This document shows positions 1 through 64,000 of a stretch of 64,000 nt of DNA, piece after piece. The DNA comes from Pandoraea pneumonica. GTDB taxonomy: Bacteria; Pseudomonadota; Gammaproteobacteria; Burkholderiales; Burkholderiaceae. The notes beneath the pieces are model-generated. The model saw only the letters and a program-made list of their open reading frames with translations, had not been told where the DNA came from and did no database searches. A program made the translations under genes and the position numbers. The stretch is taken from positions 186,001 to 250,000 of the forward strand of contig NZ_CABPSK010000003.1 in NCBI RefSeq assembly GCF_902459645.1. Reading direction: 5' to 3'. Positions within the stretch are counted from its first letter, which is position 1. Every line of letters starts with the position of its first letter.

Positions 1-340
1 CCTCGGGTACAATATTGGCCTTCGACGGGTGCAAAAGGGCGGCCCTCAGACGGCGCGTACGAAGGTCGCGCGTGCCACTACCGGCCACCCCGTCGGGCGG
101 CGCCAGATGCAACACGCGCGGGGCCAGATGGGCGATACGCGCAAGGCTCGCACGGTCATCGAGATTGGCCGCAACGGGCACGGCGCCCGCGGCCCGTAAC
201 GCCGCATGACGCGCGTCGCTGGACGTCACGGCATAGACGCGAAAGCGTTTGACCAGTGTCGGCAGCGCACGCATGCCGACATCGCCGCAGCCCACGACAA
301 GCAGGCGCGGGCGACCAAGGGATTTGGACGGATTTTTCAT
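1..340 (-). CDS. NAD(P)-binding Rossmann/SDR-family protein, 3' end beyond window
   Basis: The first 113 residues of a protein read leftward and leave the window without a stop. Residues about 13-23 (LLVVGCGDVG) form a beta strand followed by a GxGxxG dinucleotide-binding motif, as in NAD-dependent epimerase/SDR-like proteins. A second strand (RVYAVTSS) and an LAPP segment fit the same fold. The ATG at 340 lies only 15 bases from the start of the divergent reductase gene, so each gene's promoter must overlap the other's 5' end or one start is misplaced. The substrate is unknown. The fold assignment is fairly safe; the function is not. Confidence 0.75.
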   Translation of the reverse strand, partial: MKNPSKSLGRPRLLVVGCGDVGMRALPTLVKRFRVYAVTSSDARHAALRAAGAVPVAANLDDRASLARIAHLAPRVLHLAPPDGVAGSGTRDLRTRRLRAALLHPSKANIVPE

Positions 341-355
341 TTTTCGGATTGTAGT

Positions 356-1390
356 ATGGCTTACAACGTTTCCCTCGTGCCGAGCGGGCGCGAGTTCCAG
401 GTGGAAGACGGCGAGGCATTGCTCTCGGCCGCGCTGCGTCAGGGCATCGGCCTGCCTTACGGCTGCAAGAACGGCGGCTGCGGGTCATGCAAGGCAAAGC
501 TCGTCGAGGGCACCGTCGAACACGGCGCACACTCGGCCTCGGCGCTCACCAAGGACGAAGAAACGCGCGGCTTCGCGCTACTGTGCTGCGCACACGCCAA
601 GAGCGATGTGGTCATCGAGAGCCGTGAAGTCAAAGGTATCGGCGACATTCCGGTCAAACGCCTGCCCTGCCGCGTGAACGCGCTCACGCGCCTGGCCGAC
701 GACGTGATCGTCATGCGCTTGCAACTGCCCGCCAACGAACGCTTCCAGTATCTGGCCGGCCAATACATCGAGTTCATCCTGAAAGACGGCCGCCGACGCA
801 GCTATTCGATGGCCACCGCGCCGCACGAAGAAGGCTTCATCGATCTGCATCTGCGTCATATGCCCGGCGGCGTGTTCACCGATCACGTCTTCAACACGAT
901 GAAAGAGCGCGAAATTCTGCGCTTCGAAGGCCCGCTCGGCACGTTCTTCTTGCGTGACGATTCGGAGAAGCCCATCGTGCTGCTCGCCTCGGGCACCGGC
1001 TTCGCGCCGATCAAGGCCATCGTCGAACATGCCGTGCACAAGGGACTGAACCGTCCGATGACGCTTTATTGGGGCGCACGGCAATTGAAGGACATCTACA
1101 TGCGCGATCTGGCCGAGCAATGGGCGCGCGAGATTCCGAATTTCACTTTCGTGCCGGTGCTCTCGGAAGCTGCGCCGGAAGACCAGTGGTCGGGCCGCAC
1201 GGGCTTCGTGCACCGCGCCGTGGTCGAGGATCTGCCGGATCTGTCGGGCTACGAGGTGTACGCGTGCGGTGCGCCAGTGATGGTCGAATCGGCCCGCCGC
1301 GACTTCATTGCGCACCACCAGTTGCCGGAAGACGCGTTCTTCGCCGACGCCTTCACCACCGAGGCCGACGACCCGGGGGCCGCGACCTGA
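356..1390 (+). CDS. Ferredoxin-type reductase (CDP-6-deoxy-3,4-glucoseen reductase-like)
   Basis: This 344-residue protein has an N-terminal plant-type [2Fe-2S] domain with cysteines 37, 42 and 45 (CKNGGCGSC) and a fourth at 77 or 78. An FAD domain with RRSYSMA follows, then an NAD domain with GTGFAP and a terminal CGAP motif. The order is that of the AscD/RfbI reductases, which pass electrons from NAD(P)H through FAD to an iron-sulfur centre. Many beta-proteobacteria keep such a gene without any dideoxysugar pathway, so the physiological partner is unknown. An in-frame GTG/ATG extension to about 206 exists, but family alignment begins at MAYNV, so 356 is preferred. No clear ribosome binding site precedes it. 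Confidence 0.85.
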
Positions 1391-1473
1391 TCGACGGGGG
1401 AATGCTTCGGACTCGCCGGACATGTCGCCAAGGCGCGACAGATGCAGATGTGAGACAAGTTCACGCATTCCCT

Positions 1474-1503
1474 TTGACAAGCGCCGCATCATCGACTTAT
1501 TCT
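1474..1503 (+). promoter_or_regulatory. Candidate sigma-70 promoter for the argD leader
   Basis: A perfect -35 hexamer TTGACA (1474-1479) is followed after 18 bases by TATTCT (1498-1503, 4 of 6 to consensus). Transcription would begin near 1509-1511, at or next to the ATG of the leader ORF. It is the best promoter-like pair in the 300 bases upstream of argD. This is an inference from sequence match only. Confidence 0.55.
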
Positions 1504-1510
1504 TGCCGAC

Positions 1511-1597
1511 ATGAACCTGATTGCCATCGCCTCGATCCGACGTCGCCGTACGCTGCCCCTCCCGGGATGCCGCGCGGCGCGCTATGGACTGCGATAA
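1511..1597 (+). CDS. Putative arginine-rich leader peptide of argD
   Basis: A 28-codon ORF contains four consecutive arginine codons (cga cgt cgc cgt, 1538-1549; peptide context SIRRRRT) and seven arginines in total. It ends at a TAA 23 bases before an intrinsic terminator that itself precedes argD, an arginine-biosynthetic gene. A run of codons for the pathway end product, followed by a terminator, is the hallmark of ribosome-mediated attenuation. No Shine-Dalgarno sequence is visible. The predicted transcription start falls at the ATG, so it would be read as a leaderless message. An antiterminator pairing was not obvious by eye. Confidence 0.6.
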
Positions 1598-1620
1598 CAA
1601 GCGAGTTCTCAAGCACAGCA

Positions 1621-1650
1621 AAGCCACGGGCAAACCCCGTGGCTTTTTTT
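1621..1650 (+). terminator. Intrinsic terminator in the argD 5' leader
   Basis: A perfect 10-bp stem (1621-1630 with 1636-1645, arms AAGCCACGGG and CCCGTGGCTT) is followed by seven T. It lies only 39 bases before the argD ATG, leaving little room for another promoter, so argD transcription probably has to pass it. That makes it a likely attenuator rather than a simple gene-end terminator. Confidence 0.8.
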
Positions 1651-1689
1651 ATTCCTCGTCTCTTTACCTTTCGCCCTTCGGAGACCGTT

Positions 1690-2958
1690 ATGTCGCTTGC
1701 TTCCCAATCTGCCGCCTCGTCATCGTCAACCGCCTCGAGCGCTAAAACTTCCGCCGACGCGAAGTTCGCCGAGTTCGCCACGCACGCCCTGTTGCCGATC
1801 ACGTCGCGCCCGGATCTCGTATTCACCCACGGCAAAGGTGCCTGGCTGTACGACCACGACGGCAAGCGATATCTCGACTTCATCCAAGGCTGGGCCGTCA
1901 ACAGCCTGGGCCACTGCCACCCGGTGATGCGCGACGCGCTCGCCACGCAATCCTCGCAGTTGCTCAACCCGAGCCCGGCGTACTACAACCTGCCGATGAT
2001 CGAGTTGGCGGACCTGCTCGCACGCCTGTCGGGGCTCGGCAAGGTGTTCTTCGCGAACAGCGGCGCAGAAGCCAACGAGAGCGCCATCAAGCTCGCCCGC
2101 AAGTGGGGACAACTGCACCCGAACCCGGCAGGCGGCGCGCGCTTCGAGATCATCACGTTCAAGAACGGCTTCCACGGTCGCACGCTCGCCACGATGTCGG
2201 CCAGCGGCAAGCCGGGCTGGGACACCATCTTCGCGCCGCAAGTGCCGGGGTTCCCGAAGGCCGATTTGAACGATATCGCGTCAGTCGAAGCGCTGATCGG
2301 CCCCGATACGGTCGCCGTGATGCTGGAGCCGATTCAGGGCGAAGCCGGTGTGGTGCCCGCGACCGACGCCTTCCTCAAGGAACTGCGCGCACTGACCAAG
2401 GCGCGCGGCCTGCTGCTGATCGTGGACGAAGTGCAAACCGGCTGCGGGCGTACCGGCACGCTGTTCTCGCATCAACAAGCCGGTATCACGCCCGACATCA
2501 TGACGCTCGGAAAAGGCATCGGCGGCGGTGTGCCGCTCGCCGCCATGCTCTGCGGCGACGAGTTCGCCGTGTTCCAGCCGGGCGATCAGGGCGGCACGTA
2601 CAACGGCAACCCGCTCATGTGCGCGGTTGGCCTCGCCGTGATGCGCACCGTCAGCGCTCCGGGCTTCCTCGAATTCGTGCGCGCGCAGGCCGATTACCTG
2701 AGCGCCGGGCTGGAACACCTGTCGTCGCGCTACGGCGGTCAGGGCGAGCGCGGTGCCGGGCTGCTGCGCGCCTTGCTGCTCGGCCGCGATATCGGCCCGC
2801 AGCTGGTGGAAGCGGCGCGCGACATGGGGCCGGACGGTCTGCTGCTTAACTCGGCACGCCCGAACCTGCTGCGCTTCATGCCCGCGCTCAACGTGAGCCG
2901 CGACGAAATCGATCAGATGCTCTCGATGCTCGATTCGCTGCTCGCCAAGCACGCTTGA
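1690..2958 (+). CDS. argD: Acetylornithine/succinylornithine aminotransferase
   Basis: This 422-residue class-III PLP aminotransferase converts N-acetylglutamate semialdehyde to acetylornithine with glutamate as amino donor, in cytosolic arginine synthesis. Visible landmarks are [15 protein letters not shown] (phosphate-binding turn), the [10 protein letters not shown] segment, [12 protein letters not shown] (PLP-binding Asp) and LGKGIGGG with the Schiff-base lysine at residue 275. The first 20 residues are Ser/Ala-rich and look like a lineage-specific tail. GGAGA at 1679-1683 supports the ATG at 1690. The preceding Arg-rich leader and terminator suggest control by arginyl-tRNA supply. Related omega-aminotransferases are hard to exclude, but the leader favours an arginine role. 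Confidence 0.88.
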
Positions 2959-3001
2959 TAACGCCGTCCCCGTTCAAGATTCCAAAGAGGAGATCACAAC
3001 G

Positions 3002-3499
3002 ATGAACGACATGAGCCAGGCGCACGCGACGCCACCGGCCGACGCCATCGTCGAAATTTCGTACGATCCGGCCCGACTCGATATCGGCTTCATCCACAAC
3101 GCGCTCTCGACGCAGACGCACTGGGCAAAAGACATTCCGCGCGACACACTCATGCGCGCAATCTCGAACTCGCTTTGCTTCGGCGCTTACGCTACCCATG
3201 TCGAAGGCGGACCGGTGCAGCAAGTCGGCTTCGCGCGCGTGATTACCGACCGCGCCACGTTCGCGTATCTGGCCGACGTGTTCGTCGATCCATCGATGCG
3301 TGGCCTGGGCATCGGTAAGCGCTTGTGCGAGAACGTGCTCGCGCATCCGGCATTGCAGAACCTGCGGCGCTTTCTGCTGGCGACGACCGATGCGGCGAGT
3401 CTGTACGCGCGCTATGGGTTCGAACCGCTGGGTGCCGTGAACAAGATGATGCAGATTCACCGGCCCGACATTTACACCGGCGAGGGGGCGGCCTCATGA
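3002..3499 (+). CDS. GNAT family N-acetyltransferase
   Basis: This 165-residue protein has the GNAT acetyl-CoA site: VDPSMRGLGIGKRLCENVL (residues about 95-115) matches the Q/RxxGxG/A loop, with a downstream YARYGFEPLG strand-turn. It is preceded by a strong AAAGAGGAGA ribosome binding site and lies 43 bases after argD, so it is probably in the same transcript. The acceptor amine is unknown. Its 3' end overlaps the next acetyltransferase by four bases (ATGA), indicating translational coupling. Confidence 0.85.
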   Translation: MNDMSQAHATPPADAIVEISYDPARLDIGFIHNALSTQTHWAKDIPRDTLMRAISNSLCFGAYATHVEGGPVQQVGFARVITDRATFAYLADVFVDPSMRGLGIGKRLCENVLAHPALQNLRRFLLATTDAASLYARYGFEPLGAVNKMMQIHRPDIYTGEGAAS

Positions 3500-3969
3500 T
3501 CTCGCTGGCTTCCGACGTTCATATCCGCACTTTCGACGACGCCGATACCGATGGCGTGCTCGCGCTCTGGCGCGAAGCGTTCCCCGAGTACAACCGCGCC
3601 GACAAGCCGCACCGCGAGCCGCGCCGCTCGATCGCCAACAAAGTAGCGATGCAAGATGGCCTGTTCTTCGTCGCCGTGCGCGATCGCAAAGTCGTGGGCA
3701 CGGTGATGGCTGGCTACGACGGGCATCGCGGCTGGGTGTACTCGCTGGCGGTGGCGACTGCGCTGCGCCGACGCGGGGTGGCCAGCGCACTGCTACGCCA
3801 TGCGGAAACGGCACTCACCGAGCGCGGCTGTCTGAAGCTGAATTTGCAGGTGCTCACGCAATCGCGCGAAGCCCTCGCGTTCTATGCGGCGCACGGCTAC
3901 GCGGCCGACGATGTGGTGAGTATGGGGAAGCGGTTGCCGCTGGCATCGGGCGCGCGCGTCACGATGTAA
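3496..3969 (+). CDS. GNAT family N-acetyltransferase
   Basis: A second acetyltransferase (157 residues) starts within the stop of the preceding one. The acetyl-CoA loop is RRRGVASALLRHAE (about residues 94-107), after the GWVYSLAVATA strand; ALAFYAAHGYAADDV is the typical C-terminal GNAT element. A longer reading to about 3325 would run inside the upstream gene, so the ATG at 3496 with GGGGGCGG upstream is chosen. The overlap suggests the two proteins act together or are co-expressed. The substrate cannot be told from sequence. Confidence 0.85.
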   Translation: MISLASDVHIRTFDDADTDGVLALWREAFPEYNRADKPHREPRRSIANKVAMQDGLFFVAVRDRKVVGTVMAGYDGHRGWVYSLAVATALRRRGVASALLRHAETALTERGCLKLNLQVLTQSREALAFYAAHGYAADDVVSMGKRLPLASGARVTM

Positions 3970-4023
3970 GCCGCTGGATACGGCATGGCGCGCGATGCAC
4001 GTGCGCCGCCGTGGCAATGAAAA

Positions 4024-4055
4024 AAGCGCGCTGGAGTCGCCTCCAGCGCGCTTTC
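4024..4055. terminator. Bidirectional terminator between the GNAT gene and livF
   Basis: A 14-bp stem (4024-4037 with 4042-4055) with a four-base loop has an A tract on its left and a T-rich right side. It works best for the minus-strand liv operon, where six T follow the hairpin, and it can also end the argD transcript. Confidence 0.85.
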
Positions 4056-4077
4056 GTTTTTCAGCCAAGCCGACGGC

Positions 4078-4794
4078 TTATTCCCCCAGATACGCGGCGC
4101 GCACCTTCGGGTCGTCGAGCATGTCTTTGGCGTTACCGGTCATGGTGACGAGCCCGCTGTCCATCACATAGCCGCGGTGGGCGGCCTGCAATGCCAAACG
4201 TGCGTTCTGTTCCACGAGCAGTACCGTCACGCCCTCGCCAGAGACCGTGCGCACCACCTCGAAGATCTTGTCGACCATGATCGGCGAGAGGCCCATCGAC
4301 GGCTCATCAAGCAACAGCAGTTTGGGCTGGCTCATCAGTGCACGCGCCATGGCGAGCATCTGCTGCTCACCACCGGACAGCGTGCCAGCGAGCTGGTCCT
4401 TGCGCTCCTTCAACCGCGGGAAGATGCCGAACATCTTGTCGACGTCGTTCTTGATCCCGGTCGTGTCGTTGCGTAGATACGCCCCCATCTGCATGTTCTC
4501 GAGGATGGTCATGCGCGTGAAGATGCCACGGCCTTCCGGCACCATCGCCAGCCCCTGCTTGAGCAGATCGAACGCTTTCACGCCGCGAATCGACTTGCCC
4601 AGATACTCGATGTCGCCATCGGCCCACGGCAACAGGCCTGTGATGGCCTTCATCGTGGTCGTCTTGCCTGCCCCGTTCGCGCCGATAAGCGTGACCAGTT
4701 CGCCCGGCTGGATACTCAAGTCGATGCCCTTGACCGCCTTGATCCCGCCGTACGCGACTTTCAGGCCCTTGATCGTCAACATTGCTGCGCTCAT
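4078..4794 (-). CDS. livF: Branched-chain amino acid ABC transporter ATPase LivF
   Basis: This 238-residue ATPase of the high-affinity Leu/Ile/Val importer acts at the cytoplasmic membrane with LivG, LivH and LivM. It has Walker A GANGAGKTT (38-46), signature LSGGEQQML, Walker B KLLLLDEPSMGLSP and the H-loop-region VEQNA typical of LivF, in place of the LivG IEHDV. Its ATG overlaps the livG stop by one base (TGATG), so it is translationally coupled. A TTG three bases upstream is possible but less likely. It is the last gene of the operon, ending at a strong hairpin. Confidence 0.93.
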   Translation of the reverse strand: MSAAMLTIKGLKVAYGGIKAVKGIDLSIQPGELVTLIGANGAGKTTTMKAITGLLPWADGDIEYLGKSIRGVKAFDLLKQGLAMVPEGRGIFTRMTILENMQMGAYLRNDTTGIKNDVDKMFGIFPRLKERKDQLAGTLSGGEQQMLAMARALMSQPKLLLLDEPSMGLSPIMVDKIFEVVRTVSGEGVTVLLVEQNARLALQAAHRGYVMDSGLVTMTGNAKDMLDDPKVRAAYLGE

Positions 4795-5567
4795 CAATGG
4801 CCTCCTGCACCGAGATACGCTTCAATCACCGCCGGATTTTTCTGCACATCCTGCGGCAAACCTTCGGCAATGACCTTGCCGTAATCGAGCACCGTCATGC
4901 GGTTGCACAAGCCCATCACCAGTTTCACGTCGTGCTCGATGAGCAGGATGGTCTTGCCGTCGCTGCGAATCTTGTCGAGCAAGCCGCGCAACTCGACCTT
5001 TTCGGTCGCGTTCATGCCGGCGGCAGGCTCGTCGAGCGCGAGCAGCTTCGGGTCGGTGGCCAACGCGCGGGCAATCTCCAGACGGCGCTGGTGGCCGTAC
5101 GAGAGATTGGCGGCCGTGTAGTTGGCGTACTTCGCCACGCCCACGTATTCGAGCAGTTCCATCGCGCGATCGCGGATGGCGCGTTCTTCGGCCTTCGCGC
5201 CCGGATACCGGACGATGGCGCCGATCACGCCCATCTTCGTGCGCACGTGGCGCCCCACCATCACGTTCTCGACCACGGTCATGCCGCCGAACAGGCGAAT
5301 GTTCTGGAACGTACGGGCAATGCCCGCGCGCGCCACTTCATGCACGGCGGTCGGCTTGTAAGTCGTGCCGTCGAGCGTGAATTCGCCCGAATCAGGCGTG
5401 TAGAGCCCGGTGATGACGTTAAAGAAAGTGGTCTTGCCTGCACCGTTCGGGCCGATCAGCCCGTAAATTTGCCCCGGCTTGATTTCCAGACCCACATCGG
5501 TGAGGGCCTGAAGACCGCCGAAGCGTTTGTTCACGCCCTTCACGGACAGAAGAATTTGTTCGCTCAT
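4794..5567 (-). CDS. livG: Branched-chain amino acid ABC transporter ATPase LivG
   Basis: This 257-residue ATPase partners LivF. Walker A is GPNGAGKTT (39-47), the Q-loop region is IARTFQNIRLF, the signature is LSYGHQRRLEIA and Walker B is LLALDEPAAGMN, followed by IEHDVKLVM. These are standard LivG landmarks, including the C-terminal YLGAGGH tail. It follows livM by about 20 bases in the same operon. Confidence 0.94.
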   Translation of the reverse strand: MSEQILLSVKGVNKRFGGLQALTDVGLEIKPGQIYGLIGPNGAGKTTFFNVITGLYTPDSGEFTLDGTTYKPTAVHEVARAGIARTFQNIRLFGGMTVVENVMVGRHVRTKMGVIGAIVRYPGAKAEERAIRDRAMELLEYVGVAKYANYTAANLSYGHQRRLEIARALATDPKLLALDEPAAGMNATEKVELRGLLDKIRSDGKTILLIEHDVKLVMGLCNRMTVLDYGKVIAEGLPQDVQKNPAVIEAYLGAGGH

Positions 5568-5588
5568 AGTCAGTTCGTCTCCCTCGGC

Positions 5589-6725
5589 TTACAGAGTCCG
5601 CTCTTCCGGACGCGGCGACGGCCACAGGCCGGCCGGACGGTACAGCATGATCAAGATCATGGCCAGACCGTACAGCAGTTGCCGGATCACCTCGGGATCG
5701 ACGATGACGCTGCCGAACAACTTCATTTGCAACGGGCCCATGGTCGAGCGCAAGACCTCGGGGAACGCCGAGAGCAGCACACCGCCCAGAATCACGCCCG
5801 GAATGTGCCCCATACCGCCGAGCACCACCATCGAGAGCACGACGATCGACTCCCAGAAGGTGAACGACTCGGGCGAGACGAAGCCCTGGAACGCCGAGAA
5901 CATGCCGCCCGCCACACCGCCGAACGACGCGCCCATGGCAAACGCCAGCAGCTTGATGTTGCGCGTGTTGATACCCATCGCCTTGGCCGCGATTTCGTCT
6001 TCACGAATGGCCACCCACGCTCGCCCGATGCGCGAGTGCTGCAATCGCACGCAGATGAACGCGATGACTAGCGCAAGGAACACGAACAGGTAGTAGTACA
6101 TGTACACCGAGCTGACCTGCATCCCGAAGAAGTTGTGCGCCTTCGAAAAATCGAAGCCGAACAGCGACGCGGGCTGGATGCCGGTGATGCCCTTCGGGCC
6201 GTTGGTGATGTTCACCGGACGGTCGAGGTTGTTCATGAAAATACGGATGATTTCGCCGAAACCCAGCGTCACGATCGCCAGGTAGTCGCCGCGCAGACGC
6301 AGTGTCGGCGCGCCCAGCAAAATGCCGAATATCGCCGCTACCGCCGCCCCGATCGGGATGGTGAACCACACGGGAACGTGTAGCCCGCCCGGGAACATAT
6401 GCCCGATCCACTCGAATTGCGTAGTCAGGTGCGGTGAGCTGAGAAACGCGGTGACGTACGCGCCCACGGCATAGAACGCGATGTAGCCCAAGTCGAGCAG
6501 GCCAGCGAAGCCCACCACGATGTTCAGGCCCAGCGCGAGCATGATGTAGAGCAGCGCGAAGTCGAGCACGCGCACCCAGTAGTTGCCGCCAGCGTAGCCG
6601 ACGAGCACCGGGGCGAAGATCGCCGCGAGAAGGAAGAATGCGAGGCCGCGATAGGCCTTGCGCGTGGCGGCGGCCGCCGAAATTTGCGTGGCCGGGCCGG
6701 CGGAGCTTTGCACAGGTTGATTCAT
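5589..6725 (-). CDS. livM: Branched-chain amino acid ABC permease LivM
   Basis: This 378-residue polytopic permease has a conserved LALGLNIVVGFAGLLDLGY segment and the cytoplasmic coupling region RAWVAIREDEIAAKAMGIN, both diagnostic of LivM. Hydrophobic stretches fit 9-10 membrane helices after a hydrophilic Ala/Gln-rich N-terminus. The start at 6725 is preceded by GGGGAG; a longer reading frame lacks this. It pairs with LivH to form the membrane channel. The final residues (YRPAGLWPSPRPEERTL) are the usual cytosolic tail. Confidence 0.93.
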   Translation of the reverse strand: MNQPVQSSAGPATQISAAAATRKAYRGLAFFLLAAIFAPVLVGYAGGNYWVRVLDFALLYIMLALGLNIVVGFAGLLDLGYIAFYAVGAYVTAFLSSPHLTTQFEWIGHMFPGGLHVPVWFTIPIGAAVAAIFGILLGAPTLRLRGDYLAIVTLGFGEIIRIFMNNLDRPVNITNGPKGITGIQPASLFGFDFSKAHNFFGMQVSSVYMYYYLFVFLALVIAFICVRLQHSRIGRAWVAIREDEIAAKAMGINTRNIKLLAFAMGASFGGVAGGMFSAFQGFVSPESFTFWESIVVLSMVVLGGMGHIPGVILGGVLLSAFPEVLRSTMGPLQMKLFGSVIVDPEVIRQLLYGLAMILIMLYRPAGLWPSPRPEERTL

Positions 6726-6741
6726 TGTGTGGACTCCCCGC

Positions 6742-7692
6742 TTATGCACGATCTGCCACGCGTTCGCCCAGCAAGCCGGACGGACGGAACACCAGCACCA
6801 CGATCAGAACGACGAAAGCGAACACGTCCTGATAGTTGCTGCCGAAAACACCCCCGGTGAGGTCACCGATATACCCCGCGCCCAGTGCCTCGATCAGGCC
6901 GAGCAGCACGCCGCCAACCATGGCGCCTTGCAGGTTACCGATGCCCCCGAGCACGGCGGCGGTGAACGCCTTCATGCCGGGAATGAAACCCATGTAGAAG
7001 TGAGCGTTACCGTAGTTCGACGCCATCATCACGCCCGCCAGTGCGGCCAGTCCGCCGCCCAGCGCAAAGGTCGCCGAGATCACGAAGTTGGGGTTCACGC
7101 CCATGAGACCCGCCACGTTGCGGTTCTCTGCCGTCGCACGCATGGCGCGGCCGAGCTTGGTGCGGTTCACGAGCTGCGTGAGGCCGAACATCACGAGGAA
7201 CGCGACCACGACGATCACGATGCCGGTGCCGTTGGTCACAGCGCCCGGATGGTTGCCGCGCTCAGGGATGACCGTCATGGCGTCGGTGGGCAGCAGCTGC
7301 GGGAACGACAGCGGGTTACGCGACCAGATCAGCATGGCGATCGTCTGCAACAGCAGCGACACGCCGATGGCGGTGATCAGCGGCGCGAGTCGCGGCGCAT
7401 TGCGCAGCGGCCGATACGCGACCCGTTCGATCACGAAGTTGGTCAACGCACACACGGGCACACACACCGCAGTGGCGATGGCCAGCATCAGCACCGGATT
7501 CATGTTCGGTGCAATTTTCATCAGTAAGTTGATGGTGGACAGCGCGACCATCGCGCCGATCATCATCACGTCGGCGTGGGCAAAATTGATGATGCCCAAA
7601 ATGCCGTAGACCATGGTGTAGCCCAGCGCAATGATCGCGTACACGCTACCAAGCACGAGGCCGTTCAAGATTTGTTGGATAAAAATATCCAT
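6742..7692 (-). CDS. livH: Branched-chain amino acid ABC permease LivH
   Basis: This 316-residue permease has the LivH N-terminus (QQILNGLVLGSVYAIIALG followed by YTMVYGILGIINFAHAD) and the coupling motif LGRAMRATAENRNVAGLMG. About eight hydrophobic segments are evident. It begins the permease/ATPase part of the operon, 213 bases after the binding-protein gene, and ends 16 bases before livM. The product transports branched-chain or related amino acids together with LivM. Confidence 0.93.
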   Translation of the reverse strand: MDIFIQQILNGLVLGSVYAIIALGYTMVYGILGIINFAHADVMMIGAMVALSTINLLMKIAPNMNPVLMLAIATAVCVPVCALTNFVIERVAYRPLRNAPRLAPLITAIGVSLLLQTIAMLIWSRNPLSFPQLLPTDAMTVIPERGNHPGAVTNGTGIVIVVVAFLVMFGLTQLVNRTKLGRAMRATAENRNVAGLMGVNPNFVISATFALGGGLAALAGVMMASNYGNAHFYMGFIPGMKAFTAAVLGGIGNLQGAMVGGVLLGLIEALGAGYIGDLTGGVFGSNYQDVFAFVVLIVVLVFRPSGLLGERVADRA

Positions 7693-7905
7693 GAAGCTAA
7701 CTCCTTGATCCCCGAAAACGGGCTCCCAGCGCGCTTCACCGATAGGCGTCGCAGGGGGGCTGAGAGAACTGCGGGTGTTGAGGCTAATCCTGGTTCAGGA
7801 GGGGGGGCCGTGCCCGTCATGCAGGCACGGCGTCGTTCCGCAGATGAAGAAACGGCACCGAAAGGGTAGGCAACGGTGCCGTTTCATGGCGCTAGCGCCC
7901 GGGAG
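7693..7905 (-). other. livK-livH intergenic spacer
   Basis: This 213-base spacer holds no gene. Apart from the hairpin just after livK it contains a G-rich tract (7799-7807) and no obvious promoter. Partial termination here would give the binding protein a higher dose than the membrane parts, a common arrangement for ABC importers. Confidence 0.5.
7850..7884 (-). terminator. Hairpin after livK (partial terminator or stabiliser)
   Basis: An 11-bp perfect stem (7850-7860 with 7874-7884; AAACGGCACCG and its complement) lies 21 bases after the livK stop. The following bases on the minus strand (CTTCATCT) are only moderately T-rich, so read-through into livH is expected. It may also protect the livK transcript 3' end. 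Confidence 0.6.
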
Positions 7906-9114
7906 TTACATCTTCACCACGTCAAGCACGCTCTTCTTCTTGTTCTGGTAGTTGTAGAGCGTAATCACCGGTTCCTTCATGTCGCCCTTGCTGTCGAAGG
8001 CGATGTGGCCAATGACACCCTTGTAGTCGGTGGCCGGCATGGCTGCCAGGATCTTGGCCGGATCGGTCGAGTTGGCACGCTTCATCGCATCGACGATCAC
8101 GTTGACTGCATCGTACGTGAACGGGGCGTAGATCTGGATCGGCTGGTTGAAGCGCGCTTCATAACGCTTGGAGAAGTCGTCGCCGCCTTCCATCTTCGAC
8201 AGGGCCATACCCGCTTCCGAGCAGACGATGTTGTCGATGGCGTCGCCAGCAAGTTCGGCCACCTTGTCGGTACACACGCCGTCACCGGCCAGCACCTTGG
8301 CACCGATACCCAGTTCCTTCGACTGCTTGGCGAACGGGCCGCCGGTAGCATCCATACCGCCGTACATGATGATGTCCGGACGCTCACCCTTGATCTTGGT
8401 GAGAATGGCGCGGAAGTCCGTCGCCTTGTCGTTGGTCGCGTCGTGCGAGAGCACCTTCAGGCCGTTGGCCTTGGCGGTCTTCTCGAACTCGTCGGCCAAG
8501 CCCTTACCGTAGGCGGTCGCGTCGTCGACGATGGCCACGGACTTGGCGCCCAGCGTCTTGGTTGCGTAGTTGGCCAGTGCCGGACCCTGCTGGGCATCGG
8601 TCGCCACCACACGGTAGGCCGTCTTGAAGCCCTGTTGGGTGTAAGCCGGGTTGGTCGCCGACGGGGAGATCTGCACGATGCCCGCATCGCTATAGATCTT
8701 CGAGGCCGGAATCGTCGTGCCCGAGTTCAAGTGGCCCACCACTGCGACGACTTTCTCGTCGACCAGTTTCTGTGCAACTTGCGTAGCGGTTTTCGGGTCG
8801 GCCGCATCGTCTTCAGCCACCAGTTCCAGCTTGACCGGCTTGCCGTCGATGGTCAGACCGGCTTTATTGGCTTCCTCAACGGCGAGGCGTGCACCATTTT
8901 CGTTATCTTTGCCCAAGTGAGCAATTTGGCCCGTCAATGGTGCAACGTGACCAATCTTGATAACAACCGCATCGCCGCCCCCGCTGGCGGCTGTCGTCGC
9001 GGCAGGTGCAGAAGCGGCACCCGAATCGGCCTGCTTTTCTTCCTTCTGACCGCATGCCGCCAACAGCGTCACTGCGGCGACTACGGGCAGTACCTTCGCG
9101 AACTTGAGTTGCAT
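7906..9114 (-). CDS. livK: Branched-chain amino acid substrate-binding lipoprotein
   Basis: A 402-residue periplasmic-binding protein of the LivJ/LivK family. The signal peptide ends in the lipobox LAAC, with the lipidated cysteine at residue 21, so the mature protein is membrane-anchored; Gram-negative LivK proteins are more often soluble. A Ser/Ala/Gly linker (about 30-48) precedes the domain, which begins VVIKIGHVAPLTGQIAHLG, the typical type-I PBP start. HLNSGTTIPAS and the ISPSATNP segment line the ligand cleft. AGGAGAT supports the start. It is the first gene of the liv operon. Ligand specificity within the branched-chain class is not certain. Confidence 0.9.
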   Translation of the reverse strand: MQLKFAKVLPVVAAVTLLAACGQKEEKQADSGAASAPAATTAASGGGDAVVIKIGHVAPLTGQIAHLGKDNENGARLAVEEANKAGLTIDGKPVKLELVAEDDAADPKTATQVAQKLVDEKVVAVVGHLNSGTTIPASKIYSDAGIVQISPSATNPAYTQQGFKTAYRVVATDAQQGPALANYATKTLGAKSVAIVDDATAYGKGLADEFEKTAKANGLKVLSHDATNDKATDFRAILTKIKGERPDIIMYGGMDATGGPFAKQSKELGIGAKVLAGDGVCTDKVAELAGDAIDNIVCSEAGMALSKMEGGDDFSKRYEARFNQPIQIYAPFTYDAVNVIVDAMKRANSTDPAKILAAMPATDYKGVIGHIAFDSKGDMKEPVITLYNYQNKKKSVLDVVKM

Positions 9115-9523
9115 GTGATTATCTCCTGATTGTCGGCGATTTAATAAAACGCCAATAACGCCAATTCAATGTTTCGTATGCGAAACGCGCGCATTGTAAC
9201 TCCATTCTTTGCGGCTGCGATGCCCGCCGCCACAGGGTTTTCCATAATGGAGGCCTAAGGTTTATACCGACTTGTGCAACCCTATTTTTTCAAAAGTGCA
9301 ACCCCGCATTCGATCTAGGTTTTACACACCCGGGCGAATCCGCTCAGGCGGCTCCATGGTGCATGCGATGCACCAAATATGGGATCCATCACCATAGTTA
9401 CTAATAAAGCAAATAGCGTGCCCAATCGAATTGGAGCTAATACTCTAATTAAGGAAGTGTATAAATAATTGGATAATTGAAAAACGAATGGCGTTATTCG
9501 ACTTCAATTCATTAAGTGTTGAA
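9115..9523. other. AT-rich livK upstream region
   Basis: No gene is seen in these 409 bases. The part next to livK must carry its promoter. On the minus strand a TATAAA-like hexamer near 9258-9263 is present, but no good -35 at proper spacing. 9400-9520 is strongly AT-rich compared with the rest of the window, as is common for regulator-bound upstream DNA. A palindrome at 9358-9374 is annotated separately. Confidence 0.5.
9358..9374. promoter_or_regulatory. Palindrome upstream of livK, candidate operator
   Basis: GGTGCAT-GCG-ATGCACC is a perfect 7-bp inverted repeat with a 3-base centre, flanked by CCAT and ATGG outer half-sites. It lies 244 bases before the livK start in AT-rich DNA. Its shape suits a dimeric regulator site. 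The regulator is unknown. Confidence 0.4.
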
Positions 9524-9551
9524 TTGACGAAATGACAGCCATGGTTTTAAT
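9524..9551 (+). promoter_or_regulatory. Candidate promoter of an intergenic transcript
   Basis: TTGACG (9524-9529), a 16-base spacer and TTTAAT (9546-9551, 5 of 6 to consensus) form a good sigma-70 promoter pointing away from livK into a stretch without any gene on the plus strand. Confidence 0.45.
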
Positions 9552-9557
9552 GGCCGA

Positions 9558-9818
9558 TACGGTAAATTGCGCGAAAACGACACTGCGGTAATTCCGCAAA
9601 AACGTACGCAGAATTGCGTAGTGACCGCGTGAGGTTTTCGTGGGAATGGCGCGCGTCGGTTGACGGCTTTCAAGGGTAGGAGAAAGCGCGTCCAGCGCGC
9701 TTTCATTAAGTGTTGCAGCGGGCGAATGCGGCTGCGCAGAGGCCCGTGCTCGGATGAGTTTGGACGAGCGGGCAGCAAAAAGCCGGGGTGCGCTAGATGC
9801 GACACCCCGGCTTTTTGC
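9558..9818 (+). ncRNA. Candidate intergenic small RNA ending at a strong terminator
   Basis: From the predicted start near 9558 to the terminator at 9777-9816 there is about 260 bases with no credible ORF and several hairpins: TGCGG-TAATT-CCGCA (9584-9598), TACGCA-GAAT-TGCGTA (9605-9620) and GAAAGCGCG with its complement (9682-9704). Promoter, consecutive stem-loops and a rho-independent terminator are the usual make-up of a trans-acting sRNA. The terminator also serves ispH on the other strand, so its presence alone is not proof. This is a prediction only. Confidence 0.4.
9777..9816. terminator. Bidirectional terminator downstream of ispH
   Basis: A 14-bp stem (9777-9790 with 9803-9816) carries five T on the right and five T on the complementary side, so it can stop transcription from both directions: ispH (minus) and any plus-strand transcript from the livK-ispH gap. 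Confidence 0.88.
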
Positions 9819-9881
9819 GGTCTGCCGACCACCGAGTTACGGTGGGCGACGAGACTTGATGCTAACTAATACGGCTTGAGC

Positions 9882-10853
9882 TTACTCGGTGATCGGCGTC
9901 AGGCCCTTGGGCAGCGGGAACGCAATGTTCTCTTCCACCCCTTCGAGCACCTTGACCTGATTCACGCCCAGTTCGCGCAGACGCGAGACGATCGACTGTG
10001 CCAGCACTTCCGGAGCCGAGGCCCCTGCCGTCACGCCAATACGGCGCTTGCCGTCGAACCACTCGGGCTTGAGCTGTGCCGGCGAGTCCACCATATAGGC
10101 AGGCACGCCCATCTTCTCGGCGACTTCGCGCAGACGGTTCGAATTGGAGCTGTTCGGGCTGCCCACCACGACGACGACGTCGCACTGCGGCGCCATGAAC
10201 TTCACGGCATCTTGGCGATTTTGCGTCGCGTAGCAAATATCTTGCTTCTTCGGCTCGGTGATCAGCGGGAAACGCTTCTTGAGCGCATTGATCACTTCGG
10301 CGGCGTCATCGACCGAGAGGGTCGTCTGCGTCACGAAGGCGAGCTTCGATTCGTCAGCGACTTGCAAGGCGAGTACGTCTTCGATGGTCTCGACGAGGAA
10401 CATGCCCTCGCCCGACTGGCCCATGGTGCCCTCGACTTCCGGGTGTCCCTTGTGACCGATCATGATGATCTCGAGGCCTTGGCCGCGCATCTTCGCCACT
10501 TCGACGTGCACCTTCGTCACGAGCGGACAGGTGGCGTCGAAGATGCGCAGACCGCGCTCCTGCGCTTCGGCGCGCACGGCTTGCGACACGCCGTGAGCGC
10601 TGAAGATCAACGTATTGCCCGAAGGCACGTCGGTCAGCTCTTCGACGAAAATGGCGCCTTTCTTGCGCAGATTTTCGACGACATAGGCGTTATGGACGAT
10701 CTCGTGACGCACGTAGATCGGGGCCCCGAACATGGACAGCGCGCGCTCGACGATCTCGATTGCACGGTCGACGCCCGCGCAAAAACCGCGCGGCTGGGCC
10801 AGCAGAATTTCCGCGTCCGACAGGGTCGGCGCTACGACTTGGGTGGCGCTCAT
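9882..10853 (-). CDS. ispH: 4-hydroxy-3-methylbut-2-enyl diphosphate reductase
   Basis: This 323-residue iron-sulfur enzyme is the last step of the MEP isoprenoid pathway, reducing HMBPP to IPP and DMAPP. The three cluster cysteines are visible in [11 protein letters not shown] (Cys25), [12 protein letters not shown] and CYATQNRQ, and the HEIVHN and SAHGVS substrate-site histidines are present. Length and the PNSSNSNRL substrate motif fit the bacterial family. It is read with fkpB just upstream, nine bases apart, a gene pair conserved in many proteobacteria. Confidence 0.96.
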
Positions 10854-10861
10854 TTCGATTC

Positions 10862-11317
10862 CTACAGAATGCCGATAATCTGGACTTCGAACACAATCGG
10901 CTGTCCAGCCAACGGGTGGTTGAAGTCGAACAATGCCCAGCCGTCACCCAACTCGCGCAGGATGCCCGCATAGCGGCCGCCGCTCGGCGCGTTGAATTCG
11001 ACCAGATCGCCCACGGTATATTCTTCGCCGAAATTGCTGTTCTCTTGCAGCGTCTTCATCGACACGCGTTGCAGCAGTTCGGGGTTGCGCGGGCCAAAGG
11101 CCTGCTCCGGGGCAAGTTCAATACTACGGCGTTCCCCCACATTCATGCCCAGCAGCGCCTGTTCCAGCGTCGGCGCCATCTGGCCGCCGCCGAGTTGCAG
11201 CGTGGCCGGCGTACCTTCGAAAGTGTTGACGATATCCGCGCCATCGGGAGCGGCAATCCGGTAGTGCAAGGTCAGATAGGAATCGTCTTGAACCACGGGG
11301 GGTGCGACAGAATTCAT
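10862..11317 (-). CDS. fkpB: FKBP-type peptidyl-prolyl cis-trans isomerase (SlpA/FkpB-like)
   Basis: This 151-residue cytosolic FKBP has the SlpA layout: an N-terminal half-domain ([22 protein letters not shown]), an inserted IF/chaperone region ([13 protein letters not shown]) and a C-terminal strand with [19 protein letters not shown] is diagnostic for this subfamily, which isomerises prolines and has chaperone activity. It is the first gene of the fkpB-ispH pair and diverges from radC across 160 bases. Confidence 0.93.
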
Positions 11318-11479
11318 GGGGGTCTCACAGCAAGGTCAAGCTAATATTGTAAATGACGACGCGTTGCGCGTCCGGCTCCCCCTTCGCCCAGTCCGGAATT
11401 TTTCCTCCGGTCACTGCTTTTCCCTTATGTGACATCGCTGCGATTCATGCGCGCGGCGGTGCCTGCGCCTGGAGTCGTC

Positions 11480-12157
11480 ATGTCTATCGCCCAATGGCCC
11501 CTCGCCGAGCGGCCCCGCGAAAAAATGCTTGCCCGTGGGGCCAGCGCCCTCTCCGATGCCGAATTACTCGCTATCTTCCTGCGCACCGGCTCGCGCGGGC
11601 GGAACGCCGTCGATCTCGGCCGCGAATTACTGATGCGCAGCGGCGACTCGCTGACCCGCCTGCTGGCCACACCGTTCGGCACGCTGCGCCAAATTCCCGG
11701 CCTCGGTCAGGCTAAATTCGTGCAGTTTCAAGCCGCGCTAGAAGTGGCTCGGCGCATGCTCGGCGAGCGAATGGAGGCGGGTAACGTCCTCGACTCGCCC
11801 GCACGGCTACGCGACTACCTTCGCCTAACTCTGAATGACGACTCGCGAGAGCGCTTCGTCTGCTTATTTCTCGATGCCGCCCACCGGCTGGTGAGCGCAC
11901 GCATCATGTTTGAAGGCACCCTCACGCAAACGTGTGCCTATCCACGTGAAATCGTACGGGCGGCCCTCGAAGTCAATGCCGCGGTGGTGATCGTTGCGCA
12001 CAACCACCCGTCGGGGATCGCACTGCCAAGCCCGGCAGACGTGACGCTCACGCGCTTGCTCGGCGACGCGCTGGCCTTGCTGGAGATACGTTTGCTCGAC
12101 CATTACATCGTCGCCGGCGACAGCGTTTACTCGCTCGCCGAACAGGGCGAGTTGTGA
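11480..12157 (+). CDS. radC: RadC/JAMM-family protein
   Basis: This 225-residue protein begins with a helix-hairpin-helix-like segment (RQIPGLGQAKFVQFQA) and ends in an MPN/JAMM domain. The metal site is His174, His176 and Asp187 in HNHPSG followed seven residues later by Asp. RadC was once linked to DNA repair, but its biochemical role is not established. The start at 11480 follows GGAG and gives the usual family length; longer in-frame options lack a binding site. It stands alone on the plus strand. Confidence 0.9.
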   Translation: MSIAQWPLAERPREKMLARGASALSDAELLAIFLRTGSRGRNAVDLGRELLMRSGDSLTRLLATPFGTLRQIPGLGQAKFVQFQAALEVARRMLGERMEAGNVLDSPARLRDYLRLTLNDDSRERFVCLFLDAAHRLVSARIMFEGTLTQTCAYPREIVRAALEVNAAVVIVAHNHPSGIALPSPADVTLTRLLGDALALLEIRLLDHYIVAGDSVYSLAEQGEL

Positions 12158-12206
12158 TCTGCACAACAATTTAGCAAGCAATTCGCGTTCACGGGCCGGT
12201 TTGCGC

Positions 12207-12310
12207 TATAATCCGTCCCTTCCCGAATCTCCGACAGGCGCTTCCCACCATGGGCTCGCGTCCTACATCGCCTAAAGCGATTGATTTGTCTGGGATTTTT
12301 GTGGTATCAT
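12207..12310 (+). promoter_or_regulatory. Promoter region of rpmB-rpmG
   Basis: Two promoter-like elements precede rpmB: a perfect TATAAT at 12207-12212 without a clear -35, and TTGATT (12281-12286), 18 bases, TATCAT (12305-12310). The second is closer to a full sigma-70 promoter and lies 62 bases before the start codon. Confidence 0.55.
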
Positions 12311-12372
12311 CGCGGTCTGTCTTTTCGACTCACCACTTTTTTTTACACAGAATTCTGGGTTAGGAGTGCTTC

Positions 12373-12606
12373 ATGGCACGCGTATGTCAAGTGACCGGGA
12401 AAGCGCCGATGGTCGGCAACAACGTTTCCCACGCCAACAACAAAACCAAGCGCCGTTTTCTCCCGAACTTGCAAAATCGCCGGTTCTGGGTTGAGAGCGA
12501 AAACCGTTGGGTGCGCCTGCGTATCTCGAACGCTGGCCTGCGCCTGATCGACAAGAACGGTATCGACTCCGTTCTCGCCGACCTGCGTTCGCGCAACGCC
12601 ATCTAA
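12373..12606 (+). CDS. rpmB: 50S ribosomal protein L28
   Basis: This 77-residue L28 starts [10 protein letters not shown] and contains the typical [19 protein letters not shown] block. It is a structural component of the large subunit. GGAG lies nine bases before the ATG. It is co-transcribed with rpmG, 16 bases further, as in most beta- and gammaproteobacteria. Confidence 0.98.
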
Positions 12607-12622
12607 GTTTTAGGAGCTCATC

Positions 12623-12790
12623 ATGGCAAAAGGCGCTCGCGACAAGATCAAGCTGGAATCGACCGCTGGCACGGGTCATTTCTACACGACCACCAAGAAC
12701 AAGCGTACCCATCCGGAAAAGATGGAAATCAGCAAGTTCGATCCGGTGGCTCGTAAGCACGTGCCGTACAAGGAAACCAAGATCAAATAA
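12623..12790 (+). CDS. rpmG: 50S ribosomal protein L33
   Basis: A 55-codon reading frame encodes a 55-residue basic protein beginning [14 protein letters not shown] and containing [15 protein letters not shown], a clear L33. It has no cysteines, so it is the zinc-free (C-minus) form. TAGGAG precedes the ATG. It completes the rpmB-rpmG operon and is followed by a terminator. Confidence 0.97.
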
Positions 12791-12833
12791 GATCAACAGG
12801 TTTTCTCGCAGCAGTTCGCTGCTGCGTTCGATA

Positions 12834-12855
12834 CCCCGCCTCTGGCGGGGTTTTT
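12834..12855 (+). terminator. rpmBG terminator
   Basis: CCCCGCC (12834-12840), loop TCT, GGCGGGG (12844-12850) and five T, 43 bases after the rpmG stop. Confidence 0.9.
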
Positions 12856-13032
12856 CATTTGGGCGTCCCGAAATTCAAATAGCTACGCGTTGCGTAGTCG
12901 CACTCTCGTCGATATCACCGTCGTGCGCATAGGGTCATGTGCCACGCGCGTATCGACTCGCTATACTGGCTCACTTCCTATCATGCGAATCACGTCACCA
13001 AGATGGCGTCGATTGCGGAGACAGCCCGTATC

Positions 13033-14634
13033 ATGAATTTCGACGTCGTCATTGTCGGCAGTGGCCTTGCCGGCCAATCCGTCGCCCTGCATCTGGCCGA
13101 CACCTGCCGGGTCGCATTGGTCGCCAAACGCCCCATGCCCGAAGGCGCAAGCGACTGGGCCCAAGGTGGCATCGCCGCCGTACTCGACTCGGCCGATAGC
13201 GTCGACGAGCACGTGGCCGACACCCTCATCGCCGGCGCCGGACTGTGCGACGAGGCGGCGACTCGCTTTATCGTCGAACATAGCCGCGAGGCTATCGAGT
13301 GGCTGATCGGACAAGGCGTCCCGTTTACCCGTGATGAAGGCGCCGAACTCGGCTTCCACCTCACCCGTGAAGGCGGTCATAGCCATCGCCGCATCATCCA
13401 TGCCGCCGATGCCACCGGGCACGCGGTCATCAGCACGCTCACCGAGCGCGTGCGGAAGCATCCCAACATCACCCTGTTTGAAAATCACTTCGCCGTCGAT
13501 CTGATTACGTCGGACCGTGCGGACTCTGCGCCCACCGCCGGACGCCATTGCCAAGGTCTTTATGTGCAGGATCTGGCCACGGGCGAAGTCCACGCGATGA
13601 CGGCACGCCATACGGTGCTGGCCACAGGCGGTGCCGGGAAGGTTTATCTCTACACGACGAATCCCGACACAGCCACGGGCGACGGCATCGCGATGGCGTG
13701 GCGCGCCGGTTGCCGGATTGCGAACATGGAGTTCATCCAGTTCCATCCGACCTGCCTCTACCACCCGTATGCCAAATCGTTTCTGATTACCGAGGCCGTG
13801 CGCGGCGAAGGCGGCCGGCTGGTGTTGCCCGACGGCACCCGCTTCATGCCGCAGCACGACCCGCGCGCCGAGTTGGCGCCGCGCGACATCGTGGCCCGCG
13901 CCATCGATTTCGAGATGAAAAAGCACGGGCTCGATTGCGTCTATCTGGATATCAGCCACCAGAGTCCCGAATTCTTGCAAGAACACTTCCCGACGATTCT
14001 GGCGCGCTGCGCCGAGCTCGGCATCGACATCACAAAACAACCCATCCCCGTGGTGCCCGCCGCGCATTACACCTGTGGCGGCGTGGTCACGGACATGAAT
14101 GGCCGTACCGATTTGCCGGGACTTTATGCCGTTGGCGAAGCCACGTACACCGGACTGCATGGCGCCAACCGGCTCGCGAGCAACTCGCTGCTCGAATGCA
14201 TCGTGCTGGGTAAAGCGGCCGCGGAAGATATTCAGCGAGATGAAGCGTCGTCGAACGCGGTCCGCGACGTGCCCGCATGGGACGAAAGCCGGGTTTCCGA
14301 TGCCGACGAAGAAGTCGTGGTCGCCCACAATTGGGATGAGTTGCGTCGGATGATGTGGAATTACGTGGGTATTGTGCGCACGACCAAGCGCTTGGAGCGT
14401 GCACAGCATCGCATCGCTTTGCTCCGCGAGGAAATCGCCGAGTACTACGCGAATTTCCGCGTTAGCCGCGACTTGCTCGAATTGCGCAATCTGGTCGACG
14501 TGGCGTCGTTGATCGTCGACAGCGCACTGTCGCGCCACGAAAGCCGTGGTCTGCACTTCTCGCGCGACTTCCCCGACACGCTGCCGAAGGCGTTGCCGAC
14601 AGTGCTCTCACCGGTGCTGCCGCGCAAACGCTGA
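13033..14634 (+). CDS. nadB: L-aspartate oxidase
   Basis: A 533-residue flavoprotein that oxidises L-aspartate to iminoaspartate, the first step of de novo NAD synthesis. The N-terminus is a GSGLAGQS Rossmann FAD motif. [36 protein letters not shown] and [13 protein letters not shown] are conserved NadB/fumarate-reductase flavoprotein signatures, and a helical C-terminal domain follows. [11 protein letters not shown] gives the family start. An ATG 30 bases upstream is also possible, since no strong ribosome binding site marks either. It faces nadA-nadC, whose products use iminoaspartate. Confidence 0.96.
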
Positions 14635-14686
14635 CGCATTCGGCACGTCGCATCGCCATCACCGTCACGTCGGACAGCACAAAAGC

Positions 14687-14733
14687 AAACACCCCGAACG
14701 CCGGCTCGATAGCCGATGTTCGGGGTGTTTTTT
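14687..14733. terminator. Bidirectional terminator between nadB and nadC
   Basis: A 13-bp stem (14687-14699 with 14718-14730) is followed by a T run on the plus side. The complementary side has an A/T-rich flank. It separates the convergent nadB and nadA-nadC transcripts. Confidence 0.85.
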
Positions 14734-14783
14734 AAGCGCATGCGAGGCACCGACACACGTGCGCCACAGCCGCCTCGGGCTTT

Positions 14784-15686
14784 TTAGCCAACCGTCTCGA
14801 GAATACGCATCGAGAAATCTGTCGCGCGCACGTCCTTGGTGAGTGCGCCGATGGAAATGCGGTCGACGCCCGTCTCTGCGATGGCCCGCACCGTTTCCAA
14901 ATTGATGCCGCCCGATGCCTCCAGCACCGCGCGACCATCGGTCACACGCGCTGCTTCGCGCATCATCTCCAGCGAGAAGTTATCCAGCAGGATCGACTTG
15001 GCACCGCACTCCAGCGCCGTCTCAAGCTCTTCGAGCGATTCCACTTCAATCTGCACCGACGCGCCATCGGCCAGCCGATCGGCATTCGCAAGCACCTGAC
15101 GAATGCCGCCCGCCGCTGCGATGTGGTTTTCCTTGATCAGAATGCCGTCATAGAGCGCGAGACGTTGATTGGTCCCACCGCCGACAAGCACGGCAAACTT
15201 TTGCGCGAGACGCAGCCCCGGCATTGTCTTACGGGTGTCGAGCACACGCGCCTTAGTGCCTTCGACGACATCCGCGTAGCGACGCACCGCGGTTGCCACA
15301 CCAGAGAGCAATTGAAGGAAGTTCATCGACGTGCGTTCGCCCGTGAGCAACGCGCGCGCCGGACCGTAGATGTCGCATACCGGCGAATCAGGTGTCATGC
15401 GATCGCCTTCGCGGTAATGCCATTGCACGCGAACGGACGCATCGATATTGCGCATGCTGGCTTCAAACCACTTCACGCCACACAGCACAGCAGCTTCACG
15501 CACGATGATGCGCGCATGCGCCATCTCGTCGGCGGGCACTAGCAGGCCCGTCAAGTCGCCAGCACCGATGTCTTCGGCCAACGCGTCGCGCACATTGCGA
15601 ACGAGGGCGGCTTCAAGGGGTTCGCCGAACGCGGCGAAATCGGGGGACAGCGCCTCGGCGGTGCTGAGCGTTACGGATTGCGTCAT
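14784..15686 (-). CDS. nadC: Nicotinate-nucleotide pyrophosphorylase (carboxylating)
   Basis: A 300-residue quinolinate phosphoribosyltransferase converting quinolinate and PRPP to nicotinate mononucleotide. EDIGAGDLTG, the RTSMNFLQLLSGVAT helix, DTRKTMPGLR with the catalytic Arg/Lys, KENHIAAAGG and ASGGI are typical QPRTase features. The ATG overlaps the nadA stop (TAATG), so the two are coupled. A much longer upstream extension of the frame runs through nadA and is rejected. Confidence 0.96.
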   Translation of the reverse strand: MTQSVTLSTAEALSPDFAAFGEPLEAALVRNVRDALAEDIGAGDLTGLLVPADEMAHARIIVREAAVLCGVKWFEASMRNIDASVRVQWHYREGDRMTPDSPVCDIYGPARALLTGERTSMNFLQLLSGVATAVRRYADVVEGTKARVLDTRKTMPGLRLAQKFAVLVGGGTNQRLALYDGILIKENHIAAAGGIRQVLANADRLADGASVQIEVESLEELETALECGAKSILLDNFSLEMMREAARVTDGRAVLEASGGINLETVRAIAETGVDRISIGALTKDVRATDFSMRILETVG

Positions 15687-16819
15687 TATGCTGGGCCTAC
15701 ACCAGAAAACAGCGCGCCGTCGCGCGCGAAATCGCCACTGGCACGCACGCTCTGCTTGCGCGCTTCGGCGAACGACAACATGCGGTCGATACACGTATGG
15801 GCACGCTGCCCGATTTCCGCGTCGACATGAATTTCGTTGTGCCCCTTCTCCAGCACGTCGGCCAGATTTTGCAGGCTGTTCATCGCCATCCACGGACAAT
15901 GCGCGCAGCTCTTGCACGTCGCGCTGTTACCCGCCGTCGGTGCTTCGATGAAACGCTTACCCGGCGCGGCCGCACGCATTTTATGCAGAATGCCGTTGTC
16001 GGTCGCCACGATGAATTCGGTCGCATCCATCGTCTGCGCCGCCGCGATCATTTGCGACGTCGAGCCAACCACGTCGGCCAATTCGACCACTGCCGCCGGC
16101 GACTCCGGATGCACGAGCACCTTCGCGTTCGGATGCTCACGACGCAGCACTTCGAGCTCGGTCGCCTTGAATTCGTCGTGCACCAGGCACGCGCCCTGCC
16201 ACAACAGCATGTCGGCGCCCGTCTGCTTTTGCACGTAGCTGCCGAGGTGGCGATCCGGTGCCCACAGAATCTTCTTACCCTGCGCATGCAGATGCGCCAC
16301 GATTTCCAGACCGATCGACGACGTCACCATCCAATCGGCACGGGCCTTCACCGCAGCACTCGTATTCGCGTAGACCACGACGGTCCGATCGGGATACGCA
16401 TCGCAAAACGCGGCGAATTCGTCCGCCGGACAGCCCAGATCCAGCGAACAGGTCGCGTCGAGATCCGGCATCAGAATGCGTTTTTCGGGGCTGAGAATTT
16501 TCGACGTCTCGCCCATGAAGCGCACACCGGCCACGACAAGGGTCTTCGCCGAATGATTGCGGCCAAAGCGCGCCATTTCGAGCGAATCGGCCACGCAGCC
16601 GCCGGTCTCTTCAGCGAGATCCTGCAAATCGGAATCGACGTAGTAATGGGCCACCAGCACGGCATCTTGCTCGACGAGCAAGCGCTTGATACGCGCCTTG
16701 AGTGCTGCGCGTTCTTCCTGCGACGGCGCATCCGGGACGCGCGCCCAGGCTTGGGCCACGCACATGGCGCCGCTCGGTGCGGGGCGCTCGAATTCTACGG
16801 ATTTAAGTGAGGCATTCAT
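15686..16819 (-). CDS. nadA: Quinolinate synthase
   Basis: A 377-residue [4Fe-4S] enzyme condensing iminoaspartate with dihydroxyacetone phosphate to quinolinate. Conserved parts are [46 protein letters not shown] and the cluster-binding [10 protein letters not shown] region near the C-terminus. It is the long proteobacterial type. It is the first gene of nadA-nadC and convergent with nadB, so all three enzymes of quinolinate formation and use are encoded within 4 kb. Confidence 0.96.
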
Positions 16820-16850
16820 TTTCGCTGGGTCTGTGGGGACCGGAATGACA

Positions 16851-16872
16851 AAACCCCGCCGTAGCGGGGTTT
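16851..16872 (-). terminator. Terminator of the desaturase gene
   Basis: AAACCCCGC (16851-16859) pairs with GCGGGGTTT (16864-16872). Read on the minus strand it is followed by four T, 38 bases after the desaturase stop. Confidence 0.75.
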
Positions 16873-16909
16873 CGATTATGCGACAAAAACGAACTTCTGG
16901 CTGATGCGC

Positions 16910-18106
16910 TTACGCGTAGCGGCGCAGGCGCGTCGCGAATTCCTGCAAAGCGTGAATACCGCTCTGCTCGGCACGATGGCACCAGTTCTGCAATTGGCTC
17001 AGCAGTTGCTCGCGCGAAGCGTTCGAACGCTCCCAGATACCGGCCAGTTCGCTGCGCAGTTCGTAATACGTCTGCACCGACTTGCTGTGCGCGAAGATTT
17101 CGCCGAGTTGCTGCTTCTGCGGCTCTTGCAGCGACGCTTCGTCGTGATGCAGCCACTTACGGGCACCGCGCAACAACTGATATTCACCGACCTGACGCTT
17201 TTCCTTGAAACGCGCCAGCTCTTCACCGTACGCACGCTTGAACGTCTTGGCATAGCGCGCCATGACTTCGTAGCGATTGGAGAGCACGGCTTGCAACGTA
17301 TCGTCGTCGCACGTCGCCTTGACCTTCGCGAGCTTCGGCGTCGGTGCGACCTTCTTCACCTTGGCCAGCCCCACGGCCGAGAGAATACGGATGTACATCC
17401 AGCCGATATCGAACTCGTACCACTTGTTCGACAGCTTGGCCGAGGTGGCATACGTGTGGTGGTTGTTGTGCAGTTCTTCGCCGCCGATGATGATGCCCCA
17501 GGGCAGCAGGTTCGTCGAAGCATCGGCGCAGTTGAAGTTGCGATAACCCCAGTAGTGGCCCAGACCGTTGACCACACCGGCAGCCCAGAACGGAATCCAC
17601 ACCATCTGCACGGCCCATACGGTCAGACCGATGGCACCGAACAGCGAGATGTTGATGATCATCATCATGCTGATGCCGAGAATCGGAAAACGCTTGTAAA
17701 TGTTGTTTTCGATCCAGTCGTTCGGCGTGCCGTGGCTGAATTTACGCAGCGTTTCTTCGTTCTTCGCTTCGGCGCGATAGAGTTCGGCACCTTCGGCGAG
17801 CACCTTCCACAGGCCACGCGTTTGCGGGCTATGCGGATCTTCCGGCGTTTCGCACTTGGCGTGGTGCTTGCGGTGAATAGCGGCCCACTCGCTCGTGATC
17901 ATGCCCGTGGTCATCCACAGCCAAAGACGGAAGAAATGGGCAACGATCGGATGCACGTCGAGCGCACGGTGCGCCTGGCAACGGTGCAGGTAGATCGTCA
18001 CGGCCGCGATCGTCACGTGCGTGGCGATCAGCGTGTAGGCGGTGATCTCCCAGCCGCTCCAATTGAGCAGGCCGGTAGAAAGAAATCCAAGGAGACTGTC
18101 CAGCAA
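16910..18106 (-). CDS. Acyl (CoA/lipid) fatty acid desaturase
   Basis: A 398-residue integral membrane di-iron desaturase. The three histidine clusters HRCQAH, HRKHH and HNNHH are present in order, with hydrophobic helices between them (about residues 15-40, 55-75, 145-195). These bind the oxo-bridged iron pair that introduces a cis double bond, probably delta-9. The C-terminal 150 residues are a charged helical extension longer than in minimal desaturases. Likely role: membrane unsaturation and cold adaptation. It is a single-gene unit with its own terminator. Confidence 0.9.
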   Translation of the reverse strand: MLDSLLGFLSTGLLNWSGWEITAYTLIATHVTIAAVTIYLHRCQAHRALDVHPIVAHFFRLWLWMTTGMITSEWAAIHRKHHAKCETPEDPHSPQTRGLWKVLAEGAELYRAEAKNEETLRKFSHGTPNDWIENNIYKRFPILGISMMMIINISLFGAIGLTVWAVQMVWIPFWAAGVVNGLGHYWGYRNFNCADASTNLLPWGIIIGGEELHNNHHTYATSAKLSNKWYEFDIGWMYIRILSAVGLAKVKKVAPTPKLAKVKATCDDDTLQAVLSNRYEVMARYAKTFKRAYGEELARFKEKRQVGEYQLLRGARKWLHHDEASLQEPQKQQLGEIFAHSKSVQTYYELRSELAGIWERSNASREQLLSQLQNWCHRAEQSGIHALQEFATRLRRYA

Positions 18107-18408
18107 AATATCACTCCAAACTAATCAATACGGTGGCAATCGCAGCAAGGGTGCCGCGTCTTGTCTTGTCGGGCCATGCGGAGGGCCAGCCACCGCGTTC
18201 GGTCTCGTTCTTGCGCTCGCTTGACGCTTTGATTCGCAGGAACTCCGCAAGTTGCGTGAATTCCCGGGGCGAGTGAGCGCTAAACGTGCCAGTGAACGTC
18301 TGGTTTTTATGGTTTGCCGGGCATTTTACCTGACGGACTGTTCCCCGTGTGTAACGTCCCCGCCACGCATTTTGTCGCAGGTCAAGCCGCCGCCGTAGAA
18401 AAAATCGT
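18107..18408. other. Desaturase upstream region
   Basis: A 302-base gap without a credible gene. It should hold the desaturase promoter (minus strand), but no hexamer pair stands out. A small stem (CGTAGA with TCTACG around 18395-18414) with an A-rich loop lies at the mscS 3' end and may help end that transcript. Confidence 0.4.
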
Positions 18409-19821
18409 CTACGGGGTGGGCTTCTTGCCCGGTTCAGCCTCTGTTTGCGCCGGTTCCGGGGTACCCGGGGGTAACGGAATCCGGCTCACGGCGTCCGCCA
18501 GGCCGCCCGAGGGCCCTGCTTCGGCCCAGTCGTTCAGAATCCGTATTTCGCGCTGTGCATACGGAATTTCAATACCATGCTCGCGAAATGTGCGCCAAAT
18601 CCGCAAATTAATCTGCGAACGGATCGATCCGCTGCCTAATGCCGGATCTTGTACCCAAAACCCCATTTCGAGGTCCATTCCGTCAGCACCGAAGTTCAGC
18701 AGCAACGCCGAAGGGGGCGGATCGGTGAGCACGCGCGGAATGCCCTCGGCGGCCTTGAGCATGAGCGACATGGCCAGTTCGACGTCGGCGCTGTAGGCGA
18801 CCTGCACGTTGACCTTAGCCCGCCCGCGCGTCTCGGTGAACGAGTGGTTCTGCACCACATCCGTGACGAGCTTTTCGTTCGGCACCAGGGCCTCGATGCC
18901 GTCGAGCCCACGCACGACCGTGTATCGCGTGTTGATTTGCGAAACCGTGCCGTGATACGGCGCCACGGTAATCAGGTCGCCCAGCCGCACCGAGCGGTCG
19001 AGCAGGATGATGAAACCCGACACGAGGTTCGACGCGATTTTCTGCAAGCCAAAGCCCAACCCGACACCGAGCGCACCGCCGAACACGCCAAGCACCGTGA
19101 TGTCGATGCCCACGAACGAGAGCGTGGCCAGCACGGCGATCAGCGTCAGCACGCCTTTGACCAGCCGCGACATCACCACTTTCAGGTTGCCGTCGAGCGT
19201 GGTGGTGCGCATGATCCGGTCTTCGATCAGCGACCCGACCCACATCGCCAGCACCAGCGTCACACCGATCCAGAGAATGCCCGAGAGCATCGAGAGCAGC
19301 GTGAGATGGCTAGCCCCTACGGCGAAACGCACGCTGGCCAGCCAATTCAGGATGTCGTCGTGCACGCCGAGCACGTAGGCCAGCATCGACAGCCAGGCAA
19401 ACGTGGTGAACACGCGCTCGAACACCTTCAACAGCCCGTAGGCATGCGGCGACGAGGCGAACAAGCGGCGCGCGAAGTAGAACGCCAGATAGATCAGCGC
19501 CGTGCCGAACAGCGGCACTTCTGCGAGCCGCAGCAGCGACACGCGCATGTACTCTTGCAGCACCACGCGCGTGAGCGCCACGCACATCCAGCCGAACATC
19601 GGGAAGAACGAGCGGCGCAGGCTGGACGAGCCCGCCCGACGCGCAGGCGCCACGCGCTCGAAGTGACGATCGAGGCGGCCGATCATCCAGCGCCGCAGCA
19701 CGAACGCCACGCCAAGCGCCGCCACCAGCGCCACCACCTGCCAGATGATCTGCGGTTCGCCGAAGTCGCGTACGACATCGCGCACCAACTTCGCGAAAGC
19801 CGGACTTTCCTGCATCGCCAT
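18409..19821 (-). CDS. MscS-family mechanosensitive channel
   Basis: A 470-residue membrane protein. Several hydrophobic segments occupy residues 25-240, followed by the pore-lining TM3 with Gly/Ala packing (GVFGGALGVGLGFGLQKIASNLVSGFIILLD is split here as GGALGVGLGFGLQ and NLVSGFIILL). The beta domain (VRLGDLITVAPYHGTVSQINTRYT) and the C-terminal alpha/beta domain come next. MscS proteins open on membrane tension to release osmolytes. It is larger than E. coli MscS (286), with extra N-terminal helices, and has a Pro/Glu-rich tail. It lies 40 bases downstream of the RsmB-like gene and may share its transcript. Confidence 0.9.
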   Translation of the reverse strand: MAMQESPAFAKLVRDVVRDFGEPQIIWQVVALVAALGVAFVLRRWMIGRLDRHFERVAPARRAGSSSLRRSFFPMFGWMCVALTRVVLQEYMRVSLLRLAEVPLFGTALIYLAFYFARRLFASSPHAYGLLKVFERVFTTFAWLSMLAYVLGVHDDILNWLASVRFAVGASHLTLLSMLSGILWIGVTLVLAMWVGSLIEDRIMRTTTLDGNLKVVMSRLVKGVLTLIAVLATLSFVGIDITVLGVFGGALGVGLGFGLQKIASNLVSGFIILLDRSVRLGDLITVAPYHGTVSQINTRYTVVRGLDGIEALVPNEKLVTDVVQNHSFTETRGRAKVNVQVAYSADVELAMSLMLKAAEGIPRVLTDPPPSALLLNFGADGMDLEMGFWVQDPALGSGSIRSQINLRIWRTFREHGIEIPYAQREIRILNDWAEAGPSGGLADAVSRIPLPPGTPEPAQTEAEPGKKPTP

Positions 19822-19860
19822 TTTTCTTTTTCCCTTCTTCGCTAACGCCCGCTGCCGAAC

Positions 19861-21414
19861 TTACGCCGCCGGAGTTTCCGGCGTTTCCGTTGATTCGGAC
19901 GATTCCGATGCTTCAGCCGCAACCTTGGGTGCCTTCGGCGCCTTGTCTGCCTTCTCGGCGGCACGGCGCTCGAACACGGCGGCGAAGAAACCATCCGTGG
20001 CGTGGCGGTTCGGCAGCAGTTCCAGATACTTACCGGTATCGAGCGCGATCTTCTGCGACGCGAGCAGTTCGTTGGCGGGCAGCAGCACAAAGTCGGGATG
20101 CGACGCCGCAAACGCCTCGGCAATGGCGCTGTTCTCTTCGTTGAGCAGACTGCACGTCGCGTAGACCAAACGGCCACCCGGCTTCACCAGCCGCGCGGCA
20201 CTCGCCAGAATCGACGCTTGCTTTTGCGTGAGCTCCGCCACCGATTGCGGCGACTGGCGCCACTTCAGGTCCGGATTCCGGCGCAGCGTGCCCAAGCCGC
20301 TGCACGGCGCATCGACCAGCACGCGGTCGATCTTGCCCGCCAGGCGCTTGATCTTGCTGTCGTTCTCGCTATCGATCATCACGGGATGAACGTTCGACAA
20401 CCCGCTGCGCGCCAGACGCGGCTTGAGTTTTGCGAGCCGCTTCTCCGACACGTCGAACGCATACAGACGCCCGGTCGAGCGCATCTGCGCGCCGATGGCG
20501 AGCGTCTTGCCGCCCGCCCCTGCGCAGAAGTCGACGATCATCTCGCCACGGCGCGGTGCGACCAATTGACACAGCAACTGGCTGCCTTCGTCCTGCACTT
20601 CGATGGTCCCAGCCACGAACAGCGCATGCTTTTGCAGAGCAGGCTTGCCCGCCAGACGAATACCGTTCGGTGCAAACGGCGTGGGTTCCGCCGAGAAGCC
20701 ATCGGTGCGCAGTTGCGCCAGCACGTCGTCGCGGTTGCCCTTGATCAGGTTCACGCGGCAATCGAGCGGTGCCGGTTGGTTGAGCGCGGCGGCCAGCGGT
20801 TCGAGTTCTTCTGCGTCGAAACGCTTGGCCAGACGCTCGTAGAGCCAATCGGGCAAGTTGGTGCGCACACGCGTCGAAAGGCTCGCCGGGTCGATCTGAC
20901 CCACGTGCTCGAGCCAAGTGACTTCATCAGGCGTGGCAACCAATTGCACCGACGCCAGCCCGCGCGTGAACGCCAGCCCCAGCAGCGCCAGACGGCGCTC
21001 CAGCGGGCCCGAGCCGCTACCGGCATGCTGCCCGAATTCGAGTTTGCGGCGCAGGATGGCGAAGACCGTCTCGGACAACACACCGCGCTCGCGGTGACCC
21101 AGCTTGGCGTTGGCGCGGAAATAGGTGCTCACCAGCGTGTCCGCCGGGCCGGTGAAGGTCAGCACGCTGCCGAGCAGCCGTTGGGTATGTTCGAAGAGCG
21201 CGGGCGACAGGTGCTCGCCGCGCATGCGGGCCGTCTCGGCCGGCGGGGCCTCTGGGCGGCGGTCGTTGCGGGAACGGTCGTAGCGGTCCGGGCGCACGTA
21301 GCGCTCTTGACGCTCGCCAGCCTTGGCCGGATTACGGGAATCGGAGGACTTGCCGCCTGAGCGGTTACCGGATTGATTTGCGCCATCGCGGCGCTGCGTC
21401 GGACGGGTGCTCAT
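19861..21414 (-). CDS. RsmB/NOP2-family RNA (cytosine-C5) methyltransferase
   Basis: A 517-residue SAM-dependent RNA methyltransferase. The SAM site is VDFCAGAGGKTLAIG; DAPCSGLGTLRRNPD and YATCSLLNEEN carry the two catalytic cysteines of m5C enzymes. The N-terminal 60 residues are Arg/Ser-rich and disordered, and the C-terminus is an Ala/Glu/Ser/Thr tail encoded by degenerate 9-bp units (19870-19915). Coupling to purN (ATGA overlap) is a Burkholderiales arrangement. E. coli-type rsmB sits beside fmt, so this may be a paralogue with another rRNA target. Confidence 0.88.
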   Translation of the reverse strand: MSTRPTQRRDGANQSGNRSGGKSSDSRNPAKAGERQERYVRPDRYDRSRNDRRPEAPPAETARMRGEHLSPALFEHTQRLLGSVLTFTGPADTLVSTYFRANAKLGHRERGVLSETVFAILRRKLEFGQHAGSGSGPLERRLALLGLAFTRGLASVQLVATPDEVTWLEHVGQIDPASLSTRVRTNLPDWLYERLAKRFDAEELEPLAAALNQPAPLDCRVNLIKGNRDDVLAQLRTDGFSAEPTPFAPNGIRLAGKPALQKHALFVAGTIEVQDEGSQLLCQLVAPRRGEMIVDFCAGAGGKTLAIGAQMRSTGRLYAFDVSEKRLAKLKPRLARSGLSNVHPVMIDSENDSKIKRLAGKIDRVLVDAPCSGLGTLRRNPDLKWRQSPQSVAELTQKQASILASAARLVKPGGRLVYATCSLLNEENSAIAEAFAASHPDFVLLPANELLASQKIALDTGKYLELLPNRHATDGFFAAVFERRAAEKADKAPKAPKVAAEASESSESTETPETPAA

Positions 21415-22061
21415 GCGTTCTCACCAAAAAGCCATTGCGGATCGGGCGTGCCATCGGCGGCGGGGGTGACCGTCACACGGCCATCGGCCACGATCAGACG
21501 GTCTTCCACGAACCACCGCACAGCGCGCGGATAGATGATGTGTTCTAGCGGCAGGATACGCTCGGCCAGTGCCTCGGGCGTGTCTCCGGCCTTCACCGGC
21601 ACAGCGGCTTGCAGCACGAACGGGCCGTGATCGAGCTCGGCGGTCACGAAATGCACCGTGGCGCCCACGATCTTGCAACCGGCTTCCAACGCCCGTGCAT
21701 GCGTTTGCAGCCCCGGGAAGGCGGGCAGCAGCGACGGGTGGATGTTCACGAGACGCCCGGCATACCGTTCGGTGAACTCGGGCGTGAGAATGCGCATGAA
21801 ACCGGCGAGTACGACCAGATCGGGCTGGTGGCGGTCGATTTCTGCTGCGAGTTCGGCGTCGAACGCTTCGCGGGTCTTGCCGCGGCTGGGCACGACGGCC
21901 GTGGCGATGCCATGTTCACGAGCAAAGACGAGGCCCTCGGCCTCGTCGCGGTTGGCGATGACGGCGGCCACGCGGGCCGGCCAGCCTTCAGCCGTACAGG
22001 CACGGACGATGGCCTCCATATTGCTGCCACGTCCGGAAATCAAGATGACAATGTTCTTCAT
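21411..22061 (-). CDS. purN: Phosphoribosylglycinamide formyltransferase
   Basis: A 216-residue GAR transformylase for step three of purine synthesis, using 10-formyl-THF. SGRGSNMEAI binds the phosphate of GAR, VLAGFMRILTPEF and NIHPSLLPAFPGLQTHARAL contain the catalytic Asn/His, and GATVHFVTAELDHGP contains the catalytic Asp. Length is standard. Its last four bases overlap the next gene's ATG. Confidence 0.96.
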   Translation of the reverse strand: MKNIVILISGRGSNMEAIVRACTAEGWPARVAAVIANRDEAEGLVFAREHGIATAVVPSRGKTREAFDAELAAEIDRHQPDLVVLAGFMRILTPEFTERYAGRLVNIHPSLLPAFPGLQTHARALEAGCKIVGATVHFVTAELDHGPFVLQAAVPVKAGDTPEALAERILPLEHIIYPRAVRWFVEDRLIVADGRVTVTPAADGTPDPQWLFGENA

Positions 22062-22128
22062 CGGCGGATTTTATCATTGGCGCGCCGCACCAGACACGCG
22101 AAGCGCGCCGCGATGGCGCCGAAGCGTT

Positions 22129-22134
22129 TATAAT
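22129..22134 (+). promoter_or_regulatory. Candidate -10 element of the ribF transcript
   Basis: A perfect TATAAT lies in the purN-ribF divergent gap, 147 bases before the ribF start. The -35 at standard spacing is weak, so an activator may be needed. The gap shows no sign of an FMN riboswitch. Confidence 0.35.
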
Positions 22135-22281
22135 TCAACGTTCTGCGGCGCCGCAATGTCGGTTTGGCCGTCCTGAAAGGCACTCCGGGCCCGCCCCGCC
22201 GCCGCAGGCCAGCCAACCGTGTAGCGCCGCCTGGTTCATCCCATAACGTTCATCAACGTCCTGTACTGACGCTTCCTTATC

Positions 22282-23274
22282 GTGCGAGTCTTCCGGGGTC
22301 TACCCAACGCGCAAAGCAAAGCGCCCTGCGTGCTGACGATCGGCAATTTCGACGGCGTGCACCTCGGCCACCAGGCCCTGCTCGCGCGCGTGCGCGCCGC
22401 AGCGGCTGCGCGCGGCCTGCCGGTGTGTGTGATGACGTTCGAGCCGCATCCCCGCGAGTACTTCTCCCCTGACAAGGCGCCTGCGCGCATCTCGAACCTG
22501 CGTGACAAGTTCGAAGCCCTGCGCGCGCATGGCGTCGACCGGCTGGTGGTCGAGCACTTCAACGCCCATTTCGCCGGTCAGTCGCCTGAAGACTTCGTGC
22601 GCAACATCATCGTCGACGGCCTGCACACGCGCTGGCTGCTCGTTGGCGACGATTTCCGCTTCGGCGCCAAGCGCGCGGGCGACATCGCCTATCTGCGCGA
22701 AGCGGGCCGTCAGCACGACTTCGTCGTCGAGCAAATGCCGACGATCGCCCACGATGGCGTGCGCATCTCCAGCTCGGAAGTGCGCGCCGCGCTCGCCGAC
22801 GGCAACTTCGAGCGCGCGCATGCGCTGCTTGGTCGCCCGTACGCGATTTCGGGGCACGTCGTGCATGGCATGAAGCTCGGGCGCAAGCTCGGCTTCCCCA
22901 CGCTCAATATTCGCATCGCGCACAAGCACCCGGCCCTCACGGGCATTTTCGTCGTGCAGGTGCACGGCCTGGCCGATACGCCGCTGCCCGCCGTGGCCAG
23001 CCTCGGTCTGCGCCCGACCGTCGACGATTCGGGACGCGTGCTGCTGGAAGTGCATCTGCTGGACTTCGCGGGCGATTGCTACGGCAAACTCGTGCGCGTG
23101 GAATTTTTGCAGAAGCTGCGAGACGAAGCCAAATTCGACGGTCTGGCCGAGCTCGAAGCTGCCATCGCGCAGGACACGCGCGAGGCCCGCGCCTATTTCG
23201 CCCATGCGCTCGACGCCAACGGCCCGAGCGCACGACGCGACTTCGCCACCTCGGCAACCGATCGAATTAGTTGA
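22282..23274 (+). CDS. ribF: Bifunctional riboflavin kinase / FAD synthetase
   Basis: A 330-residue enzyme making FMN and FAD from riboflavin. The N-terminal adenylyltransferase domain shows TIGNFDGVHLGHQ and the SSSEVR motif. The C-terminal flavokinase domain shows GHVVHGMKLGRKLGFPTLNI and GLRPTV. It uses a GTG start. The neighbouring ileS-lspA pair follows after 159 bases, the order seen in many proteobacteria (ribF-ileS-lspA). Confidence 0.95.
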   Translation: MRVFRGLPNAQSKAPCVLTIGNFDGVHLGHQALLARVRAAAAARGLPVCVMTFEPHPREYFSPDKAPARISNLRDKFEALRAHGVDRLVVEHFNAHFAGQSPEDFVRNIIVDGLHTRWLLVGDDFRFGAKRAGDIAYLREAGRQHDFVVEQMPTIAHDGVRISSSEVRAALADGNFERAHALLGRPYAISGHVVHGMKLGRKLGFPTLNIRIAHKHPALTGIFVVQVHGLADTPLPAVASLGLRPTVDDSGRVLLEVHLLDFAGDCYGKLVRVEFLQKLRDEAKFDGLAELEAAIAQDTREARAYFAHALDANGPSARRDFATSATDRIS

Positions 23275-23433
23275 TCTTCGCCCGCGTGTGCTGGCGCTTC
23301 GCGTCGCGCGCGCGGCTCGGCACCGCCTCTGGCACACGTCGTCGCCAAGCGTCCTCCGGCCCCGCCGGCCGGTACGCGACGCAAACGGCGCGAGCGCCCC
23401 ACACCGATTTCCAAAAATTCGTAGCGAAGCACC

Positions 23434-26271
23434 ATGAGCGAAAAGAAAGCCCCGAGTAAGTACCCCGTCAATCTGCTGGATACGCCGTTCCCGATGCGCG
23501 GCGACCTGCCCAAGCGCGAGCCGCAGTGGGTCAAGCAGTGGCAGGACAAGAAGATCTACGACAAGATCCGTGCGGCCAGCAAGGGCCGACCCAAGTTCAT
23601 CCTGCACGACGGCCCGCCGTATGCGAACGGTGACATCCACCTCGGCCACGCGGTCAACAAGATCCTCAAGGACATGATCGTCAAGGCGCGCAACCTCGCC
23701 GGTTTCGACGCCGCCTATGTGCCGGGCTGGGACTGCCACGGCATGCCGATCGAAATCCAGATCGAAAAGCAGTTCGGCAAGCACCTGCCGGTGCGCGAAG
23801 TGCAGGAAAAAGCGCGCGCCTACGCTGCCGAACAGATCGAGCGCCAGAAGCCGAACTTCAAGCGTCTGGGCGTGCTCGGCGACTGGGACAACCCGTACAA
23901 GACCATGAACTTCTCGAACGAAGCCGATGAGCTTCGTGCGCTCGCGAAGATCATGGAGAACGGCTACGTCTACCGCGGTTTGAAGCCGGTGAACTGGTGC
24001 TTCGACTGCGGCTCGGCACTGGCCGAAGCGGAAGTCGAATACAAGGACAAGACCGATCTGGCCATCGACGTGGGCTTCGCCTTCGCCGAACCGGAGAAGG
24101 TCGCCAAGGCGTTCGGTCTGGCCAAGCTGCCGACGGACAACGGCTTCATCGTCATCTGGACGACCACGCCGTGGACCATCCCGTCGAACCAAGCCCTCAA
24201 CGTGCACCCGGAAGTCGAGTACGCGCTGGTGTCGACCGAGCGCGGTCTGCTGATCCTCGCGACCGACCGTGTCGAAGACTGCCTGAAGACCTACGGCCTG
24301 CACGGCGAAATCATCGCGAAGACCAAGGGTGAAGCGCTCTCGCTGATCCGCTTCCGTCACCCGCTGGCCACGGCCGATGCGGGCTACGAGCGTACCTCGC
24401 CGATCTATCTCGGCGACTACGTGACGACCGACACGGGTACCGGTATCGTCCACTCGGCCCCGGCCTACGGCGTGGAAGACTTCGTGTCGTGCAAGGCGCA
24501 CGACATGCCCGATTCGGAAATCCGTATGCCGGTGCTCGGCGACGGCCGCTATCAAGACAGCCTGCCGCTGTTCGGCGGTCAGTCGATCTGGGACGCGAAC
24601 CCGCATATCGTCGACGCGCTGCGCGAAGCGGGCACGTTGTTCCACTCGTTCAAGTACACGCACAGCTACATGCACTGCTGGCGCCACAAGTCGCCGATCA
24701 TCTATCGCGCAACGAACCAATGGTTCGCGGGCATGGATGTGAAGCCGGTTGAAGGCGCACCGGGCGACGGCAAGACGCTGCGCGAAATCGCGCTCGCCGG
24801 TATCGAGGCGACGGAATTCTTCCCGTCGTGGGGCAAGCAGCGTCTGCACAACATGATCGCGCACCGCCCGGACTGGACGCTCTCGCGCCAGCGCCAATGG
24901 GGCGTGCCGATGGCGTTCTTCGTGCATAAGGAAACCGGTGCCCTGCATCCGCGCACGCCGGAACTGCTCGAAGCCATTGCCAAGCGCGTGGAAACCGAAG
25001 GCATCGAAGCCTGGCAGACGCTCGACCCGGTCGAACTGCTCGGTGACGAGGCCAAAGACTACGTGAAGAACCGCGACACGCTCGACGTGTGGTTCGACTC
25101 GGGCACCACGCACTGGCACGTGCTGCGCGGCTCGCACAAGCATGAGCTGGGCTTCCCGGCCGACCTTTATCTGGAAGGCTCGGACCAGCACCGCGGCTGG
25201 TTCCACTCGTCGCTGCTGACCGCTTCGATGCTCGACGGCCGCCCGCCCTACAAGGCGCTGCTCACGCACGGTTTCACCGTTGACGGTCAGGGCCGCAAGA
25301 TGTCGAAGTCGATCGGCAACACGATCCTGCCGCAAGATGTCGCCGACAAGCTGGGCGCGGAAATCATCCGCCTGTGGGTGGCATCGACCGATTATTCGGG
25401 CGAACTGTCGATCTCCGACGAAATTCTCAAGCGCGTGACCGAAGGCTATCGCCGCATCCGTAACACGCTGCGCTTCCTGCTCGCCAACCTGGCCGATTAC
25501 GACCACGCGAAGCACGCGCTGCCCGCCGATCAGTGGTTGGAGATCGACCGTTACGCCGTGGCGCTGACGAATTCGCTGCAAACCGAAGTGCTGGGCCACT
25601 ACGACCGTTATGAGTTCCACCCGGTAGTGTCCAAGCTTCAGACGTTCTGCTCGGAAGACCTCGGCGGGTTCTACCTCGACATCCTGAAGGACCGCCTCTA
25701 CACGAGCGCACCGGATGCCCCGGCCCGTCGTGCTGCGCAAAACGCGCTGTACCACATCACGCAGGGCCTGCTGAAGCTCATGGCCCCGTTCCTGTCGTTC
25801 ACGGCAGAAGAAGCGTGGCAAGTGTTCCAGCCGGGCAACGACACGATCTTCACGGAAACGTACTACCAGTATCCGGAAGTGGACGAAGCCACGCGCCTGC
25901 TCGAGAAGTGGTACCTGCTGCGCGCGGTGCGCAGCGACGTCACGAAGGCGCTGGAAGAAGCGCGCGCCGCCGAGCAGATCGGTTCGTCGCTGCAAGCGGA
26001 AGTGGAAGTGCGCGTGTCGGGCCGCAAGTTCGACGTGCTGGCCAGCCTCGGCGACGATCTGCGTTTCGTGCTGATCACGTCGGCCGCGACCGTCAAGCAA
26101 GTGACGGACGAAGCCGCTGAGGGCGTGGTCGTCACGCCGTCGACGCATCAGAAGTGCGAGCGCTGCTGGCACTATCGTTTCGACGTGGGTTCGGACGCTG
26201 AACATCCGACCTTGTGCGGCCGCTGCGTGTCGAATCTCTTCGGCAGCGGCGAACATCGGAGCGCGGCATAA
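23434..26271 (+). CDS. ileS: Isoleucyl-tRNA synthetase
   Basis: A 945-residue class Ia synthetase. The HIGH motif appears as DIHLGH near residue 68, KMSKS as [10 protein letters not shown], and the editing domain ([11 protein letters not shown]) is present. The C-terminal zinc finger has CERCWHYR and CGRCV, so it is the bacterial type, classically mupirocin-sensitive. The stop overlaps lspA (TAATG). The 159-base leader shows no T-box or leader peptide. Confidence 0.97.
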
Positions 26272-26819
26272 TGGCTGGCAAAGCAGGCGCACGTACGGGC
26301 GCAAAACGTAGCAATGGCAACGGCGGCGGTGCCCGCATCGGCACCACGCTGGGCCTGGCCCCGTGGCTCGGCATCGCGGTCATCGCGATTCTGCTCGATC
26401 AGGTCACCAAGCTCACCATTCTGAAGACGTTCCAGTACGGCGAATTCCGCCCGCTGACCTCGTTCTTCAATCTGGTGCTGGTGTACAACAAGGGCGCGGC
26501 GTTCAACTTCCTGGCCGCTGCGGGCGGCTGGCAGCGCTGGTTCTTCACGGTGCTCGGCGTGGTCGCGGCGGTGGTCATCATGTGGCTGCTCAAGCGTCAC
26601 AACGGCCAGAAGATGTTCTGCCTGTCGCTCTCGCTGATTCTGGGCGGCGCGCTCGGTAACGTGATCGACCGTGTGGTCTACGGCCATGTGATCGACTTTC
26701 TGGACTTTCACGTGGGCGGCTGGCATTGGCCGGCGTTCAACGTGGCCGACTCGGCCATTTGCGTAGGCGCCGTGCTGCTGGTGATCGACGAGTTGCGACG
26801 CGTGCGGCGCGGCAAATAG
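26271..26819 (+). CDS. lspA: Lipoprotein signal peptidase II
   Basis: A 182-residue inner-membrane aspartyl protease that cleaves prolipoprotein signal peptides, LivK here being one such substrate. Four hydrophobic helices are evident. The catalytic Asp pair lies in [14 protein letters not shown] and FNVADSAI, with YNKGAAFNF also conserved. A 25-residue Gly/Ala/Arg N-terminal extension precedes the first helix. Translation is coupled to ileS by a one-base overlap. Confidence 0.96.
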
Positions 26820-26954
26820 CCACGCCAGAGCAGGAACTGCGGCACGGCTCGCGGGGGTGGTTAAGCGGTAATGCCACCCCTGATGCGAGCCGCTGCCACC
26901 ACCGTCGCGGCGCCCCGGAGGCGCCGCGCGGCACTTTGGAGGAGGCATTTTCAA

Positions 26955-28157
26955 ATGGAACTTGCGGGCAAGACCATCGTCCTCGGACTTACCGGCGGCA
27001 TCGCCTGTTACAAGTCAGCCGAACTCACGCGGCTGTTTATCAAGGCAGGCGCGACCGTGCAGGTCGTCATGACCGACGCCGCCACGCAGTTCATCACCCC
27101 GCTCACGATGCAGGCCCTCTCCGGGCGGCCGGTATTCACCAGCCAGTGGGATAACCGCGTCGACAACAACATGGCGCACATCGACCTCTCGCGTGAGGCC
27201 GACGCCATTCTCATCGCCCCCGCTTCCACCGACTTTCTCGCCAAGCTCGCCCACGGCATGGCCGACGATTTGCTCTCCACGCTGTGCGTGGCGCGCGATT
27301 GTCCGCTGCTGGTGGCGCCCGCGATGAACCGGCAGATGTGGGGCAACCCGGCGACGCAACGCAATGCGGCGACCCTGCGCGGTGATGGCGTCACGATTCT
27401 CGGCCCGGATAGCGGCGATCAGGCCTGCGGTGAAGTCGGCGACGGCCGCATGCTCGAACCGGAAGACATCTTCGAAGCCGTTGTCGGCTTCTTTCAGCCC
27501 AAGCGACTGGCAGGCAAACGCGTGCTGATTACGGCCGGACCGACGTTCGAGCCGATCGATCCGGTGCGCGGCCTGACCAATCTGTCGAGCGGCAAGATGG
27601 GCTTCGCCATTGCACGTGCGGCGGCGCAGGCCGGTGCGGAGGTGCATCTGGTCGCTGGCCCGAGCGCGCTCGATACGCCGTACGGCGTAACGCGCAGCAA
27701 CGTGCAGACGGCGCAGCAAATGTATGACCGCGTGCTGGCCGATGCGCCGCACAGCGACATCTTCATCGCCGTGGCGGCCGTGGCCGACTGGCGCGTGCGC
27801 GAAGTGGCACACGACAAGATCAAGAAGACCGGCGACGCCGACGTGCCCACGCTGGAATTCGTGCAGAACCCCGATATTCTCGCGGCCGTCGCGCAGTTGC
27901 CCAAGCCGCCGTATTGCGTGGGCTTCGCGGCCGAGTCGGGAGATTTGGAAAAGCACGGTGCCGAAAAACGCCGCCGCAAAGAGGTGCCGCTGCTGGTCGG
28001 CAATCTGGGACCAGCCACGTTCGGGCAGGACGACAACGAAGTCATCCTCTTCGACGACGCCGGTCAGAAACGCCTGCCGCGCGCCGATAAGCAGTCGCTG
28101 GCGCGCAGCCTGATCGTCGAGATTGCCGCGCGCTTACCTTCGCGCACGCCCGCTTGA
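26955..28157 (+). CDS. coaBC: Bifunctional phosphopantothenoylcysteine decarboxylase/synthetase
   Basis: A 400-residue fusion for two steps of CoA synthesis. The N-terminal CoaC flavoprotein domain has GGIACYKSAEL, the active-site His in the NNMAHIDLS region, and PAMNRQMWGNPATQRN. The C-terminal CoaB domain has ITAGPTFEPIDPVRGLTN, SSGKMG and AVADWR. GGAGG lies nine bases before the ATG; a longer frame to 26871 has no support. Downstream in many proteobacteria is dut; here two genes intervene. Confidence 0.95.
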   Translation: MELAGKTIVLGLTGGIACYKSAELTRLFIKAGATVQVVMTDAATQFITPLTMQALSGRPVFTSQWDNRVDNNMAHIDLSREADAILIAPASTDFLAKLAHGMADDLLSTLCVARDCPLLVAPAMNRQMWGNPATQRNAATLRGDGVTILGPDSGDQACGEVGDGRMLEPEDIFEAVVGFFQPKRLAGKRVLITAGPTFEPIDPVRGLTNLSSGKMGFAIARAAAQAGAEVHLVAGPSALDTPYGVTRSNVQTAQQMYDRVLADAPHSDIFIAVAAVADWRVREVAHDKIKKTGDADVPTLEFVQNPDILAAVAQLPKPPYCVGFAAESGDLEKHGAEKRRRKEVPLLVGNLGPATFGQDDNEVILFDDAGQKRLPRADKQSLARSLIVEIAARLPSRTPA

Positions 28158-28379
28158 GTTCGCCCCGCACCTAGCATTCCCCTACTGGCCTCGCGGCTGT
28201 CACCGTCGTTGTCCGGCGACGGTGACACACTGGCAACTCGCCACGTCTGCCCTGCCCTGTAGGTCTCGCGCTTTAAGGTCTCGTCCTGTAGGCGCTGCAA
28301 TATCGGCTGCAACGGCTTTATCCGCTTTATCTGCCTCACCCGTCGCCGCCCCTCGGGGCCGCACAACAAAACAAACAAA

Positions 28380-29606
28380 ATGACGCAACCCGCTCCTACT
28401 TCGCGGCCGGTGGTCAGTGTCTACAGGACACTGAGCATGCTCGCCGCCATCATGTTTTTCGGCTTCATGACCATTGGCATGCCGCTGCCCGTGCTGCCGG
28501 TGTATGTCCACGAATCGCTGGGCTACGGCTCGTTCATCGTCGGCGTGACCATCGGTATCCAGTCCGTCGTGACGCTGCTACTGCGCTCCTACGCCGGACG
28601 CACCGTCGACACCCGTGGCCCCCGCCGCGCTGTGCTGACCGGCCTATGCGGCTGCGGTGCCGCCGGGGTGCTGTATCTGATCGCGTCGGTGATGCCGAAT
28701 CCGGCGCTGGCCCTTGGCGTGCTGATCGCCGGACGTGTGGTACTCGGCTTCGGCGAGAGCCTGCTGCTCACGGGCGGTATGTCGTGGGGTATCGGTCTGC
28801 TCGGCGCGGCGCACGCGAGCAAGGCGATCTCTTGGCAAGGCATTTCGATGTACACGGCCATTGCAGCCGGTGCCCCGTTCGGCGCGTATCTGCTGGAAGC
28901 GGCAGGTTTCACCGTCGTCTCGCTGGTCAGCATCGTCGTGCCAGCCATTGCCTTCGTCATTGCGCAGCGCCTGCCCGCGGCTGCGCCGGTCGGCGGGACG
29001 CGTCTGCCATTCTTCCGTGTGGTCGGCCTGGTGTGGCGCCCGGGGCTGGCGATGACGCTCGGCAGTATCGGCTACGCTGTGATTGCCGCGTTCATCACGC
29101 TCCACTACGCGAGCCACGGTTGGACGGGTGCCGCGTACGCACTCACGCTCTATAGCGGCTGCTTCATTGGCATGCGCGTGTTGTTCGCGCACTCGGTCGA
29201 TCGCTTCGGCGGACGCCGCGTCGCCATGTGCTCGCTCGTGTTCAGCGCGATCGGCCAGTTTCTGTTGTGGACGGCCATCAATCCGCACATGGCGTTGGTC
29301 GGTGCAGGGCTGACCGGCCTCGGCTTCTCGCTGGTGTTCCCGGCGCTCGGCGTGGAAGCGCTGCGCTCGGTGCCGCCGCAAAACCGTGGCGCGGCGCTGG
29401 CGGCGTATTCGGCCTTCTTCGATCTAGCGCTGGGGCTGATCGGCCCGATGGCCGGGCTGGTTGCCAACTACTTCGGCTACGCTTCGATCTTCCTGTGCGG
29501 GGCGCTTGGCGGCGTCATCGCCATTCTGATGATTTCGCGCTTGCCGCATGCGAGCGCAGACCCTGCCCCTGCCGGTCCCTCCGGGCCCGCGGGCGGCGCT
29601 CACTGA
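28380..29606 (+). CDS. MFS transporter (YhhS/YfcJ-like)
   Basis: A 408-residue major facilitator with 12 hydrophobic segments. After TM2 the RSYAGRTVDTRGPRRAV loop matches the GxxxDRxGRR signature, with a second copy at HSVDRFGGRRVAM after the central loop, as expected for two MFS halves. The overall look resembles the YhhS/YfcJ group, whose members have been linked to sugar or drug efflux. The substrate is not predictable. The C-terminal tail is Ala/Pro/Gly-rich. The 222-base gap upstream contains no gene and ends in an A-rich tract before the ATG, with no clear ribosome binding site. Confidence 0.85.
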   Translation: MTQPAPTSRPVVSVYRTLSMLAAIMFFGFMTIGMPLPVLPVYVHESLGYGSFIVGVTIGIQSVVTLLLRSYAGRTVDTRGPRRAVLTGLCGCGAAGVLYLIASVMPNPALALGVLIAGRVVLGFGESLLLTGGMSWGIGLLGAAHASKAISWQGISMYTAIAAGAPFGAYLLEAAGFTVVSLVSIVVPAIAFVIAQRLPAAAPVGGTRLPFFRVVGLVWRPGLAMTLGSIGYAVIAAFITLHYASHGWTGAAYALTLYSGCFIGMRVLFAHSVDRFGGRRVAMCSLVFSAIGQFLLWTAINPHMALVGAGLTGLGFSLVFPALGVEALRSVPPQNRGAALAAYSAFFDLALGLIGPMAGLVANYFGYASIFLCGALGGVIAILMISRLPHASADPAPAGPSGPAGGAH

Positions 29607-29625
29607 GTTGCATGGAATCAATGCC

Positions 29626-30681
29626 ATGACGCAAACCCGTAATCGCATCAAGCTCTCGGTGCTCGATCAGACACCGGTGATTCACGGCCACACGGCGGCA
29701 GACGCCATCGCGGCTACCGTGGAGCTCGCCCAAGCCGCCGATGAACTCGGCTACACGCGCTATTGGTGTGCGGAACACCACGGCCTGCGTGGCGTGGCAA
29801 ACCCGGCACCGGAAGTGATGATCGCGCGTCTGGCCAGTGTGACGAAGCGCCTGCGTGTGGGGTCGGGCGGCGTGATGCTGCCTTATTACAGCCCGTTCAA
29901 GCTTGCCGAGCAGTTTCTGATGCTCGAAGCGCTGTTTCCGAATCGCATCGACCTCGGTGTCGGACGCGCGCCCGGTGGCGACATGCGCACTGCACGCGCC
30001 GTCGCCAAGGGCCCGTACGACGCGGGCGAACACTTTCCGCAGCAAGTGGCGGAACTGGCTGGGCTCTTCGATGGGACGCTGGCCGACGATCACCCGTATC
30101 GCGGCGTGCTGCTGCAACCGGCCATCGAAACGCGACCGGAATTATGGGTGCTGGGGTCGAGCGAATTCGGTGGTCTGCTCGCCGCGCAGCTTGGTCTGCG
30201 CTACTGCTTCGCGCACTTCATCAATGCGCATTACGGTCATCGGGTGACCGAGGCGTATCGCGAGCGCTTCACGCCGGGGCAACTCGATAAGCCCTATTGC
30301 TCGGTCGCACTGTTCGTAATCTGCGCGGATACCGATGCCGAAGCCGAAGCACTCGAAGCCGGTGTCGACCTGCGCCGCGTGCAAATGGCGTACGGCATGA
30401 ACGAGCCAATTCCGAGTCTCGAACAAGGCGCCGATGCCAAACCGCAGTATCGCGAACGCGAGCTGTCGGTGATTGCACGCGAGAAGCCCCGTAGTATCAT
30501 CGGCACCCCGGAACGGGTGACGGCTCGTGTGCTCGAATTGCAGGAGCAGTTCGATGCTGACGAGATCATCGTGCTGACGGTGGCCGGCAGCTATCGCGCC
30601 CGTCTGCGCTCGCATGAACTGCTCGCGCAGGCGTTCTCGCTCTCGGCGACCGACCCCCCGGTCAACGCGACTCCCGACTAA
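29626..30681 (+). CDS. LLM-class flavin-dependent oxidoreductase
   Basis: A 351-residue bacterial-luciferase-like monooxygenase of the single-component YhbW group. Characteristic parts are LSVLDQTPV at the N-terminus, [39 protein letters not shown] and [12 protein letters not shown]. These enzymes use reduced flavin and oxygen; the substrate is unknown. It follows the MFS gene by 19 bases, so the pair may deal with the same compound. The start at 29626 is chosen because the longer reading overlaps the transporter gene. Confidence 0.88.
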
Positions 30682-30712
30682 TTCTTTTCTGATTTACGCC
30701 CAAGCCAACGCT

Positions 30713-31159
30713 ATGAAACTCGACGTCAAGATCCTCGACGAACGCCTGCGCTCGCAACTGCCCGCTTACGCCACGCCGGGCAGCGCCGGGCTCGATCTGC
30801 GCGCGTGCCTCGACGCACCGCTCACCATCGCCCCGGGTCAAACCGTGCTCGTGCCGACGGGTCTCGCGATCCATTTGGCCGATTCGGGCTACGCCGCGCT
30901 GATTCTGCCGCGCTCGGGTCTCGGCCATAAGCACGGCATCGTGCTCGGCAATCTGGTCGGACTGATCGACTCGGATTATCAAGGCCAGTTGATGGTGTCG
31001 ACGTGGAACCGTGGCAACGAGCCGTTCGTGCTCAACCCGTTCGAGCGTCTGGCGCAGCTGGTGATCGTGCCGGTGGTGCAAGCCGAGTTCAATCTGGTGG
31101 ATGAATTCCCCGAAAGCGATCGTGGCGCGGGCGGCTTCGGCAGCACGGGCAAGCACTGA
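30713..31159 (+). CDS. dut: dUTP diphosphatase
   Basis: A 148-residue trimeric dUTPase that keeps uracil out of DNA and supplies dUMP. All five motifs are visible: [43 protein letters not shown] and the glycine-rich C-terminal arm [12 protein letters not shown]. It starts 31 bases after the LLM gene and ends before a strong bidirectional terminator shared with clpA. Confidence 0.97.
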
Positions 31160-31206
31160 GTCTCCGACGCACGCATCGCCGCATGTTTGCGGCGCGCGCA
31201 CCCAAG

Positions 31207-31235
31207 AAAAAACGCCGCATTTAGCGGCGTTTTTT
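31207..31235. terminator. Bidirectional terminator between dut and clpA
   Basis: A 12-bp stem (31207-31218 with 31224-31235) with A and T tracts on both sides separates the convergent dut and clpA transcripts. Confidence 0.9.
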
Positions 31236-31261
31236 CATTCCGGATACCCCAGAAGAATCGA

Positions 31262-33559
31262 TTACTCGACTTCGGCGGCTTCCGGCTCCGAGCGGGCGTT
31301 GCCGTCCTCGGGGAACGACAGTTGCACCTGATCGTGATCGTCGAGATCGACGGTCACACGGCCGCCCGTCGTCAGACGCCCGAACAACAGTTCGTCGGCC
31401 AAGGCGCGGCGAATCGTGTCCTGAATCAGACGCTGCATCGGACGCGCGCCCATCAGCGGATCGAAACCCTTCTTCGACAGATACGTACGCAGCTTGTCGG
31501 TGAAGACAACCTCGACCTTCTTCTCGTGCAGTTGATCTTCCAACTGGATAAGGAACTTGTCGACCACGCGCAGGATGATCTGCTCGTCGAGCGGCTTGAA
31601 GCTGATGATCGAATCCAGACGGTTACGGAACTCAGGCGTGAACATCCGCTTGATGTCGGCCATTTCGTCACCGGCCTGACGCTCGTTCGTGAAGCCGATG
31701 CTCGCACGATTGATCGTCTCGGCGCCCGCGTTCGTCGTCATGATGATGATGACGTTGCGGAAGTCGGCCTTGCGTCCGTTGTTGTCCGTCAGCGTGCCGT
31801 GGTCCATCACCTGAAGCAGCACGTTGAAGATGTCCGGGTGCGCCTTTTCGATTTCATCGAGCAGCAGCACGCAATGCGGCTTCTTCGTAATCGCTTCGGT
31901 GAGCAGACCGCCCTGATCGAAACCGACGTAGCCCGGCGGCGCGCCAATCAGACGGCTGACCGCGTGGCGCTCCATGTATTCCGACATGTCGAAACGAATC
32001 AGCTCGATGCCGAGCGTGAACGCCAGTTGCTTGGCAACTTCGGTCTTGCCAACACCGGTCGGGCCCGAGAACAGGAACGCGCCAATCGGCTTGTCCGTCT
32101 TGCCCAGCCCGGCACGCGACATCTTGATCGCGGCTGACAGCGCGTCGATGGCCGGGTCTTGCCCGAACACCACGCTCTTCAGGTCACGATCGAGCGTCTG
32201 GAGCTTGCCGCGGTCATCGGCAGACACGCTTTGCGGCGGGATGCGCGCGATCTTCGAGACGATCTCTTCGATCTCGCCCTTGCCGATGGTCTTCTTCTGC
32301 TTCGACTTCGGCAGGATGCGTTGCGCGGCGCCCGCTTCATCGATCACGTCGATCGCCTTATCCGGCAGATGACGGTCAGTGATGAACTTAGCCGACAACT
32401 CGGCCGCCGCCGACAGCGCGCTCGACGAATACTTCACGCCATGGTGTTCTTCGAAGCGCGACTTGAGCCCGCGCAGGATCTGCACGGTTTGCTCGACGGT
32501 CGGCTCGTTCACGTCGATCTTCTGGAAGCGACGCGAAAGCGCTGCATCTTTCTCGAAAATGCCGCGATATTCCGTGAACGTGGTGGCACCGATGCACTTG
32601 AGCTGCCCCGACGACAATGCCGGCTTGAGCAGGTTCGACGCATCGAGCGTGCCGCCAGAGGCTGCACCCGCACCGATCAACGTGTGAATTTCGTCGATGA
32701 ACAGGATCGCGCCCGGGCGCTCTTTGAGCTCCTTGAGCACAGCCTTCAGACGTTGCTCGAAGTCGCCGCGATACTTGGTGCCGGCGAGCAGCGCGCCCAT
32801 GTCCAGCGAGTAGACCGTGGCGTCTTGCAGAATCTCGGGCACTTCACCGCGCGTGACGCGCCAGGCGAGGCCTTCGGCAATCGCCGTCTTGCCCACCCCG
32901 GCTTCACCCACGAGCAGCGGATTGTTCTTACGACGGCGGCACAGCACCTGCACCACGCGTTCGACTTCCGACTCGCGGCCGATCAGCGGATCGATCTTGC
33001 CGTCGCGCGCGAGCTGATTCAGGTTTTGCGTGTACTGCGCCAGCGGGCTTTCTTTGGCGTTTGCGCCTTCTTCACCCTCGGTGCTGCCTTCACCGGCCTT
33101 GGCCGATTCGCCAGCCGCACCGGTCTTGGTGATGCCGTGCGAGATGAAGTTGACCACGTCCAGACGCGTCACGCCCTGCTGTTGCAGGTAGTAGACGGCA
33201 TGGGAGTCTTTTTCGCCGAAGATGGCGACGAGCACGTTGGCACCGGTCACTTCCTTCTTACCGTTGGAAGTCGACTGTACGTGCATGATGGCGCGCTGAA
33301 TTACACGCTGAAAACCGAGCGTGGGCTGGGTGTCGACTTCGTCGCTCCCGGGCACGGTCGGCGTGTTGTCCGCGATGAAGTTGCGCAGGTTCTGGCGCAA
33401 ATCGTCAAGATTCGCCGCGCAGGCACGCAGCACCTCAGCAGCGGTGGGGTTATCCAAGAGGGCGAGCAACAGGTGCTCGACCGTGATGAATTCATGTCGG
33501 GCCTGGCGCGCTTCCATAAACGCCATGTGCAGGCTGACTTCCAATTCCTGGGCAATCAT
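31262..33559 (-). CDS. clpA: ATP-dependent Clp protease ATP-binding subunit ClpA
   Basis: A 765-residue AAA+ unfoldase that feeds substrates to ClpP. The N-domain ([14 protein letters not shown]) is followed by two ATPase modules: D1 Walker [14 protein letters not shown] and Walker [16 protein letters not shown], and D2 Walker [14 protein letters not shown] with [13 protein letters not shown]. The IGF-type ClpP loop lies in the D2 region. The ATG at 33559 follows GGAGG and overlaps the clpS stop; an upstream GTG option is less likely. The acidic C-terminal tail is normal. Confidence 0.96.
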
Positions 33560-33870
33560 GCTTCCTCCATCACGCACTGCAGCGGGTGCCCGGACTGCCT
33601 TGCATGGCTAACTACTTGCTCAACTTTGGTCGCCGCGACGTCGCGCGTGAAGACCCCACAAACTCCCCTGCCCTCTCGGTGGACCTTGAGCATGATCTGC
33701 GTAGCAGATTCCCGGTCCTTATTGAAATATTCCTGAATGACCATCACCACGAACTCCATCGGGGTGAAATCGTCGTTCAACAGTACCACCGTGTACATCG
33801 AAGGCGGCTTGAGCTGTTGCTCTTGCCGCTCCTGTACGGTGTCGTCATGCGTTGTCGGTAAGGTTGCCAT
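33556..33870 (-). CDS. clpS: ATP-dependent Clp protease adaptor ClpS
   Basis: This 104-residue adaptor binds N-degron substrates and hands them to Clp[22 protein letters not shown] contains the NDD/E motif of the N-end pocket (given here in two parts: [10 protein letters not shown] and FTPMEFVV), and [19 protein letters not shown] is conserved. It is translationally coupled to clpA (ATGA). The 443-base gap to cspA on the other side holds both promoters. Confidence 0.96.
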
Positions 33871-34135
33871 ACGTGGATTCTAAACAACTCCGGGGCGCAG
33901 GAAGCAATCGAAGCTCCTATTGCCGCCTGCCGCCGGTGTCCACCGGAATGCCAACACTCGCCAAATCGCCGCGTGCGTTGTCCAGCAAGGCGCCGCAGCC
34001 CCGACCACCGGGGGTGCCACACCCATATGAGTCAGCTTAACCCAAATTTCAAGGGCGTGTCGCGGCACTGCTTATGCCCTCCTAGATATAAGGGTAAAAC
34101 CTGATCGAACTCATGTTCTATTGGCGAAAAAGGGC

Positions 34136-34165
34136 TTGACACTATTGGCACTTACCGAAAACAAT
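34136..34165 (+). promoter_or_regulatory. Candidate promoter of the cold-shock gene
   Basis: A perfect TTGACA (34136-34141) is followed after 18 bases by AACAAT (4 of 6). Transcription from it would give a leader of about 140 bases, as is usual for cold-inducible csp genes. A TATAAG at 34195 is an alternative -10. Confidence 0.4.
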
Positions 34166-34228
34166 CGTCGTGGCGCTTTTCCTCTATAAGCGTTTTAAAA
34201 GAAAAGATGCCTGGGTGAGCCTAAGAAG

Positions 34229-34254
34229 CCGCCGCACCTAGTCGGCGGGTTTTT
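34229..34254 (+). terminator. Terminator-like hairpin in the csp leader
   Basis: CCGCCG (34229-34234) pairs with CGGCGG (34243-34248) and is followed by G and five T, 60 bases before the csp ATG. It could be a temperature-responsive attenuator of the leader or the end of a short upstream transcript. Confidence 0.5.
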
Positions 34255-34313
34255 CAGATGTGCTCGTTGTTGCGGTGATATGTAGTAGTCGTAATTGTTT
34301 AGGGGAAGTTTGT

Positions 34314-34520
34314 ATGGCAACCGGTACGGTCAAATGGTTTAACGATGCCAAGGGTTTTGGTTTCATCACGCCGGATGAAGGTGGCGAAGATCTGTTCGCT
34401 CACTTCTCGGCAATCCAGATGAACGGCTTCAAGACCCTGAAGGAAGGCCAGCGCGTCTCCTTCGAAGTGGTGCAAGGCCCCAAGGGCAAGCAGGCTTCGA
34501 ACATTCAGGCCCCGACCTGA
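34314..34520 (+). CDS. cspA: Cold-shock protein
   Basis: A 68-residue single cold-shock domain. RNP1 (KGFGFI) and RNP2-like (DLFAHFSAI) motifs bind single-stranded RNA and [17 protein letters not shown] is the standard start, preceded by AGGGGAAG. The long leader with a hairpin suggests post-transcriptional temperature control. Which Csp paralogue it is cannot be told. Confidence 0.96.
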
Positions 34521-34543
34521 TAAGCTGCGCTTCAACGCATCGG

Positions 34544-34568
34544 AAACCCGGCTTCGGCCGGGTTTTTT
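34544..34568 (+). terminator. csp terminator
   Basis: AAACCCGGC (34544-34552), a TTCG tetraloop, GCCGGGTTT (34557-34565) and a run of T. Confidence 0.92.
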
Positions 34569-35121
34569 ATTGCGCCGCACAAAAAGTTGTACCCCATCAA
34601 ATCAGCTTCGTATCCATTCCGAAACTTTTGGATCCGGTTTTGAATGAAAAGCAAAGCGCAACTTTCCACTCCGCATCTCTCATCCCGCACAATTTATCCG
34701 CGTTTAATCGCAGATAAAACCATTCGCATAGCAATATTCCACTCAGTTATTAAAATAACGCGGATGAGTCGCGGGTTGCGGAAATCAATTACGCAATTAG
34801 CTGAAAAGACTAAGTATTCCTACGCAGGCAGCTGTCCGACAACGTGAACCCTAAACCCAAAATAAGCGCTGGAAAGGAATAGCTTTTTTAACGATTTCAG
34901 GCCCCCGGGAAGGGATAATGTTGCGGGTATCTAGTCTGGCCCATATGTATCATTCAATAAAACGATGAATCATATGATCCGCCCTGTCATTTCCGTCTGC
35001 CCGGGGGTGGCGCCTCCCCCCCGAAAATGCTGTCGTGCAAGCGTGACGGGCCGCCTCGCAGACACGCAGGCAGCCCGTTTGGACGATTTCCCCTAGATTG
35101 GCCCGGGGCCGGGCCGCGGCC
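34569..35121. other. AT-rich gap between csp and the oxygenase cluster
   Basis: These 553 bases hold no convincing gene. 34620-34860 is much more AT-rich than the window average and contains only a 67-codon frame without a ribosome binding site or recognisable sequence. A long imperfect palindrome is at 34942-34976. A GC-only hairpin (GGCCCGG with CCGGGCC, 35100-35115) sits at the 3' end of the ferredoxin gene without a T run. The base composition marks this as a junction between core and accessory DNA. Confidence 0.5.
34942..34976. repeat. Imperfect 35-base palindrome bounded by CATATG
   Basis: CATATGTATCATTC and CGATGAATCATATG form 14-base arms that match at 10 of 14 positions, separated by AATAAAA. 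Both ends are CATATG. It resembles a regulator-binding site rather than a terminator, but no gene starts next to it. Confidence 0.45.
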
Positions 35122-35436
35122 TCAGCCCAAATCGACGTAGACCGTACCGGCCTCGATGCGGATGGGGTAAGCCTTCACGCCCTCGGTCAAGGGCGCGCAC
35201 ATCGCGGCGCCCGTGCGCACGTCGAATTTGCCCTGGTGTAGCGGGCACTCAATCTCGTGCCCCTCCAAAAACCCGTCGCATAACCGCGCGTTGCCATGCG
35301 TGCACAGGTTGTCGGTCGCGAATACCTCGCCGTCCACACCGTAAAGCGCGAGCTCACGCCCGCCCACGACGAGACCGACCACGTCGTCCTCGGGAATGAT
35401 GTCGCGTGCGCCTACCTCGATCCAGTTACCGCTCAT
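35122..35436 (-). CDS. Rieske [2Fe-2S] ferredoxin component of ring-hydroxylating oxygenase
   Basis: A 104-residue Rieske ferredoxin. The cluster ligands are CTHG (Cys/His at about 44 and 46) and CPLHQG (Cys/His at about 64 and 67), the CxH...CxxH pattern. It carries electrons from the reductase to the oxygenase large subunit. It is the last of four co-directional genes (reductase, large subunit, small subunit, ferredoxin), the order of nagAa-nagG-nagH-nagAb salicylate 5-hydroxylase operons. Confidence 0.9.
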
Positions 35437-35448
35437 GATGTCCTCGCT

Positions 35449-35922
35449 TCAAATCGGGTAAATCAGCGAGTTGGGGATCATCTCGCTGTCGAAAATGCAC
35501 AACCGCGACGCGAACTTCCATCCGTCGCTGGTTCGTTTGACGATGTCCAGATACCGGCCGACCGAGAGAATGTCGGTCAGTTGGTCCGGCTTGGTCCGAA
35601 AGACGGCGTAGTTCGACTCCACATGCAGCGTCGTCTCATCGAGCGCCTTGATCGTCGGCAGGCCGATCACATGGCGCTGGTAGTACGGGTCATGAAAGAG
35701 CGTGTCGCGAATGCCGTAAATGCGGTCTTGAAGCATGCCGCGGCTCTCGAAGGACAGCGTTGCCAGCGGCAGCCCCATTTCGTGGTTTTCGCGCGGCTGC
35801 ACGCGGTAGATGCAGTCCTCGAGGAAGAACTCGGGCCAAGCGTCCCACTGCTGCGCGTCGAGCGCCGCCGCATAGGTGGCATTAAGCTCGACAACGGCTT
35901 GAAATGTCGCAAAGTCGACCAT
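35449..35922 (-). CDS. Ring-hydroxylating oxygenase small (beta) subunit
   Basis: A 157-residue beta subunit of the aromatic-ring dioxygenase family (SnoaL/NTF2-like fold): NATYAAALDAQQWDAWPEFF at the N-terminus, then CIYRVQPRENHEMGLPLATL and the C-terminal RLCIFDSEMIPNSLIYPI are typical. It is structural in the alpha3-beta3 assembly. AGGAG precedes the ATG at 35922. Extending the frame upstream would run through the alpha gene and is rejected. Confidence 0.9.
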   Translation of the reverse strand: MVDFATFQAVVELNATYAAALDAQQWDAWPEFFLEDCIYRVQPRENHEMGLPLATLSFESRGMLQDRIYGIRDTLFHDPYYQRHVIGLPTIKALDETTLHVESNYAVFRTKPDQLTDILSVGRYLDIVKRTSDGWKFASRLCIFDSEMIPNSLIYPI

Positions 35923-35936
35923 GTTTTCGTTTCTCC

Positions 35937-37268
35937 TCAAACGCCCATCACCCGTCGCCAATACGCGTACATGCCGCGAATCAGCGTCTCGGTCACCATG
36001 TGGTCGGTGTTCTCCACGCCCGTGCCGCCCAACTCCGCGAGTACACGGTGCCACGGCTTCTGTTCGAACCCTTCTTGCGAGCACTCGATGGCTTCGCCGT
36101 CGTCGGCCGAAACAAACCCCGCCGGGCCGAACAGGTTGGCTTGTCGCAAGCGTCGCTGCGTCATTTCTTCGGTGTCGTCTTCGAACCCAAAGTGCGTCCA
36201 CACGAAGTCGAACGAATCGTGGCCGCGCGGCTGGATATGCCGTGTCGACACCGAGTTGACCTGTTGTTGAAGGATGACGCTCGGGAAAAGCGTCATAAGC
36301 ACGGCCGTCGGCCCTTTCCACCAGTCTTCCTGCACGATGTCGAGAAAGCGCATGTCGTTGAGCGACATCGTCTCTTTGAAACTCGATACCCCCGATGTGA
36401 CTTCGCCGCCACCGCCCTGCCCGCGCGTCGAGATCATGGCGGCGTGACGTCCGTGCTCGTCCATCACCAAGCGCGACTTGTTGTCCGCGCGCCAAAGTCC
36501 GAACGTGACGAACCACGTATGCAGCAGCCCCGGGTGGTAGGGGTCTTTGATGTTCTCCTGCATCAACTTCCAGTTACCCGGAATACGTTGCTTGTTGTAG
36601 CCGAGCAGCTTGAGCTTGCGACCGTCGAACAAACGGTCGAAGTAAGCGCAGATTTCGGGGCCGAGAAACGCTTCGAGCGATTCGATTTCGTGATCGAACG
36701 ACGCGAAGATCACGCCACCGCGCGTGGCCACCTTGAGCTTCGTCAGGCCGTGATCTTCGGGCTTGAAGTCCTTGGGCATACCGCCGTTGACTTTGCCGTC
36801 CTGCTTCACCCCGCGCCGGAACGGCACCCCCTGAAGGTTGCCCTTGAGGTCGTAATTCCACTGGTGATACGGACAATGAAAGTCGGTGCGGTTACCGCGT
36901 TTCTCGCGACAGAATTTCATGCCTCGGTGCGCGCAAACGTTCTCGACCACATTGATCTCGCCACTCGCATCGCGTGTGACGATCACCGAGCGCTCGCCGA
37001 TGACCGTACGCTTGAAGTCACCCGGATTCGGTACTTCAGCTTCCAGTCCGACATAGTTCCAGTGGCCACGATAGAAGCACTGCTCCAACTCGCGGCGATA
37101 CAGATCGGCGTCGGTATAAACGCGGAAGGGAATACGGCTCGTGCCCTCGGCAGGCCAGATTTCGGACGTGTCCGACGCGTCGTGCCTATCGAATGCTTCG
37201 GACCTGTCTGACGCTTGGGACGTGCATGGCGTTGCCGGCTCGAGTCCGGTCTGCGGTGTGGTACTCAC
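35937..37268 (-). CDS. Ring-hydroxylating oxygenase large (alpha) subunit
   Basis: A 443-residue catalytic subunit. The Rieske site is CAHRGMKFC followed by CPYHQWNYD. The mononuclear iron site is NIKDPYHPGLLH (2-His) with a downstream Asp in the C-terminal part. Gene order and the partner regulator suggest salicylate 5-hydroxylase or a related mono/dioxygenase of anthranilate or salicylate type; substrate is inference. A GTG start at 37268 follows AAAGGAG. Residues about 12-36 are a Ser/Asp-rich insertion of hexapeptide repeats (such as SQASDR, SEAFDR) encoded by degenerate 18-bp units, absent from typical family members. Confidence 0.88.
   Translation of the reverse strand: MSTTPQTGLEPATPCTSQASDRSEAFDRHDASDTSEIWPAEGTSRIPFRVYTDADLYRRELEQCFYRGHWNYVGLEAEVPNPGDFKRTVIGERSVIVTRDASGEINVVENVCAHRGMKFCREKRGNRTDFHCPYHQWNYDLKGNLQGVPFRRGVKQDGKVNGGMPKDFKPEDHGLTKLKVATRGGVIFASFDHEIESLEAFLGPEICAYFDRLFDGRKLKLLGYNKQRIPGNWKLMQENIKDPYHPGLLHTWFVTFGLWRADNKSRLVMDEHGRHAAMISTRGQGGGGEVTSGVSSFKETMSLNDMRFLDIVQEDWWKGPTAVLMTLFPSVILQQQVNSVSTRHIQPRGHDSFDFVWTHFGFEDDTEEMTQRRLRQANLFGPAGFVSADDGEAIECSQEGFEQKPWHRVLAELGGTGVENTDHMVTETLIRGMYAYWRRVMGV
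37162..37233. repeat. Four degenerate 18-bp units in the oxygenase alpha gene
   Basis: Units at 37162, 37180, 37198 and 37216 begin TCGGACGTG, TCGTGCCTA, TCGGACCTG and TGGGACGTG. They stay in frame and add a hydrophilic N-terminal segment. Similar units occur in the neighbouring reductase gene. Confidence 0.6.
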
Positions 37269-37322
37269 GGTTGTCTCCTTTGGGGAATTCGCGAAGCGCA
37301 AGCGGCGCGGTCTGCGCAGTAT

Positions 37323-38423
37323 TTAGGCCGCGTTGGCGTAGAAGGCGTCGGCATAGATATGAGCGGCGTCGATGCCGCGCGCGCGCAGCAGGGCCGTCGC
37401 GGCATCGACCATCGGCGGTGCGCCGCACAGGTAGGCGCGCCAGCCAGCCAGTGCGTCGGCACTCGCGAAGTCGGCAGCAACAGCGTCGGTCACGTGGCCA
37501 AGTCGGTACGATGGGCCGCTGTCACTCGGCACTACGGACGTATCGAACGAGTTGGACGAATCGGACACATCCGCCAAGACTTCGGACACCACGGGCTCGC
37601 CGGTCGTCGTCACGACATGCAGTCGCACGATGCCGTCATGGCGTGCCGCCAATTCGCGTAGCCATTCAAGACCATACACATCGGACGGCGAACGCGCGCC
37701 CACGTAAATTTCAATCGGATTGGTCATGCCGCGCGCGACAGCGCCGCGCACGATGGAGAGCACCGGTGCCAGCCCGGTGCCACCTGCGACGCACAACATC
37801 GGTCCTTCGTGCCGCGTACGCAGATACGACGTACCGAGCGGGCCGGATACGCGAACCGCGTCCCCGACCTTCAATTGCTCGGCAACGTACCCTGTCACCG
37901 CACCGCCCGGCACGCGTCGGATGTGAAATTCCAGCGTGCCGTCGGCGTCGATCCCGGCCATGGAATACGGGCGAATGTGATCGGGCGTGAATTGCAGCGT
38001 CGCGTATTGTCCCGGCGAAAAACTCAGCGGTTTTGCCGGTTTAAGCACCAATCGCTGGATGTCGTGCGTGAGCGGTTCGATGGCGAGTACGGTCGCCTTA
38101 AGAATCTTCGCGGGATGCACGACGACCTCGTCGACTTCGGGCAACTCGATCTCGCAGTCGCCGTGGACCGTCGCCTGACACGCCAGCACGTAACGGGCGT
38201 CGGCTCCCGTCTCGCCCGCGGTGTCGTTACCAGCGTGATGGCGATATGCGTAGCCGCCCGCCTCTTGCACGTCGCCCGAAACGACTTTGCAGCGGCACGT
38301 GCCGCAGCGCCCGGACAGGCAACTATAAGAAATGGGGATCTGGCGATCGGTGAGCGCTTTGAGCAGGTTGTCGCCGGGGATGGCGGCAAAACGCTCGCCG
38401 AGCGGTTGCACGCTGACTTCCAT
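37323..38423 (-). CDS. Oxygenase reductase component ([2Fe-2S]/FAD/NAD)
   Basis: A 366-residue electron-transfer protein. The plant-type [2Fe-2S] domain has CLSGRCGTC and a fourth Cys in VLACQA; the FAD domain has RPYSMAG and the NAD domain GGTGLAPVLS, then CGAPPMVDAA. It takes electrons from NAD(P)H and passes them to the Rieske ferredoxin. It heads the operon, next to the divergent LysR gene. GGAGA precedes the ATG. About residues 285-315 are a Ser/Asp-rich insert (DVSDSSNSFDTS) within the NAD domain, from 18-bp repeats like those in the alpha gene. Confidence 0.88.
   Translation of the reverse strand: MEVSVQPLGERFAAIPGDNLLKALTDRQIPISYSCLSGRCGTCRCKVVSGDVQEAGGYAYRHHAGNDTAGETGADARYVLACQATVHGDCEIELPEVDEVVVHPAKILKATVLAIEPLTHDIQRLVLKPAKPLSFSPGQYATLQFTPDHIRPYSMAGIDADGTLEFHIRRVPGGAVTGYVAEQLKVGDAVRVSGPLGTSYLRTRHEGPMLCVAGGTGLAPVLSIVRGAVARGMTNPIEIYVGARSPSDVYGLEWLRELAARHDGIVRLHVVTTTGEPVVSEVLADVSDSSNSFDTSVVPSDSGPSYRLGHVTDAVAADFASADALAGWRAYLCGAPPMVDAATALLRARGIDAAHIYADAFYANAA
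37534..37569. repeat. Degenerate 18-bp units in the reductase gene
   Basis: Two adjacent units (ACGGACGTATCGAACGAG, TTGGACGAATCGGACACA) resemble those at 37162-37233. They fall in a surface-loop position of the NAD domain and keep the frame. Confidence 0.5.
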
Positions 38424-38548
38424 GGGGGTTTGTCTCCGTTCTGTCGGCACCCGCCGGGCACCGTTTGTGGCGCTCGCTTGTGACCCTCAAAGGATCAGTC
38501 GACGCCGTTTGAACGAAGCATCGCGCACGCGACGATATAAACCAATAG

Positions 38549-38588
38549 AATCTCGCTTATATGACCCATAGATTTTGGTGATAACACC
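38549..38588. promoter_or_regulatory. Candidate LysR operator between regulator and oxygenase operon
   Basis: The divergent spacer contains the inverted repeat AATCT (38549-38553) / AGATT (38570-38574) in AT-rich DNA, and GGTG-ATAA-CACC (38577-38588) immediately before the LysR start. LysR proteins typically bind such sites between divergent genes. The exact site is uncertain. Confidence 0.4.
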
Positions 38589-38591
38589 GAG

Positions 38592-39497
38592 ATGGACTTA
38601 CATACTGTCGATCTGAACCTGCTGGTGGTCTTCCAGCATCTGTACAACGCGCGACGCGTTTCGCGCGTGGCAGAGGCGTTGGGCGTTACGCAACCTGCGG
38701 TTAGTAACGCGCTCGCGCGGCTACGCAAGTTGTTCAACGATGAGCTATTCGTTCGCACGTCGCGCGGCATGCTGCCCACGCCGATGGCCATCGAATTGGC
38801 GGAGCCGGTGGCTGCGGCGCTCGACGCGCTGCATGGCGTGTTCAATCGACAGGTGGCGTTCGACCCGGCGACGAGTCAAAAGGCGTTTCAGATTGCGATG
38901 ACCGACATCGGCGAAGTGCATTTCCTGCCGCGTCTGATGCATGCACTGGGCGAGCAAGCGCCGGGCATTACCGTGAGTACGGTGCGGAACACGGCTATCA
39001 ATTTGCAGGAAGAAATGGCGGCCGGCCAAGTCGATCTGGCCGTCGGGCACCTGCCGGATCTAACGTCGGGGTTCTTTCAGCGGCGGCTGTTTCGCCAGAA
39101 GTACGTCTGCATGTTCCGCCCCGGACATCCGCTCGACCAGTCAGGCGGCGTGTCGCGAGACGACTTCGAACGCGCCGAACAGGTGGTCGTCGTCGCAGCT
39201 GGCACCGGGCACGGACAAGTGGATGAGTTCATGACGCGCGCGCACGTGCATCGCAACATTCGCCTGCGCGTGCCGCACTTCGTCGCGTTGGCCGACATTC
39301 TTCACGCCACCGACCTGATCGCCACGGTCACCGAGAAATTTGCGCAACGCAGCGCGCAGCACTTCGGCCTGCGCTATGTCGATCACCCGATCGACGTGCC
39401 TGATATCCAAATCAATCTGTTCTGGCACGCGCGCTTTCATCAAGAGCCCGCGAGTCAGTGGATGCGCACGCTGCTGTTCGATTTGTTCTCGGAATAG
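38592..39497 (+). CDS. LysR-family regulator of NahR/NagR type
   Basis: A 301-residue LTTR. The N-terminal HTH (DLNLLVVFQHL, RVAEALGVTQPAVSNALARLR) is followed by a co-inducer domain with IAMTDIGEVHFLPRL, GFFQRRLFRQKYVCMFR, AAGTGHGQVDEFMTRA and NLFWHARFHQ. The author recognises these segments as similar to NahR and NagR, which respond to salicylate and activate naphthalene/salicylate genes. It is divergent from the oxygenase operon and is its probable regulator. The inducer is inferred from resemblance only. Confidence 0.87.
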   Translation: MDLHTVDLNLLVVFQHLYNARRVSRVAEALGVTQPAVSNALARLRKLFNDELFVRTSRGMLPTPMAIELAEPVAAALDALHGVFNRQVAFDPATSQKAFQIAMTDIGEVHFLPRLMHALGEQAPGITVSTVRNTAINLQEEMAAGQVDLAVGHLPDLTSGFFQRRLFRQKYVCMFRPGHPLDQSGGVSRDDFERAEQVVVVAAGTGHGQVDEFMTRAHVHRNIRLRVPHFVALADILHATDLIATVTEKFAQRSAQHFGLRYVDHPIDVPDIQINLFWHARFHQEPASQWMRTLLFDLFSE

Positions 39498-39570
39498 CGA
39501 TGACGGCGGGAATGACCGCGCGAACGACAGCGGAAATGACTGAGGGAATGAGTAAGCGAAAAAGAACGGC
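39495..39570. repeat. Degenerate short tandem repeat after the LysR gene
   Basis: From the LysR stop, loosely repeated units around GGCGGGAATGAC / GCGGAAATGACT run for about 75 bases in all frames without a credible gene. They resemble in style the repeats at 42631-42680 and 37162-37233. Confidence 0.4.
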
Positions 39571-39599
39571 GATGTCAGCCGCCGGTGCACGAGCGTGGC

Positions 39600-40715
39600 T
39601 CACCGCCCGTGCCACGTCTCCCAAAGCCCCCGCCAGAACGCGTTAGCATTGCGCCGCGCGCGCCATCGCATGTTCGGCAGCGAGACGGCGAGCCATTGCG
39701 ACGCGTCGTCGATACGACGCTCAGTGAACAGGTGCGGCGCATTGAATAAGTCGAGATACGCCTGCCGGTAATGCTCGACCATCGCGCTTTCCTGATAATA
39801 GGTCTCCATCCAGCGGCGCGAGGCGGCCCCGATCTGCGTGCGCAGCGAGGCATTCGTGAGTAACTCGACGAGCGGCGCCTCGGCCGCTTCAAGCGGCACA
39901 TCGACCCATGGCAACTCCCAAGCGCCGGTCAGCCGCCGAAGTTGCGCTTGTACGCGATTATCGAGATGACCGAGCGTCGGCTTGCCCTGCGAGAGCGCTT
40001 CGAGCCCCGAGAGGTGGTAGTTGCCGGTCACACACTCATCGAGCGCAATGGCAGCGCTTTGCTTTAGACGCAGGCACTCGTCGTGCGGCGTGCCCGTAAT
40101 CAGCCGGACTTCGCATAAACCGCGCCGCTCGAGACGCCGCAGGAGTCGCAGCGTCTGAGGTGCTCCCTTGGTTTCCCAGCGCTTGCGCCATCCCGACGAG
40201 CGTCCGCTGGGAGAGAAGACAACCACAGGCCGCCCCGTATCGCCCGCGAGTTCCGGCTGCGGCAAATAGCGCGAGTCGTTGAGCGGCACGATATTGGGCA
40301 CCACACGCGCAAACGGATAGAAACGCTCCGGCCCCTGCGCGATGACCAACTGCGGGATCGGATCGTTGACGATCTGCTCGCGCATGGCCATGTCCTCTCG
40401 CGCCCACAATTCCGGCGCCGAGTGAAACTGGCGAATCAGCTTCTTATGAGTGAACAACTGAGGGAAGTCGGCGCCGAAAGTCTTATCCATCGGAAATATC
40501 TGATGGATATGGATGACGTCGGCGGCCGCAATGACATCGAGCGCCACATCGCGCTGGCGTTTCCAGTCGATATCGACGGCGAACGTGCGTGTCTGATACG
40601 CCGCCGCATCGAAGACGATGTGCCGTGCTTCGATATCGGTGAGCCGGTTAAGCGCCGAGACAATATTGCCCGGGCTGCCCGCCACCGGCGTATGCGAGAT
40701 GTGGACGACCTTCAT
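39600..40715 (-). CDS. Glycosyltransferase-like protein (GT-B, GT4-type)
   Basis: A 371-residue protein starting MKVVHISHTPVAGSPGNI, a typical GT-B N-terminal strand and Gly-rich loop. The second domain has VVFSPSGRS and, near the C-terminal third, CVTGNYHLSGLEALSQGKPTLG, the region corresponding to the EX7E nucleotide-sugar motif of GT4 enzymes (here the first Glu is replaced). Likely transfers a sugar to a surface polysaccharide or lipid. It lies alone, convergent with the LysR gene. Donor and acceptor are unknown. Confidence 0.7.
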   Translation of the reverse strand: MKVVHISHTPVAGSPGNIVSALNRLTDIEARHIVFDAAAYQTRTFAVDIDWKRQRDVALDVIAAADVIHIHQIFPMDKTFGADFPQLFTHKKLIRQFHSAPELWAREDMAMREQIVNDPIPQLVIAQGPERFYPFARVVPNIVPLNDSRYLPQPELAGDTGRPVVVFSPSGRSSGWRKRWETKGAPQTLRLLRRLERRGLCEVRLITGTPHDECLRLKQSAAIALDECVTGNYHLSGLEALSQGKPTLGHLDNRVQAQLRRLTGAWELPWVDVPLEAAEAPLVELLTNASLRTQIGAASRRWMETYYQESAMVEHYRQAYLDLFNAPHLFTERRIDDASQWLAVSLPNMRWRARRNANAFWRGLWETWHGR

Positions 40716-40839
40716 GCTGCGCAGTCTACCCCCCGCCTTCGCCCCTGAGGTTACGTGGCGGGGGGATGCAGCTTACGCGCGATTACGGCCGTAACACTTC
40801 GCGTTCGTCACGCGGGCTTCGCGCTGTCTACGCGCCGTC
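40716..40839 (-). other. Spacer with G/C hairpin after the SDR gene
   Basis: CCCCCCGCC near 40729 pairs with GGCGGGGGG near 40758 across 20 bases. Without a T run it is not a classical terminator, but it may end the SDR transcript. No gene is seen here. Confidence 0.35.
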
Positions 40840-41583
40840 TTACGCGTTGAAACCGCCGTCGATGGTCAGGCTGGCGCCGGTGACGAAACCTGCCTCGTCG
40901 CTGGCGACGTATGCCACCATGGCGGCGATTTCCGACGGTTGGGCGTGACGATCCAGTGCCATCAGGCCGTGCATAACGCCCGCGAAATCACCGGTCTCCG
41001 GATTCATATCGGTCGCCGTCGGCCCCGGTTGCACGTTGTTCACGGTGATGCCGCGCGGGCCGAGGTCACGTGCCATGCCCTTGACCAGTCCGACAAGCGC
41101 CGACTTGCTCATCGCGTAGGCTGCCCCGCCCGCAAACGGCATGCGATCGGCGTTGCACGAGCCGATGTTGATGATGCGCCCGCCATTGCCCATATGCGCC
41201 AGCGCCGCCTGCGATGCGACAAAGACCGAGCGCACGTTGATGTCGAGAATTCGGTCGAAATCGTCGAGCGCCATGTCCGCGACGTTCGCCATGGTGAAAA
41301 CACCGGCGTTGTTCACGAGAATGTCGATCTTGCCGAACTCGCGCGCGGCGTCGTCGATGGCGTTGCCCAGTGCCGATGCGTCTGCGGCGTCGGCCTGCAA
41401 TGCCAGTGCGCGGCCACCGGCAGCGCGAATACGCGCGGCGATGGCTTCGGCTTCCGCCTTCGAGCCCTTGTAAGTGAAAGCGACGGCGGCGCCGTCGTCT
41501 GCCAATCGCTGCACGATCGACGCGCCGATGCCACGCGAACCACCGGTCACAAATGCCGCTTTGCCTTGAAATTTCGTTGCCAT
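40840..41583 (-). CDS. SDR-family oxidoreductase
   Basis: A 247-residue classical short-chain dehydrogenase. TGGSRGIGAS binds the cofactor; NNAG, the catalytic Ser in NIGSCNADR and YAMSK follow, and the C-terminus is GASLTIDGGFNA. It resembles the 3-oxoacyl-ACP reductase-like group, but cofactor and substrate are unknown. It is divergent from a LysR gene across 109 bases, so it is probably that regulator's target. Confidence 0.9.
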   Translation of the reverse strand: MATKFQGKAAFVTGGSRGIGASIVQRLADDGAAVAFTYKGSKAEAEAIAARIRAAGGRALALQADAADASALGNAIDDAAREFGKIDILVNNAGVFTMANVADMALDDFDRILDINVRSVFVASQAALAHMGNGGRIINIGSCNADRMPFAGGAAYAMSKSALVGLVKGMARDLGPRGITVNNVQPGPTATDMNPETGDFAGVMHGLMALDRHAQPSEIAAMVAYVASDEAGFVTGASLTIDGGFNA

Positions 41584-41692
41584 GATGTCACTCCGTTGTC
41601 GGTAAAAAGTGAAGCCAGTATGGTTGGCGGATTACCTGCCAACTAGTCCATAATTCCGATCATCACTTTCAACTCAGCGGAACAGGTGTCAC

Positions 41693-42616
41693 ATGGAAGC
41701 GCTGAACCTGCTCGAATCGTTCGTCCTCAGTGCGCGTACCGGGAGCTTCTCGGCGGCCGCGCGGCGGCTTGGCATTACCCCGGCCGCCGTCAGCAAGAAC
41801 GTGGCGCGACTTGAGGCGCAAATCGGACTGAGGCTGTTTCACCGCAGCACGCGCAGCCTGACGTTGAGCGCGGGCGGCGAGTCGTTTCTGCGCGAGATCG
41901 ATGGGCCCTTCGCGGCGCTCACCGATGCCGTCGCACGGGCGGCCGAGCGCGAGAGCGCGCCTTCGGGCGTGCTCAAGGTGAGCGTGGCGCATGCGTTCGG
42001 GCGTCAGTATCTGGTGCCGCTGCTCGGCGATTTTCTTGCGCGCTATCCGGACATCGTGCCCGACTGGCGCTTCGATAACCGCGCGGTAGATGTCGTCAGC
42101 GAGGGCTTCGATGCCGCCATCGGCGGGGGCATCGAATTGACGCCCGGCGTGATTGCGCGGCGTCTGGCGCCGACGTACACGGTGATCTGCGCATCACCGG
42201 CGTATATGGCCGAGCGCGCGGCCCCGAAACATCCGTCGGATCTCGCGTCGTTTGACGGCGTGATGCGCCGCTCGGGAATGTCAGGACGGATTCGGGCGTG
42301 GGAGTTGCGCAATTCGCGCGGCGAGCGGGTCAACGTGGAGGCGCGCACGCGCATGATCTTCGACGACCCCGAGGCGATGGCGCACGCGGTGGCGCTGGGG
42401 TACGGCATCGCATTACTGCCGATGCCACACGCCGCACCGCTGCTCGACGCCGGACGATTGGTGCGATTGCTGCCGGGCTGGTGCGAAGAATACGGCGGAC
42501 TGTTCGTCTATTACTCGAACAAAAAACAGTTGCCGCTGCGCACGCGCGTGTTTGTCGACTACGTGGTGCAGGCCTTCGAAACGCAGAAACTGGCAGCGTA
42601 TTTCGATGGACGGTAA
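41693..42616 (+). CDS. LysR-family transcriptional regulator
   Basis: A 307-residue LTTR of the group close to CrgA-type: MEALNLLESFVLSARTGSF, then RLGITPAAVSKNVARLE (HTH) and LRLFHRSTRSLTL. The effector domain begins GVLKVSVAHAFGRQYLVPLL. Divergent with the SDR gene, it likely regulates it. The effector is unknown. AGGTG lies a few bases before the ATG. Confidence 0.88.
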   Translation: MEALNLLESFVLSARTGSFSAAARRLGITPAAVSKNVARLEAQIGLRLFHRSTRSLTLSAGGESFLREIDGPFAALTDAVARAAERESAPSGVLKVSVAHAFGRQYLVPLLGDFLARYPDIVPDWRFDNRAVDVVSEGFDAAIGGGIELTPGVIARRLAPTYTVICASPAYMAERAAPKHPSDLASFDGVMRRSGMSGRIRAWELRNSRGERVNVEARTRMIFDDPEAMAHAVALGYGIALLPMPHAAPLLDAGRLVRLLPGWCEEYGGLFVYYSNKKQLPLRTRVFVDYVVQAFETQKLAAYFDGR

Positions 42617-42630
42617 TGTCAGCAAAGACG

Positions 42631-42680
42631 CGGTGACGCCGGTGACGCCGGTGACGGCAATGACGGCAGTGACGGCGGCG
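42631..42680. repeat. 9-bp tandem repeat after the LysR gene
   Basis: Five units of nine bases (CGGTGACGC twice, CGGTGACGG, CAATGACGG, CAGTGACGG) follow the LysR stop and lead toward the VOC gene end. Period and phase are exact; sequence varies slightly. It is a probable slippage-prone minisatellite. Confidence 0.75.
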
Positions 42681-42697
42681 AAATGGGCGACGGGCCG

Positions 42698-43057
42698 TTA
42701 TCGATGGGCAAGGATGTTGAGCAACCTGCCGAGCGGATCGCGCACGTAGAAGCGGCGCACGCCCCATGGCTCGTCGGCCGGGCCGTAGACGATGGCGACG
42801 CCCGCGGCGCGCATAACAGCGAGCGCCTCGTCGACATCGTCGACTTCGATCGACAAATCCGGCACGGGGGTGCCCTCACCGCCCTCGGTGGCGACACTCA
42901 TTTGCACTGTCATCTTCGCGGCGCTGCCGTACGTGGCGATCCAGCCGTGATTCATCAGTAAATCGAGGCCAAGCAGTTCACCGTAAAAATGCTGTGCGGC
43001 TTGCATCGCGCCTGGCGACGGCGCGGCGAGATTCGCGACGATGCGGTTGACCTTCAT
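42698..43057 (-). CDS. VOC (glyoxalase/bleomycin resistance)-family protein
   Basis: A 119-residue VOC protein: KVNRIVANLAAPSPGAMQAAQ start, FYGELLGLDLLMNHGWIATY, the DLSIEVDDVDEALAVM strand-helix and a C-terminal GVRRFYVRDPLGRLLNIL carrying a metal-site-like pattern. The family includes dioxygenases, isomerases and antibiotic-binding proteins; no function can be set. The start at 43057 follows AAGGAG. It is divergent from the exported protein gene. Confidence 0.85.
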   Translation of the reverse strand: MKVNRIVANLAAPSPGAMQAAQHFYGELLGLDLLMNHGWIATYGSAAKMTVQMSVATEGGEGTPVPDLSIEVDDVDEALAVMRAAGVAIVYGPADEPWGVRRFYVRDPLGRLLNILAHR

Positions 43058-43218
43058 GGGTCGGCTCCTTTGGGATCCTGTGGGTGAGAGGCATGAGATG
43101 GGGGCGATACCTACCTTGCTATACGTACTCGTGTGCACTGTAATGGAATCGTCGTGCCGACGCGATGACGGGATACGAGAACATCCCAGCGGCGGCCGCC
43201 CGGGGGCTGGGAGATCCG

Positions 43219-43662
43219 ATGATGGATACCGCCAACGCCGCGTCCCGGTTTGCGAGCCGGTTCAGCCTCTTCGTGTCCGGCGTCGTGTTCGCCGCCGCCG
43301 CAATCGCCCAAGCAAGCTACCCGCCACCGGCCAATGAAGTGAGCGTTGCCGCCGGAGAGAAAGTCGCGCTTTGGGTGCAGCCCAACTACAGCGTGCTTTG
43401 CCGATCGCTCGGACAACCCACCTTCCAACTCGACTCCGCGCCTGCCCTCGGGGAAGTCTCTGCGGAGTGGATCGACTACACGGTGCCCGTCGGGCAACGC
43501 TGCGAAACGATGCGCTTTCCCGGCATGATCGTCTGGTATCAAGCGGGCAAAACCGCAGGCACCGACGTCGTAACATGGACCGTGGGTTTTCCTCGCGAAC
43601 TCACGAGCCGCGTGCCTGCCACGGGCGACCATCGCGTGACGACGACCATCGTTATTCAATAG
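43219..43662 (+). CDS. Hypothetical exported protein
   Basis: A 147-residue protein with a clear signal peptide: basic start, hydrophobic stretch SLFVSGVVFAAAAIAQ, and a likely cleavage after AQA (about residue 32). The mature part has two cysteines (VLCRSLG and QRCETMRF) that could form a disulfide in the periplasm, and beta-strand-like alternation. GGGAGA lies five bases before the ATG chosen; an earlier ATG lacks this. No family is recognised. Confidence 0.7.
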   Translation: MMDTANAASRFASRFSLFVSGVVFAAAAIAQASYPPPANEVSVAAGEKVALWVQPNYSVLCRSLGQPTFQLDSAPALGEVSAEWIDYTVPVGQRCETMRFPGMIVWYQAGKTAGTDVVTWTVGFPRELTSRVPATGDHRVTTTIVIQ

Positions 43663-43727
43663 CGATGCCACTCGATTTCAACGTTTAGGATTAGTCGGAA
43701 TTGCAGGCCACACGGCCGGTAAACGCT

Positions 43728-43757
43728 TGCGCTCGACGTATGGCGACGAAATAGAAT
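43728..43757 (+). promoter_or_regulatory. Candidate promoter of the small membrane-protein pair
   Basis: TTGCGC (43728-43733), an 18-base spacer and TAGAAT (43752-43757, 5 of 6) lie about 55 bases before the first ORF. Confidence 0.4.
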
Positions 43758-43812
43758 TTGTTGCGCCCCCTGTTTCTCTTTCGTCGCTTTTGATTTTCAA
43801 GCGCAGGTTTAT

Positions 43813-43992
43813 ATGATCAAAATTTCTCCTGAGACACGCGCGAAGCTTCGCTGCGTGGTGAGTTTTGCGGTTATCGGCTCGTCGCTGACCGGTGTTACCG
43901 TCGGCCGGATGGACTTTGCCTACGATGCACGCGATGTCGTAGGTCTAGTCTTTGCAGCAATCTCGGCACTCTGGCTCTTTTGTCGAAGGTGA
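43813..43992 (+). CDS. Small hypothetical membrane protein
   Basis: A 59-residue frame with a GCAGG-type ribosome binding site and a promoter-like pair upstream. Two hydrophobic segments (about residues 13-30 and 41-57) joined by a charged turn (RMDFAYDARD) predict a two-helix inner-membrane protein ending in Arg-Arg. It is followed after six bases by a second small membrane-protein ORF. No homologue is recognised. It is below the size many gene finders report. Confidence 0.5.
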   Translation: MIKISPETRAKLRCVVSFAVIGSSLTGVTVGRMDFAYDARDVVGLVFAAISALWLFCRR

Positions 43993-43998
43993 CAAGCG

Positions 43999-44307
43999 AT
44001 GTTGCCGACTTTTCAAATTGACGGAAACTGGATCGATTGTTGTGCCGTGCTTCATGGTGTTGCGTATGTGGCTTGGCGCGCATGGATCACGCGCCGTAGC
44101 CAGCGTTCCTCGGCCACGACACGCGCCAGTGACTTCGCATTCGGCGTCGCGCTGTTTCCTCAGTACGTACTGCTGATGTGCGTAGCATCCTCAACCTTCA
44201 TCGAGGGCCTCGCACAGTCGAGTCGTATCAGTCTGTGCATTGCGGGCAGCTATGCGCTCGCTGCAATGTGGCAAGAACGTCGAGACGATCACGCACTCAC
44301 TCATTAG
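43999..44307 (+). CDS. Small hypothetical membrane protein
   Basis: A 102-residue frame whose ATG follows AAGGTGA. Three hydrophobic segments are likely (about 12-30, 45-68 and 76-90), with the basic stretch ITRRSQRSSATTR between the first two. The six-base spacing from the preceding ORF suggests co-translation and a joint function. Family unknown. G/C third-position preference is weaker than in neighbouring genes, in keeping with accessory DNA. Confidence 0.5.
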   Translation: MLPTFQIDGNWIDCCAVLHGVAYVAWRAWITRRSQRSSATTRASDFAFGVALFPQYVLLMCVASSTFIEGLAQSSRISLCIAGSYALAAMWQERRDDHALTH

Positions 44308-44354
44308 CATCGCGGCCGTTCACTTTCGCGACGAGAGTACCGCTTCCACGAATG

Positions 44355-44388
44355 AAAAAACCCCGGCGAGCATGGCTCAACCGGGGTT
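44355..44388 (-). terminator. icd terminator
   Basis: AACCCCGG (44359-44366) and CCGGGGTT (44381-44388) form the stem; on the minus strand six T follow. It lies 56 bases after the icd stop. Confidence 0.85.
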
Positions 44389-44444
44389 GCGATCACCGTC
44401 GTTTCGAAACGCAGAGACGGCGACCTTCGCCGTCTAATCACGCC

Positions 44445-45698
44445 TTACATATTCTCGATCATGACGTCGCCGAAGCCCGAACAAGAGACTTGCGTAGCGC
44501 CTTCCATCAGACGTGCGAAATCGTACGTGACCTTCTTCGAGAGGATCGATTTCTCCATCGACGCGATGATCAAGTCTGCTGCCTCGGTCCATCCCATATG
44601 ACGCAACATCATCTCTGCCGACAGGATCTCGGAGCCCGGATTCACATAGTCTTTGCCCGCGTACTTCGGCGCCGTGCCGTGCGTAGCTTCGAACATCGCC
44701 ACCGAGTCCGACAAGTTCGCGCCCGGTGCAATGCCGATGCCACCCACTTGCGCGGCAAGCGCATCCGAGACGTAGTCGCCATTCAGGTTGAGTGTCGCGA
44801 TGACGTCATACTCGGCGGGGCGCAGCAGAATCTGTTGCAGGAACGCGTCCGCAATCGAATCCTTGATCACGATGTCTTTACCCGTCTTCGGATTCTTCAC
44901 CTTGCACCAAGGACCGCCGTCGATTTCCGTGGCACCGAACTCTTTCTTCGCGAGTCCGTAGCCCCAATCGCGAAAAGCGCCTTCGGTGAACTTCATGATG
45001 TTGCCCTTGTGCACCAGCGTCACCGAATCGCGGTTGTTGTCGATGGCGTATTGAATCGCCTTGCGCACAAGACGCTCGGTGCCTTCGCGCGATACCGGCT
45101 TCACGCCGATACCCGACGTCTGCGGGAAGCGAATCTTACTTACACCCATCTCGTTTTGCAGAAACGCGATCAGCTTCTTCGCCCCTTCGGACTCGGCTTC
45201 CCACTCGATGCCCGCATAGATGTCTTCCGAGTTCTCGCGGAAGATCACCATATCGATTTTCTCCGGCTGACGCACCGGCGACGGCACCCCCTTGAAGTAC
45301 TGCACCGGACGCAAACAAACATAGAGGTCGAGCTGCTGGCGCAACGCCACATTCAGCGAGCGGATGCCACCGCCCACCGGCGTCGTCAGCGGCCCCTTGA
45401 TCGAGACGACGTAATCCTTAACGGCATCGAGCGTTTCGTCCGGCAGCCACACATCGGGGCCATAGATACGCGTCGACTTCTCACCCGCGTAGATTTCCAT
45501 CCAACTGATTTTGCGCTTGCCACCGTAGGCTTTCTCCACTGCGGCATCGACCACCTTGAGCATCACCGGCGTGATGTCCACGCCCGTGCCATCGCCTTCG
45601 ATGTACGGAATGATCGGCATGTCCGGAACGTTCAACGAGAAGTCCTTGTTCACGGTGATCTTCTCGCCGGCCGGGACCTTGATGTGCTGATACGACAT
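44445..45698 (-). CDS. icd: NADP-dependent isocitrate dehydrogenase
   Basis: A 417-residue TCA-cycle enzyme converting isocitrate to 2-oxoglutarate with NADP+. [12 protein letters not shown] at the N-terminus, the substrate serine region [19 protein letters not shown], the [15 protein letters not shown] segment, [17 protein letters not shown] and the cofactor-binding HGTAPKYAG are all present. A GTCTTATATAAGAC palindrome lies 125 bases upstream of its ATG, in a spacer shared with rluE. It is a single-gene unit ending in a terminator. Confidence 0.97.
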
Positions 45699-45822
45699 GG
45701 TGGGACTCCAATTGGATAGATCGGATAACGCACGCAGGCGGCGGTATCGCCATCGGGTTTAGCGGCCTATTGTAGTCACAACGGTAGTTACCGCGCCTAT
45801 CGCTGCGTACAGCAAACCTCAA

Positions 45823-45843
45823 GTCTTATATAAGACATAAGAC
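45823..45843. promoter_or_regulatory. Palindromic operator in the icd-rluE spacer
   Basis: GTCTTAT-ATAAGAC is a perfect 14-base palindrome (45823-45836) followed directly by a third half-site ATAAGAC (45837-45843). A near-identical palindrome lies upstream of the DUF3579 gene at 60856-60868, pointing to a shared regulator. Confidence 0.65.
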
Positions 45844-45908
45844 TGATTTTTTGGATTATGCATTAACATGTCGGGCCTGAACAGAGGTTCCGATTTTCTT
45901 CTCCCGGT

Positions 45909-46499
45909 ATGACACTTCTCGCGCTCAACAAGCCTTTCGGCACGATCTGCCAGTTCTCGCCGCACCCGACGCACCCGACGCTCGCCGAATGGGTGCAGCG
46001 TCCAGGCGTCTATCCGGCTGGACGCCTCGATGCCGATAGCGAAGGTTTGCTGCTGCTCACCGACGACGGCCGCCTACAAGCGCGCATTGCCGAACCCGAG
46101 CGTAAACTGCCCAAAACCTACTGGGCACAGGTCGAAGGCGCTTACGACGAGTCGGCCGTAGCGCGCTTGCGCGCGGGGCTCGATCTAGGCGACTTCGTGA
46201 CCTTGCCGTGCGAAGCGCGTGAAATTCCTGAGCCGGAATCGCTATGGCTTCGCGATCCGCCGATTCGCTATCGCGCGAGCATCCCCACCCATTGGCTCGA
46301 GATCCGGCTAGTCGAAGGCAAGAACCGGCAGGTCCGGCGCATGACCGCCGCCGTCGGTAAGCCGACCTTACGCCTCGTGCGCGTCGCCATCGGTCCGGTC
46401 GACATCTTTGCGTTGAATCTCGCGCCCGGACAGTGGTGCGAACTGCCGCAACAAATACTTACACTTTCCAGTCAACGGAGCGGTCGCCCGGCTCGTTGA
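45909..46499 (+). CDS. rluE: 23S rRNA pseudouridine synthase RluE-like
   Basis: A 196-residue RsuA-family synthase lacking the S4 domain, as in RluE, which modifies U2457 of 23S rRNA. The catalytic Asp lies in GRLDADSEGLLLLT; KTYWAQVEG and EGKNRQVRRMTAAVG are further family motifs. It is divergent from icd; the palindrome in the spacer is 66 bases before its start, so it could be a second target. No strong ribosome binding site is seen. Confidence 0.92.
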   Translation: MTLLALNKPFGTICQFSPHPTHPTLAEWVQRPGVYPAGRLDADSEGLLLLTDDGRLQARIAEPERKLPKTYWAQVEGAYDESAVARLRAGLDLGDFVTLPCEAREIPEPESLWLRDPPIRYRASIPTHWLEIRLVEGKNRQVRRMTAAVGKPTLRLVRVAIGPVDIFALNLAPGQWCELPQQILTLSSQRSGRPAR

Positions 46500-46551
46500 G
46501 GGAACAGGTGCGCAACATACGCACCACTAACTGAAACGAGGAAACCAAGTC

Positions 46552-46797
46552 ATGAACAAACTGCTGCTCGCACTGACCGCCGGCATGATCGTGTCCGGCG
46601 CCGCGATGGCCCAACAATCGGCGCCGGCCACGGCGCCTGTCGCGCCGGCGGCGCCCGCAGCAGCAGCACCCGCTCCGGCGGCGGCAGCTGCCGACAAGGC
46701 CGCGCCTGCCAAGAAGTCGTCGCACAAGAAGCATCACCACAAGAAGTCGGCCAAGAAGGGCCCGGCTACGCAGCCGCCGACTGGTAACAAGCCGTAA
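46552..46797 (+). CDS. Small exported Ala/Pro/Lys/His-rich protein (Asr-like)
   Basis: An 81-residue protein: signal peptide ending SGAAMA, an Ala/Pro-rich middle, and a strongly basic tail with KKSSHKKHHHKKSAKK. The arrangement resembles the acid-shock protein Asr of enterobacteria, which is periplasmic and basic, though sequence of this simple type can converge. GAGGAA lies nine bases before the ATG. It is paired with the next gene, apparently by duplication, across a structured 127-base spacer. Confidence 0.65.
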   Translation: MNKLLLALTAGMIVSGAAMAQQSAPATAPVAPAAPAAAAPAPAAAAADKAAPAKKSSHKKHHHKKSAKKGPATQPPTGNKP

Positions 46798-46816
46798 TAC
46801 TTCACTTAGTAAAAAT

Positions 46817-46878
46817 CCGCGAGTGAGTTGTCAACCGATGTCCTGACCGGACGTTATTAGAGGTGACTCACTTCGCGG
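46817..46878. repeat. Long imperfect hairpin between the two Asr-like genes
   Basis: CCGCGAGTGAGT (from 46817) can pair with ACTCACTTCGCGG (ending 46878) with one bulge, enclosing a smaller GTCC-GGAC stem near 46840. No T run follows, so it is more likely a processing or stability element than a terminator. Confidence 0.55.
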
Positions 46879-46924
46879 GTCAACGAGTTCACCACCCAAA
46901 CATCGAGCTTCAACGAGGAATCTC

Positions 46925-47137
46925 ATGAAAAAACTGATCGCTGCCCTGGTCGCTGGCCTGTTCGCAACTGGCGTGTTTGCTCAAGCTGCTGCTCCGGCCG
47001 CTCCGGCTGCTGACGCTGCTCCGGCTGCCGCCGCTAAGCCGGCTGCAAAGAAGAAGTCGACGCACAAGAAGTCGACGCATAAGAAGTCGGCGAAGAAGGC
47101 TTCGGCTGCTGAAGCGCCGGCCGCCGCCAGCAAGTAA
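46925..47137 (+). CDS. Small exported Ala/Lys-rich protein (Asr-like)
   Basis: A 70-residue protein with a signal peptide (MKKLIAALVAGLFATGVFAQ), Ala/Pro repeats and a basic repeat tail KKSTHKKSTHKKSAKK, then an Ala-rich end. It matches the previous gene in layout and composition, so the two are paralogues. GAGGAA precedes the ATG. A strong terminator follows. Role unknown; acid or periplasmic stress buffering is a possible analogy with Asr. Confidence 0.65.
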   Translation: MKKLIAALVAGLFATGVFAQAAAPAAPAADAAPAAAAKPAAKKKSTHKKSTHKKSAKKASAAEAPAAASK

Positions 47138-47178
47138 GTACCGCGTCGCGCAGCTTCACTGCGCAACTGACGGTAATA

Positions 47179-47209
47179 AGCAGGTTGCTCATGCAACCTG
47201 CTTTTTTTT
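47179..47209 (+). terminator. Terminator after the Asr-like pair
   Basis: AGCAGGTTGC (47179-47188), loop TCAT, GCAACCTGCT (47193-47202) and eight T. Confidence 0.93.
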
Positions 47210-47272
47210 CGTCCGACGGCTACAATGGTCCGCCATTCGTCTGGCGTTTCCAGACCTTCCCAGGAGTCGTTC

Positions 47273-47755
47273 GTGATCCGGATTTCGCGTCAACTGGCTG
47301 CGCTCGCCGCAAGCGCCACGTTCGCCACTACCGCCGCCTTCATGGCACTCGCCCCGGCAACTGCTGCCGCGCAACAGATCAAACAACCGGGTGATTTCCC
47401 GACCGTCCAGCTCTCCGCTGGCATGTTCCTCATCAAGGCCGAAGTCGCCGCCAATGAAGCTGACCGCGAGCAAGGCCTGATGTATCGCACGAAGATGGCG
47501 CCCAATGCGGGCATGCTTTTCGTGTTCGAACAGCGCGCCATGAACTGCTTCTGGATGCGCAATACGAATCTGCCGCTGTCGATCGCGTTCCTGCGGGATG
47601 ACGGCACGATCGTGAATATCGAAGATATGGCTCCGCAAACGGATGACAACCACTGCCCGAAAGAGCCCATCCGCTACGCGCTGGAAATGAATCAAGGCTG
47701 GTTCAAAACCAAGAACCTGACGGCGGGCACGAAGATTTCCGGGCTGCCGCGATAA
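47273..47755 (+). CDS. DUF192 family exported protein
   Basis: A 160-residue DUF192 protein with an N-terminal signal peptide ending ATAAAQQ. The domain is recognised by VEVAANEADREQGLMYR-like (here EVAANEADREQGLMYR), FVFEQRAMNCFWMRNTNLPLSI and IVNIEDMAPQTD. Function is unknown; some members sit near cold or stress genes. The GTG at 47273 with AGGAG six bases upstream is preferred to an ATG at 47225 that overlaps a TACAAT promoter-like element. Confidence 0.8.
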   Translation: MIRISRQLAALAASATFATTAAFMALAPATAAAQQIKQPGDFPTVQLSAGMFLIKAEVAANEADREQGLMYRTKMAPNAGMLFVFEQRAMNCFWMRNTNLPLSIAFLRDDGTIVNIEDMAPQTDDNHCPKEPIRYALEMNQGWFKTKNLTAGTKISGLPR

Positions 47756-47815
47756 TTCAAAGCGCTAATTCACAGCGTTAATTCGCCACGTTCATCTCAT
47801 AACACGGTGCACGCC

Positions 47816-48532
47816 CTATCGTGCACCGCTCGAAATGGTCAGTGCGCTCGCGAGCGCACGTTCAAGAAACCGATCGAGCAGCCACGGATCGAAATGGCGT
47901 CCACGCTCGGCAAGCATTGCCTTCACGATTTGCGCAGGTGTGAGCGCCTCGCGATACGGACGATGGCTGGCCAACGCGTCGAACACATCGACCAGCGCGA
48001 CAATGCGCCCGGCCAGCGGAATGCGATGGCCCGATAAACCAAAAGGATATCCGCTGCCGTCGTAGCGCTCGTGATGCGTACGCGCGACGCTCGCGGCCAA
48101 ATCGCAGGCGGCGCCACCCAGCGCGCTCAATATATCGGCACCTAATTGCGGATGCATCCGCATCACGCGAATCTCATCCGGCGTCAGCCTGCCGGGCTTC
48201 TCCAGAATCGAATTCGGGATACAGAGCTTGCCCGTGTCATGCAATGCCGCGGCGAGCCCCAGTGCCTGCGCTTCGATAGGCGGCATTTCCAAAGTCTGCG
48301 CAAAACGCCAAGCCAGTCGCCCGACTCGCCACATGTGTGACGCGGTGCCGCCGCGCTTGCACTCGGCCAGGCGGAAGAGCGTCCATGCCGCGGGCGGCAG
48401 GCTGTGCATGAGATGCGTATCCGCTAGCCAGTAACGGTGATGTGAGGGGTGTTGCGGGGCGTCGTGTGCCGCGCGGTGTGTGCGAGCCTGTGGCCCGGGA
48501 GTGACGTCGCACGTTGGCGCAGGTTCTGGCAT
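47816..48532 (-). CDS. HD-GYP domain protein (putative c-di-GMP phosphodiesterase)
   Basis: A protein of about 238 residues with an HD-GYP domain: AALHDTGKLCIP (metal-binding HD), RMHPQLGADILS, and HHERYDGSGYP (HHE plus GYP). Members hydrolyse cyclic di-GMP to GMP or pGpG. No sensor domain is visible; the N-terminal 65 residues are His/Ala/Pro-rich. The start is uncertain (ATG 48532, GTG 48604 or ATG 48409). A tandem decamer GGTGTCCAAA lies just upstream at 48535-48555. Confidence 0.8.
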   Translation of the reverse strand: MPEPAPTCDVTPGPQARTHRAAHDAPQHPSHHRYWLADTHLMHSLPPAAWTLFRLAECKRGGTASHMWRVGRLAWRFAQTLEMPPIEAQALGLAAALHDTGKLCIPNSILEKPGRLTPDEIRVMRMHPQLGADILSALGGAACDLAASVARTHHERYDGSGYPFGLSGHRIPLAGRIVALVDVFDALASHRPYREALTPAQIVKAMLAERGRHFDPWLLDRFLERALASALTISSGAR

Positions 48533-48708
48533 ACGGTGTCCAAAGGGTGTCCAAAGCGCATGGAAAGAGGCTGAGGCGAAGCATCGTGCAGCGTTGTCGT
48601 GCACTGCGATTCGCTTGAAGTGCTTACTCTAACGACGCTCGCGCGCATCAACGTTGATGCCGATCAAACGCGTTGCGCCTACATGCGAACCGGTAGATGC
48701 TGAAAACA

Positions 48709-48736
48709 AAAAGCCCATCGCAAGCGATGGGCTTTT
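48709..48736 (-). terminator. sodB terminator
   Basis: AAAAGCCCATCG (48709-48720) pairs with CGATGGGCTTTT (48725-48736) across CAAG. On the minus strand a T run follows, 85 bases after the sodB stop. Confidence 0.88.
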
Positions 48737-48820
48737 GTTTCACCGGCGAGGCGTCGCGCTCGGGTCAGGCGCGTGACGCCCGGGTTGACCTCGGGTGCCG
48801 GTGAAGTCCGGGGTGTTCGA

Positions 48821-49399
48821 TTACGCGAAGTTCTTCGCTGCGAAGTCCCAGTTGACCAGGTTCCAGAATGCCTCGACAAACTTCGGACGGGCATTGCGGT
48901 AGTCGATGTAGTACGCGTGTTCCCACACGTCGATGGTGATCAGCGGCTTGTCAGTGCCGGTCAGCGGCGTGGCAGCGTTGCTGGTGTTCACGATATCGAC
49001 CGAACCGTCGGCCTTCTTCACGAGCCACGTCCAGCCCGAACCGAAGTTACCCACGGCCGACTTCGAGAACGTTTCCTTGAAGGCGTCGAACGAGCCGAAC
49101 TTGGTGTCGATAGCCTTGGCCAGATCGCCAGCCGGAGCACCACCGCCCTTCGGCGACAGCGTGTTCCAGAAGAACGTGTGGTTCCACACTTGTGCTGCGT
49201 TGTTGAACACACCGCCCGACGACTTCTTGATGATGTCTTCGAGGCTGGCGTTTTCGAATTCGGTGCCCTTGATCAGGTTGTTCAAGTTCGTCACATAGGC
49301 TTGGTGATGCTTGCCGTAGTGATACTCCATCGTTTCCTTGGAGATGGTCGGCGCCAGTGCATCGATGGCGTACGGCAGTTCAGGGAGCTTGTGTTCCAT
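48821..49399 (-). CDS. sodB: Superoxide dismutase (Fe type)
   Basis: A 192-residue Fe-superoxide dismutase converting superoxide to hydrogen peroxide and oxygen. The metal ligands are in the helix [10 protein letters not shown], in [11 protein letters not shown], and in [16 protein letters not shown] (Asp and His). [10 protein letters not shown] and the [14 protein letters not shown] region are typical of Fe enzymes. It is transcribed alone. The 203-base gap to xseA contains its promoter, which is not clear by eye. Confidence 0.95.
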
Positions 49400-49602
49400 G
49401 GCGATTGTCCTTTGTGCTCTGAGGGGAACCCGATTTTTGCATTATCCGGAACCACCGATTCTAGGGCAGATGCAATAACCCCGCAAACCTGACGGTTACT
49501 TGTTTCACCGCACTTTGCGCCACGCGTGTGACGATTGTGTGCCAATCCCGGCGAATGCACGCACATTGTCTGCACTTCGCTAACACTGCCGGGCCGGTGC
49601 GG

Positions 49603-50976
49603 CTAAAAAGTATCGTCTAGCCTGACCTGAACGTCACCAATGCCCACGTCGGCTGCGCCGTCGGCCAGATGCATCGTGACCTGCTGCCCGCGCTGGAGCT
49701 TGCGAGGGTCGCGAATCGGCTGACCGCGCCCGTCGAGCACTGCGGCATAACCGCGTTGCAACGTGCGGCGCGGGTTCAAGAGTTCAAGCTGGGCGGTGGC
49801 GTCCGCGAGCCGCTGCGACGAGCGCTCGGCGCGGCGCGACATGGCCGTATCCAAACGCTGTGAGAGCAGTGCGAGCCGTTCATGTTGCGACGCGACATCG
49901 GGTATCGCACGCCCGAATCGCAGACGCAGCATGTCGAAACGGCTGCGGCGCTGGGCGAGCGGGCGCTCCAGCGCGTGCCGCATTCTGTCCGACAGATGGG
50001 CCAGCGCCCCTTGTTGGCGCGCCAGACGCTCGCGAGGCGACACCAGTCCGCGTGACAGGCTGTCGAGTTGCTGAGCCCGTTGCTCCAGCGTGCGCCACAT
50101 GGCGCGCGTCAGGCGTTGACGCTCGCGATCGACCTCGCGCAGGCACTCGTCGCGCGCCGCACTAATGAGCTCGGCCGCCGCCGTGGGCGTGGGTGCCCGC
50201 ACGTCGGCGACGAAGTCGGCAATCGTGAAATCGGTTTCGTGACCCACCCCCGAGACGACCGGCAGTTCACTGCGGGCGATGGCATGGGCGAGCACTTCTT
50301 CGTTAAACGCCCAGAGGTCTTCAATCGAGCCGCCGCCGCGACACAAGAGAATCGTGTCGACTTCGCGGCGCGCGTTGGCGGTGTCGAGCGCCGCCGCCAG
50401 ACGCGTTGCCGCGTCGGCCCCCTGCACCGGCGCCGGGTAGACCACCACCGAGACGTGCGGCGCGCGGCGAGCGAGCGTCGTCAGCACGTCGCGCAGCGCC
50501 GCCGCCTGCAACGAAGTCACGACACCCACACGGCGGGCATAGCGCGGCAACGGCCGTTTGCGCTCGGCGTCGAACAATCCCGCGGCGGCCAGCTTCTCCT
50601 TGAGCCGCAGAAACGCCTCGTAAAGATTGCCCTGCCCCGCACGGCGAATGGCCTCGACGTTCAGTTGCACTTCGCCACGCGGCACATACATCGAGAGCAG
50701 CGCCCGTACTTCGACGCGATCGCCTTCTTTCGGCGAAAAGTCGGCGTGCTGGGCGCGGCCACGGAACATCACGCAGCGCATTTGCGCCTGGGCGTCTTTG
50801 ATCGAGAAATACCAGTGGCCACTGGCTGCGCGCGTGAAGTTCGAGATCTCGCCGCTGACCCAGGCGAGCGGGAAACTCCGCTCCAGCACCCCGGCAACGG
50901 CCTTGTTCAAATCCGAAACACTGAGCACGCGATCCGCACCACGATTGGGCCGGGCGTCGTCAAAAGAAAGGTTCAT
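49603..50976 (-). CDS. xseA: Exodeoxyribonuclease VII large subunit
   Basis: A 457-residue nuclease subunit that, with XseB, degrades single-stranded DNA. The N-terminal OB fold ([22 protein letters not shown] and CVMFRGRAQ, in two parts) precedes a catalytic domain with [35 protein letters not shown] and [17 protein letters not shown]. The C-terminus is a coiled coil rich in Arg/Leu. The usual partner xseB is not adjacent. Its promoter lies in the DnaA-box-rich spacer before exbB. Confidence 0.95.
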
Positions 50977-50996
50977 GCGATTCGGCAGGTCAAAAG

Positions 50997-51345
50997 CTGT
51001 CCACAGGCCCGTTAATTTAAGGGTTTTCGACCCCTGCCGCCTGACTTTTCCTACGTCCGGCGGGGAAAGCCTTGATTGGCGGGGCTGTACGGCGGGTGTC
51101 GCACCAGTGTCACATGGCGTTTTCGTGACAGAACGCAGGATATATGGAGGCCTGGGGACATGTGCACAAAGTTATCCACAGGCTGTTCAATAGATTTTGG
51201 GATTTGCGAGTTTGCGGTGGTGTTCATATCTGAAACCTTTTATTGCTCATTTTTTCATCACGAACCAAAAACCGCCTTGCGCTCAACGACTTGCAAAAAG
51301 TATCCCAAGGTTGTCCACATCCTTGTGCTCGTCAGATGTGGAAAA
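50997..51345. promoter_or_regulatory. Cluster of DnaA-box-like 9-mers between xseA and exbB
   Basis: Four boxes lie within 350 bases: CTGTCCACA (50997), the perfect TTATCCACA (51172), TTGTCCACA (51311) and, on the minus strand, TTTTCCACA (51337-51345). The spacer is 447 bases long, holds no gene and is locally AT-rich around 51180-51300. It could titrate DnaA or let DnaA control the flanking genes. It is unlikely to be the main origin, as dnaA and dnaN are absent. Confidence 0.5.
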
Positions 51346-51351
51346 CGGTGC

Positions 51352-51380
51352 TTGCCCATCCCCACCCTGCACGCTACAGT
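51352..51380 (+). promoter_or_regulatory. Candidate promoter of exbB
   Basis: TTGCCC (51352-51357), 17 bases, TACAGT (51375-51380) lie 43 bases before the exbB start. The 12-mer TTGCCCATCCCC over the -35 is repeated exactly at 51391-51402, a possible operator pair. Confidence 0.5.
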
Positions 51381-51423
51381 GCGGACTCGTTTGCCCATCC
51401 CCGCAACAAGCAAGAGGTCGTCT

Positions 51424-52038
51424 TTGTTCGCCGTCATCCAGGCCGCCGGCTGGCCCATCTGGCCACTTCTCATCGCATCCGTCATCGCGCTCGCTCTGAT
51501 TGTCGAGCGTGCCCTGTCGTTGCGCCGCGCACGCGTGCTGCCCAGCGGCGTGCTCGAAAATGCCATTACGCTCGCGCGCCGCGCACCGGCCAAACACGAG
51601 GCGACCGAAGCGCTCGCACGTGGTTCGTTGCTGGGCCGGGTGCTGGCTACCGGTGTGCGCTACGTCGCCCACAATCCGCAGGGACCGCGCGACGGGGCTA
51701 AGGAAGCGCTGGAAGAAACCGGCCGCGCCGTCGCCCACGAGCTCGAGCGCTTTCTGCCGGCGCTTGGCACCATCGCCTCGGTGGCGCCGCTCATGGGGTT
51801 GTTCGGTACGGTCGTGGGCATGATCGAGATTTTCGGCTCACAAGACGCGACCGGCACCGACCCCGCCCAGTTGGCCCACGGTATTTCCGTCGCGCTGTAC
51901 AACACCGGCTTCGGTCTGATGATTGCCATTCCCGCGATGATCTTCTACCGGTACTACCGCACGCGCGTCGATGCGTTTCTCGTCGAACTGGAAACGCAGG
52001 CGGTCCATTTCCTCGATGCCACGCTGCCGCGGCACTGA
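51424..52038 (+). CDS. exbB: MotA/TolQ/ExbB proton channel family protein
   Basis: A 204-residue inner-membrane protein: IQAAGWPIWPLLIASVIALA (TM1), the cytoplasmic helical loop, FLPALGTIASVAPLMGLFGTVVG (TM2, split as FLPALGTIASVAPL and MGLFGTVVG) and GISVALYNTGFGLMIAIPAM (TM3). With ExbD it uses the proton-motive force to energise outer-membrane processes. TTG at 51424, preceded by AAGAGGT, is the only start fitting the family N-terminus, so an unusual TTG start is proposed. Position before lpxK is conserved in beta-proteobacteria. Confidence 0.88.
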   Translation: MFAVIQAAGWPIWPLLIASVIALALIVERALSLRRARVLPSGVLENAITLARRAPAKHEATEALARGSLLGRVLATGVRYVAHNPQGPRDGAKEALEETGRAVAHELERFLPALGTIASVAPLMGLFGTVVGMIEIFGSQDATGTDPAQLAHGISVALYNTGFGLMIAIPAMIFYRYYRTRVDAFLVELETQAVHFLDATLPRH

Positions 52039-52053
52039 CCGGCGAGGCGCACG

Positions 52054-52506
52054 ATGAACTTCCGTCGAGGCCTGACAACGCGCGACGAGCCGGAGATCAA
52101 TCTGATCCCGCTCATCGACGTGCTGCTCGTCATTCTCATCTTCCTGATGATCACCACGACCTATACGCGCTATACCGCGCTCAAGGTCAATCTGCCGACG
52201 GCCGACGCTGAAAAGGCTGTCGTACCGCCGCGTCAGATCGTGGTGTCGGTCGGCGCGGACGGCAGTTATGCCATCGACCGGCAAGCGCTCGGCCAACGCG
52301 ATGTGGCTAGCCTGACGGGTGCACTGCGTCAGGCAGCCGGTTCGCAGAGTGCCGGGGCAGAACCGCCGGTCATCATCATCAATGCGGACGCGAAGAGCAC
52401 CCATCAATCCGTCATCAACGTAATGGAAGCCGCGCGTGAGGCTGGCCTGTCGCGTCTGACGTTCGCTGCCCGCTCGAACAACGCAAACGGCAAGCCCGCC
52501 CGATGA
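52054..52506 (+). CDS. exbD: ExbD/TolR biopolymer transport protein
   Basis: A 150-residue partner of ExbB: a short N-terminal tail, a single TM ([20 protein letters not shown]) with the proton-carrying Asp in LIDVLL, then a periplasmic domain. It starts 15 bases after exbB and overlaps lpxK by four bases (ATGA). The pair before lpxK may be devoted to envelope maintenance rather than TonB, but that is inference. Confidence 0.92.
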
Positions 52507-53684
52507 CGGCACCGGCCTCCCCTGACCCACACGCCCGCCGTGGCAACGATAGCGTTTCGGGCACCCGTGCCCGCGCGTTGGTGCCGCGTCTGTCTGGATC
52601 GCTGGTGCATTGGGTCAGTGCGCAATGGCAACGGCGCGGGGTCGCGGCCTGGCTGTTATGGCCGCTGTCGTGGATCTTCGCGGGTATCGCCGCCTGGCGG
52701 CGTCTAGGTTTCCGGCGCGGTTGGAAAACCTCGACTCGCCTGCCAGTGCCGGTCGTCGTGGTGGGTAACCTCACCGTCGGTGGCACCGGTAAGACGCCCA
52801 CCGTTATCGCGTTGGTAGCCGCACTGCGCCAACGGGGCTATTCCCCCGGCGTGCTCTCGCGAGGCTACGGTGCACGGCTGTCGAGCCCCACGGAAGTACG
52901 TGAGACATCGCGCCCGGAAGACGTCGGCGACGAACCCCTGCTCATCGCCAAACGCACTGGCGCCCCCGTCTGGGTGTGGCCAGCCCGCGTCGAAGGCGGG
53001 CGAGCACTGCTGGCAGCGCATCCGGAATGCGATGTGATCGTTTGTGACGACGGTCTTCAGCATTACGCTTTAGCGCGCGACGTCGAGATCGCGGTATTCG
53101 ACCATCGGTTAGGCGGCAATGGCTTTTTGCTACCGGCCGGACCACTGCGCGAGCCGTTATCCCGCCAGCGCGATGCGAACCTCATCAACGATCCGTACGG
53201 CAAGACACTACCCGATTGGCCCAACACCTGGCGCCTGACGCTCGCACTGGGCGATGCGTGGTGCGTCAGCCAGCCTTCGCTCTCGCGCCCGCTGGCTCAC
53301 TTCGCTGCGGGTAACGGCGCAACGACGTCTTCGGTGGCGATGGCAGCAGCAACAGCCGCGGCAGCAACTACAACGGCACCGACGTCCCCGGCCCCGCGCC
53401 GCATTCTCGCCGCAGCGGGCATTGGCGCACCCGAGCGCTTCTTCGCAGCGCTGCGCGCGGCCGGTCTGACCATCGAGACGCTGCCGCTGCCCGATCATTA
53501 CGATTTCGCGACCAATCCGTTCGACGGAGTCGCGGCCGGTGCCATCCTGATTACTGAAAAGGATGCAGTAAAATGCCTCACCTGGTCCGACCCACGTGTG
53601 TGGGCCGTACCCGCCGAGGCGGCGCTCGATGCGCGCCTGGTATCCCTGGTAGTGGAGAAATTGCGTGGACACCCGACTGTTTGA
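52503..53684 (+). CDS. lpxK: Tetraacyldisaccharide 4'-kinase
   Basis: A 393-residue kinase that phosphorylates the lipid A precursor (lipid IVA formation) at the inner membrane. The amphipathic/TM start [18 protein letters not shown] is followed by [16 protein letters not shown] (P-loop), [15 protein letters not shown] and DDGLQHY. C-terminal ITEKDAVKC is conserved. Residues about 272-297 ([17 protein letters not shown] region) are a low-complexity Ala/Thr insertion, absent from typical LpxK. Coupled to exbD; its end overlaps the next gene by 20 bases. Confidence 0.94.
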
Positions 53685-53871
53685 GATTCTCGTCTGCCCG
53701 TTGTGCAAGGGCCCCCTGGAGTACGACAAGAAAGCCCAGGAACTGATTTGCCACGCCGATAAGCTCGCGTACCCCATTCGTGACGGCATCCCCGTCATGC
53801 TGGCCGACGAAGCACGCCAGTCCGTCGAAGGCACGCCGGTGCCGCTCTCCGACGATAAGTCCGGATCGTGA
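53665..53871 (+). CDS. Trm112/YcaR-family zinc-ribbon-like protein
   Basis: A 68-residue protein beginning [20 protein letters not shown] from a GTG start, with the CPLCKGPL knuckle and [12 protein letters not shown], typical of YcaR/Trm112 proteins between lpxK and kdsB. Only one CxxC pair and a later Cys are seen. Its function in bacteria is unclear. It overlaps lpxK by 20 bases and kdsB by four, so it is embedded in this operon. Confidence 0.93.
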
Positions 53872-54650
53872 GCGCTGTGACTGATTTTGTTGCCGTGGTG
53901 CCGGCGCGTCTGGCTTCGACGCGCCTGCCGAATAAGCCGCTTGCCGACATCGGCGGCAAGCCGATGGTGGTGCGCGTCGCCGAGCGCGCCCGTGAATCGG
54001 GGGCACGACAAGTCGTTGTCGCCACCGACTCGCAAAGCGTCGTCGACGCGGTGGCGGCTCACGGATTCGACGTGGTGCTCACGCGCGCCGATCACCCGAC
54101 CGGCACCGACCGCCTCGCCGAAGTGGCCGTGCAGCAAGGCTGGGCCGACGACACCATCGTCGTCAATGTGCAAGGCGACGAGCCGCTGATCGACCCGCGT
54201 CTGGTGCATGCCGTTGCGGGTCACCTCGCCGAGCACCCGGAATGCGCCTTGTCGACAGCCGCGCATCCGATCACCGACAACGCCGAGATTTTTTCGCCGA
54301 ACGTCGTTAAGGTCGTGCTCGATGCGCATAGCCGAGCGCTCTATTTTTCACGCGCGCCCATTCCGTGGTCGCGCGACGCGTGGTCCGCAGGTTTGACCGA
54401 TGTCGCTACGTTGCCTGCCGCAACGACGCCGGTGTACCGGCACATCGGGCTGTATGCCTACCGCGCCAAGTTCCTGCGCAGCTATCCGAGCTTGGCGCAG
54501 GCACCTCTCGAAACCGCCGAATCGCTCGAACAATTGCGCGCGTTATGGCATGGCGAGCGTATCGCCGTGCTCGTGACGGATGACGCGCCGTTGCCGGGCG
54601 TCGACACAGCCGAAGATCTCGAACGCGTACGCGCATTGCTGCGCGACTGA
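53868..54650 (+). CDS. kdsB: 3-deoxy-manno-octulosonate cytidylyltransferase
   Basis: A 260-residue CMP-Kdo synthetase activating Kdo for lipopolysaccharide core. [24 protein letters not shown] is the nucleotidyl-transferase signature (seen as [16 protein letters not shown]), followed by [14 protein letters not shown] and [11 protein letters not shown] (metal site). GTG start overlapping the preceding stop (GTGA). It closes the exbB-exbD-lpxK-Trm112-kdsB run. Confidence 0.95.
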
Positions 54651-55633
<983 letters not shown>

Positions 55634-55666
55634 GCGCGACGATGCGCCGCGCCTCATCCCTATCGG

Positions 55667-55697
55667 TTGACGTTCGGCGCAAATGACGCAATAGAAA
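55667..55697 (+). promoter_or_regulatory. Candidate promoter of the SDR gene overlapping the adk terminator
   Basis: TTGACG (55667-55672) and TAGAAA (55692-55697, 19-base spacer) would start RNA near 55704, inside the terminator stem, so the new transcript could not form that hairpin. Confidence 0.35.
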
Positions 55698-55730
55698 AAG
55701 GCGGCCAGTGCAAACTGGGCCGCCTTTTTT
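55695..55730 (+). terminator. adk terminator
   Basis: A 12-bp stem (55695-55706 with 55718-55729) and six T, 61 bases after the adk stop and only 18 bases before the next ATG. Confidence 0.9.
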
Positions 55731-55748
55731 GCCTCAGGAGGATGACGC

Positions 55749-56507
55749 ATGGAAATTCAGGGCAATGTGTTTCTGATCACCGGTGGCGCCTCGGGGCTTG
55801 GCGCCGCCGCCGCGCGCTGGCTGGCCGGCTTGGGCGCGAAAGTCACGCTGGCCGACGTCAATGTCGCCGAAGGCGAGGCGCTGGCCGAAAAGCTCGGCGG
55901 CAAGTTCATCAAGTGCGACGTCACGCGTGAGGACGACGGCAAAGCGGCCGTGGCCGCCGCGCAAACGCTCGGCACCTTGCGCGGCCTCATCAATTGCGCC
56001 GGTATCGCCATCGGCAGCAAAACTGTCGGACGCGACGGCCCGCATCCCCTCGACACGTTCTCCCGTGTCATCCAGATCAATCTGATCGGCACGTTCAACA
56101 TGATCCGTCTGGCCGCCACGGCCATGAGCCAAAGCGAACCAAATGGCGAAGGCGAGCGCGGCGTGGTCGTGAACACGGCATCCGTGGCGGCGTACGACGG
56201 TCAGATGGGGCAAGCGGCTTATGCGGCGTCCAAAGGCGGCGTGGCAAGTCTGACACTGCCAGTCGCAAGAGACTTGTCGCGCAGCGGCATCCGCGTGATG
56301 ACCATTGCACCGGGTATCTTCGAGACGCCGATGATGCTGGCCATGCCGCCCGAAGTGCAGGCGTCGCTCGGGCAAATGGTGCCGTTTCCGCCGCGTCTGG
56401 GTAAGCCGTCCGAATACGCCATGCTCGTCGAGCAGATCGTGCGCAACCCCATGCTCAACGGCGAGGTCATCCGACTAGACGGCGCCATTCGCATGCAACC
56501 CAAATAA
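55749..56507 (+). CDS. SDR-family dehydrogenase (3-hydroxyacyl-CoA dehydrogenase type II-like)
   Basis: A 252-residue [13 protein letters not shown] binds NAD(H); NCAG, the catalytic [21 protein letters not shown] (Ser and YxxxK, seen in parts) and [11 protein letters not shown] match the HSD10/FabG-like acyl-CoA dehydrogenase group, suggesting 3-hydroxyacyl-CoA oxidation in fatty acid or isoleucine breakdown. GGAGG precedes the ATG. The adk terminator sits directly upstream. Confidence 0.88.
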
Positions 56508-56683
56508 GCCGCTTAGGCAAAATAGCGTCTGAAAGGCGCATCGAGACACTTTGCCGCATCGCAGCAATTTGCCGTGCCGAGTATGACTACAATGAAAGCC
56601 GGGCCGCAATCTGCGGCCCACTCCGATGCCGGTGAGTCGCCGGCCCCGCGTGTTCCCCCCGTCCCCCGAGGCAGGAGGCTGGC

Positions 56684-57178
56684 ATGAAATCACTGGCGCA
56701 ACAGATGTCGTTTTATCAGCGCTATCACCGCAGTCCCAAGAATCGTCTCACGCATTTCTTCGGCGTTCCCATGATCATCCTCGCGGTGATGCAAGCGTTC
56801 TCGTGGATACCGCTAGGGCCGAGCGGACTGAATGCCACGCATGTGATCGTGCTGGTCCTGCTGATGTACTACTTCCTGCTCGATGTCCCCCTCGCACTCG
56901 CCATGACGGCATTTTTCGCCGTCATGCTCGCCGTGACGCAACATCTGGCGCGACTGCCGTGGCCGTGGGCACTGACCGCGTTTGGCCTGCTCTTCGTTGG
57001 CGGCTGGATCATTCAGTTGATCGGGCATCACTTCGAAGGCCGCAAGCCCGCGCTACTCGACAATCTCTTCCAAATTTTTATAGCGCCGATGTTCCTGATG
57101 GCGGAAGTGTTTTTCTACTTCGGCTACAAACCGGGTCTACGGCGCCGGGTGGAAGAACTGGCAGCAGAACCGGCGTGA
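56684..57178 (+). CDS. Mpo1-like (DUF962) membrane protein
   Basis: A 164-residue DUF962 protein with four hydrophobic segments. Family histidines appear in YHRSPKNRLTHFFGVP and LIGHHFEGRKPAL. The yeast relative Mpo1 is an iron-dependent dioxygenase shortening 2-hydroxy fatty acids; in bacteria the substrate is unknown. The ATG follows GGAGG at short distance. It ends at a bidirectional terminator. Confidence 0.87.
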   Translation: MKSLAQQMSFYQRYHRSPKNRLTHFFGVPMIILAVMQAFSWIPLGPSGLNATHVIVLVLLMYYFLLDVPLALAMTAFFAVMLAVTQHLARLPWPWALTAFGLLFVGGWIIQLIGHHFEGRKPALLDNLFQIFIAPMFLMAEVFFYFGYKPGLRRRVEELAAEPA

Positions 57179-57196
57179 TTCGCCGCGCCAGAAACA

Positions 57197-57225
57197 AAAA
57201 CGCCAGCCGACGAGGCTGGCGTTTT
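57197..57225. terminator. Bidirectional terminator between the Mpo1-like gene and sirB1
   Basis: A 12-bp stem (57197-57208 with 57214-57225) with flanking A and T tracts separates two convergent genes. Confidence 0.87.
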
Positions 57226-57291
57226 GCTTTGTGGACTTCGTTCAGATCAACGTTGCGGACCTAGCCGCACCATCCGCGACACGCGCCGCAC

Positions 57292-58158
57292 TCATCCGTG
57301 GCTGCCGGGCCGACGGCTCAGATCGTCGAGCACTTGCCGGATCGCATCGGCGTCTTCCGCGTCGGGACGTTTGCTCAGATAAAACTCAAGGTCGTCCTGC
57401 GCGGGGCGCACGAGGTTAAGTCTCGCATAGGCCAAACCGCGATCGCGCTTCTCGATCGGTTGATCGGGCAGCACCAACACCATCCGCTCTTGCACCGCGA
57501 GCAATCGCTCCCACCGCTCGTTCTGCGTATAGATCGCCCGCAAATTCCGAAGCATGCGCGCGAGAATTTCGCGCGGCGTCGCTGGCTCCAGGAACGGATG
57601 CAACAGCGCCCATAGCGCCAATTCCTGAATCGGCTCGGCGCTCTCGTCGCGGTAGTGCTTCAAATAAGGCTCGACCATTTCGAGCAATCGCTGCGGCGAG
57701 AGCGAATTGCCGGACAACGGATCGATCACCACGTCGCCAGCCGGTACCGCCAGGCGCAACAGAAAGTGCCCGGGGAACGACAAGCCGCGCAACGGCAGCC
57801 CAATCTGATGACCGATTTCCATGCATAGAACCGCAAGCGAAATCGGGATGCCGCGACGCCGGTCCAGCACGATGTGCAGATGGCTGTTATCGGGATCGTA
57901 GTAGTCGTTCTGATTCGCGGAGAAGCCGAGTTCGCGGAAGAAGAAATGATCGAGCAGTTGCAGCTTTTGCAACGGCCCGGCGTCCTGCGGCAGACGTTTG
58001 GACAAGCGCGCAGCAAACGCGTCGATTTGCGTGAGCGTGTCCTGCACGTCGAGATCGGGATAGACGTCCTGCGCGATGGCGATCGCCGCCTCGGTGAGCG
58101 GCAGGCCGTCATCGGACGCCACTAGTGCTGCAAAGTACTCGAGAAAGCGATTCGCCAT
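57292..58158 (-). CDS. SirB1-family transglutaminase-like/TPR protein
   Basis: A 288-residue SirB1 protein. The N-terminal transglutaminase-like domain contains FSANQNDYYDPDNSHLH, RRGIPISLAVLCMEIG (family motif; the Cys here is one position candidate for the catalytic site) and GLSFPGHFLLR with the His. The C-terminal 90 residues form TPR-like helices. Biochemical function is unknown. It lies 24 bases downstream of murJ, so they are probably co-transcribed. Confidence 0.9.
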   Translation of the reverse strand: MANRFLEYFAALVASDDGLPLTEAAIAIAQDVYPDLDVQDTLTQIDAFAARLSKRLPQDAGPLQKLQLLDHFFFRELGFSANQNDYYDPDNSHLHIVLDRRRGIPISLAVLCMEIGHQIGLPLRGLSFPGHFLLRLAVPAGDVVIDPLSGNSLSPQRLLEMVEPYLKHYRDESAEPIQELALWALLHPFLEPATPREILARMLRNLRAIYTQNERWERLLAVQERMVLVLPDQPIEKRDRGLAYARLNLVRPAQDDLEFYLSKRPDAEDADAIRQVLDDLSRRPGSHG

Positions 58159-58182
58159 GCGGCACCCGTAGGTTCTGCCGCG

Positions 58183-59733
58183 TCAGTTCGTACGACGTCG
58201 GAAGAACGAGAAATTGAAACCCATGAGGAATAATGCGCCGAAATACACCACGGCGCATAGCACCAGACTCGCGCCCAGCAGCGCGATACGCGCCAGCGGC
58301 CGTGCCCCCAAGGCAACCCAGTCGAAACTTTGCGTGAACCAGAGCAACACGCCCGCGAGAATCAGACAGGCAGCCAACAACTGAACAAAAAATAGCTTCC
58401 AACCGGGCGCGGGACGGTAGATGCCTCGCTTATAAAGCCCCGCGAAAAGCAGCGCCGCATTCATACAAGCGCCCACACCGATCGACAGCGACAAACCCGC
58501 GTGCGCAAACCAGCGCACAAACAGCAGGTTCGACAACTGCGTGGCAATCAATACCACGATGGCAATCTTCACCGGCGTTTTGATGTCCTGCTTGGCATAG
58601 AAGCCAGGGGCCAGAATTTTGATCAGAATCAGGCCAACCAGCCCGACACCATAGGCGGTGAGCGCATGGGCCGTCATCACCACGTCGGTCGCGTCGAACC
58701 GGCCATATTGATACAGCGTGGCGGTGAGCGGTTCCGCGTAGACGAACAGCCCCACGGCGCTGGGCATCGCCAGCAAAAACGTCAGACGCAGCCCCCAGTC
58801 GAGCAATGCGGAGTATTCGGCACCGTCGCCGTCGGCATGCGCGCGCGACAAGCTCGGCAACAGAATCGTCCCCAACGCGACGCCAAGCAACGCCGTCGGA
58901 AACTCCATCAGGCGGTCGGCGTAGGCCAGCCACGACACACTGCCTTGGGCGAGCCGCGACGCAATATTCGTATTGATGATCAGGCTGACCTGCGCGACCG
59001 ACACGGCCAGCGTGGCCGGCACCATCTTCGCCAGCACCCGCTTCACCCCGGGGTTGCGAAGCGCGGCCACGATATTGATCGTGATGCGCGGCACCATGCC
59101 AATGCGAGCAAGCGCGGGCAATTGAATGAGCAGTTGCAGAATACCGCCGACGATGACGGCGTAAGCCAGCGCGTAGACCGGCGTTTCGAGGTGCGGCGCC
59201 ACCCACAGCGATGCGACGATCGAGCTGACGTTGAGCAGCACCGGCGCGAACGCGGGTACCGAGAACTGGCGCCAGGTATTGAGCACCCCGGCGGCGAGCG
59301 TCGTGATCGAGATCAGGGTGATGTACGGGAACATGACGCGCGTCATGAAAACGGCAGCGTCGAACGTGCCGTTGTCGTGCGACAAGCCCGTGGCGACCGC
59401 GAAAACCACGCCGGACGCGCCGAGCACCCCGGCAATCGTGATCGAGAGCAGCACCCAGAAGAGGACTGTCGTGACGGAATCGACCAGTGTTTTGGTCTCT
59501 TCGGCGCTTCGTTGCGTCTTGAATTCGGCCAGAATTGGCACGAATGCTTGCGAAAACGCCCCTTCTGCGGACAAGCGCCGCAAAAGATTGGGAATGCGGA
59601 ACGCCACGTTATAGGCGTCGGTCATCGGACCGGCCCCGAACATGCGCGCAATGAGAATTTCACGGATCAGCCCGGTGATGCGCGAGAGCATCGTAAAACC
59701 GCTGACCGTAGCGAGAGCTTTTAGCAAATTCAT
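58183..59733 (-). CDS. murJ: Lipid II flippase MurJ
   Basis: A 516-residue polytopic protein of the MVIN/MurJ family, flipping lipid II for peptidoglycan synthesis. [21 protein letters not shown], the [28 protein letters not shown] block (seen in parts) and NTNIASRL are typical; about 14 hydrophobic segments. [12 protein letters not shown] at 59733 is the start. A TATAAT ends only nine bases before the ATG on the minus strand, so the leader must be very short. Divergent from rpsT, a conserved neighbourhood. Confidence 0.95.
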
Positions 59734-59742
59734 GTTGCGCGT

Positions 59743-59748
59743 ATTATA
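59743..59748 (-). promoter_or_regulatory. murJ -10 element close to the start codon
   Basis: Perfect TATAAT on the minus strand, nine bases before the murJ ATG. The -35 is weak (GTCTTT). It implies a near-leaderless murJ mRNA. Confidence 0.45.
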
Positions 59749-59771
59749 CGCACAGCAATGCAGCAAAGACG

Positions 59772-59801
59772 TTGCAATTTCCGTTGGCCTTCGGCTATAA
59801 T
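59772..59801 (+). promoter_or_regulatory. rpsT promoter
   Basis: TTGCAA (59772-59777), 18 bases and a perfect TATAAT (59796-59801), about 110 bases before rpsT; a strong promoter as expected for a ribosomal protein. Confidence 0.7.
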
Positions 59802-59913
59802 CGACGGTTTCGAAGTCAATGGATTGCTTCCTGGCCACCGTGTCTCCCAGGGAGCCGAGCCAAACTGCATAGAAAGCCGCATCAGGCGGAGCAATTCAAG
59901 GAATTCACCGAAC

Positions 59914-60186
59914 ATGGCAAATACCGCACAAGCACGCAAGCGCGCGCGTCAAACCGTTAAGATCAACGCTCACAACTCGGCGCTGCGTTCGCGTCTGCGT
60001 ACGGCTGTTAAGGCTGTCCGTAAGGCCATCGCTGCTGGCGATCAGGCTGCTGCCAAGGAAGTGCTGCGCACTTCGGCAAAGACGATCGACATCATCGCTG
60101 ACAAGAAGATCGTTCACAAGAACACCGCTGCTCGTCAAAAGAGCCGCCTGTCGGCCGCCATCAAGGCGATGTCGGCTGCTGCCTAA
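59914..60186 (+). CDS. rpsT: 30S ribosomal protein S20
   Basis: A 90-residue basic protein starting [18 protein letters not shown], the S20 N-terminus, and ending in Ala-rich KAMSAAA. It binds 16S rRNA in the small subunit. AAGGAA lies upstream of the ATG; the extended upstream reading frame is non-coding leader. Confidence 0.97.
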
Positions 60187-60238
60187 GGTAGCGAAGCACT
60201 ACAAGTTGCTTGCCGGTTCCGACTACGGTCGGGACACT

Positions 60239-60266
60239 AAAAAGCCCGCTTTATGCGGGCTTTTTT
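60239..60266 (+). terminator. rpsT terminator
   Basis: AAAAAGCCCGC (60239-60249) and GCGGGCTTTTT (60255-60265) with a T run. Confidence 0.92.
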
Positions 60267-60385
60267 CTATTGGGCGTCGCTCGGAGTACTCAAACGAGCC
60301 CCCATCTGCACGTCGCCAATCACTCGCGTGACGCTCGCACAGCCAAGAGTTTCAACAATCAAAACGGGAAAGCAACAGATCGACG

Positions 60386-60437
60386 GTGAGTAGGGCCAAA
60401 GGCCCGGCACTCACGTCTGGCCGAAGAGGATCGGCCA
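60386..60437. repeat. Two consecutive hairpins downstream of the DUF3579 gene
   Basis: GTGAGT (60386-60391) with ACTCAC (60409-60414) encloses GGGCC-AAA-GGCCC. Next, TGGCCGA-AGAGGA-TCGGCCA (60418-60437) is a perfect 7-bp stem. Neither has a T run. They lie 35 bases after the DUF3579 stop and may stabilise the transcript end. The rest of 60267-60471 contains no gene. Confidence 0.5.
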
Positions 60438-60471
60438 AGGGGGAACTGGAGGGGGTTGCTACGGAAGGGAA

Positions 60472-60783
60472 TTACTTTACGTCGGGAACGAAGCAGGCTT
60501 CGGTCAGTTGCAGATCGTTGTCGCGGGCGAAATTCATGACGAAATCGAACGCCATGGGTTCGATTTCGCGCAGCCGCTCGTCAACGACGACGCATTTGAC
60601 GTCACCCACCATAATCGGGCGCACATAGGGGGAGTACTGCATGTATGCGTTCGGACCGGTACCCCGGCCACAGAACGACACGGCGCCGCACAGACGTTCC
60701 GCCCAGTCACTCGGCCGGAACTTCTTGCCACCCCGGGTCAGACCCTGGATGAAATACTCGCGCGCGGAAACCTGGTCGGTCAT
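60472..60783 (-). CDS. DUF3579 family protein
   Basis: A 103-residue protein found next to argF in Burkholderiales. Visible: SAREYFIQGLTRGGKKFRPSDWAERLCG, which is conserved in the family (seen here as EYFIQGLTRGGKKFRPSDWA), and VVDERLREIEPMAFDFVMNFA. No catalytic motif is evident. The ATG at 60783 is chosen over a TTG nine bases upstream. A TCTTATATAAGAC palindrome lies 73 bases before it, similar to the icd operator. Function unknown. Confidence 0.82.
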   Translation of the reverse strand: MTDQVSAREYFIQGLTRGGKKFRPSDWAERLCGAVSFCGRGTGPNAYMQYSPYVRPIMVGDVKCVVVDERLREIEPMAFDFVMNFARDNDLQLTEACFVPDVK

Positions 60784-61118
60784 ATCGCTCAATCACCTCA
60801 AAAAACACCTGGACAGCCATACGCGGGTAGCGTTGCTGACAGAGCCAGTATTATATCTTATATAAGACTCAAACCTGTCTCCCCACCGTTGCCGCAAATG
60901 TTTTTTTCGGTCTTGCCAGCCCTTCCGGGCTGTGCCGCAGCGGTGTCGATCATACGCTTTTCGTGTGACGGCAAAACGATTTGGTAGACTAGGGGTCTGC
61001 TCCTCCAAGTGGGGGGGCGGGCCTTAAGGCTTGTTCGTCGCGCCGATAGCGGGCGAGTTCCCGCCGGGTCTCTCGATCATGTGATCCCCCGATTCTCGGC
61101 CTCCTGCAGAACATCCAA
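60784..61118. other. Divergent spacer between the DUF3579 gene and argF
   Basis: 335 bases without a convincing gene. Besides the palindrome it holds a small AGCCC-TTCC-GGGCT hairpin near 60918 and a TAGACT -10-like element at 60985-60990. No terminator precedes argF, and the only Arg-containing frame is not arranged like a leader. Confidence 0.45.
60856..60868. promoter_or_regulatory. Palindromic operator upstream of the DUF3579 gene
   Basis: TCTTATATAAGA with a following C repeats 13 bases of the site between icd and rluE (45823-45836). Its position, 73 bases before the start codon, suits an operator overlapping the promoter. Confidence 0.6.
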
Positions 61119-62045
61119 ATGACCACCGCCAAACCCATCAAGCATTACCTTCAATTTTCGGATCTGACACTCGATGAGTACGACTACGTCCTCGAGCGCA
61201 CCCGTATCCTCAAGAAAAAATTCAAGAACTACGAGACATATCACCCGCTGCACGACCGCACGCTGGCGATGATCTTCGAGAAGAGCTCGACCCGCACCCG
61301 CCTGTCGTTCGAGGCTGGCATTCACCAATTGGGTGGGCACGCGGTGTTCTTGAATACGCGCGATACGCAACTGGGCCGCGGCGAGCCGATCGAAGACGCC
61401 GCCCAGGTCATCTCGCGCATGACCGACATCATCATGATCCGCACGTTCGGTCAGGAGATCATCGAGCGCTTCGCGCAGCATTCGCGCGTGCCGGTGATCA
61501 ACGGCCTGACCAACGAGTACCACCCGTGCCAGGTACTCGCCGACATCTTCACGTACTACGAGCATCGCGGCCCGATCAAGGGCAAGACCGTGACGTGGAT
61601 CGGCGACGCCAACAACATGTCGTACACGTGGATTCAGGCCGCCGAGATCTTCGGCTTCCAGGTCAATATTTCGACCCCGCCGGGCTACCGCCTCGATCAA
61701 GCGATGGTGGCCGAGTCGAGCCGTCCGTTCGTGCGTGAATTCGACGACCCGCGTGAAGCCTGCGACGGTGCCGACCTCGTGTCGACCGACGTGTGGACCA
61801 GCATGGGTTACGAAGCCGAGAACGAAGCGCGTAAGGCCGCGTTTGCCCAATGGTGCGTGAACGCCGACCTGATGAAGCAAGCCAAAACCGACGCGCTCTT
61901 CATGCACTGCCTGCCCGCCCACCGTGGCGAGGAAGTGTCCGCGGACGTCATCGACGGCCCGCAAAGCGTGGTCTGGGACGAAGCCGAGAACCGTCTGCAC
62001 GTGCAAAAGGCGCTCATGGAGTACCTGATGCTCGGCAAGGTTTAA
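61119..62045 (+). CDS. argF: Ornithine carbamoyltransferase
   Basis: A 308-residue enzyme forming citrulline from ornithine and carbamoyl phosphate. SSTRTRLSFEAG is the carbamoyl-phosphate loop, HPCQVLAD and the C-terminal FMHCLPAHRGEEV (FMHCLPA is the ornithine-binding HCLP motif) are present, with TWIGDANNMSYTW in the second domain. It complements argD at the other end of the window. The ribosome binding site is weak. Confidence 0.97.
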   Translation: MTTAKPIKHYLQFSDLTLDEYDYVLERTRILKKKFKNYETYHPLHDRTLAMIFEKSSTRTRLSFEAGIHQLGGHAVFLNTRDTQLGRGEPIEDAAQVISRMTDIIMIRTFGQEIIERFAQHSRVPVINGLTNEYHPCQVLADIFTYYEHRGPIKGKTVTWIGDANNMSYTWIQAAEIFGFQVNISTPPGYRLDQAMVAESSRPFVREFDDPREACDGADLVSTDVWTSMGYEAENEARKAAFAQWCVNADLMKQAKTDALFMHCLPAHRGEEVSADVIDGPQSVVWDEAENRLHVQKALMEYLMLGKV

Positions 62046-62131
62046 GGCCTTCGTCCGTCTCAATAGCTCATCGCAGTAAGTAACCCATTCATAGCCACAC
62101 GGTCTAGAGCGCGTCACCCGTCAGAACATTT

Positions 62132-62162
62132 CGGAATTTGCACCACTGCGGTGCAAATTCCG
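62132..62162. repeat. Perfect 13-bp inverted repeat after argF
   Basis: CGGAATTTGCACC and GGTGCAAATTCCG are separated by ACTGC. It is the strongest perfect palindrome in the window, 86 bases after the argF stop and 150 before ppnP. It lacks a T run, so it could end argF RNA, protect its 3' end or bind a regulator. Confidence 0.7.
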
Positions 62163-62311
62163 TTGTGCATCGCACAAATGTCACCCGGGTCGACGCATGA
62201 AACGTGCTAGCATGAATTCACACCTGCCTATCGGATGACTTGGGATTCCCAGGAAAGCCCAGGTTTCCGAGCAGCAGGACATTCGACTTCCGATCCAAAC
62301 CGCATCCGGTC

Positions 62312-62635
62312 ATGACGCAAAACGCAACGCAGTTCGACAACGTTTCCGTAATCAAGCGCGCTAATACCTATTTCGACGGCAAGTGCGTCTCGCACACCGT
62401 GCTGTTCCCGGACGGCACGCGCAAGACGCTCGGCGTGATCTTCCCCGCCACACTGGCTTTCGGCACCGATGCTCCGGAAATCATGGAAGTGACAGGCGGC
62501 CGCTGCCGCATTCGTCTGGCCGGTCAAACCGAGTGGCAGGAATACGCCGCCGGCGAGCAGTTCTCCGTGCCGGGCAACAGCAAGTTCGATATCGAGGTCG
62601 TCGAGACGCTCGATTACGTTTGCCACTACGGCTAA
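62312..62635 (+). CDS. ppnP: Pyrimidine/purine nucleoside phosphorylase
   Basis: A 107-residue cupin of the PpnP/YaiE (DUF1255) family that phosphorolyses several nucleosides to base and ribose-1-phosphate. [30 protein letters not shown] and the C-terminal [15 protein letters not shown] and DYVCHYG are the family blocks. The start at 62312 gives the normal length. A long upstream extension is non-coding. Confidence 0.92.
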
Positions 62636-62721
62636 CCGTCGGCCAGCATCGCAACCGCACGGATTGATTCGCGCGGTTGCCCTCTCGGCCGGTTCAGCGC
62701 GGCCCGGCGCCGCTACTCACT

Positions 62722-64000
62722 ATGTCGCGTCTGCCCCCCGAATCTGCCGACGACGCTGCCGGCAACACCCCTTCTGCGGCCACGTCAGGCCCAAACCTCC
62801 CAATCGCCTCTACGGGCGCTACCGGGCCTACGCCCGCCACCTCTGCCGCCGCCACGCATGCGAACGGCAACGCCTCCGATCTTGAACCCACCGACGTGCC
62901 GTTGCTGCCGCCCGACGGGCTGACGAAATCTGGCAAACCGGCGAAACCCATCAAGGCGAGAACCCGCAAATCCGATCCAGCGACGCCCAATGGTCAGGTC
63001 GACACGAAGGGCAGCACCGATTCAGTCAACGAATCAGCGGCGGCCACGGCCAGCAAAGCCAAGACCACCCGTCCGACACGCAGCCGTCGTGGCAGCGCCA
63101 AGAAGAAAGGCATCGATCTCGGCTTGCAAGGCGGCGGTGCGCATGGCGCGTACACGTGGGGCGTACTGGACAAATTGCTCGAAGACGGGCGTCTCGAGTT
63201 CGAGGGCATCAGTGGTGCCTCGGCAGGCACGATGAACGCGCTGGTGCTCGCGCATGGCCTACTGGATCGTCCGGGTGTCGATCCGCGCGAAAAGGCCCGA
63301 GAATCGCTGCACAGCTTCTGGCTCGGGGTCTCGCAGGCCGGGTCGTCGGCGACGGCATGGGCGCAAACCGTCTTCAGTTGGCTCAACGGTCGGCCGACCG
63401 AATATCCGGTGTGGCACGACTGGATGCAAAGCATGCAGCAGTGGATGATGCCGTTCTCGCAGCCCACGGCCGAAATCAACCCGCTGCGCACGGTACTCGA
63501 AGCACAGGTCGACTTTGAGCGGTTGCGCGAGAGTACGGCCACTCGCTTATTCGTCTCCGCGACGAACATTCGCACGGGCAACATCCGCATCTTCCGCACG
63601 CACGAAATCACGCTCGATGTGGCCATGGCGTCGGCCTGCCTGCCGTGGCTCTTCAAGCCGGTGAAGATCGATGAGGATTATTACTGGGACGGCGGCTATC
63701 TCGGCAACCCGCCGCTCTACCCGTTCTATTACGAGACGCTCACGAGCGACATTCTGATCGTGCACATCAACCCGATCGAGCGCAAAGAGAAGCCTGTGCT
63801 GCCGGGCCAGATCATGAATCGGGTGAACGAGATCACCTTCAACGCATCGCTACAGCGCGAATTCCGCGCCATCTCCTTCGTGCACAAGCTGCTCGACGAA
63901 GGCTGGCTCAAGCCGGAATTCCGCAAGCGTTTGAAATACCCGCTGATCCACTCGATTCGTGCCGATAAGGAGCTCTACGACCTCTCGTCGTCGACGAAAT
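62722..64000 (+). CDS. Patatin-like phospholipase, C-terminus beyond window
   Basis: At least 426 codons. Residues 1-130 are a low-complexity Pro/Ala/Thr/Lys-rich tail, then the patatin domain begins GIDLGLQGGGAHGAYTWGVL (oxyanion hole GGGAHG). The nucleophile is Ser167 in GASAG and the dyad Asp323 lies in DGGYLGNPP. These enzymes hydrolyse acyl esters of phospholipids or other lipids. MASACLPWLFKPVKI is also typical. The gene is cut at the window end. Substrate unknown; an intracellular site is likely as no signal peptide is seen. Confidence 0.88.
   Translation, partial: MSRLPPESADDAAGNTPSAATSGPNLPIASTGATGPTPATSAAATHANGNASDLEPTDVPLLPPDGLTKSGKPAKPIKARTRKSDPATPNGQVDTKGSTDSVNESAAATASKAKTTRPTRSRRGSAKKKGIDLGLQGGGAHGAYTWGVLDKLLEDGRLEFEGISGASAGTMNALVLAHGLLDRPGVDPREKARESLHSFWLGVSQAGSSATAWAQTVFSWLNGRPTEYPVWHDWMQSMQQWMMPFSQPTAEINPLRTVLEAQVDFERLRESTATRLFVSATNIRTGNIRIFRTHEITLDVAMASACLPWLFKPVKIDEDYYWDGGYLGNPPLYPFYYETLTSDILIVHINPIERKEKPVLPGQIMNRVNEITFNASLQREFRAISFVHKLLDEGWLKPEFRKRLKYPLIHSIRADKELYDLSSSTK

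Follow-up and report, generated by a model that had tools for sequence, protein, structure and literature searches.

The region directly upstream of argD in the window (the whole 64,000-nt stretch of DNA that was analyzed) raises the question of what a short open reading frame (ORF) with four consecutive Arg codons, followed by a terminator, does between a promoter and an arginine-biosynthesis gene. In the trp, leu, his, and other operons, end-product codons together with a terminator sense charged tRNA. The argD leader is very probably a ribosome-mediated transcription attenuator. The basis for this reading is the anatomy of the locus, its conservation, the codon constraint on the Arg run, folding in silico that depends on ribosome position, and a search in which ArgR was not found. 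From these we infer the rest of the attenuator model: that the leader is translated, where exactly transcription starts, that the terminator arm is captured kinetically, and that the system responds to arginine. Attenuation had been proposed in a preliminary description of this DNA, and comparison with relatives (conservation, codon constraint, and folding) supported it well.

The leader locus upstream of argD

The following parts were identified, given in window coordinates:
1474–1503, + strand: sigma-70-type promoter TTGACA-N18-TATTCT (consensus scan, 10/12 consensus matches), with the -35 TTGACA at 1474–1479, a spacer of 18 nt, and the -10 TATTCT at 1498–1503
1511–1597, + strand: leader peptide ORF, leaderless-type, 28 codons plus stop (homologues in relatives), with the ATG at 1511–1513, seven nt past the -10 box, and the stop TAA at 1595–1597
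1538–1549, + strand: putative control codons CGA CGT CGC CGT (four Arg), segment 1, partner of segment 2 if ribosome-free
1569–1579, + strand: segment 2, candidate antiterminator strand GCCGCGCGGCG (strongest duplex partner of the terminator 5′ arm)
1620–1630, + strand: segment 3, the terminator 5′ arm, common to terminator and antiterminator (scan, duplex, and folding)
1636–1650, + strand: segment 4, the terminator 3′ arm and U tract (scan)
1620–1646, + strand: terminator AAAGCCACGGG-CAAAC-CCCGTGGCTTT, 11 pairs by scan
1644–1650, + strand: terminator T run of seven T
1497–1649, + strand: match to Rfam RF02884 BcKCsr7 (46.6 bits, model positions 1–157 of 157)
1690–2958, + strand: argD, acetylornithine transaminase, the putative regulated gene (NF002985/PRK03715 equivalog, 683.9 bits, cut-off 568)

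The promoter, ATG, 28-codon ORF, four Arg codons, stop, and seven T, followed by argD, had all been named in the preliminary description and were all present. The perfect terminator that it placed before argD was found as well, with a stem one pair longer than the 10 pairs it gave. A rule-based scan of the 64-kb window for a leaderless-type ATG ORF with RRRR and a downstream terminator returned one locus on the + strand and none on the - strand, and the consensus scan found no second promoter-like site between the terminator and argD. RNA 1510–1654 had a fold z-score of -2.68 vs. its own shuffles.

The match to RF02884 (BcKCsr7, “Burkholderia sRNA 7”) was full-length and scored below the gathering score of 59 bits; this cut-off was exceeded in 60 of the 150 genomes from the window's family. 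Read by eye, the RF02884 consensus contained, from its AUG, an ORF with four Arg codons. The window leader is related to RF02884 by place and parts, its score lying short of formal membership. Two other Rfam candidates fell far under gathering and were rejected: Phe_leader (E 0.21), for which the alignment shown rested on the terminator, and STnc400 (E 0.92).

Conservation, codon constraint, and a putative leaderless start

ArgD was present in 128 of the 150 window-family genomes. The first set of upstream regions comprised 121 (120 relatives' regions and the window), and an Arg-run leader with terminator was found in 99; as these loci were picked by a fixed GCCAC...GTGGC pattern plus an Arg-run rule, the counts are of loci passing those rules. 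The last seven regions contained one further leader (G069). In total, the leader was present in 100 of the 128 ArgD-positive family genomes and in 12 of the 19 ArgD-positive genera. One genome (G099, locus L083) was counted as neither positive nor negative because of masked letters at the start codon. Two letters were masked at the expected leader start there, and the remaining leader and terminator were visible. Leader and terminator were absent from 27 of the 128 family genomes: 14 from genus g12, others from g2, g15, g16, g18, g19, and g23, and G085. A reductase gene ended 5′ of argD in 24 of the 27 leader-negative loci (e.g., L080, L097, L117, and L147), and the same gene ended ≤550 nt upstream in 81 of the 99 leader-positive loci. 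In g16 and g18 the distance from the end of the reductase gene to argD is short, so that co-transcription may take the place of the attenuator in these genera.

Outside the window's family but within the same order, 120 genomes yielded 12 that were ArgD-positive, of which 6 contained the leader. Fourteen further genomes were drawn from three leader-positive outside families, and 12 of these contained it. Altogether, 18 of 26 outside genomes had the leader (f7, 9/11; f23, 4/4; f3, 4/4; f5, one), a figure that is not an unbiased rate because the 14 added genomes came from families already positive. The f5 leader (G236, with RRTR) was the weakest of the outside leaders. Going by family labels, the order has at least four families with the predicted leader. 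An alignment of relatives, suggested in the preliminary description, was in effect carried out by this survey, and the Arg run, whose absence from relatives had been named as refuting attenuation, was found both within and outside the family. The run and the terminator were kept, as had been expected; the stop, also expected to be conserved, varied in position, as did peptide length.

Among the 99 leaders, the Arg run started at codon 7 to 11 and comprised four Arg in 84 leaders, three in 12, and two in 3. Leader peptides were 15–32 residues long, and all three stops were used. The run variants across leaders were RRRR, RRRSFR, RRSFR, RRRAR, RRRH, and RRRC, with varying flanking residues; in every listed string the run opened with CGA, and all run codons were CGN. 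Genus g3 kept its Arg count in frame with different DNA (RRRSFR, RRSFR, and RRRAR). Codon differences were counted over pairs of 42 unique 12-codon starts, which are not independent pairs. Within the Arg run, codons differing by one base gave 500 synonymous to 40 non-synonymous differences (36% synonymous expected). Codons 2–8 had 827 synonymous to 1439 non-synonymous differences (26% synonymous expected) and no third-position excess. Judged by these counts, an apparent codon-level constraint acts on the Arg run, while stop and peptide length move.

A TANNNT box ended 6–9 nt ahead of the ATG in 98 of the 99 leaders. Promoters of the relatives were mostly TTGACA or TTTACA at 17–18 nt from the -10 box; g24 had the -35 variant TTGACT, and most of g25 had TTGCAT. 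The position of the -10 box agrees with the leaderless start suggested in the preliminary description, and the support that it lends is indirect. A length comparison with a published RNA also bears on the start. RF02884, RIT34, nc5U30, and Bc_KC_sr7 denote the same kind of Burkholderia locus and RNA, but filed as sRNA. In a table of the review PMC10987360, RIT34 (= nc5U30 = Bc_KC_sr7) is a Burkholderia cenocepacia RNA of 147 nt on chromosome 1 (2,967,641–2,967,787). In B. cenocepacia NCTC13227 the leader was located at L163:7457, and the distance from the A of its ATG to the last terminator-stem C, just before the T run, was 147 nt. This strain, which we regard as J2315 deposited in a culture collection, was compared with the published RNA by length, coordinates being left aside. 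The equal lengths would place the published start at the A of the AUG, if the published 3′ end is the end of the stem. The published start lies upstream of the terminator, in a species other than the window's, and thereby speaks indirectly against the start downstream of 1650 that the preliminary description had named as refuting.

Arginine operons are normally ArgR-controlled according to the preliminary description, a premise that does not hold here. Among 60 window-family genomes none had an ArgR (PF02863) match, with the control positive in 8 of 14, in a search directed at ArgR alone among arginine regulators; by this result argD is not placed in an ArgR regulon. As far as the accessible text of PMC5343134 goes, ArgR was absent outside gammaproteobacteria in the set studied there. 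In the window's genome, no leaderless-type RRR leader was found in ~600 nt upstream of each of argF, an argF-like gene, argC, and argB; the argF upstream region contained one ordinary RRR ORF without a terminator. The argF gene lies in the same window at 61119–62030 (ATG at 61119; TIGR00658, 363.6 bits, match 61140–62030).

Antiterminator and ribosome-dependent folding in silico

No clear antiterminator had been reported in the preliminary description, which missed the Rfam match as well. Duplex and folding analyses located one at 1569–1579, where segment 2 pairs with the terminator 5′ arm. The strongest duplex that this arm forms involves, for 79 of 99 genomes, a segment 17–20 nt past the Arg run, reading GCCGCGCGGC in the window and GCCGCUGGCU, GCCGUCGGCU, or GCCGCCGGCU elsewhere. 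In g3, where runs are shorter, segment 2 was found at 23–26 nt in 11 of 12 leaders (same ruler, counted by hand).

Antiterminator probability (P) was computed on a transcript ending before the terminator 3′ arm. Across the 99 leaders, free RNA gave P 0.05, a ribosome placed on the second Arg codon raised it to 0.81 and one on the fourth to 0.80, and a ribosome at the stop gave 0.02. The corresponding values for the window were 0.00, 0.84, 0.85, and 0.00. Segments 1 and 2 paired in free RNA with a mean of 0.49 across leaders and 0.52 in the window. Once the 3′ arm was present, the window's terminator had P 1.00; kinetic capture is assumed in the model because the terminator is in every case favored in the full-length RNA. 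A switch >0.3 was obtained for 92% of 90 unique sequences vs. 13% of 360 with shuffled spacers, and for 52% vs. 4% when any upstream partner was counted.

A codon-by-codon ribosome scan was run on 37 of the 90 unique sequences under four settings that spanned two temperatures and three footprints. P peaked on or next to the Arg codons, with values of 0.78–0.80 on them, an upstream shoulder of 0.66–0.69 one to two codons ahead of the run, and ≤0.11 from the eighth codon past the first Arg. Single-sequence duplex z-scores were modest (0.0 in the window) and did not single out the antiterminator, which therefore reaches significance through its position and over the whole set of leaders but not in an individual sequence. 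Exceptions within the family included three leaders that were weak when stalled (G006, 0.11; G025, 0.07; G017, 0.42) and one, G004, with P 0.71 already without a ribosome. The terminator arms were invariant in alignment A1 (53 of 88 unique leaders), and MAFFT displaced segment 2 by a single base from one genus group to another. Since the loci were selected with the GCCAC...GTGGC pattern and their arms do not vary, covariation of the 2:3 helix cannot be shown within the family.

Outside the family the arms differed. In f23 the terminator arm was GGCCGCA (GGCCGCG in G266) and segment 2 was GUGCGGCC (UGUGGCC in G266); in G214 the arm GGCCACGAG stood opposite CUCGUGCGCC; and in f3 the arm GCCGCGC stood opposite stretches such as GGCGCGCGC. 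Mean pairing with their own arm was -17.5, -16.9, and -15.8 kcal/mol for f23, G214, and f3, respectively, and the same segments paired with the window-family arm at -11.2, -12.0, and -10.1 kcal/mol. The order was reversed for the f7 duplex (-9.2 with its own arm and -12.5 with the f1 arm), while whole-leader folds of f7 still switched (stalled, 0.56–0.84; free, ≤0.10; stop, ≤0.23). Arm swaps gave no own-arm preference for G266 and G236, and f1 segments bound the f3 arm equally well. The arm-swap matrix supports a putative joint change of arm and segment 2 in G214, in f3, and, taken as a mean, in f23; f7 receives no such support.

Five of the eight leaders of f23 and f3 formed the antiterminator in free RNA as well, at 0.59–1.00 (genomes G171, G250, G214, G267, and G151; loci L178, L179, and L180 in f23 and L181 and L193 in f3). 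With an antiterminator that forms ribosome-free, these leaders would stay on until a ribosome arrives at the stop, and in the folding model their default state is possibly inverted. G268 reached only 0.31 when stalled, and G236 gave 0.41 at the stop.

Proposed mechanism, alternatives, and related systems

In the proposed mechanism, RNA polymerase would begin at or beside the leader AUG, so that a ribosome would load on a leaderless mRNA and trail the polymerase. With ample charged Arg-tRNA, the ribosome would pass RRRR towards the stop; segment 2 would be covered, or paired with the Arg-codon segment, and the 3:4 terminator would therefore form. Termination would free an RNA of ~140 nt, i.e., the “sRNA.” With Arg-tRNA in short supply, the ribosome would stall on the Arg codons and leave segment 2, ~18 nt downstream, free to capture the terminator 5′ arm ahead of synthesis of the 3′ arm, with read-through into argD.

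If true, this mechanism would give a function to the catalogued “sRNA” RF02884/RIT34, would suggest how arginine synthesis is controlled in a group in which ArgR was not found, and would bring arginine biosynthesis and leaderless initiation into the ribosome-attenuator repertoire. It lends itself to direct tests, since nature provides many variants that differ in terminator arm and stop position. A broader proposal is tentative, and we consider it possible though rather doubtful: in several families, a leaderless Arg-sensing attenuator would replace the missing ArgR at argD, with a logic that has drifted (mostly off unless stalled, with a protecting hairpin, in the window's family; on unless the stop is reached, without the hairpin, in the five f23 and f3 leaders), so that it would also read the rate of leaderless initiation.

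Three alternatives were weighed against attenuation. The RNA might be a trans-acting sRNA with its own promoter and terminator, the ORF and the proximity of argD being incidental. Rfam files RF02884 as an sRNA, the RIT and Bc_KC_sr names imply the same, and RIT34 is down in worm infection and up with organic peroxide in B. cenocepacia, according to the available part of PMC10987360. The attenuator model predicts that the RNA level relative to argD mRNA tracks arginine supply, so these published changes could be re-read as changes in Arg-tRNA charging. An incidental ORF agrees poorly with Arg codons that are constrained while stop and peptide length move, an antiterminator logic adjoins argD, and the window's genome had a single RF02884 match at E up to 1; the loci were anchored on argD, which places free-standing copies outside this sampling. 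Sass 2017 (PMC5688073, available in part) describes 82 short 5′UTRs from processing or attenuation, among which the name nc5U30 suggests that this RNA was filed. The available portions of the published accounts mention no leader peptide, arginine, or argD role for RIT34/nc5U30/Bc_KC_sr7. A purely trans-acting RNA is, on this evidence, very unlikely, and a trans role of the leader RNA may exist alongside attenuation.

The same RNA switch could instead be operated by nascent-chain stalling, with the ribosome halted by poly-Arg inside the tunnel or by binding of a metabolite, e.g., ornithine. SpeFL of enterobacteria senses ornithine. The run of basic residues, led by CGA in every listed case, is what such stalling might use; the run and its surroundings vary, which is not decisive, and a varying run is better fitted by Arg-codon counting than by a specific arrest peptide. 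We regard nascent-chain stalling as highly improbable. A constitutive partial terminator in an untranslated structured leader, with the Arg run a by-product of CG-rich pairing, would draw on the 1:2 pairing in free RNA, the exclusive use of CGN codons, and the lack of third-position excess in codons 2–8. ORFs in which the run starts at codon 7 to 11 and a stop follows were kept, an observation that is not independent because the ORF was a search criterion; g3 keeps three to four Arg with other DNA; and the dependence on ribosome position is largely lost in shuffled spacers. These results leave a constitutive terminator with hardly any probability. The identified parts, the constrained codons, and a switch tied to ribosome position agree with attenuation and agree poorly with the alternatives.

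The putative argD attenuator resembles those of trp/his/leu/thr/phe in four respects: a short ORF with end-product codons and an intrinsic terminator between leader ORF and biosynthetic gene, both present in the sequence, and an exclusive antiterminator with ribosome-position dependence, freed in silico by a ribosome on the control codons, with exceptions. It differs from them in sensing arginine, as proposed, and in its leaderless-type initiation, and some f23 and f3 leaders differ in that the antiterminator forms in silico ribosome-free. Literature examples of ribosome-mediated attenuators include his (PMC3896937) and ilvB1 (PMC13236596), both sources being available in part. The accessible text of PMC6386406 describes the Salmonella speF leader orf34, in which consecutive Arg codons sense arginine via ribosome pausing and alternative RNA structures. 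The argD leader likewise has consecutive Arg codons in an upstream ORF and predicted alternative RNA structures. In that account, however, orf34 has two Arg codons and a Shine-Dalgarno sequence, and acts via Rho, RNase G, and RBS access on ornithine decarboxylase, whereas the argD leader has an intrinsic terminator and precedes an arginine-biosynthesis gene. The window's 28-residue peptide had no Pfam match, DUF2618 included, and so was not assigned to the speF/SpeFL class, a query so short having little power.

Leaderless poly-Cys ORFs of mycobacteria were reportedly described as attenuators by Canestrari in 2020. They are termed translation attenuation in the available part of PMC13236596, and share with the argD leader a leaderless short ORF with a single-residue run, the residue there being Cys and the organisms mycobacteria. 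For the carA leader peptide of P. aeruginosa, attenuation under pyrimidine control has been proposed (cited in PMC4997734), and no carA-type leader peptide was found in P. syringae DC3000, as stated in the accessible text of that paper. Both carA and, putatively, argD have a leader peptide upstream; carA is an arginine/pyrimidine gene with pyrimidine control. The literature searched, which covered few subscription papers, contained neither an Arg leader of argD in Burkholderiales nor an arginine-biosynthesis attenuator with a leaderless leader. Ribosome-mediated attenuation is known, and its combination with arginine biosynthesis and a leaderless leader peptide would be new.

Two GNAT acetyltransferase genes (3002–3969) lie close 3′ of argD on the same strand and may be part of its attenuated transcript. 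A strong palindromic terminator-like site with 14 pairs and a T tail (4023–4054) separates the second GNAT ORF from a convergent ORF with the look of an ABC-transporter ATPase.
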